Positions 1-41,622 of a stretch of DNA of 41,622 nucleotides are shown here, in pieces; positions within the stretch are counted from its first letter, which is position 1; the number at the start of each line of letters is the position of its first letter. The stretch is taken from assembly GCA_016192425.1 (NCBI GenBank), contig JACPUE010000042.1, positions 1 to 41,622 on the forward strand, written 5' to 3'. A program made the translations under genes and the position numbers. Under the pieces are notes generated by a model. That model searched no databases and had not been told where the DNA came from. It saw only the letters and a program-made list of their open reading frames with translations. This stretch comes from Burkholderiales bacterium (lineage in GTDB: Bacteria; Pseudomonadota; Gammaproteobacteria; Burkholderiales; Burkholderiaceae_C).

Positions 1-2
1 TG

Positions 3-719
3 GCCGTGATGTGGCCGCTGGCCAGCCACCCCACGAACAAGAACGAAATCATCGCCTGGGATCTTGCGCACGACCCGCGCGAACTGGCCCTGCTGGACGT
101 GGAGCAATTGCGCCTGCGCATGTTCACGCGCACGGCTGACCTGCCCGAGGGCGTGGCACGCCTGCCCGTCAAGACGGTGCACCTCAACAAATCGCCCATG
201 GTGGTGGGCAACGTCAACACACTCACGCCTGTGCTGGCGCAGCGCTGGGGCATCGACCTGGCCCAGGCGGCGGCGCATGCCGAGCAGGCGCGCGCACTGC
301 CCGATATGAGCGCCATCTGGCCCGCGGTGTTTGCCCGCCCGCCCGAGCCCGCGCCCGATGTCGAGCAGGATTTGTACGGCGGCTTCGTCGGCAACAACGA
401 CCGCCGCCGCCTCAACGAGTTGCGCACCATGACGGGCGAGCAGCTCGCCCGCGCCCGCACGGCCTTCGATGACCCGCGCCTGGACGAACTGCTCTGGCGC
501 TACCGCGCGCGCTCGTTCCCCGGCACCTTGACGCCCGAGGAGGCCGAACGTTGGGAAGCGCACCGTGCGGCCCGGCTGCTGGAAGGGCAGGGCGGCATGC
601 GTACCGTGGATCAGTTTTTTGCTGAGATCGACCAACTCTCCGAGACCGCCGATGAGCGCGCCGAAGCCATCCTGGGCGCGCTGTACGATTGGGCCGAGGC
701 GATCGTTCCAGAACACTGA
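3..719 (+). CDS. sbcB: Exodeoxyribonuclease I, C-terminal part (5'-partial)
   Basis: The frame is open to the left edge, so the true start is outside the window. The 238 visible codons are roughly the C-terminal half of the family's usual ~475 residues. They include the ExoI-typical stretches PLASHPTNKNEII near the left edge and LPVKTVHLNKSPMVV, followed by the helical C-terminal ExoI domain. Exonuclease I degrades single-stranded DNA 3' to 5' and acts in mismatch repair and recombination. The DEDD nuclease residues lie upstream of the window, so catalytic integrity cannot be judged. The kinase gene begins 13 nt after the stop, suggesting co-transcription. Confidence 0.9.
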   Translation, partial: AVMWPLASHPTNKNEIIAWDLAHDPRELALLDVEQLRLRMFTRTADLPEGVARLPVKTVHLNKSPMVVGNVNTLTPVLAQRWGIDLAQAAAHAEQARALPDMSAIWPAVFARPPEPAPDVEQDLYGGFVGNNDRRRLNELRTMTGEQLARARTAFDDPRLDELLWRYRARSFPGTLTPEEAERWEAHRAARLLEGQGGMRTVDQFFAEIDQLSETADERAEAILGALYDWAEAIVPEH

Positions 720-732
720 TCCACCCACCGCC

Positions 733-2058
<1,326 letters not shown>

Positions 2059-2112
2059 TTGCTATCAAATTAATAGCTTATAACGCTTTGTGGGTGGGCG
2101 CTGAAGCCATTT
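2059..2112 (+). repeat. Palindromic repeat, copy A (degenerate)
   Basis: Begins right after the kinase stop codon. It shares TTGCTAT..AA....ATAGCT, a GGGCGCT block and a GCC-A-T-rich end with the copy at 29007-29077, in the same spacing. The central palindrome is degraded here. The rest of the 260-nt gap before the yebC-like gene contains no recognisable gene. Confidence 0.6.
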
Positions 2113-2318
2113 TTCCATTGTTCTGCCAAAAAAATAGGTGATACACACCGCGATGGTCGCCACCACCCCAGCCATTTTCGCTTTGCCCGCATTTGCCTTG
2201 TTCGCCGAGGCTTCTGGCGGGTGTATAACCACACCCCTCGGGCCTTGCGCATGTGCGTGGCCCATCCCCCGATACGGCCCGCCACACTGGCGCGCCACAA
2301 CACCAAGGAACACGCAAG

Positions 2319-3032
2319 ATGGGCGCGCAGTGGAAGGCAAAAGGCAAGGCACAGGTAGCCGACGCCAAGGGCAAATTGTTTGGCAAGCTGGTCAAGGAAA
2401 TCCTGGTCGCCGCGCGCGGCGGCGCGGATCCGGCCACGAATTCGCGGCTGCGCCTCGTGGTCGAGCAGGCCCGCAAGGCCTCCATGCCCAAGGACACGCT
2501 GGAGCGGGCCATCAAGAAGGGTTCGGGCACGGGCAGCGAGGCGGTGCACTACGAACATGTGACCTACGAAGGTTTTGCGCCGCACCGTGTGGCCGTGATG
2601 GTCGAATGCCTGACGGACAACGTGAACCGCACAGCGCCCGAAATGCGCGTGCTGTTCCGCAAGGGGCAGCTGGGCACTTCGGGCTCGGTGGCGTGGGACT
2701 TTGACCATGTGGGCCTGATCGAGGCCGAGCCCGCCACTGCGGGCGCTGACCCAGAGGTGGCTGCCATCGAAGCGGGTGCGCAGGATTTCGAGCCAGCGGA
2801 CGAGGAGGGCGCCACCTTGTTCATCACCGACCCCACAGACCTCGACCTGGTGAGCCGCGCTTTGCCTGCCCAGGGCTTCACGGTGCTGTCGGCCAAGCTG
2901 GGCTACCGGCCGAAGAACCCGGTGAATCCCGCAAGCCTGAGTGCGGAGCAGTTGGAGGAAGTGGAAACCTTTCTCACCGCCATCGATGCCAACGACGACG
3001 TACAGAACGTGTACGTCGCGCTGGCGGGCTGA
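2319..3032 (+). CDS. yebC: YebC/PmpR-family DNA-binding regulatory protein
   Basis: A 237-residue protein starting [10 protein letters not shown], with [13 protein letters not shown], a [11 protein letters not shown] segment and the acidic insert [12 protein letters not shown], all typical of the YebC/PmpR/TACO1 family (usually ~240-250 residues). Family members bind DNA as transcriptional regulators, and some have been linked to translation of proline-rich stretches. Which role applies here is not visible. The ATG at 2319 is preceded by AAGGA at 2304-2309 and gives the family-typical N-terminus. The TGA stop lies inside the 5-bp duplicated target of the MITE-like element that follows. The insertion therefore left the reading frame intact. 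Confidence 0.92.
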
Positions 3033-3033
3033 G

Positions 3034-3297
3034 AACGTGTTCATGATCTTTTCATGGTGCCCGTTGCCCCACAAAAGGGGCAGATGCCAGGCGCAAAGCG
3101 CAGCCGGGCTGGTGGCCCGGCGAGCATTTGTAACGCTGCAGATGCCCCTTTTGTGGGGCAACCCTTCGGGCAAGGCAGCAAAAAGCCGCACTCGTCGTTG
3201 CGCGCCTTGTCCAGGCCACCAGCATGGACTGCGGCACGCGCCTCGATTGCGGCTTTTTGCTGCCTTGCGGGCTCCATGAAAAGATCATGAACACGTT
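3034..3297. mobile_element. MITE-like non-autonomous element with 24-bp perfect terminal inverted repeats
   Basis: A 264-bp element. Its first 24 bases (3034-3057) are the exact reverse complement of its last 24 (3274-3297), and pairing extends to 30 bp with one mismatch. Both sides are flanked by CTGAG (3029-3033 and 3298-3302), which fits a 5-bp target-site duplication. Inside are two further inverted repeats: 3063-3081 with 3144-3162 (19 bp) and 3171-3190 with 3248-3267 (20 bp, perfect), plus a GCCGGGC hairpin at 3103-3121. No plausible transposase frame exists, so it would need a transposase in trans. The parent insertion sequence is not recognised. Confidence 0.75.
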
Positions 3298-3424
3298 CTG
3301 AGTGGGCCTGAGTTCACCCATGCGTTCAGCCTGCCGTTGACACTAGCCGATCCCCGCTTCAATCAAGTGCCGACCCTACCGGGTTGTCTTTGGGCGGGTG
3401 TTTGGGCAGGAATGCAACCCGCCA

Positions 3425-3457
3425 AAGAAAAAACCCTAAGTGAATCAATCACTTAGG
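3425..3457 (-). terminator. Rho-independent terminator of tRNA-Ser
   Basis: On the minus strand a 9-bp stem CCTAAGTGA / TCACTTAGG (3435-3457) with a short loop is followed by a run of six T (the A-run on the plus strand at 3428-3433). It lies directly downstream of the tRNA 3' end. Confidence 0.85.
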
Positions 3458-3465
3458 ATTATATA

Positions 3466-3555
<90 letters not shown>

Positions 3556-3617
3556 GAAGCTCTCCATTATAGCCACGGAGTTGGTGCTGTTGTGCAAAGT
3601 GGTGCCTGCAGAGGCGA

Positions 3618-4535
3618 TTATTCGCCGGTTTTTTGCATCTGCACCATCTTCATCGCTGAGCTGATGAGTGCCGACACCTCAGTCATGTTGCTGGGCACGA
3701 TGAGGGTGGTGGTGGCGTCCGCGGCCACCTTGCTGTAGGCGTCCACGGCTTTTTCTGCGACCTTGAGCTGCACGGCTTGCTCGCCGCCGGGTTGGCGGAT
3801 GGCTGCGGCTACGCGCTCGATGGCCTGGGCGGTGGCTTCGGCCACGGCCTTGATGGATTCTGCCTGGCCCTGGGCGTTGTTGATGACGGCCTGCTTTTCG
3901 CCTTCGGAGCGGGCGATGAAGGCTTCGCGTTCGCCCGTGGCGATGTTGATCTGTTCCTGGCGGCGGCCTTCGGATGCGGCGATCAGCGCACGCTTTTCTC
4001 GCTCGGCGGTAATCTGGGCCTGCATGGAACGCAGGATTTCTGCGGGCGGTGTCAGATCCTTGATCTCGTAGCGCAGCACCTTGACGCCCCAGTTGAGGGC
4101 GGCTTCATCAATGGCCTGGACCACCTGGGCGTTGATGATGTCGCGCTCCTCGAAGGTCTTGTCGAGCTCCAGCTTGCCGATCACGCTGCGCAGCGAGGTT
4201 TGCGCCAGTTGCGTGACGGCCATGATGTAGTTGCTGGAGCCGTAGCTGGCGCGCATGGGGTCGGTGACCTGGAAGTACAGGATGCCGTCCACCTGGAGTT
4301 GGGTGTTGTCACGGGTGATGCAGACCTGGCTGGGCACGTCCAGCGGGATTTCCTTGAGGCTGTGCTTGTAGGCCACGCGCTCGATGAAGGGGATGAGGAA
4401 GTTCAGGCCGGGCGTGAGCGTGCCTGCGTACTTGCCCAGGCGTTCCTTGACCCAGGCGTTTTGCTGGGGGACGACTTTGACCGACTGGATGACGAAGATC
4501 ACGGCGATCACGAAAAAGACGGCAGCGATTTCCAT
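3618..4535 (-). CDS. qmcA: SPFH/band-7 (stomatin-like) membrane protein, QmcA type
   Basis: A 305-residue protein with one N-terminal hydrophobic segment (about 3-20), then an SPFH/PHB domain (VKVVPQQNAWVKERLGKY to about residue 180). After this comes an Ala/Glu/Gln-rich coiled-coil region (AEREKRALIAASEGRRQEQI, AQGQAESIKAVAEATAQAIE) and a short C-terminal tail. Such proteins oligomerise at the inner membrane and are tied to membrane microdomains and protease control. It follows the NfeD gene by 42 nt on the same strand; SPFH plus NfeD is an established partner pairing. The ATG at 4535 has GAAAGG about 9 nt upstream. Confidence 0.9.
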   Translation of the reverse strand: MEIAAVFFVIAVIFVIQSVKVVPQQNAWVKERLGKYAGTLTPGLNFLIPFIERVAYKHSLKEIPLDVPSQVCITRDNTQLQVDGILYFQVTDPMRASYGSSNYIMAVTQLAQTSLRSVIGKLELDKTFEERDIINAQVVQAIDEAALNWGVKVLRYEIKDLTPPAEILRSMQAQITAEREKRALIAASEGRRQEQINIATGEREAFIARSEGEKQAVINNAQGQAESIKAVAEATAQAIERVAAAIRQPGGEQAVQLKVAEKAVDAYSKVAADATTTLIVPSNMTEVSALISSAMKMVQMQKTGE

Positions 4536-4550
4536 GGAGTGCCTTTCGTT

Positions 4551-4559
4551 GGGGGGGGG
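4551..4559. repeat. Nine-base G/C homopolymer in the nfeD-qmcA gap
   Basis: Nine consecutive G on the plus strand (C9 in the transcript), 15 nt upstream of the qmcA start codon and just ahead of its ribosome binding site. Tracts of this length are prone to slippage, but no effect on expression is visible. Confidence 0.8.
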
Positions 4560-4577
4560 AAGGAAGTGCAGCGGGTG

Positions 4578-5003
4578 CTACACCGGATCGACCAGCAGGC
4601 GGTTGCCTACCAGTTCTGCCACGCGGTGCTTGCCGGTGCTGGGAGTGACACCTGGGCGGTGGATGGCTGTCCATTGGGCGCCTCGGTATTTGACGGTGGC
4701 GGTTCCATCGCTGTTCCATTGGTCGATGAAGATGGTTTCGCCAATATCCAGGTTCACGCTGCGTTCGGCGCGGGCCGATGGGTCGCCAGGGCGGCGCTTC
4801 TTGGCGAGGTTCCAGGCCACGACCGCACCCCCGCCGACCAGGGCTGCGCACACCAGTTGCAGCGCAATGCTGGCACCCAGATGGGCCGCCAATGCGCCAG
4901 CGGCCATGCCCAGGGCCAGCAGCAGCAGGTAGAAGGTGCCGGTCACCAGTTCCACTGCTACGGCCACGCCTGCCAGCACCCACCAAAGAGTGGAGTTCTC
5001 CAT
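4578..5003 (-). CDS. NfeD-family protein
   Basis: A 141-residue protein with two or three hydrophobic helices (about 6-35 and 45-65) followed by a soluble C-terminal OB-like NfeD domain (about 80-141: VNLDIGETIFIDQW, GAQWTAIHR, GNRLLVDP). It is the short form without the ClpP-like serine protease domain. NfeD proteins work with SPFH proteins in membrane organisation, and the qmcA-like gene follows on the same strand. The start at 5003 was chosen for MENSTLWW with GAGGAG 6 nt upstream; a longer frame to 5174 lacks a ribosome binding site and family similarity. Confidence 0.88.
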   Translation of the reverse strand: MENSTLWWVLAGVAVAVELVTGTFYLLLLALGMAAGALAAHLGASIALQLVCAALVGGGAVVAWNLAKKRRPGDPSARAERSVNLDIGETIFIDQWNSDGTATVKYRGAQWTAIHRPGVTPSTGKHRVAELVGNRLLVDPV

Positions 5004-5145
5004 GATGCGCTCCTCTGCGAGATTTGTTTGTAGTGCGCCACATTCTGGGACAAAAAGATGGTGATTCAAAGGCGCGACAGGCTTATTCCTTACACTTCGC
5101 GCCTGTTTTTCTTTTTTGGCCGGGCAGGTTGCACGGAGGCTGCGC

Positions 5146-7431
5146 ATGAAGTTTCGTTTTCCCATCATCATCATTGACGAGGATTACCGCTCCGAAAACA
5201 CTTCGGGGCTGGGTATCCGTGCCCTGGCGCAGGCGATCGAGGCCGAAGGCTTTGAGGTGCTGGGCGTGACCAGCTATGGCGATCTGAGCCAGTTTGCCCA
5301 GCAGCAAAGCCGTGCCAGTGCGTTCATCCTGTCGATCGATGACGAGGAGTTCACGCCGGGGCCGGATCTGGACCCGGCCGTGCTGAGCCTGCGCACCTTC
5401 ATCGAAGAAGTGCGGCGCAAGAATGCCGACGTGCCTATCTATGTGCACGGCGAGACCAAGACCAGCCGCCACTTGCCCAACGATGTGCTGCGCGAGCTGC
5501 ATGGCTTCATCCACATGTTCGAGGACACGCCCGAATTCGTGGCGCGCCACATCATCCGCGAGGCCAAGAGCTACCTGGAGGGCATTCAGCCGCCGTTCTT
5601 CCGCGCCTTGCTGGACTATGCCGAAGACGGGTCGTACAGCTGGCACTGCCCGGGCCATTCGGGCGGCGTGGCTTTTCTCAAGAGCCCGATCGGCCAGATG
5701 TACCACCAGTTCTATGGCGAAAACATGCTGCGCGCTGATGTGTGCAATGCGGTGGAAGAACTGGGCCAACTGCTGGACCACAACGGCGCCATTGGTGAGA
5801 GCGAGCGCAATGCTGCGCGCATCTTCAATGCCGACCACTGCTTCTTTGTGACCAACGGCACCAGCACGTCCAACAAGATCGTGTGGCACCACACGGTGGC
5901 GCCCGGCGACGTGGTGGTGGTGGACCGCAATTGCCACAAGTCGGTGCTGCACTCCATCATCATGACCGGCGCGGTGCCGGTGTTCCTCAAGCCTACGCGC
6001 AACCACTACGGCATCATCGGGCCGATTCCGCAGGGGGAGTTCGAGCCTGCGTCCATCCAGGCCAAGATCAAGGCCAATCCGCTGCTCAAGGGCGTGGATG
6101 CCAAGAAGGTTAAGCCGCGCGTGCTTACGCTCACGCAGTCCACCTACGACGGTGTGCTTTACAACACCGAGACCATCAAAGACATGCTGGATGGCTATGT
6201 GGACAACCTGCATTTTGACGAAGCCTGGCTGCCGCACGCGGCTTTCCACCCGTTCTACGGCACCTACCACGCCATGGGCAAGAAGCGCGCACGCCCCCAG
6301 CATTCGGTGGTGTATGCCACGCAGTCCATCCACAAGCTGCTGGCGGGCATCAGCCAGGCCAGCCATGTGCTGGTGCAGGATTCGCAGACCACCCAGCTGG
6401 ACAGGCACCTCTTCAACGAGGCCTACTTGATGCACACCTCCACCAGCCCGCAGTACAGCATCATCGCAAGCTGCGACGTGGCTGCTGCCATGATGGAGCC
6501 GCCCGGCGGCACCGCGCTGGTGGAAGAGAGCATTCTGGAGGCCCTGGACTTCCGCCGCGCCATGCGCAAGGTGGACGAGGACTTTGGCAAGAACGATTGG
6601 TGGTTCAAGGTCTGGGGGCCTGAAGAACTGGTGGACGAGGGTATCGGCAAGGCCGAGAGCTGGATCTTCCGCAGCAGCAACGGCAAGAGCCGCCGCAAGA
6701 ATGCCTGCTGGCACGGTTTTGGCACGCTGGCCGACGGCTTCAACATGCTCGACCCGATCAAGTCCACCGTGGTCACGCCCGGCCTCAACCTGGACGGCAG
6801 CTTCGACAAGACCGGCATTCCTGCGTCCATCGTCACCAAGTACCTGGCCGAGCATGGCGTGGTGGTCGAAAAGACGGGGCTCTACAGCTTCTTCATCATG
6901 TTCACCATCGGCATCACCAAGGGCCGCTGGAACACGCTGCTGACCGCGCTGCAGCAGTTCAAGGACGACTACGAGAAGAACCAGCCCATGTCGCGCATCC
7001 TGCCCGAGTTCTGCCAGCAGCACCGCCGCTACGAGCGCATGGGCCTGCGCGACCTGTGCCAGCACGTGCACCAGCTCTACGCCAAGTACGACATTGCGCG
7101 TCTGACGACGGATATCTACCTGTCCGACCTCACGCCAGCGCTCAAGCCCTCAGACGCCTATGCGCATATCGCCCAGCGCAAGACCGAGCGCGTGGAGATC
7201 GACCAGCTCGAAGGCCGCATTACCGTGGGCCTGATCACGCCGTACCCACCCGGTATCCCGCTGCTGGTGCCGGGCGAGGTGTTCAACAAGAAGATCGTGG
7301 ACTACCTCAAGTTCGCCCGCGACTTTGCGCTCATGGCGCCGGGCTTTGAAACCGACATCCACGGCCTGGTGGAAGAGGTGGACGCGCAGGGCCATGTGCG
7401 TTACTACGCCGACTGTGTGGCCCAGGGCTGA
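5146..7431 (+). CDS. PLP-dependent basic amino acid decarboxylase (Arg/Lys/Orn, biodegradative type)
   Basis: A 761-residue fold-type I decarboxylase. An N-terminal response-regulator-like wing domain (1-140, PIIIIDEDYRSENTS) precedes the PLP core: HCPGHSGG (167-174), TNGTSTSNK (236-244), HFDEAW with Asp358 contacting the pyridine nitrogen, and ATQSIHKLLAG with Lys397 as Schiff-base lysine. A C-terminal domain follows. Length and motifs match AdiA/CadA/SpeF-type enzymes, which decarboxylate Arg, Lys or Orn to the amine and CO2. Substrate cannot be fixed by eye. No antiporter gene is adjacent, unlike classic acid-resistance systems, so a polyamine role is equally possible. The ATG at 5146 has CGGAGG 6 nt upstream. 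Confidence 0.9.
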   Translation: MKFRFPIIIIDEDYRSENTSGLGIRALAQAIEAEGFEVLGVTSYGDLSQFAQQQSRASAFILSIDDEEFTPGPDLDPAVLSLRTFIEEVRRKNADVPIYVHGETKTSRHLPNDVLRELHGFIHMFEDTPEFVARHIIREAKSYLEGIQPPFFRALLDYAEDGSYSWHCPGHSGGVAFLKSPIGQMYHQFYGENMLRADVCNAVEELGQLLDHNGAIGESERNAARIFNADHCFFVTNGTSTSNKIVWHHTVAPGDVVVVDRNCHKSVLHSIIMTGAVPVFLKPTRNHYGIIGPIPQGEFEPASIQAKIKANPLLKGVDAKKVKPRVLTLTQSTYDGVLYNTETIKDMLDGYVDNLHFDEAWLPHAAFHPFYGTYHAMGKKRARPQHSVVYATQSIHKLLAGISQASHVLVQDSQTTQLDRHLFNEAYLMHTSTSPQYSIIASCDVAAAMMEPPGGTALVEESILEALDFRRAMRKVDEDFGKNDWWFKVWGPEELVDEGIGKAESWIFRSSNGKSRRKNACWHGFGTLADGFNMLDPIKSTVVTPGLNLDGSFDKTGIPASIVTKYLAEHGVVVEKTGLYSFFIMFTIGITKGRWNTLLTALQQFKDDYEKNQPMSRILPEFCQQHRRYERMGLRDLCQHVHQLYAKYDIARLTTDIYLSDLTPALKPSDAYAHIAQRKTERVEIDQLEGRITVGLITPYPPGIPLLVPGEVFNKKIVDYLKFARDFALMAPGFETDIHGLVEEVDAQGHVRYYADCVAQG

Positions 7432-7496
7432 CTGTCCATTGCACTGGGGCGCCTGCGGGCCAGCGCCCCGTGGGCTGCATCCGGCTGATAGCCTGT

Positions 7497-7560
7497 GATG
7501 CTATGAAAACAATAGCTGCTAGCGTTTGATTTATAAGCGCTGGCAGCTATTTTTGCTTGT
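7497..7560 (+). repeat. Palindromic repeat, copy B (best preserved palindrome)
   Basis: Reads TGATGCTATGAAAAC then AATAGCTGCTAGCG, a 13-nt AT-rich loop, and CGCTGGCAGCTAT followed by T. It lies between the convergent decarboxylase and fabI genes. It is the clearest member of the family also seen at 2059, 13753, 25005 and 29007. Confidence 0.8.
7512..7555 (+). terminator. Terminator-like hairpin formed by repeat copy B
   Basis: A 13-bp stem with one mismatch (7512-7524 with 7538-7550) followed by TTTTT; in the other direction the stem is followed by TTGTTTT. Placed between converging genes it could stop transcription from both sides. Function is inferred from structure only. Confidence 0.6.
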
Positions 7561-7573
7561 GGCTCTTTGTAGG

Positions 7574-8374
7574 TCAGACCTGGTCTGCCGACAGCCCTGC
7601 CGTTTGGCTGAATCCACCGTCCACGTAGGTGATTTCGGCGGTGACGCCCGAGGCCAGGTCGGACAGCAGGAACGCAGCGACATTGCCCACGTCCTCAATG
7701 GTCACGTTGCGGCGCAGGGGCGAGGCGTCGGCCACGCGCGAGAGCAGCTTGCCGAAGTCCTTGATGCCGCTGGCGGCCAGCGTCTTGATGGGGCCGGCGC
7801 TGATGCCGTTGGCACGAATGGCGCGGCCGTCCGCAGTGCGGCCCACGGCCTCGGCCAGGTAGCGCACGCTGGCCTCCAGGCTGGCCTTGGCCAGGCCCAT
7901 GGTGTTGTAGTTGGGGATGGAGCGCAGCGCGCCCAGGTAGCTCAGCGTCAGCAGCGAAGACTTGTCGTTCAGGTAGGGCAGGGCCGCCTTGGCCATGGCC
8001 GGGTAGCTGTAGGCGCTGATGTCGTGGGCGATGCGGAAGCTCTCGCGCGAGAGGCCGTCCAGGAAGTTGCCGGCAATGGCCTCGCGCGGCGCGAAGCCGA
8101 TGCTGTGCACGAAGCCGTCGAATGTGCCCCAGGCATCGCCCAGGCCCTTGAACATGGCTTCGATCTGCGCGTCGTCGGCCACGTCACAGTCGAACACCAG
8201 CGTTGAATTGAACTCGGCGGCGAACTCGGTGATGCGGTCCTTGAAGCGCTCGCCCACGTAGCTGAACGCCAGCTCGGCGCCCTGCGCGTGGCAGGCCCGG
8301 GCGATGCCGTAGGCGATGGAGCGGTTGGACAGAACGCCCGTGATGAGCAGTTTTTTACCGGACAGAATGCCCAT
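7574..8374 (-). CDS. fabI: Enoyl-[acyl-carrier-protein] reductase (NADH), FabI
   Basis: A 266-residue short-chain dehydrogenase-type enzyme catalysing the last reduction of each fatty acid elongation cycle. The N-terminus [21 protein letters not shown] is the FabI nucleotide-binding signature. The catalytic residues fall at Tyr146, Tyr156 and Lys163 ([19 protein letters not shown]), the same numbering as E. coli FabI. The ATG at 8374 has AAGGAG about 8 nt upstream. It is divergent from yejA with only 71 nt between start codons, so the two promoters must be close or overlapping. It is the target of triclosan in other bacteria; no resistance change at the active site was looked for. Confidence 0.96.
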
Positions 8375-8445
8375 TGTTGTTCTCCTTGGGGTGGTGAGTG
8401 CCATGGCGCCTGGAAACGGCGCGGTACGTAAGGCAGAATTGTCGC

Positions 8446-10254
8446 ATGCGGTTTTGCCTGATCTTTTTGTGGTGTTGCGCCGCCGTGCCTGCGTGGGCGG
8501 CCCATGCCTATGCGCTGTGGGGCGAGCCCCGTTACCCCGCGGGTTTCGCGTACTTTGCCTACGTCAACCCGCAGGCCCCCAGGGGCGGTGAGCTGCGGCT
8601 GGTGAGCAATTTGCGTACGTCCACCTTCGACAAGTACAACCCGTTCACCATCAAGGGCAATGCACCAGCCTATCTGTCCTCGCTGATGTTTGACTCCCTG
8701 CTTGTGGGCTCGCTCGACGAAACGGCCACCGGCTACGGCTTGCTGGCCGAGGACGTGCAGGTGGCGCAGGACGGCCTGTCGGCCACCTTCCGCCTGCGGC
8801 CCGAGGCGCGCTTCCACAACGGCAAACCCGTGCTGGCCGCAGACGTGAAGCACAGCTACGACACCTTGGTGGGCCCGCACACCTCGCCCGCGTACAAGAC
8901 GCTGCTGATCGACGTGGCCGGTGTGGATGTGCTGGACGATCGCACGGTGCGCTACCGCTTCCACAAGCCCAACCGCGAGCTGCCGCTCACCGTGGGTGGC
9001 CTGCCGGTGTTCAGCCGCGACTGGGGCGTGGAGGATGGAGTGCAGGGCGGCCAGCCCAAACCCTTCGACCAGGTGGTGATGGACATCCCCATTGGCAGCG
9101 GGCCGTACAAGATCGGCCCGGTGCGCTTCGGCAAGGACATCACCTATGTGCGCGATCCGGGCTACTGGGCCAAGGATTTGAACGTGCGCAAAGGCACGGC
9201 CAACTTCGACCGCATCACCGTCAAGATATACAAAGACGCTACCGCCCGGCTCGAAGCGCTCAAGGCCGGCGAATTCGACCTCATGCGTTTTTTCAGCGCG
9301 GGCGACTGGGCGCGGCGTGTGAACGGCAAGAAGTTCAACACGGGCGAACTCGTCAAGGGCGAGTTCGCGCACAAGCTGCCCTCGGGCTTCCAGAGCTACG
9401 TGCTCAACACACGCCGCCCCTTCTTGCAGGACGTGCGCGTGCGCGAGGCCTTGGGCCTGGCGCTGGACTACGAGTGGATGAACCGGCAGATGTTCTACGG
9501 CGCCTACCAGCGCGTCAACGGCCTGTTCGGCAACACCGCCTGCGAGACGCGCGGCACGCCCTCGCCGCAGGAGCTGGCGCTGATGGAGCCGCTGCGCCAA
9601 CACATCCCGCCCGCCGCCTTCGGCCCCATGACGGTGCCGCCGCGCACCGATGGCGATTCCTCCCTGCGCGCCAACCTGCGCCGCGCGCAGCAGCTGCTGA
9701 AAGACGCGGGCTGGGAAGTGCGTGACGGCGCCCTGCGCAACGAGCGCGGCGAAGCCCTGGTGCTCGAGTACCTGGACAGCAGTGAGGTCGGCGTGCGCGT
9801 GGTCACGCCCTGGATGCGCAGCCTGGAAAAGCTGGGCATCCGCTTGCGCTTCCGGTCGGTGGACTTCGCCCTGTACCAGCAGCGCCTGCAAAGTTTCGAC
9901 TTCGACATCACCTCCTGGGCCTTCCAGGGCACGCACAACCCCGGCCAGGAGTTCGCCGACCTGTTCGGCAGCAAGGCGGCAGACACCGAGGATTCGGGCA
10001 ATTTCGCCGGCGTGAAGAACCCCGCCGTGGATGCCTTGATTGATGCCATGACCTCCGCCAAGACCGAGGCGCAACTGCTGCCCGCCTGCCATGCACTGGA
10101 GCGCATCGTTGCCCACAGCCACTACCTGATTCCGCAGTGGACCGCCGTCACCCACCGCATGGTCTTCAACGCCTGGCGCCTGGCGCGGCCCGAGGCGCTG
10201 CCGCCATACTCGACGGGCGAGAGCTGGGCGATTGATACGTGGTGGGCCCGGTAA
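8446..10254 (+). CDS. yejA: ABC transporter periplasmic oligopeptide-binding protein, YejA type
   Basis: A 602-residue family 5 solute-binding protein. The N-terminus [18 protein letters not shown] is a signal peptide with likely cleavage before [12 protein letters not shown]. The pattern [26 protein letters not shown] is typical of YejA/microcin C-type binding proteins. It starts the yejABEF order, in which YejB and YejE are permeases and YejF the double ATPase. YejABEF imports peptides and, in enterobacteria, microcin C. The ATG at 8446 was chosen because it gives a clean signal peptide; the frame opens 48 nt earlier. The next gene begins after a 119-nt gap filled by a GC-rich repeat-like sequence. 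Confidence 0.93.
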
Positions 10255-10255
10255 T

Positions 10256-10350
10256 GTGGCCCCCACGCTCCACCGTTGCACGGGTCGCTGCCCCCCAAGG
10301 GGGCTGGCCTTGCTTGGGGCGGCCCGGCGCTGCGGCCGCCGTCACCGCCA
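10256..10350. repeat. GC-rich intergenic repeat-like sequence (weak copy)
   Basis: The yejA-yejB gap carries CTGCCCCCCAAGGGGG and GGGGCGGCCCGGCG blocks. It shares the GGGGCGGCCC core with the elements at 13226 and 27341, but the match is much weaker than between those two. It can fold into GC hairpins within the operon. Confidence 0.4.
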
Positions 10351-10373
10351 TCACAAACAAGGGTTGATCGAAG

Positions 10374-11408
10374 ATGCTGGTCTACATCCTCAAACGCATC
10401 CTGCTCATGCTGCCCACCCTGCTGGGCGTGCTGCTGCTGACCTTCGTGGTGATCCAGTTCGTGCCCGGCGGCCCGGTGGAGCAGTACATGGCCGAGGCCA
10501 AGGCGGGGGCCGGTGTGGGCGGCGGGGCCGAGGGCGGGGGGCTGAGCTACCGGGGCGCGCAGGGCGTGGACCCCAAGCGCCTGGAGCAGATCAAGGCGCT
10601 CTACGGCTTCGACAAGCCCGCGCACGAGCGTTTCTTCCAGATGCTGGGCCAGTTCGCGCGTTTCGACCTGGGCAAGAGCTTCTTCCAGAACAAGGATGTG
10701 TGGCAGCTCGTGGTGGAAAAGCTCCCCGTCTCCATCAGCCTGGGGTTGTGGACCTTTTTCATCAGCTACCTCGTGGCCGTGCCGCTGGGCGTGGCCAAGG
10801 CGGTGCGTGCGGGCTCGCGCTTCGACCTGGTGACCACGCTGCTCATCCTGGTGGGTTATGCCATTCCGGGCTTCGTGCTCGGCGTGGCGTTGCTGGTCAT
10901 CTTTGGCGGGCAACTGCAGTGGTTCCCGCTGCGCGGGCTGACGTCCCCCAACTGGGATGAGCTGTCCTGGGGCGCCCGCATCGTGGACTACCTGTGGCAC
11001 ATCACCCTGCCCATCACGGCCATGGTGCTGGGCAGCTTTGCCGTGACGGCCATGCTGACCAAGAACGCCTTTTTGGAGGAAATCCGCAAGCAGTACGTGC
11101 TCACGGCGCGTGCCAAAGGCCTCTCGGAGCGCCAGGTGCTCTGGAAGCATGTGTTCCGCAACGCGCTCATTCCCATCATCACCGGCTTTCCGGCGGCGTT
11201 CATCGGCGCGTTCTTCGCCGGCTCGCTGCTGATCGAGACGCTGTTCTCGCTCGACGGCCTGGGCTTGCTGAGCTACGAGAGCGTGATCCGGCGCGACTAC
11301 CCCGTGGTGCTGGGCACGCTGTATTTGTTCACGCTGATCGGACTGGTGACCAAACTGATCAGCGACCTGTGCTACGTGTGGGTGGACCCGCGCGTGAAGT
11401 TTGATTGA
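10374..11408 (+). CDS. yejB: Peptide ABC transporter permease, YejB type
   Basis: A 344-residue inner-membrane permease with about six transmembrane segments. It begins MLVYILKRILLMLPTLLGVLLLTF, the signature first helix of DppB/YejB permeases. A periplasmic loop (about 45-110) follows, with the EAA coupling loop ARAKGLSERQVLWKHVFRNAL in the second half. It pairs with YejE to form the channel and receives peptides from YejA. The stop at 11408 overlaps the -35 region of the promoter proposed for the toxin-antitoxin pair that interrupts the operon before yejE. Confidence 0.93.
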   Translation: MLVYILKRILLMLPTLLGVLLLTFVVIQFVPGGPVEQYMAEAKAGAGVGGGAEGGGLSYRGAQGVDPKRLEQIKALYGFDKPAHERFFQMLGQFARFDLGKSFFQNKDVWQLVVEKLPVSISLGLWTFFISYLVAVPLGVAKAVRAGSRFDLVTTLLILVGYAIPGFVLGVALLVIFGGQLQWFPLRGLTSPNWDELSWGARIVDYLWHITLPITAMVLGSFAVTAMLTKNAFLEEIRKQYVLTARAKGLSERQVLWKHVFRNALIPIITGFPAAFIGAFFAGSLLIETLFSLDGLGLLSYESVIRRDYPVVLGTLYLFTLIGLVTKLISDLCYVWVDPRVKFD

Positions 11409-11452
11409 TGGAATTGGTAAAAATGGACATAATCAAAGGGCAACATGTCCAT
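11405..11452 (+). promoter_or_regulatory. Promoter and palindromic operator of the toxin-antitoxin pair
   Basis: TTGATG (11405-11410), a 17-nt spacer and CATAAT (11428-11433) form a sigma70-like promoter. An 8-bp perfect inverted repeat ATGGACAT (11423-11430) / ATGTCCAT (11445-11452) overlaps the -10 element. This is the usual layout for autorepression by a Phd/YefM antitoxin. Binding is inference. The promoter would also supply transcription to yejE and yejF downstream. Confidence 0.55.
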
Positions 11453-11466
11453 ATTGGAAGTCCATC

Positions 11467-11784
11467 ATGACCTGGAACATTGCCAGCGCCAAACAGCAGT
11501 TCTCCGAAGTGGTGCGGCTGACTGCCGAAGAGCCCCAAGCCATTTACAACCGTGACAAACCCGTAGCGGTGTTGATTTCCGCCGAGGAGTTCGAGGAATT
11601 CAAGCAGTGGCGTGAGGGCCGCGCCAAGCCAACATGGGCGGAATTGTTTGCTGACATCCGTGCGACGTTAATCTCCGAGGGGGCAGAGGACGGCATTGAA
11701 ATTCCACCGCGCTCCAACCGCTACAACCCCATGGTGGACGACCCGTACTACTGGGACGAGGCGGACTCTGTGCCGGAGCCCTGA
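11467..11784 (+). CDS. Type II antitoxin, Phd/YefM family
   Basis: A 105-residue protein. The N-terminus MTWNIASAKQQFSEVVRL, then EEPQAIYNRDKPVAVLISAEEFEEF, is the Phd/YefM DNA-binding fold. The C-terminal tail (about 60-105, rich in Asp/Glu/Pro/Tyr) would be the flexible toxin-binding segment. The ATG at 11467 matches the family start; an in-frame start at 11401 would overlap yejB. The toxin gene begins three nucleotides after its stop. The pair sits between two subunit genes of a peptide importer, an unusual place. The antitoxin should neutralise the PIN toxin and repress from the palindrome at 11423-11452. Confidence 0.88.
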   Translation: MTWNIASAKQQFSEVVRLTAEEPQAIYNRDKPVAVLISAEEFEEFKQWREGRAKPTWAELFADIRATLISEGAEDGIEIPPRSNRYNPMVDDPYYWDEADSVPEP

Positions 11785-11787
11785 GCT

Positions 11788-12189
11788 GTGTATCTTGCAG
11801 ACACCAACATCATCAGCGAACTGATGCGACCCGTGCCGCACGCTGGCGTGGTGCGGTGGGTTGAAGCGCTGGACCAAACGGTAGGTTTCGCGGTTTCGGC
11901 AGTTTCGGTCGACGAAATCCTGTTCGGCCTGACGCACAAGCCTCGACCGCGTGCGCTGGCGTTGTTCAATGGGCTTGCCGCTCGCACCACAGTTCTCGAT
12001 GTGACCGAGTTCGTCGCGCGCCGCGCCGGTGAGATGCGCGGCCTGCTGGCAGCTCGCGGTCAGGCGCGCAGCCAGGCCGACATGTTCATCGCCGCCACAG
12101 CCCAAGTCCACGCTCTCACGCTGGTCACGCGCAATGTGCGCGACTTTGATGGATGCGGCATTGCGGTGCTCAACCCTTTTTCGGCATGA
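11788..12189 (+). CDS. PIN-domain toxin (VapC/FitB-like ribonuclease)
   Basis: A 133-residue PIN protein. The four acidic metal ligands are visible: Asp5 (LADTNIISE), Glu43 (VDEILFG), Asp98 ([10 protein letters not shown]) and Asp119 (TRNVRDF), with the C-terminal VLNPF end typical of FitB/VapC toxins. Such toxins cleave RNA and slow growth when the antitoxin is lost. The start is GTG at 11788. The stop TGA overlaps the yejE start codon (ATGA, 12186-12189), which couples its translation to the next importer subunit. No key residue is missing, so it is probably active. Confidence 0.88.
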
Positions 12190-13223
12190 ACGCACAAGCG
12201 CCCGCTTCGCTGTCTCCCTCTCGCCGCGCCTGGCTGCGTTTCAAGCGCAATCGCCTGGGCTACTGGAGCCTGCTGGTCTTCTGCGCGCTGGTGCTCGTCA
12301 GCCTGTGCGCCGAGCTGGTCAGCAACGACCGGCCGCTGGTCGTGCGCTACGAGGGGCAGACCTACTTTCCCATGCTCAAGGACTACCCCGAGAAGACCTT
12401 CGGCGGCGACTTCGAGACGCCGACCGATTACCTTGATCCCTTCATCCGCGAGCGCATTACCACGGGCAGCAACTGGGCGCTCTACACCCTCAACCCCTAC
12501 GGCCCGAACACGCTCAACTACTTCGCCAAGGCGCCCAACCCCTCGGCGCCCACGCGGGACAACTGGCTGGGCACCGACGACCGGGGGCGCGACCTGCTGG
12601 CACAGCTCATTTACGGCTTCCGCGTGAGCGTGCTGTTCGCGCTGGCGCTCACCGTGACGGGTGTGGCGCTGGGGGTGCTCACCGGGGCCATCCAGGGTTT
12701 TTTTGGCGGCAAGACGGACCTGGCCTTCCAGCGCTTCATCGAGATCTGGGGCTCCATGCCCGAGCTGTACCTGCTCATCATCTTCAGCGCGGTGTTTGCG
12801 CCCAGCATCGCGCTGCTGCTGATTTTGCTGAGCCTGTTCGGCTGGATGGGCCTCTCGGACTACGTGCGCGCCGAATTCCTGCGCAACCGCCAGCTCGACT
12901 ACGTGAAGGCCGCGCGCGCGCTGGGCGTGGGCAATGCGCAGATCATCTGGCGCCACATCCTGCCCAACAGCCTCACGCCCGTGGTCACCTTCCTGCCGTT
13001 CCGCATGAGCGCGGCCATCCTGGCGCTGACCTCGCTCGACTTCCTGGGCCTGGGCGTGCCGCCGGGCACGCCCAGCCTGGGCGAACTGCTGAGCCAGGGC
13101 AAGAACAGCATCGACGCCTGGTGGATCTCGCTGTCCACCTTCGGCGTGCTGGTGGTCACGCTGCTGCTGCTGACCTTCATGGGCGACGCGCTGCGCGATG
13201 CGCTGGACCCTCGAAAACAATGA
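12186..13223 (+). CDS. yejE: Peptide ABC transporter permease, YejE type
   Basis: A 345-residue permease. After a basic N-terminus ([21 protein letters not shown]) and the first transmembrane helix comes the long YejE-specific periplasmic insert (about 45-130: [28 protein letters not shown]). Then come DppC-like helices with an EAA loop near [21 protein letters not shown]. The ATG at 12186 overlaps the toxin stop by 4 nt. An upstream in-frame ATG at 12153 would overlap the toxin gene further and adds non-family sequence. It forms the channel with YejB. Confidence 0.93.
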
Positions 13224-13225
13224 AC

Positions 13226-13320
13226 ACCCCCCTGAGTCGCTTCGCGCCTTCCCCCCTCTCTCGGCTTCGCCGGGAGGGGGGACGCCGCCAGCGCGGCGGG
13301 GCGGCCCTTGCGCGGCGTCC
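13226..13320. repeat. GC-rich dispersed repeat between yejE and yejF
   Basis: Starts CCCCCCTGAG and contains a CCCCCCTCTC...GGGAGGGGGG hairpin. The 25 bases at 13296-13320 match 27346-27370 at 23 positions (core GCGGGGCGGCCCTTGC). Both copies also begin with the CCCCCTGAG block. No gene is seen in this 166-nt gap. Confidence 0.6.
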
Positions 13321-13389
13321 GCTGGCCTGGTGCGTGCCAGTTGCCGGCGCCCCATGCGGCATGAGCCCGCTGCGAACGACAGGCAAGCC

Positions 13390-15036
13390 ATGAGCCTCCC
13401 ACTCCAACCCCCGTCCTTGTCCACCCCGCTGCTGGAGGTGCAAGACCTTTCGGTGCGCTTTGGCGCCAAGGAGGTGGTGCGCGGCGTGGGCTTCGACATC
13501 GCGCCGGGCGAAAAACTCGCGCTGGTGGGCGAATCCGGTTCGGGCAAGACCATCACGGCGCTCAGCCTGCTGCGCTTGGCGGGTGAGGCGAAAATCACCG
13601 GCCAGGCCTTGCTGCGCGGGCGCGACCTGCTCTCCTTATCGGAGCGCGAGATGCGCGGCGTGCGCGGCGGCGAGATTGCCATGGTGTTCCAGGAGCCCAT
13701 GACGGCGCTGAATCCGCTCATGACCATCGGCCAGCAGATCACCGAGGTTTTGGAGCTGAAAAAGGCTCTAACTCCCGCCCAGTCTGCGCAAGCAGCTATT
13801 GAATTGCTAGCAAAAACCGGCATTCCCGAGCCCCAGCGCCGCGCCAATGCCTTTCCGCACCAGCTCAGCGGCGGCCAGCGCCAGCGCGCCATGATCGCCA
13901 TGGCCCTGGCCAGCGAGCCCGCGCTGCTGCTGGCCGACGAGCCCACGACTGCGCTCGACGTCACGCTGCGCGGCCAGATCCTCGATTTGCTCTCGGAGCT
14001 GCAGCGCAAAGGCAATGCGGGGGAGGGCATGGCCGTGCTGCTCATCACGCACGACCTGAACCTGGTGCGCCGCTTCGCCGACCGCGTGGCCGTGATGGAG
14101 CAGGGCGTGCTGGTGGAGCAGGGGCGTGTGGACGAGGTGTTCCGCGCGCCGCAGCACCCCTACACCCAGCGCCTCATCGCCAGCCAGCCCCGGCGTGACG
14201 TGGTGGAAGGCACGCTGCCCGAAGGCACCGCCCCCGTGGTGCAGGCGCAGAACCTGCGCGTGGTCTACCCCACGCCGCTGCCCGGCATCCGGGGCTGGTT
14301 CCACAAGGGTGAATTCGTCGCCGTGCAGGGCGCCACGCTGCAACTGCCGCCGGGCCGCACGCTGGGCGTGGTGGGCGAATCGGGCTCGGGCAAGTCCACG
14401 CTGGCGCTGGCCATTCTGGGCCTGCTGCCGCACGGCGGTGAGCTGGCGGTGGCGGGGCAGGGCTGGCAGCAGCCCGCCACGCGCAACACCCCCGCCAACC
14501 AGCAACTGCGCCGCCAGGTGCAGGTGGTGTTCCAGGACCCGTTCTCCTCGCTCTCGCCGCGCCTGACGGTGGAGGAGATCGTGGGCGAAGGCCTCCAGGT
14601 GCACGAGCCCGCGCTCGACATGGCCGCCCGGCGCGGGCGTGTCGAAGCCGCGCTGGCCGAGGTGGGCCTGACCGAGGACCAGTTTCCCGGCCTGCTGGCG
14701 CGCTACCCGCATGAGTTCTCCGGGGGGCAGCGCCAGCGTCTGGCGGTGGCGCGTGCACTGATCGTGCAGCCGCGCGTGCTGGTGCTCGACGAGCCCACCA
14801 GCGCGCTCGACGTCACCATCCAGCAGCAGGTGCTGGGGCTGCTGCAGCGCCTGCAAAAGGACAAGGGATTGAGCTACCTGCTCATCACGCATGACGTGGA
14901 TGTGATCCGTGCCATGGCGCACGAGGTGCTGGTGATGAAGGATGGCGCCGTGATGGAGCAGGGCAGCGTGGGCCAGGTGCTCGACGCGCCGCAGCACCCC
15001 TACACGCAACGGCTGGTGGCGGCGGCGGCGGCTTAG
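13390..15036 (+). CDS. yejF: Peptide ABC transporter ATP-binding protein with two ATPase domains, YejF type
   Basis: A 548-residue fusion of two ABC ATPase domains energising YejB/YejE. Domain 1 has Walker A GESGSGKT (47-54), signature LSGGQRQR and Walker B LLLADEPT. Domain 2 has a second [16 protein letters not shown] and VLVLDEPTS. Each ends with the oligopeptide-transporter tail [10 protein letters not shown]. The ATG at 13390 gives the family start MSLPL; the frame is open to 13198 but that stretch is repeat DNA. Residues about 122-143, between Walker A and the signature of domain 1, are encoded by copy C of the palindromic repeat, in frame and with no obvious gain in length relative to E. 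coli YejF as I remember it. Confidence 0.93.
13753..13817 (-). repeat. Palindromic repeat, copy C, inside yejF
   Basis: In reverse orientation to the gene. GCGCAAGCAGCTAT (13786-13799) is identical to copy E in truB (25032-25045). In both copies GGCTCT lies exactly 16 nt before this block, and a TAGYAA tail follows. The frame reads ...[16 protein letters not shown], sharing the peptide QAAI with truB. Confidence 0.7.
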
Positions 15037-15043
15037 AGCCTGT

Positions 15044-17707
15044 TCAAACGTTTTGCAGCGGCGGGCGAACGCTGCGCCAGCGCCGCTGAACCCGGCGCAT
15101 GGCTTCCAGCCACATTAGGCACAACGCCACCATGCCGATGCCCGCCGCTACTCCTTGCATGCCTGGCAGGGCCAGGCCCATCAGGCTGCGCAGCGCGGGG
15201 ATGCCCAGCACCGCGGCCAGCATCAGCCCCACGGCCGCTGCCATGCGCCACAGCCAGGGGTTCGGATCGGTCACGCCCATCAGCGCCGGACGCGATAGGT
15301 CGCGGTTGGCCAGGATCAGCAGCATCACGCCCAGCACCAGGGTGCTGAACACCACGGCGCGGCCCTGTGCGCCGCTCCAGCCCTGGGCTACCAGCCAGGC
15401 TTGCCCGCCCAGCAGCACGGCGGCCATGCCCAGGCCCTGCAGCACGGACGCGAGCAGGGGGCCAGCGGCAAACGGCGAGTCGGATACTGGGCGGGGCGGG
15501 CGCTCCATGGTGTCGCTGTCCTCGGGCTCGGCCTCAAACACGATGGAGCAGGCCGGATCGATCAGCAGCTCCATCAGCACGATGTGCACCGGCAGCAGCA
15601 GCACCGGCCAGTGCAGCAGCGTGGGCACGAGCGCCAGCGCGATGATGGGCACATGCACGGCGAATACGAAGCGCGTGGCCTTGCGCACGTTGTCGTCGAT
15701 GCGCCGTCCCTGGCGGATGGCGGCCACGATGCGCGCGAAGCTGTCGTCCAGCAGCACCAGCGCAGCGGCCTCGCGTGCCACGTCGGTGCCGCGTTCGCCC
15801 ATGGCGATGCCCACGTCGGCGGCCTTGAGCGCGGGGGCGTCGTTCACGCCGTCGCCCGTCATGGCCACCACCTCGCCGCTGGCGCGCAGCAGTTGCACCA
15901 GGCGCAGCTTGTGCTGGGGCTTGAGGCGCGCGCACAGGTCCACGCGGCGCAGCCGCTCGCGCAAGGCGGTGTCGTCCAGCGCCTCCAGTTCCGCGCCGGT
16001 GATGACCTCGGGGCGGTCGGACAGGCCCACCTGCTGGGCGATGGCGCGGGCAGTGGCCGGGTGGTCACCCGTCATCATCACGACGCGCACCCCTGCGCGC
16101 CGGCATTCGGCCAGCGCGGCGGGCACCTCGGGGCGCGGAGGGTCGGCCAGCGCCACCAGGCCCAGGAACTCGAAATCGAAGTCGTGCTGGCTGGTCGGCC
16201 AGGGCGGGCTTCGGTCGGGCGCCGGGGCCGGGCCGCGCCAGCGTCCCCGTGCCACGCCCAGCACGCGCAGGCCGCGCTCGGCCATGGCCTCAACCTGGCG
16301 GCGGATGGCGGCCAGCCGCGCGGCGCCGAGGTGGCACAGGTCGGCCACGGCCTCGGGCGCGCCCTTGGTGGCCAGCAGGTGTACGTCGGGCTCGTCGCTG
16401 GCGAACACGCGCGTCATGGCCAGGATCTCGCCCGAGAGGGCGTATTCGAACTCGGGCTCGCGCCCGTCGTGCACATGCTCGGTGCCTTGCAGCCAAGCAT
16501 GGCCGAAATGCTGGATGGCCTTTTCCATGGGGTCGAACGGGTCGCCCGGCGTGGCGAGCATGGCAAATTCGGCCAGCCGATGGAATTCCTCCGGCAGGTG
16601 GCTGGCGCCTTCGGGGCGGAAATGCTGCCCGGGCGTGGCCAGTTCGGCCACTGCCATGCGGTTGACGGTGAGCGTGCCTGTCTTGTCCACGGCCAGCACG
16701 GTGATGGCGCCCAGCGCCTCGACGGCGGTGACGCGCCGCGTCAGCACCTTCTGGTGCGCGATGCGCCAGGCGCCCAGCGCCAGGAACACGGTCAGGATGA
16801 CCGGAATCTCCTCGGGCAGGATGGCCATGGCCAGGGCGATGCCCGAGAGCAGGCTCTCCAGCAGCGGTCGGCCGTTCCACCACCAGCCCAGCAGCACCTG
16901 GGCCAGCGCCAGCACGAAGGCGCCGATGCCGAGGTTGCGCACCAGCCTACGCGAGCCTTCCTGCAGCGCCGAGGGCGGCTCGGTGGTGGCCGCCAGGTCG
17001 GCGCCGATGCACCCCACGGCGGTCTGCGCGCCAATGGCGCACACCCGTGCCACACCCACGCCGCGTGTGACCACGGTGCTGGCGAACAGGCCCGGCGTGT
17101 TGTCACCGCCCGGTGCCGGGGCCGCGTTTGGCTGGCCGTCGGGCGCCATGGGCCGCTTGGCCACGGGCACGGCTTCGCCGGTGAGCAGGGATTCATCCAC
17201 TTCGAGCTGGCCGTCGATCAGCAGGGCATCGGCAGCGATGCGGTCGCCCTCGTGCAGCACCAGCAGGTCGCCGCGCACCACGTCGCGCCCCGCTACGCGC
17301 TGTTCCTGGCCATCGCGGATGACCAGCGCGCGCGGCGCCGACAGGTCGCGCAGGGATTCGAGCGCGCGCTGGGTCTTGCGCTCCTGTGCCAGCGTGATGC
17401 CGATGACCACGAACACGAAGCCCAGCAGGAACAGGGCCTCGCCCCGGTTGCCCAGAGCCAGGTAGATGCCGCCTGCGGCCAGCAGCATCAGGAACATGGG
17501 CTCGGTGACTACGTCCCGCACGATGGCCACTGTGGACTTGGGCGCACTGCCGGGCAGCAGGTTCGGCCCCTCGGTGGCAAGACGCTGCTGCGCCTCAGTG
17601 GTGCTGAGGCCCTGGAGGCTGTCGGCAACTGGGGAAAAGGTGTCTGGCACGTCGTGGGGTGGGGCAGTTCTGGAAAGGGTTGCGCTGGATGGTGTCTGGA
17701 AACCCAT
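15044..17707 (-). CDS. Cation-transporting P-type ATPase (P2-like)
   Basis: An 887-residue P-type ATPase. An N-terminal cation ATPase domain (GLSTTEAQQRLATEGPN) precedes TGEAVPV (176-182, actuator), ILPEEIPV in the ion-binding helix (297-303), and phosphorylation motif DKTGTLT with Asp341. The hinge motif TGDGVNDAPALK and C-terminal membrane helices follow. The PEE-IPV variant resembles Ca2+/Mn2+-like bacterial P2 pumps, but the ion is not determined. The start is uncertain: 17707 (MGFQ) was chosen to avoid overlapping the divergent thioredoxin gene; in-frame starts at 17773 and 17863 exist. It converges with yejF, seven nt apart, without a clear terminator. Confidence 0.9.
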   Translation of the reverse strand: MGFQTPSSATLSRTAPPHDVPDTFSPVADSLQGLSTTEAQQRLATEGPNLLPGSAPKSTVAIVRDVVTEPMFLMLLAAGGIYLALGNRGEALFLLGFVFVVIGITLAQERKTQRALESLRDLSAPRALVIRDGQEQRVAGRDVVRGDLLVLHEGDRIAADALLIDGQLEVDESLLTGEAVPVAKRPMAPDGQPNAAPAPGGDNTPGLFASTVVTRGVGVARVCAIGAQTAVGCIGADLAATTEPPSALQEGSRRLVRNLGIGAFVLALAQVLLGWWWNGRPLLESLLSGIALAMAILPEEIPVILTVFLALGAWRIAHQKVLTRRVTAVEALGAITVLAVDKTGTLTVNRMAVAELATPGQHFRPEGASHLPEEFHRLAEFAMLATPGDPFDPMEKAIQHFGHAWLQGTEHVHDGREPEFEYALSGEILAMTRVFASDEPDVHLLATKGAPEAVADLCHLGAARLAAIRRQVEAMAERGLRVLGVARGRWRGPAPAPDRSPPWPTSQHDFDFEFLGLVALADPPRPEVPAALAECRRAGVRVVMMTGDHPATARAIAQQVGLSDRPEVITGAELEALDDTALRERLRRVDLCARLKPQHKLRLVQLLRASGEVVAMTGDGVNDAPALKAADVGIAMGERGTDVAREAAALVLLDDSFARIVAAIRQGRRIDDNVRKATRFVFAVHVPIIALALVPTLLHWPVLLLPVHIVLMELLIDPACSIVFEAEPEDSDTMERPPRPVSDSPFAAGPLLASVLQGLGMAAVLLGGQAWLVAQGWSGAQGRAVVFSTLVLGVMLLILANRDLSRPALMGVTDPNPWLWRMAAAVGLMLAAVLGIPALRSLMGLALPGMQGVAAGIGMVALCLMWLEAMRRVQRRWRSVRPPLQNV

Positions 17708-17771
17708 GATGCCGTTACCATCCAAGCCTTCGGCGCCGCAGGGGTGCCTGCTTCTGTGAGGATTGTGATCC

Positions 17772-18182
17772 ATGACCGTCCAGGCTGTGCCGCCTGCTTC
17801 TGTTGCCCCAGATGCCGAACCCGAGGCCTGGGCCGTGTGCCTGTGCGCCCAGTGGTGCGGCACCTGCCGGGATTACCGCGCCATCATCGATGCCCTGGCG
17901 CGGCAGTTCCCGTGGGTGCGTTTTGTCTGGCTGGACATCGAGGACGAAGCCGATGTCGCTGGAGACTATGACGTGGAGACCTTCCCGACCCTGTTGCTGG
18001 CCGACGCCGCAGGGGTGCGCTTCCTGGGGGCCTTGCTGCCGCAGGCGGCTGTGCTGGAGCGCATGCTGCAGCGCTGGAGGGATGACCCGCCGCCTTTGCT
18101 CCGCGACGCCCAAGCCCTGGCGCTGCTGGAGCGAATCCGCCAAGCGTACGCCGCCGGGGGGCTGGCTAGGGTGATCGCTTGA
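17772..18182 (+). CDS. Thioredoxin-like protein
   Basis: A 136-residue protein with active-site motif WCGTC (28-32) and the cis-proline loop FPTLLL (Pro72) of a thioredoxin fold. It has no signal peptide, so it is probably cytoplasmic. The C-terminal 40 residues (RDAQALALLERIRQAYA) form an extra helical tail beyond the fold. CGTC rather than CGPC suggests a redox potential different from canonical thioredoxin. It is divergent from the P-type ATPase and precedes the rimP promoter. Partner proteins are unknown. Confidence 0.85.
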   Translation: MTVQAVPPASVAPDAEPEAWAVCLCAQWCGTCRDYRAIIDALARQFPWVRFVWLDIEDEADVAGDYDVETFPTLLLADAAGVRFLGALLPQAAVLERMLQRWRDDPPPLLRDAQALALLERIRQAYAAGGLARVIA

Positions 18183-18203
18183 CAAAAAAGGGCTGGTCTG
18201 CCC

Positions 18204-18232
18204 TTGCAAATCAAGGCTTTGCAGGTTACAAT
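18204..18232 (+). promoter_or_regulatory. Predicted sigma70 promoter of the rimP-nusA-infB operon
   Basis: TTGCAA (18204-18209), 17 nt, then TACAAT (18227-18232). It lies 120 nt before rimP and immediately upstream of the strong hairpin at 18242-18285, so transcripts would begin at about 18239 and meet the hairpin at once. Confidence 0.55.
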
Positions 18233-18241
18233 GTGAGCCTC

Positions 18242-18285
18242 ACGACCAAACGGGCGGGTACCAACCGCCCGTTTTTTTTGGTCGT
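18242..18285 (+). terminator. Terminator-like leader hairpin ahead of rimP
   Basis: Stem CGGGCGG / CCGCCCG (18251-18257, 18265-18271) with loop GTACCAA and eight T (18272-18279). An outer stem ACGACC / GGTCGT (18242-18247, 18280-18285) can zip the A- and T-rich parts together. It may act as an attenuator of the operon or as the end of a short leader RNA. Confidence 0.65.
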
Positions 18286-18352
18286 TTGCTTTTGGAGCTC
18301 GAAGCCTCTGAGGGGTTATCGGGTTTTTTGTTTTTGCGGTAATTGAACACCA

Positions 18353-18934
18353 GTGGCACTACAGCAGATCGTCGAGCAAACCGTCAGCGGCCTGGGTTAC
18401 GACCTGGTCGAGATCGAGCGCGCCCAAGGGGGCACCCTGCGCATCACCATCGACTGGCCCTGGCAAGCGCCGACGCAAGGCGAGGCTGCTTTTCCACAGC
18501 AGTTCATAACTGTCGAAGACTGCGAAAAAGTGACGCGCCAGCTCCAGTTTGCGCTGGAGGTCGATGGCGTGGACTACAAGCGCCTGGAGGTGTCCTCCCC
18601 TGGCATCGACCGGCCTTTGCGCCATGAGCAGGATTACCAGCGTTTCGAGGGCGAGGTGATCGATATCACGCTCAAGGCGCCCATGGGCGCTGCTGCGGCG
18701 GGCCAGGTCAGCCCCTTGCGCAAGAAGTTTCGTGGCCGGCTCTCGCGGGCCGAGGCAGGTGGCTGGCAGATCGTCTGGAGCGATGAGCCCGCGGCCAAGC
18801 CGGGCCAGAAGGTCAGCAAGAAGCGTGCGCCCGCGCCACTGCAGGCGCTGGGATTCACGCTGGACGAATTGCGCGAGGCGCGTCTGGCGCCGATTGTGGA
18901 TTTCAAGGGAAGGGGCGCAGCGTCCGGGCAATGA
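18353..18934 (+). CDS. rimP: Ribosome maturation factor RimP
   Basis: A 193-residue protein needed for 30S subunit assembly. The N-terminal domain shows LQQIVEQTVSGLGYDLVEIE and LRITIDW, then ITVEDCEKVTRQL and the hallmark EVSSPGIDRPLRHEQDYQRF. A C-terminal SH3-like domain (about 100-193) ends in FTLDELREARLAPIVDF. The start is GTG at 18353, giving MALQQIVEQ. It opens the conserved operon with nusA and infB, and transcription must pass the hairpin at 18242-18285. Confidence 0.95.
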   Translation: MALQQIVEQTVSGLGYDLVEIERAQGGTLRITIDWPWQAPTQGEAAFPQQFITVEDCEKVTRQLQFALEVDGVDYKRLEVSSPGIDRPLRHEQDYQRFEGEVIDITLKAPMGAAAAGQVSPLRKKFRGRLSRAEAGGWQIVWSDEPAAKPGQKVSKKRAPAPLQALGFTLDELREARLAPIVDFKGRGAASGQ

Positions 18935-19017
18935 CCGGGCTGGTTCGCCGGATATGGATGTGGGGCCTGCCGCCTGGTGCGGGCTCCGCGGGTGATTAAA
19001 AACAGGAGAGTCGTGGC

Positions 19018-20502
19018 ATGAATCGCGAATTGTTGATGTTGGTGGAGGCCATTTCGCGCGAGAAGAACGTCGAGCGCGATGTGGTTCTGGGTGCGGTCGA
19101 GGCCGCCCTGGCCCAGGCGACAAAGAAGCTGTACGAGGGCGAGGTCGAAATCCGTGTCTCGGTCAACCGTGACAGCGGCGAGTACGAAACCTTCCGCCGC
19201 TGGCTGGTGGTGCCTGACGATGCCGGCCTGCAAAACCCCGACGCCGAAGAAATGCTGATGGACGCGCAAGACCGCGTGCCCGGCATCCAGGTGGGGGCTT
19301 ACATCGAGGAGCCCGTCGAGTCTGTGCCCATTGGCCGCATTGGCGCCATGGCGGCCAAGCAGGTCATCCTGCAGAAGATCCGCGATGCCGAGCGCGAGAT
19401 GCTGCTCAACGACTTCATGTCGCGCGGTGAAAAAATCTTCACCGGCACCGTCAAGCGCATGGACAAGGGCGACCTCATCGTCGAATCCGGCCGCGTGGAA
19501 GGCCGCCTGCGCCGCAGCGAGATGATCCCCAAGGAGAACCTGCGCACCGGCGACCGCGTGCGCGCCATGATCATGGAGGTGGACCTGACGCTGCGCGGCG
19601 CGCCCATCATCCTTTCGCGCTCGGCGCCCGAGTTCATGATCGAGCTGTTCCGCCACGAAGTGCCCGAGATCGAGCAGGGCCTGCTGGAGATCAAGAGCTG
19701 CGCCCGCGATGCTGGCAGCCGCGCCAAGATTGCCGTGCTCTCGCACGACCGCCGCGTGGATCCCATCGGCACCTGCGTGGGCGTGCGTGGCACGCGCGTC
19801 AATGCCGTGACTAATGAACTGGCAGGCGAGCGCGTGGACATCGTCTTGTGGTCCGAGGACCCTGCGCAGTTCGTCATCGGCGCACTGGCGCCGGCCAACG
19901 TGCAGTCCATCGTGGTGGACGAGGAAAAGCACGCCATGGACGTGGTGGTGGACGAGGAAAACCTGGCCATCGCCATTGGCCGGGGCGGCCAGAACGTGCG
20001 CCTGGCTTCCGACCTGACGGGCTGGAAGATCAACATCATGGATGCCGCCGAGTCTGCGCAAAAGCACGCCAACGAGACCGAAGCGGCGCGCCGTTTGTTC
20101 ATGGAAAAGCTCGACGTGGACCAGGAGATTGCAGACATCCTGATCGAAGAGGGCTTTACCAGCCTGGAAGAAGTGGCCTACGTGCCGCTGCACGAAATGC
20201 TGGAGATCGAGAGCTTTGACGAGGAAACCGTCAACGAGCTGCGCGCCCGTGCCAAGGACGTGCTGCTGACCATGGAAATCGCCCGCGAGGACAGCGTCGA
20301 GAGCGTATCGCAAGACCTGCGCGACCTTGAAGGCGTGACCCCCGAACTCATTGCAAAGCTCGCCGAAGGCGGCGTACACACCCGCGACGAACTGGCCGAT
20401 CTGGCCATCGATGAACTGACCGAACTGACCGGACAGTCCGAGGAAGAAGCCAAGGCCTTGATCATGAAGGCGCGTGAACACTGGTTCACGGGGCAAGCGT
20501 AA
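19018..20502 (+). CDS. nusA: Transcription termination/antitermination factor NusA
   Basis: A 494-residue protein with the full NusA layout: N-terminal RNA polymerase-binding domain ([18 protein letters not shown], 1-~125), S1 domain (~135-200, [19 protein letters not shown]), KH1/KH2 (~230-345, [17 protein letters not shown] and [16 protein letters not shown]). Two C-terminal acidic helix-hairpin-helix repeats follow (~365-494), as in gamma/betaproteobacteria. It modulates pausing, termination and antitermination. The ATG at 19018 has AGGAGA 8 nt upstream. If the leader hairpin is an attenuator, NusA would be an obvious candidate for feedback control. Confidence 0.97.
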
Positions 20503-20526
20503 GGGTCAGGGAGGAACAGAGCCAAT

Positions 20527-23421
20527 ATGTCGAGTAACACCGTCGCAGAGTTCGCCAGCGAACTCAAGAAAACCCCTGAAGTCCTGCTTGAACAGCTCAA
20601 GTCCGCAGGCGTGGTCAAGTCTTCACCTGTCGATGCGCTGACCGAAACCGACAAGCAAAAGCTGCTGGCCCATTTGCAGGCCAGCCATGGGGTGGCCCAG
20701 GGCGACCGCAAGAAGATCACCCTGGTGACCAAGTCCACCAGCGAGATCAAGCAGGCCGACGCCACCGGCAAGGCGCGCACCATCCAGGTGGAGGTGCGCA
20801 AGAAGCGTACCTTCGTCAAGCGCGACGAGGCGGCTGAAGCTGCGTCTGCGGCACCCGCTCCGGCACCAGAAGCCAAACCCGAGCAGCCCGACCCCCAGCA
20901 GGCCGAACTGGCACGGCGCGAAGAAGAAGCACGGCACCAGGCCGAGCTGATCCGCCGCCAGGAAGAAGAGCTGGCCGCTCAGCGCCGCGAGCGTGAGGAA
21001 CGCGAGCGCCGCGAACGCGAAGCCGCAGAGCGCGCCGCCGCCTACGCAGCCGAGGAAGCCGCCAAGAAAGCCCAAGCCTCCGCTGCCAAGCAGGAGGCCA
21101 CGCGCGAGCAGGAGCAGGAAGCCGCCGCACGCGCCTCGGCGCAGGCAGAGGCGCGCACCAAGGCAGAAGCCGAAGCCAAGGCCCGTGCCGCAGACGAAGC
21201 AGCCCGTGCCAAGGATCTGGAAGAGCGCCGCCGCAAGGCGCTGGAAGAGGCCGCAGCCATCCGTTCCATGATGTCCACCCCCGCCAAGGTGCTGGTGGCC
21301 AAAAAGCCCGAGGAACCCAAGCCCGCTGCCCGCACGGCTGCAGCCGAGCCCAAGAAAGGCACCCTGCACAAGCCAGCCAACACCCCGTCGGCAGGCGCGG
21401 GCCGCAATGCTGGCGGCGCCGCGAATGCTGGTGCAGGTGCAGGTGCAGGCGCTGGAGCGGGTGGCAAAGAGGTCAAGTCGGCCAAGCTGTCTTCCAGCTG
21501 GGCGGGAGAGCCCGGAAAGAAGAAAGAGATCAAGACCCGTGGCGACACCACCGGTGGTTCCTCGCGCGGCAGCGCATGGCGTGCAGGCGGCCCCAAGGGC
21601 GGTGGCCGGCGCGGCGAGCGCGACCGTGGCAGCGACATGGGCCAGGCCTCGGTGGCCGAAGCGCGGACGCTGGAAGTGCATGTGCCCGAGACCATCACCG
21701 TGGCTGAACTGGCGCACAAGATGTCGATCAAGGCGTCCGAGGTCATCAAGCAGCTCATGAAGCTAGGCCAGATGGCCACCATCAACCAGCCCCTGGACCA
21801 GGACACCGCCATGATCGTGGTCGAGGAACTGGGCCACAAGGCCGTAGTGGCGGCGCTGGACGATCCGGAAGCCTTCACCGACGAAGAATCGGCCATGCAG
21901 GATGCCGAGGTGTTGCCGCGCGCTCCGGTGGTTACCGTCATGGGCCACGTGGACCACGGCAAGACCTCGCTGCTGGACTACATCCGCCGCACCAAGGTGG
22001 CTGCGGGCGAGGCAGGCGGCATCACGCAGCACATTGGCGCCTACCATGTGGACACGCCGCGCGGCATGGTCACCTTCCTGGATACCCCCGGCCACGAGGC
22101 CTTCACCGCCATGCGCGCACGCGGCGCACAGGCCACGGACATCGTGATCCTGGTGGTGGCGGCGGACGACGGCGTCATGCCCCAGACCAAGGAAGCCATC
22201 AAGCACGCCAAGGCCGCCAAGGTGCCTGTCGTGGTAGCCATCACCAAGGCCGACAAGCCCGATGCCAACCCCGACCGCGTGAAGCAGGAACTGGTGGTTG
22301 AAGAAGTCGTGCCTGAAGAATACGGTGGCGATTCGCCCTTTGTTCCCGTGTCGTCCAAGACCGGCATGGGCATCGACGAGCTGCTGGAACAGGTGCTGCT
22401 GCAGGCCGAGGTGCTGGAGCTCAAGGCACCGGTGGAAGCCACCGCCAAGGGCCTGGTCATCGAAGCGCAACTGGACAAGGGTCGCGGCCCTGTGGCCACG
22501 GTGCTGGTGCAGTCCGGCACGCTGAAGGTGGGCGACGTGGTGCTGGCGGGCCAGACCTATGGCCGCGTGCGCGCCATGCTGGACGAGAACGGCCGCACTT
22601 CCAAGTCGGCCGGGCCTTCCATTCCGGTGGAAATCCAGGGCCTGTCCGATGTGCCCCAGGCGGGCGACGAGTTCATGGTGCTGCTGGACGAACGCCGTGC
22701 GCGCGAAATTGCCACCTACCGCGCTGGCAAGTTCCGCAACACCAAGCTGGCCAAGCAGCAGGCTGCCAAGCTGGAGAACGTGTTCTCCGAAATGACGGCA
22801 GGCGAGGTCAAGCATTTGCCCATCATCATCAAGGCCGACGTGCAGGGCTCGCAGGAAGCGCTGGCCGCTTCGCTGCTCAAGCTCTCCAACGAGGAAATCA
22901 AGGTGCAGCTCGTGTATGCGGGCGTCGGCGGCATCAGCGAAAGCGACATCAACCTCGCCATCGCGTCCAAGGCCATCGTCATCGGCTTCAACGTGCGCGC
23001 CGACGCGGGTGCGCGCAAGACGGCTGAAACCAACGCTGTGGACATCCACTACTACAACATCATCTATGACGCCGTGGATGAGCTGAAGGCGGCCATGTCC
23101 GGCATGCTGGCCCCCGAGCAGCGCGAAGAAGCCCTGGGCACTGCGGAAATCCGCACGGTGTTCGTGGCCTCCAAGATCGGCACGGTGGCGGGTTCCTACG
23201 TCACCTCGGGCCAGGTCACGCGCAACTGCAAGTTCCGCCTGCTGCGCGACAACGTGGTGGTGTACACGGGCGAGGTCGAGTCGGTGCGCCGCCTCAAGGA
23301 CGATGTCCGCGAAGTCAAGGAAGGTTTCGAGTGCGGTATCAAGCTCAAGAACTACAACGACATCAAGGAAGGTGATCAGCTGGAGTTCTTCGAGATCAAG
23401 GAAATCGCACGGACGCTGTAA
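20527..23421 (+). CDS. infB: Translation initiation factor IF-2
   Basis: A 964-residue IF-2. The N-terminal IF2_N helices ([19 protein letters not shown]) are followed by a long Ala/Glu/Arg-rich coiled coil (about 110-265) and a Gly/Ala linker. A second IF2_N-like segment (about 390-440, [20 protein letters not shown]) precedes the GTPase domain. G1 is GHVDHGKT (473-480), then DTPGHEAF and TKAD. The C-terminal EF-Tu-like and fMet-tRNA-binding domains are complete. It positions initiator tRNA on the 30S subunit. It lies 24 nt after nusA, with GGGAGGAA ahead of the ATG. Confidence 0.97.
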
Positions 23422-23439
23422 CCACCCAAGGACTGAACG

Positions 23440-24129
23440 ATGCGCGCGTTTCATCACCTTCGTGGCGCCTGGCGCGAACACAAGGGCTTCATGGTTTTCC
23501 TGGGGCTCATGTTTGTGTTCCGCTCGGCCATTGCCGACTGGAACTACGTTCCCTCGTCGTCCATGAACCCTACCTTGCTGGCAGGGGATCGGGTGCTGAT
23601 CGACAAGCGCGCGTACAGCCTGCGGGTGCCCTTCACGCTGCAGGAAGTGGCTCGCTGGGCCGAGCCTCAGCGGGGGGATGTGGTGACGTTCGATTCGCCA
23701 GAAGACGGGATCAATCTGATCAAGCGCGTGGTGGCCGTAGGGGGCGACGAGGTCGCCATGGTGAACAACGTGCTCCATATCAACGGCAAGGTGCAGGAGC
23801 GGGTGCTGGTCGATGCCGCACGAGCCCTGCCGACCGAGTATGGCCGGATCAGCGAGGAAGTCTGGCGCGAAACCCTGGATGGAACGCCCATTTCCGTGGC
23901 CAGGCTTGCGCAAGCCAACCGTTTGACGGATTTTGCGCCGGTGCGCGTGCCGCAAGGCCATGTGCTGGTGCTGGGCGATAACCGCGACAACAGCCGTGAC
24001 TCCCGGTTCCTCGGGTTCATCGACATCCACCGGGTGACCGGCAAGGCCGTTCGCGTTGCCTTGTCGCACGACCCGGAGCATCTGTACCTGCCCCGCTCCG
24101 ACCGGTGGTGGTTGCCCTTGCATCTGTGA
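23440..24129 (+). CDS. Signal peptidase I family protein in the infB-rbfA gap
   Basis: A 229-residue type I leader peptidase. One N-terminal hydrophobic segment (about 16-33) is followed by box B SSMNPTL (nucleophile Ser41), box D LIKRVVAVGGD (general base Lys95) and box E GDNRDNSRDSRFLG (179-192), so the Ser/Lys dyad is intact. It would cleave signal peptides on the periplasmic side of the inner membrane. The location between infB and rbfA is unusual, as housekeeping lepB normally sits with lepA and rnc. It may be a second copy with a narrower substrate range; that is inference. Gaps to its neighbours are 18 and 6 nt, so it is co-transcribed. Confidence 0.9.
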   Translation: MRAFHHLRGAWREHKGFMVFLGLMFVFRSAIADWNYVPSSSMNPTLLAGDRVLIDKRAYSLRVPFTLQEVARWAEPQRGDVVTFDSPEDGINLIKRVVAVGGDEVAMVNNVLHINGKVQERVLVDAARALPTEYGRISEEVWRETLDGTPISVARLAQANRLTDFAPVRVPQGHVLVLGDNRDNSRDSRFLGFIDIHRVTGKAVRVALSHDPEHLYLPRSDRWWLPLHL

Positions 24130-24135
24130 GACTTC

Positions 24136-24513
24136 ATGCCAGCCAAGAAAAGCACCACGCCCAACCGCGCCTTCAAAGTCGCCGACCAGATCCAGCGCGA
24201 TCTGACGGAGCTGATCGCACGCGAGTTGAAGGATCCGCGCGTAGGCATGGTCACGCTGCAAGGGGTGGAAGTCACGCCCGACTATGCGCACGCCAAGGTG
24301 TTTTTCAGTGTGCTGGTGGGCGACCCTGCCGCCACGCAGGAGGCGCTCAACCATGCAGCCGGTCATTTGCGCAATGGCCTGTTCAAGCGCCTGCATATCC
24401 ACACGGTGCCCACGCTGCATTTTGTGTACGACCGCACGCAGGAGCGCGCGGCCGACATGAACGCACTGATCGCCAAGGCCGTGTCCTCGCGGGCCAAAGA
24501 CACGGAAGAATGA
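24136..24513 (+). CDS. rbfA: 30S ribosome-binding factor A
   Basis: A 125-residue protein with the RbfA KH-type fold: [25 protein letters not shown], then [14 protein letters not shown] and the C-terminal [22 protein letters not shown]. It binds the 30S subunit during late maturation and cold adaptation. It starts 6 nt after the signal peptidase gene, and its stop overlaps or abuts the truB start. Confidence 0.96.
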
Positions 24514-24515
24514 CC

Positions 24516-25508
24516 ATGGACGCACCGCGCACGAGGGTCGTCCGGCGCCCCGTGCATGGGGTGCTGCTGATCGACAAGCCGCTGGGCATGACCAGCAACC
24601 AGGCCCTGCAAAAGGCCAAGTGGTTGCTGCGCGCCGAAAAGGCGGGCCACACCGGCACGCTCGACCCGCTGGCCAGTGGCGTGCTGCCGCTGTGCTTTGG
24701 CGCCGCCACCAAGTTCAGCCAAATCCAGCTCGAAGCCCCCAAGACCTATGAGGCCGTGGCCCTGCTGGGCGTGACCACGTCCACCGGCGATGCAGAGGGC
24801 GAGGTGCTGGAGCGCAAGCCGGTCGATCTGGCAGCCTTGACGCCGCAGAAACTCGCCGCTGTGCAGGCGCAGTTTACTGGCCCCATCCGCCAGGTGCCGC
24901 CCATGCACAGCGCGCTCAAGAAGGATGGCAAGGCGCTGTACGAATACGCCCGCGCAGGCCTGACTGTGGAACGCGCGCCGCGCGATGTCACGATTCATGC
25001 ATTGAATCTGGCTCTGACGCAGACTGAGCAAGCGCAAGCAGCTATCAAAATCATAGTAACCTGCAGCAAGGGCACCTACATTCGCACGTTGGGCGAGGAC
25101 ATTGGTGCCGCGCTGGGTTGCGGGGCGCACCTCGTCTTCCTGCGCCGCCTGGATACCGGCGGCATCGGCGTGCAGCGCTGCCTGACGCTGGAGCAGCTCC
25201 AAGCGCTGGACGACGATGCGCGCCTGGCGCGCCTGGAGCCCCCCGATGTGCTGCTGGCCGACCATGTACGTGTCACGCTCGACAACGACAATGCCGGGCG
25301 GTTCCTCTCCGGCATGCGCCGCCGTGGGCGCTGGGAAGATGCTGCCGCCGTGGCTGTGTATGGCGACCAACCCCGCGTGCTGCTGGGGGTGGGCCATGTG
25401 CAGGGTGGCGAACTCATCCCCGACCGGCTGCTGAGCCCTCTCGAAATCCAACAAATCATTGAAACCCTGCCGCGCGCCACCGCCTGCGGCCCAACGGAAG
25501 CACCATGA
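24516..25508 (+). CDS. truB: tRNA pseudouridine(55) synthase
   Basis: A 330-residue TruB. It makes pseudouridine 55 in the T-loop of tRNAs. Visible motifs: GVLLIDKPLGMTSNQAL, GHTGTLDPLASGVLPLCFG with catalytic Asp50, RQVPPMHSALKKDGKALYEYAR and CSKGTYIRTLGEDIG. Start 24516 has GGAAG at a suitable distance; an ATG at 24510 overlapping the rbfA stop is the alternative. Residues about 164-181, just before CSKGTYIRT, are encoded by repeat copy E. This makes the local strand-loop about four residues longer than E. coli TruB as I recall it. The stop overlaps the typA start (ATGA). Confidence 0.95.
   Translation: MDAPRTRVVRRPVHGVLLIDKPLGMTSNQALQKAKWLLRAEKAGHTGTLDPLASGVLPLCFGAATKFSQIQLEAPKTYEAVALLGVTTSTGDAEGEVLERKPVDLAALTPQKLAAVQAQFTGPIRQVPPMHSALKKDGKALYEYARAGLTVERAPRDVTIHALNLALTQTEQAQAAIKIIVTCSKGTYIRTLGEDIGAALGCGAHLVFLRRLDTGGIGVQRCLTLEQLQALDDDARLARLEPPDVLLADHVRVTLDNDNAGRFLSGMRRRGRWEDAAAVAVYGDQPRVLLGVGHVQGGELIPDRLLSPLEIQQIIETLPRATACGPTEAP
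25005..25060 (-). repeat. Palindromic repeat, copy E, inside truB
   Basis: In reverse orientation to the gene: GGCTCT (25010-25015), 16 nt, then GCGCAAGCAGCTAT (25032-25045), the same spacing and block as copy C in yejF, then AATCATAGTAA. The frame reads LALTQTEQAQAAIKI. Confidence 0.7.
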
Positions 25509-27328
25509 GCAAACCCATCCGCAACATCGCCATCATCGCCCACGTGGACCATGGAAAAACCACCATGGTGGACCAACTGCTGCGCCAGTCGGGAACCTTC
25601 GCCGAGCACGAAAAAGTGGTCGATACCGTGATGGACAACAACGCCATCGAGCGCGAGCGCGGCATCACCATCCTGGCCAAGAACTGCGCCGTGAGCTGGA
25701 AGGGCACGCACATCAACATCGTGGACACCCCCGGCCACGCCGACTTCGGCGGCGAGGTGGAGCGCGCGTTGTCCATGGTGGACGGCGTGCTGCTGTTGAT
25801 CGACGCGCAGGAAGGCCCCATGCCCCAGACGCGCTTCGTGACCAAGAAGGCGCTGGCCCTGGGCCTCAAGCCCATCGTGGTGGTGAACAAGGTGGACAAG
25901 CCTGGCGCCAATTGCGACAAGGTCATCAACGCCGCGTTCGACCTGTTCGACAAACTGGGCGCCACCGACGAGCAGCTCGACTTCCCCGTGGTGTACGCCT
26001 CGGGCATCAACGGCTGGAGCTCGCTTGAAGAAGGCGCTGCGGGCGAGCAGTGGGGCCCCGACATGTCGGCCCTGTTCGACACCGTGCTCGAACATGTGCC
26101 CGCCCACGAGGGCGACCCGGCTGCGCCGCTGCAGCTGCAGATTTCGGCGCTGGATTTCTCTACCTTCGTGGGCCGTATCGGCGTGGGCCGTGTCAACGCA
26201 GGTACCGTCAAGCCCGGCATGGACGTGCTGGTGATGGAAGGCCCTGAGGGCAATTCTTTCAAGGGCCGCGTGAACCAGGTGCTGACCTTCCAGGGCCTGG
26301 ACCGCGTGCAGGTCACCGAGGCGGGCCCCGGCGACATCGTGCTCATCAACGGCATTGCTGACATCGGCATCGGCGTGACCGTGACCGACCCGCAGAACCC
26401 CACGCCGCTGCCCATGCTGAAGGTGGACGAGCCCACGCTGACCATGAACTTCTGCGTGAACACCTCGCCGCTGGCCGGGCGTGAAGGCAAGTACGTCACC
26501 AGCCGCCAGATCTGGGACCGCCTGCAAAAGGAACTGCAGTCCAACGTGGCGTTGCGCGTGAAGGAAACCGACGAGGACGGCGTGTTCGAAGTCTCGGGCC
26601 GGGGCGAACTGCACCTGACCATCCTGCTGGAAAACATGCGCCGCGAAGGCTACGAGCTGGCGGTGTCCAAGCCACGTGTGGTGTTCAAGGACATCGATGG
26701 CGTGAAGTGCGAGCCCATCGAACTGGTCACGGCCGACATCGAAGAAGGCCACCAGGGCGGCGTGATGCAGGCCCTGGGCGAGCGCAAGGGCGAACTGGTC
26801 AACATGGAACCCGATGGCCGTGGCCGCGTGCGCCTGGAATACCGCATTCCGGCGCGCGGCCTGATCGGTTTCTCCAACGAATTCCTGAACCTCACGCGCG
26901 GTTCGGGCCTGATCTCCAACATCTTCGACGGCTACGAGGCGCACAAGGGCGAGATCGCCAGCCGCAAGAACGGTGTGCTGATCTCCATGGACGACGGTGA
27001 AATCTTCACCTACGCCCTGGGCAAGCTCGACGACCGTGGCCGCATGTTCGTCAAGGCGGGCGATCCGGTGTACGAGGGCATGATCGTGGGCATCCACAGC
27101 CGCGACAACGACCTGGTGGTCAACGCCACGCGCACCAAGCAGCTCACCAACTTCCGCGTGTCCGGCAAGGAAGATGCGATCAAGATCACGCCCCCGATCG
27201 ACCTGACACTGGAGTACGGCGTGGAGTTCATCGAGGACGACGAACTCGTCGAAATCACGCCCAAGAGCGTGCGTCTGCGCAAGCGCTTCCTCAAGGAGCA
27301 CGAGCGCAAGCGTGCAAGCCGGGAGTGA
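25505..27328 (+). CDS. typA: Ribosome-associated GTPase TypA/BipA
   Basis: A 607-residue translational GTPase. G1 is AHVDHGKTT (12-20), followed by RERGITI (switch I), DTPGHADFGGEV and NKVDKPGA. EF-G-like domains III and V are followed by the BipA-specific C-terminal domain (RGLIGFSNEFLNLTRGSGLISNIFD, LTLEYGVEFIEDDELVEITP). It binds 70S ribosomes and supports subunit assembly and stress growth. Its ATG overlaps the truB stop by 4 nt, so it is the last gene of the rimP operon seen here. A GC-rich repeat follows its stop. Confidence 0.97.
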   Translation: MSKPIRNIAIIAHVDHGKTTMVDQLLRQSGTFAEHEKVVDTVMDNNAIERERGITILAKNCAVSWKGTHINIVDTPGHADFGGEVERALSMVDGVLLLIDAQEGPMPQTRFVTKKALALGLKPIVVVNKVDKPGANCDKVINAAFDLFDKLGATDEQLDFPVVYASGINGWSSLEEGAAGEQWGPDMSALFDTVLEHVPAHEGDPAAPLQLQISALDFSTFVGRIGVGRVNAGTVKPGMDVLVMEGPEGNSFKGRVNQVLTFQGLDRVQVTEAGPGDIVLINGIADIGIGVTVTDPQNPTPLPMLKVDEPTLTMNFCVNTSPLAGREGKYVTSRQIWDRLQKELQSNVALRVKETDEDGVFEVSGRGELHLTILLENMRREGYELAVSKPRVVFKDIDGVKCEPIELVTADIEEGHQGGVMQALGERKGELVNMEPDGRGRVRLEYRIPARGLIGFSNEFLNLTRGSGLISNIFDGYEAHKGEIASRKNGVLISMDDGEIFTYALGKLDDRGRMFVKAGDPVYEGMIVGIHSRDNDLVVNATRTKQLTNFRVSGKEDAIKITPPIDLTLEYGVEFIEDDELVEITPKSVRLRKRFLKEHERKRASRE

Positions 27329-27340
27329 GCGTACAACCCC

Positions 27341-27400
27341 CTGAGGCGGGGCGGCCCTTGCACGGCGGCCCTGGGCAGGGCAGCGCCCTAGGCTTGCTGC
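27341..27400. repeat. GC-rich dispersed repeat after typA
   Basis: A shortened copy of the element at 13226-13320: a CCCCCTGAG start runs directly into GCGGGGCGGCCCTTGC (27346-27361), with 23 of 25 bases matching 13296-13320. It fills much of the 133-nt gap between typA and the transporter gene. Confidence 0.6.
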
Positions 27401-27461
27401 GTGGTTTGTGCGGGGGGCGGCTGTCGTTGGTTAAAGCGTCGAGCATTGCAAGCAATCCGCG

Positions 27462-28358
27462 ATGAATACCCATTCTTTTCCAAACCGAGGGCTGACCCAT
27501 ACCCGTGCCGTATGGCTCATGGTGGCGGTCACGCTGATGTGGTCGATTGCCGGGGTGGTCACGCGGCACCTGGAGCATGCGCGCAGTTTCGAGGTGACGT
27601 TCTGGCGCAGCCTGTTCACGGTGCTGTCGCTGCTGGTCATATTGCCGGCGGTGCAGGGCAGGGCGGCACTGGCGACCTTGCGTGGCGGGGGACGGGCGCT
27701 GTGGCTGTCGGGCCTGTGCTGGAGCGTGATGTTCACCGCCTTCATGGTGGCCATCATGCTCATGCCGGTGGCCAATGTGCTGGTGACCATGGCCGTCGGC
27801 CCCTTGCTCACGGCGCTGTTTGCCTGGGCCTTTATCGGGCACCGCATTGCGCCGCGCACCTGGGGTGCCATTGTGGTGGCGGGGCTGGGCATTGGCTGGA
27901 TGTACGGCACGCAGATGGCGGGCCTGCCGGTGGTCGGCACGCTGGTGGCCTTGTGCGTACCGGTGGCTGCCGCCGTGAACTGGACGGTGGTGCAGCACGC
28001 GCAGCAACACGGCCATGCGGTCAACCTGATGCCTGCGGTGCTGATTGGCGCGGTGCTGTCGTCGCTGGCCACCTTGCCGCTGGCTTGGCCCTTGCAGGCC
28101 ACGGGGCATGACCTTGCTTTGCTGGCCTTGCTGGGCCTGGTGCAACTGGCGGTGCCTTGCGTGCTGGCCGTGCGCTGCGGCCAGGTGCTCAAGGCGCCGG
28201 AGCTGGCCTTGCTGGGCCTGCTGGAAGTGATTTTTGGCATTCTGCTGGCCTGGGTGGGCGCCGGGGAGCGTCCGGCCCAGGCGGTGCTGATGGGCGGCGC
28301 GCTGGTGATTGGCGCGCTGGTGTTCAACGAGCTCTTGGCTTGGAAGGAAGAAAAATGA
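27462..28358 (+). CDS. DMT-superfamily (EamA) transporter
   Basis: A 298-residue membrane protein with about ten hydrophobic segments in two EamA repeats (about 15-150 and 155-290). The first repeat shows MVAVTLMWSIAGVVTRHL and FWRSLFTVLSLLVILP. Family members export or import small metabolites and amino acids; the substrate cannot be read from the sequence. The last codons overlap the next gene by four nt (ATGA at 28355-28358). It is thus translationally coupled to an acyl-CoA hydrolase-like enzyme, which may point to a shared branched-chain metabolite; that is inference. Confidence 0.88.
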   Translation: MNTHSFPNRGLTHTRAVWLMVAVTLMWSIAGVVTRHLEHARSFEVTFWRSLFTVLSLLVILPAVQGRAALATLRGGGRALWLSGLCWSVMFTAFMVAIMLMPVANVLVTMAVGPLLTALFAWAFIGHRIAPRTWGAIVVAGLGIGWMYGTQMAGLPVVGTLVALCVPVAAAVNWTVVQHAQQHGHAVNLMPAVLIGAVLSSLATLPLAWPLQATGHDLALLALLGLVQLAVPCVLAVRCGQVLKAPELALLGLLEVIFGILLAWVGAGERPAQAVLMGGALVIGALVFNELLAWKEEK

Positions 28359-29446
28359 TGGAGATGAACGGTGAAGTGCTGGCCCAGGTGCGCGGGCAGG
28401 TGGGGCTGATCACGCTCAACCGCCCCAAGGCCCTCAATGCCTTGTCGCTGGGCATGGTGCGCGACCTGATGACGGTGCTGCTGGCCTGGCAGCAAGACCC
28501 TGCCGTGCTGGCCGTGGCCATCCGGGGCAGCAACAAGGAAGGGCCGTTCGGCGCCTTCTGCGCGGGCGGCGACATCCGCTTTCTGCACCAGGCAGGCAGC
28601 ACGGGCAACCCGGAGATCGAGGACTTCTTCACCGAAGAGTACGCGCTCAACCATCTCATCCACAACTACGGCAAGCCTTACATCGCCTTCATGGACGGCA
28701 TCGTCATGGGCGGCGGCATGGGCATCAGCCAGGGCGCCAGCCTGCGGCTGGTGACCGAACGTACCAAGATGGCCATGCCTGAGACGGCCATCGGCCTGTT
28801 CCCCGACGTGGGCGGCGGCTACTTCCTCTCGCGCTGCCCCGGCCATGTGGGCGAGTGGCTGGCGCTGACCGGCGACACCATCGGCGCGGGTGACGCCATC
28901 GCCTTCGGCTTGGCCGATGGCTGCCTGCCGCTGGACGTGCAGGCCGCTGTGTGGGATGCGCTGGGGACGCAATCCTTTGCCGACGGCGCCGCCGTGCAAG
29001 CCTTTGTTGCTACAAAAATGATAGCTGCTGGCGCTCAATTGACGGGCGCTAGAGGCCAAATTGACAAATATTTTTCTCTGGCGGATGTTCCCGCCATCGT
29101 GGCCGCGCTCGAAGCCGCAGACAGCGACTGGGCACGCACCGCGGCGGCCACGCTGCGTAAGCGCTCGCCGCTGATGCTGCACGTGGTGCTGGAACAAATC
29201 CGCCGCGCGCGTGGCATGGACCTGGCGGCAGACCTGCGCATGGAGCGCGACATGGTGCGCCACTGCTTCTTCCTGCGCCCGGGCCAGAGCGAGACCGTGG
29301 AAGGCATCCGCGCCCTGGCCGTGGACAAGGACCACAGCCCGCGCTGGAACCCTACGCGCATCGAGGAAGTGTCGCCCGAACTCGTGGCCCAGTTCTTCGA
29401 GAGCCCCTGGCCGGCGCATGCGCACCCGCTGGCCACGCTGCGCTGA
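28355..29446 (+). CDS. Enoyl-CoA hydratase/isomerase family protein, 3-hydroxyisobutyryl-CoA hydrolase type
   Basis: A 363-residue crotonase-fold enzyme with the C-terminal extension of the HIBYL-CoA hydrolase branch. Motifs: LNRPKALNALSLGM (CoA binding), FCAGGDIR and GIVMGGGMGIS (oxyanion loop), MPETAIGLFPDVGGGYFLSR with Glu143 and Asp151 in the positions used by HIBYL-CoA hydrolases. The expected reaction is hydrolysis of 3-hydroxyisobutyryl-CoA in valine breakdown. The start at 28355 overlaps the transporter stop. Residues about 218-241 (VATKMIAAGAQLTGARGQIDKYF) are encoded by repeat copy D, in frame; they lie past the catalytic core, so the enzyme may tolerate them. Confidence 0.9.
   Translation: MMEMNGEVLAQVRGQVGLITLNRPKALNALSLGMVRDLMTVLLAWQQDPAVLAVAIRGSNKEGPFGAFCAGGDIRFLHQAGSTGNPEIEDFFTEEYALNHLIHNYGKPYIAFMDGIVMGGGMGISQGASLRLVTERTKMAMPETAIGLFPDVGGGYFLSRCPGHVGEWLALTGDTIGAGDAIAFGLADGCLPLDVQAAVWDALGTQSFADGAAVQAFVATKMIAAGAQLTGARGQIDKYFSLADVPAIVAALEAADSDWARTAAATLRKRSPLMLHVVLEQIRRARGMDLAADLRMERDMVRHCFFLRPGQSETVEGIRALAVDKDHSPRWNPTRIEEVSPELVAQFFESPWPAHAHPLATLR
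29007..29077 (+). repeat. Palindromic repeat, copy D, inside the HIBYL-CoA hydrolase-like gene
   Basis: TTGCTACAAAAATG then ATAGCTGCTGGCGCT, a short loop, GGGCGCTAGAGGCCAAATTGAC and an A/T-rich end. It is in the same orientation as the gene and visibly AT-rich against its GC-rich flanks. It aligns base by base with copy A over about 55 nt. Confidence 0.75.
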
Positions 29447-29452
29447 AATGGC

Positions 29453-30274
29453 TCAAAGCTGCTGGTGCACGGCGGTGGCCAGCGCCCGCAGGGCGTCGCG
29501 CGCCAGCGGTCCGCTCAGGGCGTAGCCAAAGCCCCGGTCGCGCCAGTAGAAGGCAGGCACGGGGCCATCGGTGTAGAGGCGGAAAGCGGTGGTGTCTGCG
29601 TCCGCATCCGTGCTGGGCAGAACGCCGTTGAGCGCACCCAGGTAGAGGGTGATGCGTTGGCCCGCCGCATTCTGGTACATGAACTGCGCGCGTGCGCCGC
29701 TCTCGCCGGGCAGCAGGCGCCCGCCCACCAGCTCGAAGCCCTGCGCCGTGAGCACCGGCAGGGTCAAGGGCCGGTTCAGCCGCTTGGACAGCCACTGCAC
29801 CAGATGCTCCTGCTGCGCGGCCGCTACTTCCACCGGATGGCGCTGCTCGGGCTGGTAAACGGCATGGGCCACTGCGGCCTGCTGGGCAAAGCGCTGGGCG
29901 CTGGCCAGGGGCGCCTGGGCGGATGGGAGCGTGCCATGCCATTGCCCGCGCAGCCCCCAGCCCAGGCCGAAGGCCAGCAGCACCGAGGCCGCCATGCCGC
30001 CCCAGCGCCAATACTGGGCCTGCCGGTCATGCAGGGCTTGCAGCCTGGCGGCTGCCGCGCGCAGCGGCTCGGGCGGGGGCTCGTGCGCCAGGGCGGTGTG
30101 CAGGCTGCGCAGCCGGTTGCGCTGCTGTGTCCAGTGCGCCAGGCGCTCGGTGTCGGCGGCATTCAGGCGTGCAAGCACGGCCTGCGCACGCCCCGGCGGC
30201 AACTGGCCGTCGACCAGGGCGTGCAGGTCGTTCTCGTCGATGGGATGCGCAGGGCTTTCGTGCATGGCAGTCAT
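29453..30274 (-). CDS. Putative anti-sigma factor (single-pass membrane protein)
   Basis: A 273-residue protein. The N-terminus DENDLHALVDGQLPPGRAQAVLARL is typical of membrane anti-sigma factors of the RsiW/FecR-like kind without a CxxC zinc motif. One transmembrane segment lies at about 92-110 (GMAASVLLAFGLGWGL), followed by a periplasmic domain of about 160 residues. The start at 30274 lies four nt after the stop of the ECF sigma gene, which strongly supports a sigma/anti-sigma pair. The signal sensed is not known. A longer frame to 30364 would overlap the sigma gene. Confidence 0.85.
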   Translation of the reverse strand: MTAMHESPAHPIDENDLHALVDGQLPPGRAQAVLARLNAADTERLAHWTQQRNRLRSLHTALAHEPPPEPLRAAAARLQALHDRQAQYWRWGGMAASVLLAFGLGWGLRGQWHGTLPSAQAPLASAQRFAQQAAVAHAVYQPEQRHPVEVAAAQQEHLVQWLSKRLNRPLTLPVLTAQGFELVGGRLLPGESGARAQFMYQNAAGQRITLYLGALNGVLPSTDADADTTAFRLYTDGPVPAFYWRDRGFGYALSGPLARDALRALATAVHQQL

Positions 30275-30278
30275 CGCT

Positions 30279-30785
30279 TCATTTGAGTCGGCGCAGGGCA
30301 GGGGCCTGGGCCCGCGCCGTGGCGGGATCCATGAGTTCGCGCAGGCGGGTACGGGCGCGCGCAAGCCGCGACATCACCGTGCCCACGGGGATTTGCAGCA
30401 CGCGCGCGACGTCGGCATAGGCCATGTCTTCCAGGGCCACGAGCAGCAGCACGGCGCGCTGCTCGGCGGGCAGGCGCAGCAGGCAGCGCTCCATGTCCAG
30501 CGCACCGTCCGGGTCGTGGGCAGGCGCCTGGAGCCCCTCGTGCAGGGTATCGATATCGACCACCTGCATGGGCGTAGCGCTGCGCCGTTGGTTCAGGTAG
30601 AGGTTGTGCATCAACGTGAACAGCCAGGCGCGCAGGTTGCTGCCCGTGCGCCAGAGCAGCCATTTGCGGCAGGCGCGCTCCAGGGTGTCCTGCACCAAGT
30701 CGTCGGCGGCCCAGGCGTCGCCCGTGAGCACGCGCGCGTAGCGCCGCAGGGCGGGCACGTGGTCGATGATCCGGTGGTGGTCCAT
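30279..30785 (-). CDS. ECF-family RNA polymerase sigma factor
   Basis: A 168-residue sigma70-family ECF protein. Region 2 (LTGDAWAADDLVQDTLERACRKW ... NLRAWLFTLMHNLYLNQRR) binds the -10 element. Region 4 (LPAEQRAVLLLVALEDMAYADVARVLQIPVGTVMSRLARARTRL) is the -35-binding HTH. The ATG at 30785 was chosen; a TTG at 30797 is possible. It is co-directional with the lipoprotein gene upstream and the anti-sigma gene downstream, with gaps of 18 and 4 nt. The target regulon probably includes its own operon, as is common for ECF systems; no promoter match was verified. Confidence 0.92.
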   Translation of the reverse strand: MDHHRIIDHVPALRRYARVLTGDAWAADDLVQDTLERACRKWLLWRTGSNLRAWLFTLMHNLYLNQRRSATPMQVVDIDTLHEGLQAPAHDPDGALDMERCLLRLPAEQRAVLLLVALEDMAYADVARVLQIPVGTVMSRLARARTRLRELMDPATARAQAPALRRLK

Positions 30786-30803
30786 GGAGTTGCGCAACGG
30801 CCT

Positions 30804-31169
30804 TCAGGGCCTGGCTGTGCGCCAGACCTGGTTCACGCCGTCGCCGGTCTTGTCGCCCGGCTTGGCATCCTTGCTCCAGTAGTACAGCGGCTTGCCCTTG
30901 TAGGCGAGCTGCATGCTGCCGTCATCGCGCGTGACCACGCTGTAATGGCCGCCCGGGGCTGGGCCCTCGGCCTTCAGTGGCGGCCAGTTGGTGGCGCAGG
31001 GGCCGTTGCAGACGGACTTGCCGCTGCCCGCCATGTCGCGGTCGAAGGTGTAGAGCGTCATGCCATTGGGGCCGACGAGGACACCCTCTTGTACCTTGAC
31101 CTGGGCCGGGGGCGTGGACTGGCATCCGGCCAGCACCAGGGCAGCCATCATGAAACCGAATTTTGTCAT
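30804..31169 (-). CDS. Small lipoprotein with YxFxxD-type repeats (COG4315-like)
   Basis: A 121-residue exported lipoprotein. The signal MTKFGFMMAALVLAGC has lipobox LAGC with Cys16 as the lipidated residue. Two secreted repeats are visible: Y40-x-F42-x-x-D45 and Y96-Y-W98-x-x-D101. Between them is CNGPCATNWPP, with Cys54 and Cys58 possibly forming a disulfide. The function of this family is not established. The start at 31169 has GGAGA 8 nt upstream. It leads the ECF sigma/anti-sigma operon, so it may be a target or a sensor partner of that pair. Confidence 0.85.
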   Translation of the reverse strand: MTKFGFMMAALVLAGCQSTPPAQVKVQEGVLVGPNGMTLYTFDRDMAGSGKSVCNGPCATNWPPLKAEGPAPGGHYSVVTRDDGSMQLAYKGKPLYYWSKDAKPGDKTGDGVNQVWRTARP

Positions 31170-31278
31170 CGTGTATCTCCGGTAGGGTGCCGGCCGCGCG
31201 GGATGGCGGCCATGCATGCGGATGAACACCGGGCCGGCCCGGTTTATTCCATGGTCCGGCAAAAAACCTTTTGGGCCG

Positions 31279-31752
31279 TCAGCGGTTGCGGCTCTTCATG
31301 GCCCGCTCGACCTCGCGCTTGCCTTCGCGGTCCTTGATGGTGTCGCGCTTGTCGTGCTCGGCCTTGCCCTTGGCCAGGGCAATTTCGCATTTCACAAAAC
31401 CGTTTTTCCAGTGCAGGTTCAGCGGCACCAGGGTGTAGCCTTTTTGCTCGACCTTGCCGATCAGGCGGCGGATCTCGTCCTTCTTGAGCAGCAGCTTGCG
31501 TGTGCGCGCGGCTTCCGGGCTCACGTGGGTGGACGCGGTGCGCAACGGGTTGATCTGGCAACCGATGAGGAACAGCTCGCCGTCCTTGATGACCACATAG
31601 CCGTCGGTGATCTGCACCTTGCCTTCGCGCAGGGCTTTGACCTCCCAGCCCTGCAGCACCACGCCTGCCTCGTGGCGTTCCTCGAAGAAATAATTGAAGG
31701 CCGCTTTCTTGTTGTCGGCAATGCGGGACGGGGTTTCGGGTTTCTTGGCCAT
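31279..31752 (-). CDS. smpB: SsrA-binding protein
   Basis: A 157-residue SmpB. It binds tmRNA and delivers it to stalled ribosomes in trans-translation. Visible: [38 protein letters not shown], then [22 protein letters not shown] and a basic C-terminal tail [26 protein letters not shown]. It is divergent from ratA with a 118-nt gap. The smpB-ratA-rnfH group is a conserved arrangement in proteobacteria. Confidence 0.96.
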
Positions 31753-31870
31753 TGCGCTTTCATGGCGGTGAGCGCCGGGAGATCGAGCGCCTCCCTACAA
31801 TTGCGGTCATCGCGCAGACAGCATTCTAGTTTCGCTGGCCCGCCCGCCGGGGCGCAGCCCGCAGTGCCCC

Positions 31871-32303
31871 ATGAAAACCGTTCAAAAGTCCGTCCTGATC
31901 TGGTACAGCCCGCAAGAGATGTTCGACCTGGTCACCGCCGTGCAGCAGTACCCCCAATTCCTGCCCTGGTGCGACCATGCGCGTGTGCTGGAGCAGGACG
32001 GCAGCAGCATGCTGGCCGAGGTGGGCATTGCGCTCAGCGGCATCCGGCAGAGCTTTGTCACGCGCAACCTGCACGACCCCGGCCGCCGCGTGCAGATGCA
32101 GTTGGTCAAGGGGCCGTTTTCGCGCCTGGACGGCGACTGGCATTTTCACGCCGTGGGCGACGGCAGCCAGCGGGCAGCACGGGTGGAACTGCTGCTCCAT
32201 TACGGCTTTGACAGCGTCACGTTGTCCAAGGTGGTCGGGCCGGTGTTCGACCGCATCGCGGCCAGCATGGTCGATGCCTTCGTCAAACGCGCCGAGCAGG
32301 TGT

Positions 32304-32311
<8 letters not shown>
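31871..32311 (+). CDS. ratA: RatA/Coq10-like START-domain protein
   Basis: A 146-residue polyketide cyclase/START-fold protein: KSVLIWYSPQEMFDLVTAVQQYPQFLPWCDHARVLEQ and the C-terminal helix PVFDRIAASMVDAFVKRAEQVYG. The E. coli homologue was described as a toxin inhibiting 70S assembly, and eukaryotic homologues bind ubiquinone; which role applies is not visible. Its stop overlaps the start of the rnfH gene by 8 nt, so the two are coupled. Confidence 0.92.
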
Positions 32312-34714
<2,403 letters not shown>

Positions 34715-34728
34715 AGCCGCAGCTCCCC

Positions 34729-34770
34729 AGGCCCGAACCCAGGCAACGGTGTTCGGGCCTTTGTCTTTTT
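34729..34770 (+). terminator. Rho-independent terminator between guaB and guaA
   Basis: A 10-bp stem AGGCCCGAAC (34729-34738) / GTTCGGGCCT (34751-34760) is followed by TTGTCTTTTT. It would end guaB transcripts and reduce read-through into guaA. Confidence 0.75.
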
Positions 34771-34785
34771 CCACCGCCGCCCGCC

Positions 34786-36405
34786 ATGCAACACCAGAAA
34801 ATCCTCATCCTCGACTTTGGTTCGCAAGTCACCCAGCTCATCGCCCGCCGCGTGCGCGAGGCGCATGTGTACTGCGAAGTGCACCCCTGCGATGTGAGCA
34901 ACGAGTGGATTCGCCAATATGCTGCGGACGGGCAGCTCAAAGGCGTGATCCTGTCTGGCAGCCATGCCAGCACTTACGAAGAGCAAGACTTGCGGGCGCC
35001 GCAGGCAGTGTTCGAGCTGGGTTTGCCAGTGCTGGGTATTTGCTATGGCATGTTCACCATGACAGTTCAGTTGGGTGGTCAGGTAGAGCCCTCCAGCCAT
35101 CGCGAGTTCGGTTACGCCGAAGTCCGAGCACGCGGCCACACGGCCCTGCTGAAGGACATCGCCGACTTCACCACGCCCGAAGGCCACGGCATGCTCAAAG
35201 TGTGGATGAGCCACGGCGACAAGGTCACCGAAATGCCGCCGGGCTTCAAGCTCATGGCCTCTACCCCCAGTTGCCCCATCGCTGGCATGGCCGACGAGGC
35301 GCGCCGCTTCTACGCGGTGCAGTTCCACCCCGAGGTCACGCACACCGTGCAGGGCAGGGCGCTGCTGGAGCGTTTTGTGCTGGAAATCTGCGGCACGCGC
35401 CCCGACTGGATCATGCGCGATCACATCGAGGAAGCGGTGCAGAAAATCCGCGAGCAGGTGGGCAGCGAGGAAGTCATCCTGGGCCTGTCTGGAGGCGTCG
35501 ATTCGTCTGTGGCCGCCGCCCTGATCCACCGCGCCATTGGCGACCAGCTCACCTGCGTGTTCGTGGACCATGGCCTGTTGCGCCTGAATGAGGGCGACAT
35601 GGTCATGGACATGTTCGAGGGCAAGCTGCACGCCAAGGTCATCCGCGTGGATGCCAGCGAGCTGTTCCTCGGCCAGCTTACCGGTGTGGCCGACCCTGAG
35701 AAGAAGCGCAAGATCATCGGCGGCCTGTTCGTCGATGTGTTCAAGCAGGAAGCAGCCAGGCTCAAGGCCGGCGGTGCGGGCCACAAGGGCGCAACCTTTC
35801 TGGCACAAGGCACCATCTACCCCGACGTGATCGAATCGGGCGGCGCCAAGAGCAAGAAGGCTGTCACCATCAAGAGCCATCACAACGTGGGTGGATTGCC
35901 CGAACAACTGGGCCTCAAGCTCCTGGAGCCCCTGCGCGACCTGTTCAAGGACGAAGTGCGCGAACTGGGCGTGGCCTTGGGCCTGCCGCCTGAAATGGTG
36001 TACCGCCACCCCTTCCCCGGCCCCGGCCTGGGTGTGCGCATCCTGGGCGAGGTAAAAAAGGAATACGCCGACCTGCTGCGCCGCGCCGATGCGATCTTCA
36101 TCGAAGAACTGCGCAACTTCAAGGATGAATCCACCGGCAAGACCTGGTACGACCTCACCAGCCAGGCCTTCACCGTATTCCTGCCCGTCAAGAGCGTGGG
36201 CGTGATGGGCGACGGCCGCACCTACGACTATGTAGTGGCCTTGCGCGCCGTGCAAACCAGCGATTTCATGACCGCCGACTGGGCTGAGCTGCCCTACGCA
36301 CTGCTCAAGAAGGTGTCCAGCCGCATCATCAACGAGGTGCGCGGCATCAACCGCGTGACCTACGACGTCAGCAGCAAGCCGCCAGCGACGATTGAGTGGG
36401 AGTGA
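34786..36405 (+). CDS. guaA: GMP synthase (glutamine-hydrolysing)
   Basis: A 539-residue GuaA converting XMP to GMP. The class I glutamine amidotransferase domain (1-~200) has nucleophile Cys86 (LGICYGMF) and QFHPEVTH. The ATP pyrophosphatase domain has the P-loop [11 protein letters not shown], and the C-terminal dimerisation domain ends PATIEWE. The residue after CYGM is Phe90, where I expect Gln in most family members; this is worth a comparison. The 3' end (ATTGAGTGGGAGTGA) is intact and is followed at once by an integrase-bearing island, so it is likely the attachment site. Confidence 0.97.
36391..36405 (+). other. Likely attL core at the 3' end of guaA
   Basis: The last 15 bases of guaA adjoin the island. 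The 3' end of guaA is an established integration hotspot for tyrosine-integrase islands. The matching attR repeat should lie beyond the right edge; no second copy was seen to the right within the window. Confidence 0.5.
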
Positions 36406-36421
36406 AATCAGGTCCTTTGGG

Positions 36422-36502
36422 GACTATCGCCAGTTATCGAAAAATCTCCATAAGTCGTTGATTCATAAGGATTTACGTCTTGGAGACTATCGGTGGCTAT
36501 CG
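36422..36502. repeat. Pair of 18-bp direct repeats, candidate integrase arm sites
   Basis: GACTATCGCCAGTTATCG (36422-36439) and GACTATCGGTGGCTATCG (36485-36502) match at 14 of 18 positions, 63 bp apart, each with two TATCG units. They lie in the 300-nt gene-free gap between guaA and the integrase gene, which otherwise holds no recognisable gene. Confidence 0.5.
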
Positions 36503-36596
36503 CCGGCCAGCAAAACTGATCGGCGGTAGTGGTGGCGGTAGAGCCCGGAGGCCGGATTAAGACTCTCCCGTTGACTATTCAGACTTTTTGAGTCTT

Positions 36597-36677
36597 TGAC
36601 GGTAAAACTCCACCCGATACGCTGTATTCATGCGGCTTTCGGGGCATCTGCAGGTCTTCTGACCCCTGACGGTAAAA
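36597..36677. repeat. Pair of 11-bp direct repeats just upstream of the integrase gene
   Basis: TGACGGTAAAA occurs at 36597-36607 and 36667-36677, 70 bp apart. The second copy ends about 29 nt before the integrase start. They are candidate arm-type or excisionase binding sites. Confidence 0.45.
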
Positions 36678-36705
36678 GCCGTCGTACTCAGGAGAAAAAA
36701 CCTCG

Positions 36706-37962
36706 ATGCTTACCGATACAGCACTGCGCAACCTGAAGCCTAAGTCCAGGATCTACAAGGCTTCCGACCGAGATGGCATGTACGTGGCGGTATCGCCCAC
36801 CGGCGCCATCACGTTTCGCTACGACTACCGTCTCAACGGGCGCCGCGAGACGCTCACCATTGGCCGGTACGGCCCCGCGGGCATCTCGCTGGCCATGGCC
36901 CGCGAGATGCTGCTGGATGCCAAGCGTGCGGTCGCCCAGGGCGTCTCGCCGGCACTGGAGAAGCAGCGGGCCAAGCGCCGCCTGACGGCGGTCAAGACCT
37001 TCGGTGAGATGCTGGAGCGCTGGTTGGCCGATGCGCGCATGGCCGACAGCACGCGCGCGATGCGCCGAAGCATCATCGACCGCGACATCCTGCCGGTCTT
37101 CCGGAACCGACGGCTGACGGAAATCGCTCCTGACGACTTGCGTGCCTTGTGCACCAAGGTCAAGTCGCGCGGGGCACCGGCGACGGCCATCCACATCCGC
37201 GACATCGTGAAGCAGGTTTACGCCTTCGCGGTCCTGCACGGGGAGAAGTTGACCAACCCGGCTGATGACGTCAAGGCGGCGTCCATCGCTACCTTCGTGC
37301 CCAAGGACCGGTCGCTCTCGCCGGCCGAGATCCGTTTGGCCTTCCACCAACTGGACTCCATTGCGACCTATCCGACGATTCGGCTGGCCTTGCGCTTGGT
37401 GCTGCTGACGCTGGTGCGCAAGAGCGAGTTGATCGAGGCGACGTGGAGCGAGGTGGATTTCGAGAAGGCGACCCTGACCATCCCGAAGCAGCGGATGAAG
37501 GGGCGCAATCCACACGTGGTCTACCTGTCTCGCCAGGCGCTGGACATCTTCGTGGCCCTGCACACTTGCGCGGCGGGCTCGAAGTTCGTGCTGCCCTCGC
37601 GCTATGACCCGAACCGCTGCATGTCGCATGCGACGCTGAACCGGGTGACCCAGCTCATTGCGGCGCGGGGCAAGGCGGCGGGGCTGCCGCTCGAACCCTT
37701 CACCGTCCACGACCTGCGCCGCACGGGCTCCACACTGCTCAACGAGGTGGGATTCAATAGAGACTGGATCGAGAAGTGCCTGGCGCACGAGGAGGGGCGA
37801 TCCTCGCGCTCCGTCTACAACAAGGCCGAGTACGCCGAGCAGAGACGCCACATGCTGCAGGAGTGGGCGGACATGGTGGACGCCTGGATCGACGGGCGAA
37901 CCCATGTGCCGAAGCTGCAGCCGGAGAACGTGGTGGTGCCTGTGCTGAGCGCAGTGGTATGA
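36706..37962 (+). CDS. Tyrosine integrase, P4 type, guaA-targeting
   Basis: A 418-residue integrase. The N-terminal DUF4102-like arm-binding domain (1-~90, MLTDTALRNLKPKSRIYKASDRDGMYV) is followed by a core-binding domain (~95-185) and the catalytic domain. Catalytic residues: Arg238 (LVRKSELIE), Lys265, His335 and Arg338 (HDLRRTGST), His361 (LAHEEG) and Tyr371 (SVYNKAEY). All are present, so it should be active. AGGAGA precedes the ATG. It starts 300 nt after guaA, in the orientation usual for islands integrated at the guaA 3' end. The next 231 nt (37963-38193) show no gene I can support. Confidence 0.94.
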   Translation: MLTDTALRNLKPKSRIYKASDRDGMYVAVSPTGAITFRYDYRLNGRRETLTIGRYGPAGISLAMAREMLLDAKRAVAQGVSPALEKQRAKRRLTAVKTFGEMLERWLADARMADSTRAMRRSIIDRDILPVFRNRRLTEIAPDDLRALCTKVKSRGAPATAIHIRDIVKQVYAFAVLHGEKLTNPADDVKAASIATFVPKDRSLSPAEIRLAFHQLDSIATYPTIRLALRLVLLTLVRKSELIEATWSEVDFEKATLTIPKQRMKGRNPHVVYLSRQALDIFVALHTCAAGSKFVLPSRYDPNRCMSHATLNRVTQLIAARGKAAGLPLEPFTVHDLRRTGSTLLNEVGFNRDWIEKCLAHEEGRSSRSVYNKAEYAEQRRHMLQEWADMVDAWIDGRTHVPKLQPENVVVPVLSAVV

Positions 37963-38193
37963 AGGCGGCTGGGGTGATCCGCGATTTCACGTGGGTCCAT
38001 GAGTTGGGAGCGGGTTAGCAGGCGGCTCTGGGCGGGTGGTTCCGAGTGAGGAGCGACAGCGCTTCGATTTTGGAAAATTGGCTTGGATCGCAGTCTTGCC
38101 ACGACGAGATGAAACGATCCAAATCAGCGCGTTGCTGCGCGTGTAAGGAGTGGCCATCCCCTGTCTGGTGTGCTCGCAATGAAGAGGCGAATC

Positions 38194-39144
38194 CTAGAAG
38201 TTGCACCATTCATCGAAGCGCCACTCGCCTCTAATGGGTTGTGAGTTGGGCAGGAAGATTCGCCAAGTGATCGGCAGCCCATGAACTTGGCGCCAGATGG
38301 TGTGATCGACCTCGACGACAATGGTTGGGTGCCTCTCGGGATCGATCAGCATGGATGTCTGGCCCGGGTGGATGAGCCGGTGGCGCTGTTCTTCATCGGG
38401 GTCTCCGCACGTGATCCTGAGCGAGCGCTGTCCATTCTGGTCGCTCACCAGGCTCATTGTGTCTCTCCAGGTGCTCACCAGTGCATTCAGAAGGGGAGAG
38501 ACATTGGTGTCACTCGTGTCTCGAATGACCTCATGCGGAAGGTCGATCTCGAACTGCCAATGCTCCAGTGTGACTTGACCCACGTTGGTGATCGAGACTT
38601 CAAGTGCTTTGCGATGCAACTCTCCATTGCTCATGATGTTGACCAGCCGATGGGTGACACGTACCTCGGGGCGTAGCCGACGATTCATGACGTCCCGGAT
38701 CTGGAAGTCGACCATGGGCTCGGTATTGCGACCTGCACGCTGGTAGTACTTGCGGTCGATGAGGTTCTGATGTGCCGTGGACGATGCTTCAATCTCAACG
38801 GCAATAACCTTGCCCCCGGGGACCGCGAGTTCCGTGATCTCGAACCGGCTGAGTGGCGGGCTTGTGTTGCTGCGCAACACGTTGGTTATCCAGTCCCCGC
38901 CTGCACCTTGCGTTGCCACTGGCGAGAGGGTTGTCGCGGCGGGGATGCCGTCGACGTCTTCCTCGGCAATTCCGTACAAAATGGTTCCGCCGCCAGCATT
39001 GGCGAAACCCGTGCAGTCCTTGACCAGTTCCTGTCTGGACCCATTCGAGGGCACAAGTGCTTCACCTCTTTTGAACTCCAGGTACAGCCCTTCCTGCATG
39101 CGATCGTCGAGGACTTGTTGGAGCTGTGCGGCGGTATAAGTCAT
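38194..39144 (-). CDS. AlbA_2 (Schlafen-type) domain protein with C-terminal beta-rich domain
   Basis: A 316-residue protein. The N-terminal AlbA_2/Schlafen-like DNA-binding domain (about 10-150) shows LYLEFKRGEALV, ELVKDCTGFANAGGGTILYGIAEE and IEASSTAHQNLIDRKYYQRAGRNTEPM. The C-terminal 160 residues are unfamiliar; alternating hydrophobic strands such as KALEVSITNVGQVTLEHWQFEIDLP suggest an Ig-like beta sandwich. No ATPase motif is present. AlbA_2 proteins occur as regulators and in phage-defence contexts. The gene follows abiEii by 29 nt on the same strand, so the three genes probably form one operon. Its biochemical role is unknown. Confidence 0.8.
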   Translation of the reverse strand: MTYTAAQLQQVLDDRMQEGLYLEFKRGEALVPSNGSRQELVKDCTGFANAGGGTILYGIAEEDVDGIPAATTLSPVATQGAGGDWITNVLRSNTSPPLSRFEITELAVPGGKVIAVEIEASSTAHQNLIDRKYYQRAGRNTEPMVDFQIRDVMNRRLRPEVRVTHRLVNIMSNGELHRKALEVSITNVGQVTLEHWQFEIDLPHEVIRDTSDTNVSPLLNALVSTWRDTMSLVSDQNGQRSLRITCGDPDEEQRHRLIHPGQTSMLIDPERHPTIVVEVDHTIWRQVHGLPITWRIFLPNSQPIRGEWRFDEWCNF

Positions 39145-39173
39145 GGCTCAAGAGACGGAATAGGTCGGAGTTC

Positions 39174-40019
39174 TCAGGTGGTTTGCAGCTTCTGAAACTC
39201 GGTGCGCAGCAGTTCCACGACTTGGGCCAGGTCCAAGGGCTGCAATCGGTTCTTTTTCAGGAAGGCCATCCACTGCCTTTGTTTTGTCGCATCCTGTGCG
39301 AACTTGTCACTCAAGCCCGAAGGGGTTATTTCGGGGATTGCCAGTCCTCGCCGGGTGAATGTGGCCTCGGTGGCTCGGTGTAGTTCGGCGGGCTCCAAGC
39401 TGCCCTCGGTCAGCAATACCCATAGATCGAAGTAGTCTTTCATGCGGGTGTTGGCCATTCCCAGCAGGCACACCGCGTGGAATTTCTCGGCCACCACGGT
39501 GTACTTCGGATAGGCGCGCAACTGTGGGGCGGGGAGGTCGCCGAGCAGAACGGGATAGTCCACGGCTTCGGGGGCCGGTGTGACTGCATCTCCAAAACCG
39601 ATATCCACCTGCAGCGCAATGCGCGCGCCATCCAGCTTCGCCTGCAGGTCGATTCGCACGCCACCATAGCCCGCTTCCTTGCGTATCTCCGAGCCTTCGA
39701 CCGATGCCGGTTCGAATGCGATACCGTCTTCGACCTCGATCTGGCAAATCTCGCGGAAAGTCGAAACAGCGGTACCGATGTCGTCCGGGCCGAAGCCCAG
39801 CAGGTCTGCGTCGCGCGTCGGCCTGTGCGGCTGGTCGTACCACAACGAAAACAGCAGGGCACCCTTCAGCAAGTAGTTGCTGGCGTGGGGCGAAATCGAC
39901 AGCCGGTACAGCAACCGTTCCAAGCCATAGTGGGTGAGTGTCAGGTTGAAGTCCTGCTGCGTGGCATCGGCGTGCTGCTTTAAGCGGGTCCGAACGGAAG
40001 CACCGAGATTGCGGCTCAT
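39174..40019 (-). CDS. abiEii: AbiEii/AbiGii-family nucleotidyltransferase toxin
   Basis: A 281-residue type IV toxin of the AbiE abortive infection system. Motif I is LLKGALLFSLWYDQPHRPTRDADLLGFG with Asp70 and Asp72; the third acidic site is LQVDIGFGD (Asp139). Later motifs are VVAEKFHAVCLLGMANTRMKDYFDLW with Lys179, Lys194 and Asp195. These match the conserved nucleotidyltransferase motifs, so the enzyme looks intact. Homologues modify RNA and halt growth during phage infection. Its start overlaps the abiEi stop (ATGA, 40016-40019). Confidence 0.9.
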   Translation of the reverse strand: MSRNLGASVRTRLKQHADATQQDFNLTLTHYGLERLLYRLSISPHASNYLLKGALLFSLWYDQPHRPTRDADLLGFGPDDIGTAVSTFREICQIEVEDGIAFEPASVEGSEIRKEAGYGGVRIDLQAKLDGARIALQVDIGFGDAVTPAPEAVDYPVLLGDLPAPQLRAYPKYTVVAEKFHAVCLLGMANTRMKDYFDLWVLLTEGSLEPAELHRATEATFTRRGLAIPEITPSGLSDKFAQDATKQRQWMAFLKKNRLQPLDLAQVVELLRTEFQKLQTT

Positions 40020-40630
40020 GTGGTCACGCTCTCGAGATAAGGTCGCATGACATTGGCCACGCGGTTCACTGTGGCGTAGTGCCAGAGCGCATCCATCGTC
40101 AGCTTGCGCTGCGACCAGCCATCGCGCAGGGCTTCCAATGCCACGTCTAGGCCAATCTTGTTGCGGTACTTGAAGCAGTCCGCCACCGTCTTGGCCGGGT
40201 TGAAGACGGGCACCTGTACACCATCAATCTCCACCGGCTCGATGCCCTCAGTCAAGGCTGCGCCCGACATGCGCACTACGCGCAGGGCCGACCGGCCCAG
40301 GCGCGGTGTGGGCGTGTGGGCGGGAATGGCCACCCAGACCTCAAAGGGCGCCTGGGTGCCGATCCCGTGGACGCGCAACGCCGACAGCAGGCATACCACC
40401 CCACGAGGCACACGCAGGGCTGTCTCGGCCAAGGACCGATGCTCGCTGAGTGCATGTCCTGGTAGGCTGTAGACCCCGCGGGCGATGCGTTCTAGTTGGC
40501 CGGCTGAGACGAGTCGGCTGAGCACCATGGTCGGCAGTCCTCGTTTGGCCAGATCGCGCGCGCGCAACAGCGGCTGGCGCTCAGCGAGCGCCAGGACGAC
40601 TTGTTCAAGCGTTGTGTCCGTGGAAGGCAT
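40016..40630 (-). CDS. abiEi: AbiEi-family antitoxin
   Basis: A 204-residue antitoxin and repressor. The N-terminal winged helix (LLRARDLAKRGLPTMVLSRLVSAGQLERIARGVYSLPGH) is followed by the AbiEi body (LAETALRVPRGVVCLLSALRVHGIGTQ) and PAKTVADCFKYRNKIGLDVALEALRDGW. It neutralises AbiEii and represses the operon in known systems. Start 40630 (ATG) is used; TTG at 40651 is an alternative, and neither has a well-spaced ribosome binding site. Its stop overlaps the abiEii start. The 209-nt gap to the next gene (40631-40839) would hold the operon promoter, which I could not pin down. Confidence 0.88.
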   Translation of the reverse strand: MPSTDTTLEQVVLALAERQPLLRARDLAKRGLPTMVLSRLVSAGQLERIARGVYSLPGHALSEHRSLAETALRVPRGVVCLLSALRVHGIGTQAPFEVWVAIPAHTPTPRLGRSALRVVRMSGAALTEGIEPVEIDGVQVPVFNPAKTVADCFKYRNKIGLDVALEALRDGWSQRKLTMDALWHYATVNRVANVMRPYLESVTT

Positions 40631-40839
40631 CGTGCTTGGAGTTTGTTGCAATTCCTAGTTGTTTGTCAATAAAAGACTAGCAAATCAATCTTCAAGGGTA
40701 GAACGCCGAGACTGCGACCTGGATTTGTCCCCAGCGCGCGGCGTCTGCATGTGCGAGCGGGAGCACCTGCAGTCGGACGCGCTGGCGCGCACCATGACGA
40801 GCTGATGCGATGGGGAAACAAGAAGATGGAGTAATCGCA

Positions 40840-41088
40840 ATGATTCACGATTTCACATTGGTTTATGCGCTGAGTCCTGAGCTGAATTCCCAGGATGAGG
40901 TCATGCACCGGCTGGCTGGCAGCGACTGTGCCGATGCCACGGTGGGATGGGGGCGGCCTGGGTATGTCGCTCTGGCCTTCAGCCGGGAGGCGACGGATTG
41001 CAATGCGGCGGTGGCTCTGGCTGTCGCTCAAATGGCGCAGGCCTTTCCGGGTGCGCAGCTGGTCAGGACAGTGGCAGGGGTGCCTTGA
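40840..41088 (+). CDS. Small island-encoded protein, resembles N-terminal part of a HTH regulator family
   Basis: An 82-residue protein (MIHDFTLVYALSPELNSQDE ... VGWGRPGYVALAFSREATD). I associate this pattern with a family of small proteins from mobile elements whose longer members continue into a helix-turn-helix domain. Here the frame stops after GAQLVRTVAGVP, before such a domain. GGAG lies about 8 nt ahead of ATG 40840; an in-frame ATG at 40810 adds ten residues. It converges on the AlpA-type gene with a 6-nt gap. Function is unknown; it could be a truncated or naturally short form. Confidence 0.6.
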   Translation: MIHDFTLVYALSPELNSQDEVMHRLAGSDCADATVGWGRPGYVALAFSREATDCNAAVALAVAQMAQAFPGAQLVRTVAGVP

Positions 41089-41094
41089 GAACGT

Positions 41095-41391
41095 CTACCG
41101 GACGGGGCGGTACAGTCGCTGCCTGACATCCGGCCCGACAGGTGTGCTGGCTTCCGCTGCGCGCGAGGCCTGTTTGCGTTCTTCGATCCAAGCTTCAACT
41201 TCTTCCAGATCCCAAACGACACAGCGGACGGTAAGCCGGAACCGCCTGGGGAATTCGCCGCGCTGCTCTAGCTCATATATCGTCGTCTCGGCCAGGGGTA
41301 CGATCTGATGCAGTTCGTGGCGGCGAATGGTACGGCGGAAAGGCAAAGGCGACCGCGTCGGGAACTGGGGAATGTCGTCGTAGGCGGACAT
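41095..41391 (-). CDS. AlpA-family DNA-binding protein (regulator/excisionase-like)
   Basis: A 98-residue winged-helix protein of the AlpA/MerR-like type: RRHELHQIVPLAETTIYELEQRGEFPRRFRLTVRCVVWDLEEVEAWIEERKQASR (about 20-75). Such proteins control integrase genes or excision in P4-like elements, which fits the integrase at 36706. The start is uncertain: 41391 (MSAYDD) is closest to family size, and 41472 and 41448 are alternatives. The frame stays open to the window edge, but from 41492 it runs through a 25-bp tandem array, which argues against a start there. The array lies just upstream and may be its binding region. Confidence 0.75.
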   Translation of the reverse strand: MSAYDDIPQFPTRSPLPFRRTIRRHELHQIVPLAETTIYELEQRGEFPRRFRLTVRCVVWDLEEVEAWIEERKQASRAAEASTPVGPDVRQRLYRPVR

Positions 41392-41491
41392 GCCCGGATG
41401 CGGCAGGGGTGAAAGCCCGGTTCGGCTGGGGCGCGATGAAGGCGGCATGGCAGTGACCGTGATCAGATTCATTGCCGTCCATGGTGTCACC

Positions 41492-41610
41492 GACCGGCAT
41501 ATTGGAGCCACTTGATGATCGGCGTATAGGCGCCACCCGCTGACCGGCGTATTGGAGCCAAGACGTGATCGCCGTAATGGAGCCAGTCGCGGATCGGCGT
41601 ATTGGAGCCA
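41492..41610. repeat. Array of five 25-bp-period direct repeats (iteron-like)
   Basis: Copies start at 41492, 41517, 41542, 41567 and 41592. Each has a 19-bp conserved unit GAYCGGCGTATTGGAGCCA with at most three changes, then a variable 6-nt spacer. No further copy is in phase to the left or at 41617, so the array appears complete. It is upstream of the AlpA-type gene. Confidence 0.85.
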
Positions 41611-41622
41611 TCGGCCCGGCAA

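Follow-up and report, generated by a model that had tools for sequence, protein, structure and literature searches.

A 65-bp motif dispersed through Comamonadaceae genomes, a candidate DNA-uptake-type recognition sequence

Background

Rickettsia palindromic elements are dense repeats that lie inside and between genes, use stop-free frames and, as insertions, lengthen the host protein. The REP and BIME repeats are short and palindromic, reach high copy numbers in both orientations and are associated with RAYT transposases. A third family, BRE, is described, as far as the accessible text goes, as 75-91 bp long with a mean GC content of 69%, partly in tandem and present in 1-29 copies (PMC3110155).

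Dispersed sequences of another kind, the uptake sequences that mark DNA for transformation, have been described for Pasteurellaceae and Neisseriaceae (PMC1939737, from the part available). The Pfam family PF16732 (ComP_DUS) is that of ComP, the neisserial receptor of the DNA uptake sequence (DUS), and the accessible text reports that the ComP tree largely tracks the DUS dialects (PMC3630211). In Verminephrobacter eiseniae, natural transformation is reported to depend on type IV pili and to show signs that uptake is sequence-specific, and Acidovorax temperans was transformed by DNA of its own species only; the available text names no signal in either case (PMC4212676). In 2017, Table 7 of another study listed as potential novel motifs the pair GCTTAT(N)5AAGCG in Acidovorax ebreus (114 copies) and the pair ATAGCT(N)22CAAAAG in Polaromonas naphthalenivorans (125 copies), both mostly intergenic; the accessible part argues against transcription initiation and otherwise assigns no function (PMC5217627).

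Here we describe a motif that occurs five times in 41,622 nucleotides of DNA from a Burkholderiales bacterium, the whole stretch being called the window. Searches of the open-licence literature returned neither the core string of the motif nor anything joining Comamonadaceae with palindromic interspersed repeats or with a DNA uptake sequence, and for Acidovorax with REP and for ComP with Comamonadaceae there was no relevant title among the matches listed.

Results

The five window copies are lettered A to E. Copy A (2059..2123, plus strand) begins directly after the stop codon of a protein kinase gene (733-2058) and scores 62.0 bits with the 65-nt matrix described below; by a second profile, R1, it is the weakest of the five (2058-2115, plus strand, 31.8 bits). 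Copy B (7498..7562, plus strand; by R1 7498-7560, plus strand, 55.9 bits) lies between two convergent genes, for an Orn/Lys/Arg decarboxylase (5146-7431, plus strand) and an enoyl-ACP-reductase-like SDR (7574-8404, minus strand). The other three are inside genes. Copy C (13749..13813, minus strand; by R1 13749-13814, minus strand, 43.1 bits) occupies a double ABC transporter ATPase gene (13390-15036, plus strand), and copy E (24995..25059, minus strand; by R1 24995-25060, minus strand, 45.1 bits) lies in the TruB_N-matched stretch of truB (24510-25508, plus strand), where it reads as ...EQAQAAIKIIVT. Copy D (29007..29071, plus strand; by R1 29006-29071, plus strand, 59.1 bits) lies in an ECH_2-family gene (28355-29446, plus strand) and reads as ATKMIAAGAQLTGARGQIDKY. 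R1 was built from 29 sequences, window copies B to E among them, and copy A is the sole window copy that it found independently of its training set. All five were recovered; the best other independent match reached 5.4 bits, and all others above 6 bits are the five copies echoed on the reverse strand.

Other repeats share the window. At 3029-3302, two 35-nt inverted repeats, 94% complementary and 204 nt apart, stand at the end of a gene that ends at 3032; the unit appears MITE-like or may be the remnant of an IS, and even when up to 8 mismatches were allowed, its arm had no other occurrence in the parts sampled from this genome and from the relatives G002, G022 and G003. A second dispersed repeat, GC-rich, is found at 13225-13309 and at about 27348 (AAGGGCCGCCCC, with CACCCCCCTGAG at 13225); its 12-mer occurs 20 times in 842 kb of this genome and 5 times in 400 kb of G022, and is absent from G002 and G003, of which 400 kb was searched in each case. 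Near the window end, positions 41492-41616 hold 25-nt tandem repeats of the GACCGGCGTATTGGAGCCA type.

Beyond the window we sampled 40 stretches of 20 kb from the same genome (3.67 Mb in 68 contigs), 841,622 bases in all with the window. An ungapped 65-nt matrix trained on the genome's own hits (information 52.6 bits over 65 positions) gave 110 copies in this sample at a threshold of 18 bits, none when the sequence was reversed, and just 6 further matches at 8-18 bits. Extrapolated, this amounts to about 480 copies per genome, or about 13 per 100 kb, and merging overlapping inverted pairs leaves 107 sites. Independently of any profile, the 14-mer core ATAGCTGCTAGCGC occurs 173 times genome-wide with at most one mismatch, compared to once for the reversed pattern, and R1 finds at least 150 copies in the whole genome, each at E<1e-8. 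A supposed copy in ribD that had been seen by eye (L370:2572-2636) had no R1 match and was dropped. In the overlapping inverted pairs at L090:5443-5551 and L080:5595-5702, the two members have the palindromic left arm in common and are shifted by 43-44 nt. The sequence-only reading of this DNA had described a dispersed palindromic family with at least five copies, fixed spacing and both orientations, two copies being intergenic and three genic. Its account holds up well: all five copies are real (31.8-59.1 bits by R1), inner spacing is constant among plus and minus copies, the gene calls agree on A and B as intergenic and C, D and E as genic, and the family, dense and often in genes, is in large excess over control sequence.

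The consensus is approximately TTGCTATnAAAwTn-ATAGCTGCTaGCGC-TTnnnnnnnAAGCGCTaGAGGCCaATTTTnnnTTnAAA. The right arm is usually GCGCTAGAGGCC, which mirrors the left arm in degenerate form and so makes the element asymmetric, and the copies have a mean GC content of 46% (0.35-0.65). Across the 110 copies the complementary arms show no covariation (z -0.5), and therefore pairing as such does not appear to be the conserved property; this is what would be expected of a double-stranded site. At gathering thresholds, Rfam matched tRNA alone in the window, and the motif copies there had no match to a known RNA family. An RNA or hairpin as the conserved object was rejected on these two results.

To place the copies we used a gene finder of our own based on codon pairs (92% coding). 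Of the 110, 47 are contained completely or nearly so in genes, 39 are intergenic and 24 run across gene ends. The sequence-only reading had proposed counting copies inside and between genes and the frames used, and frame preferences do emerge: antisense copies in genes are in phase 2 in 19 of 24 cases and sense copies in phase 1 in 16 of 23, and these frames encode AQAAIK-like or AIKxIAASA-like segments. Among the 63 non-genic copies, 33 start between -25 and +20 nt from a same-strand stop codon and 20 end beside an opposite-strand stop; 41 do either. Non-genic copies also fold into hairpins better than in-gene copies (z -2.4 vs. -1.0 over simple shuffles, p 3e-5). Between guaB and guaA (identified by Pfam in G003), G022 has a copy of the motif where this genome, G003 and G002 keep a terminator-like hairpin before guaA.

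In three genes, conservation of the motif DNA exceeds what synonymous recoding would give, even as the encoded segment of the protein drifts. Orthologs were picked irrespective of the motif and recoded with the codon usage of this genome, which biases AT-rich outgroups upward. Those that keep the motif score 39.6-70.4 bits for TruB (18 orthologs), 27.4-70.1 for the ECH_2-family protein (23) and 27.4-65.0 for the ABC ATPase (15); they show zero length change, and each lies above all 200 of its synonymous recodings. For the ECH_2-family gene, the 19 genus members with the motif score 39.7-70.1 bits against recoding means of -21 to 0, the observed value never being reached, and identity within the genus is 0.36-0.77 in the motif segment and 72-95% over the whole protein. 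TruB and the ABC ATPase behave in the same way, with the motif weak or gone in some species (for the ATPase, G003 at 11.6, G018 at 27.4 and G013 at -7.7 bits). Recoding the genome's own copies, of which 46 of 46 in genes beat recoding, was discarded as evidence, since these copies had been selected by score and the test is circular.

The motif stands at the same position in most of the genus, in 14 of 15 TruB, 19 of 21 ECH_2-family and 15 of 19 ABC ATPase orthologs besides our own. Motif-free orthologs of the three genes, including those of G002 and G004 (the TruB comparison took in G002 alone of the two), have no indel at the site. The TruB copy recurs at its site in Polaromonas, two Rhodoferax and one MAG; many motif-free relatives have a TruB loop of equal length, and in more distant families it is about 4 residues shorter. 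Identical positions in relatives had been named beforehand, as simple conservation, among the results that would count against the sequence-only reading. Many copies do share their position, but simple protein conservation does not describe them, as the DNA is kept while the protein drifts.

A wider comparison of protein lengths took in 91 in-gene copies (from this genome, G022, G003 and seven named loci), and found a comparable ortholog for 45 of them and an ortholog free of the motif for 37; orthologous copies of several species count separately. Relative to the closest motif-free ortholog, the difference was 0 residues in 20 of 37 comparisons and at most 2 in 25, although 3 of the 37 rest on distant homologs of about 30% identity. 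Eight comparisons were intermediate, with a change of 4-13 residues, and four showed an insertion-like step in which the motif-free ortholog is 21-25 residues shorter; these four represent two genes, one of them in three species. Where both orthologs carry the motif, lengths were equal in 101 of 103 comparisons. Flanks of 11 copies mapped to G002 were unchanged in 3 cases, had a 62-63 bp gap in 2 and showed other changes in 6. In coding sequence, then, the motif evolves in place and in preferred frames, with two genes as exceptions, and a mobile element was rejected as the general case because motif-free orthologs are mostly of the same length, the two genes remaining insertion-like. The likeness to Rickettsia palindromic elements drawn in the sequence-only reading therefore stands for density and in-gene copies and in general fails for protein lengthening.

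With stricter filters, R1 matched 40 of 100 relatives, all in one family: 24 of 26 genomes of the genus had at least one match (23 had at least 50), as did 16 of 34 in the same family outside the genus and 0 of 40 in other families. The earlier remark that such sequences abound in Comamonadaceae agrees with this and with matches at 7 of 80 named infB loci, including Rhodoferax, Polaromonas and Comamonas, the named infB relatives being mostly Comamonadaceae and other Burkholderiales. R1 had no match in G002 (99% complete) or G007 (84%) and just 6 weak ones in G004, and in 400 kb of G002 the 65-nt matrix gave a single match of 27.1 bits. In a five-protein tree built without G004 and G007, G002 groups with the motif-rich G001 and G009 (supports 0.990 and 0.997; 0.174 for the G002-G001 pair). 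Nested in this way among motif-rich members of the genus, G002 is best read as having lost the motif, a loss that left no indels at three genes but gaps at some other sites.

Two possible accompaniments of this loss were tried and rejected. The 10-, 11- and 12-mers over-represented in 400 kb of G002 were CRISPR-type repeats and composition-like words rather than a replacement dialect. Lost competence machinery does not appear to be the cause either, as ComEC (PF03772) is present in G002 and G004; it was not found in G007, which is 84% complete, and a PF00114 pilin was found in all three. The G002 stretch (L259-L278, G002:C14:1-400000) contains two CRISPR-like repeat sets, with 11-mers that occur 32 and 39 times, which we take to be of types I-E and I-F.

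We also examined ComP-type pilins. PF16732 has one match in our genome (79.8 bits), a homolog at G000:C32:43503-43940 between genes matching PilY1 and RibD; compared to PDB sequences it matches type IV pilins, none named ComP among the 19 matches listed. When it was used as the query against the 100 relatives, 20 scored at least 144 bits (clade A, a cut-off set after the score gap was seen), the next 123 and then 109 or less. All 20 clade-A relatives have motif matches, G004 with just its 6 weak ones, and for G002 and G007 the search found nothing but a distant paralog, which reads as PilE-like. Among family genomes at least 90% complete, clade A occurs in 16 of the 25 that are motif-rich and in 1 of the 23 that are motif-poor (Fisher 1.3e-5), and by genus in 5 of 13 vs. 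0 of 22 (p 0.004); outside our own genus, best ComP scores also differ between motif-rich and motif-poor genera (p 8.7e-5). Kinship was controlled with TypA alone, for which the two groups of genera were alike in closeness to the query (p 0.81). Within motif-rich genera, motif strength follows ComP score with rho 0.61 (p 0.036, n 12), compared to rho 0.44 for TypA (p 0.15). Homologs of PilY1 (at least 40% identity to our own) and RibD flank the pilin in 13 of 25 loci, some loci being too short to include both. Presence of the motif is thus associated statistically with one clade of ComP-type minor pilins. However, the motif-rich G009 has another pilin type adjoining ribD, and 9 of the 25 motif-rich genomes at least 90% complete are without clade-A ComP.

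The motif is depleted in foreign and mobile DNA. No copy was found in 250 kb of conjugative plasmid DNA (five 50-kb pieces from Rhodoferax ferrireducens and Polaromonas naphthalenivorans), where 32.7 were expected from the density in our own genome, although the motif of those two species may differ; one query had no match among 50,697 phage records. In G003, the longest region poor in the motif spans 85 kb and includes TrbE/TrbI-type conjugation genes and, next to guaA, an integrase gene; it has 1 copy vs. 14.8 expected, a contrast inflated by the choice of the largest gap. The exception is the integron cassettes of plasmid pYKBP039 (LC623924.1; L320:3225-5020), the one plasmid record matched, with one query. 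In its class 1 integron region, six copies in the same orientation each sit in a tandem repeat unit roughly 319 bp long, together with an attC-like pair, CTAACG ... GTTAGAC, seen by eye; the cassettes possibly come from a Comamonadaceae-like source.

Spacing in our genome and G022, which have many sites in common, is more even than chance (CV 0.78 vs. 0.99 for random placement, p 0.0007) and close pairs are rare, whereas in G003 it is uneven (CV 1.28). The best 150 matches in G003 are spread along the whole chromosome with no strand trend (strand range p 0.30) and no clear trend with coordinate (origin and terminus positions not fixed). An oriented replication signal seems unlikely given the lack of a strand pattern among these 150, the origin not being placed.

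Discussion

The likeness of this motif to described uptake sequences, the ComP-type pilin and the reports of transformation together lead us to hold it as a candidate DNA-uptake-type recognition sequence (DUS/USS-like) of unusual length, with a probability of about 0.6. A fuller proposal, to which we give even odds, is that Comamonadaceae have a candidate uptake system of their own, in which a 65-bp double-stranded motif is read by the ComP clade encoded between pilY1 and ribD, drive writes the motif and receptor replacement erodes it. A type IV pilus minor pilin of clade A would bind the motif on extracellular DNA, and fragments with a good motif would be taken up and recombined more often. 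Such drive could build and preserve matches wherever they are tolerated: in protein loops, through the few frames free of stop codons, and at the ends of genes, where the palindrome may double as a terminator. Once the receptor was replaced, copies would erode, as they may have in G002, with G009 perhaps caught before erosion.

Several results argue against the uptake reading. With 65 bp and 52 bits, the motif lies far above known uptake sequences and is longer than any known to us. G002 and G004 have kept ComEC and a PF00114 pilin, and 400 kb of G002 holds no replacement dialect. The copy that stands in place of the guaB-guaA terminator in G022 would need a one-step import, and the two genes with a 21-25-residue step, like the 62-63 bp gap at 2 of 11 G002 sites, look like insertions. 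The uneven spacing in G003 also speaks against it, and G009, G004 and the nine motif-rich genomes without clade A do not fit it simply.

The main rival is a binding site for a chromosome-organising protein (nucleoid-associated, domain-boundary or segregation), with sites every 7 kb or so kept by purifying selection and vanishing when the protein is lost. A long, partly symmetric element without arm covariation, its occurrence all along the G003 chromosome among the best 150 matches, the even spacing in our genome and G022, and in-place conservation with lineage loss would all suit such a site. However, it does not predict the link to a ComP pilin clade, and G003, in which origin and terminus are not placed, shows no strand or position trend; we consider it unlikely. 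Somewhat less likely again is a mobile palindromic element of the Rickettsia, REP or MITE type, whose spread took place in an ancestor and which has since become a fossil. The steps of 21-25 residues in two genes and the gaps at 2 of 11 sites are what insertion would leave, and the G022 guaB-guaA copy missing in our genome, G003 and G002 and the many copies at gene ends also favour it. But 25 of 37 in-gene comparisons change by 2 residues or fewer, copies in orthologs keep their DNA sequence, which is not expected of a fossil, and the aligned cases, few and many of them poorly aligned, include no cleanly empty site that shows target duplication. Nor is there a Y1 transposase match (PF01797) in our genome (5 of 14 control genomes had one) or any copy in the 250 kb from two plasmids.

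Two further explanations seem to us quite improbable. The motif could be primarily an intrinsic terminator or another RNA hairpin turned repeat family, since 33 of 63 non-genic copies lie near a same-strand stop and 41 touch a stop at either end, non-genic copies fold better and one copy (G022 guaB-guaA) replaces a terminator; however, 47 of 110 copies, in either orientation, are inside genes, and there a terminator should be harmful; nor do the arms covary. At gene ends, a role in termination is still likely, as a by-product. A Chi-type recombination or repair signal would account for a dense chromosomal motif with copies in genes, but the motif follows no strand trend along G003, and known Chi sites are short.

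If the uptake reading is true, the motif would be a third case of an uptake sequence, long and structurally different, and so an independent test of receptor-motif co-evolution and of the capacity of drive to place 50 bits in coding DNA. It could also account for the sequence specificity that has been reported for transformation in Verminephrobacter and for the presence of such segments in about 200 proteins (extrapolated from 47 in 23% of the genome). Since the genus holds both motif-rich and nearly motif-free species, the uptake reading is directly testable there.

Compared to Rickettsia palindromic elements, the motif has similarly dense, palindromic and in-frame copies (47 of 110 in genes), but the length of the host protein is mostly unchanged. 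It shares a palindromic structure, high copy number and both orientations with REP and BIME repeats, and differs in having no Y1 transposase match, 47 of 110 copies in genes and a length of 65 bp. BRE repeats, found in Bordetella and Comamonadaceae, likewise lie partly inside genes, but the motif's mean GC content of 46% and several hundred copies set it apart from the accessible description of BRE, by description and not by letters (PMC3110155). The motif is not entirely without precedent, as pieces of it were published, unexplained, in 2017: the A. ebreus pair fits element positions 26-41 and the P. naphthalenivorans pair fits the core with a variant right arm, although the accessible part of that paper holds neither the full element nor in-gene conservation, lineage loss or a receptor (PMC5217627).

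The closest comparison remains that with the neisserial DUS and the Pasteurellaceae USS. The 65 bp and 52 bits found here contrast with motifs of 10-12 bp in the accounts available for those systems, and a short core of about 9-12 bp, usual for DUS/USS though perhaps not defining, is replaced by 65 positions. Our motif has about 480 copies, compared to almost 1,500 given in the available text for Neisseria, belongs to another bacterial family and is a candidate uptake sequence. In other respects the accessible descriptions agree with what we find: hundreds to thousands of chromosomal copies (PMC3630211, PMC2346458), here on both strands, in and between genes, many in-gene copies with a bias of frame or orientation (PMC2346458) and a reported bias to gene ends and terminators (PMC3630211, PMC2346458). 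As in the DUS system, a ComP-family minor pilin is present in the genome that carries the motif.
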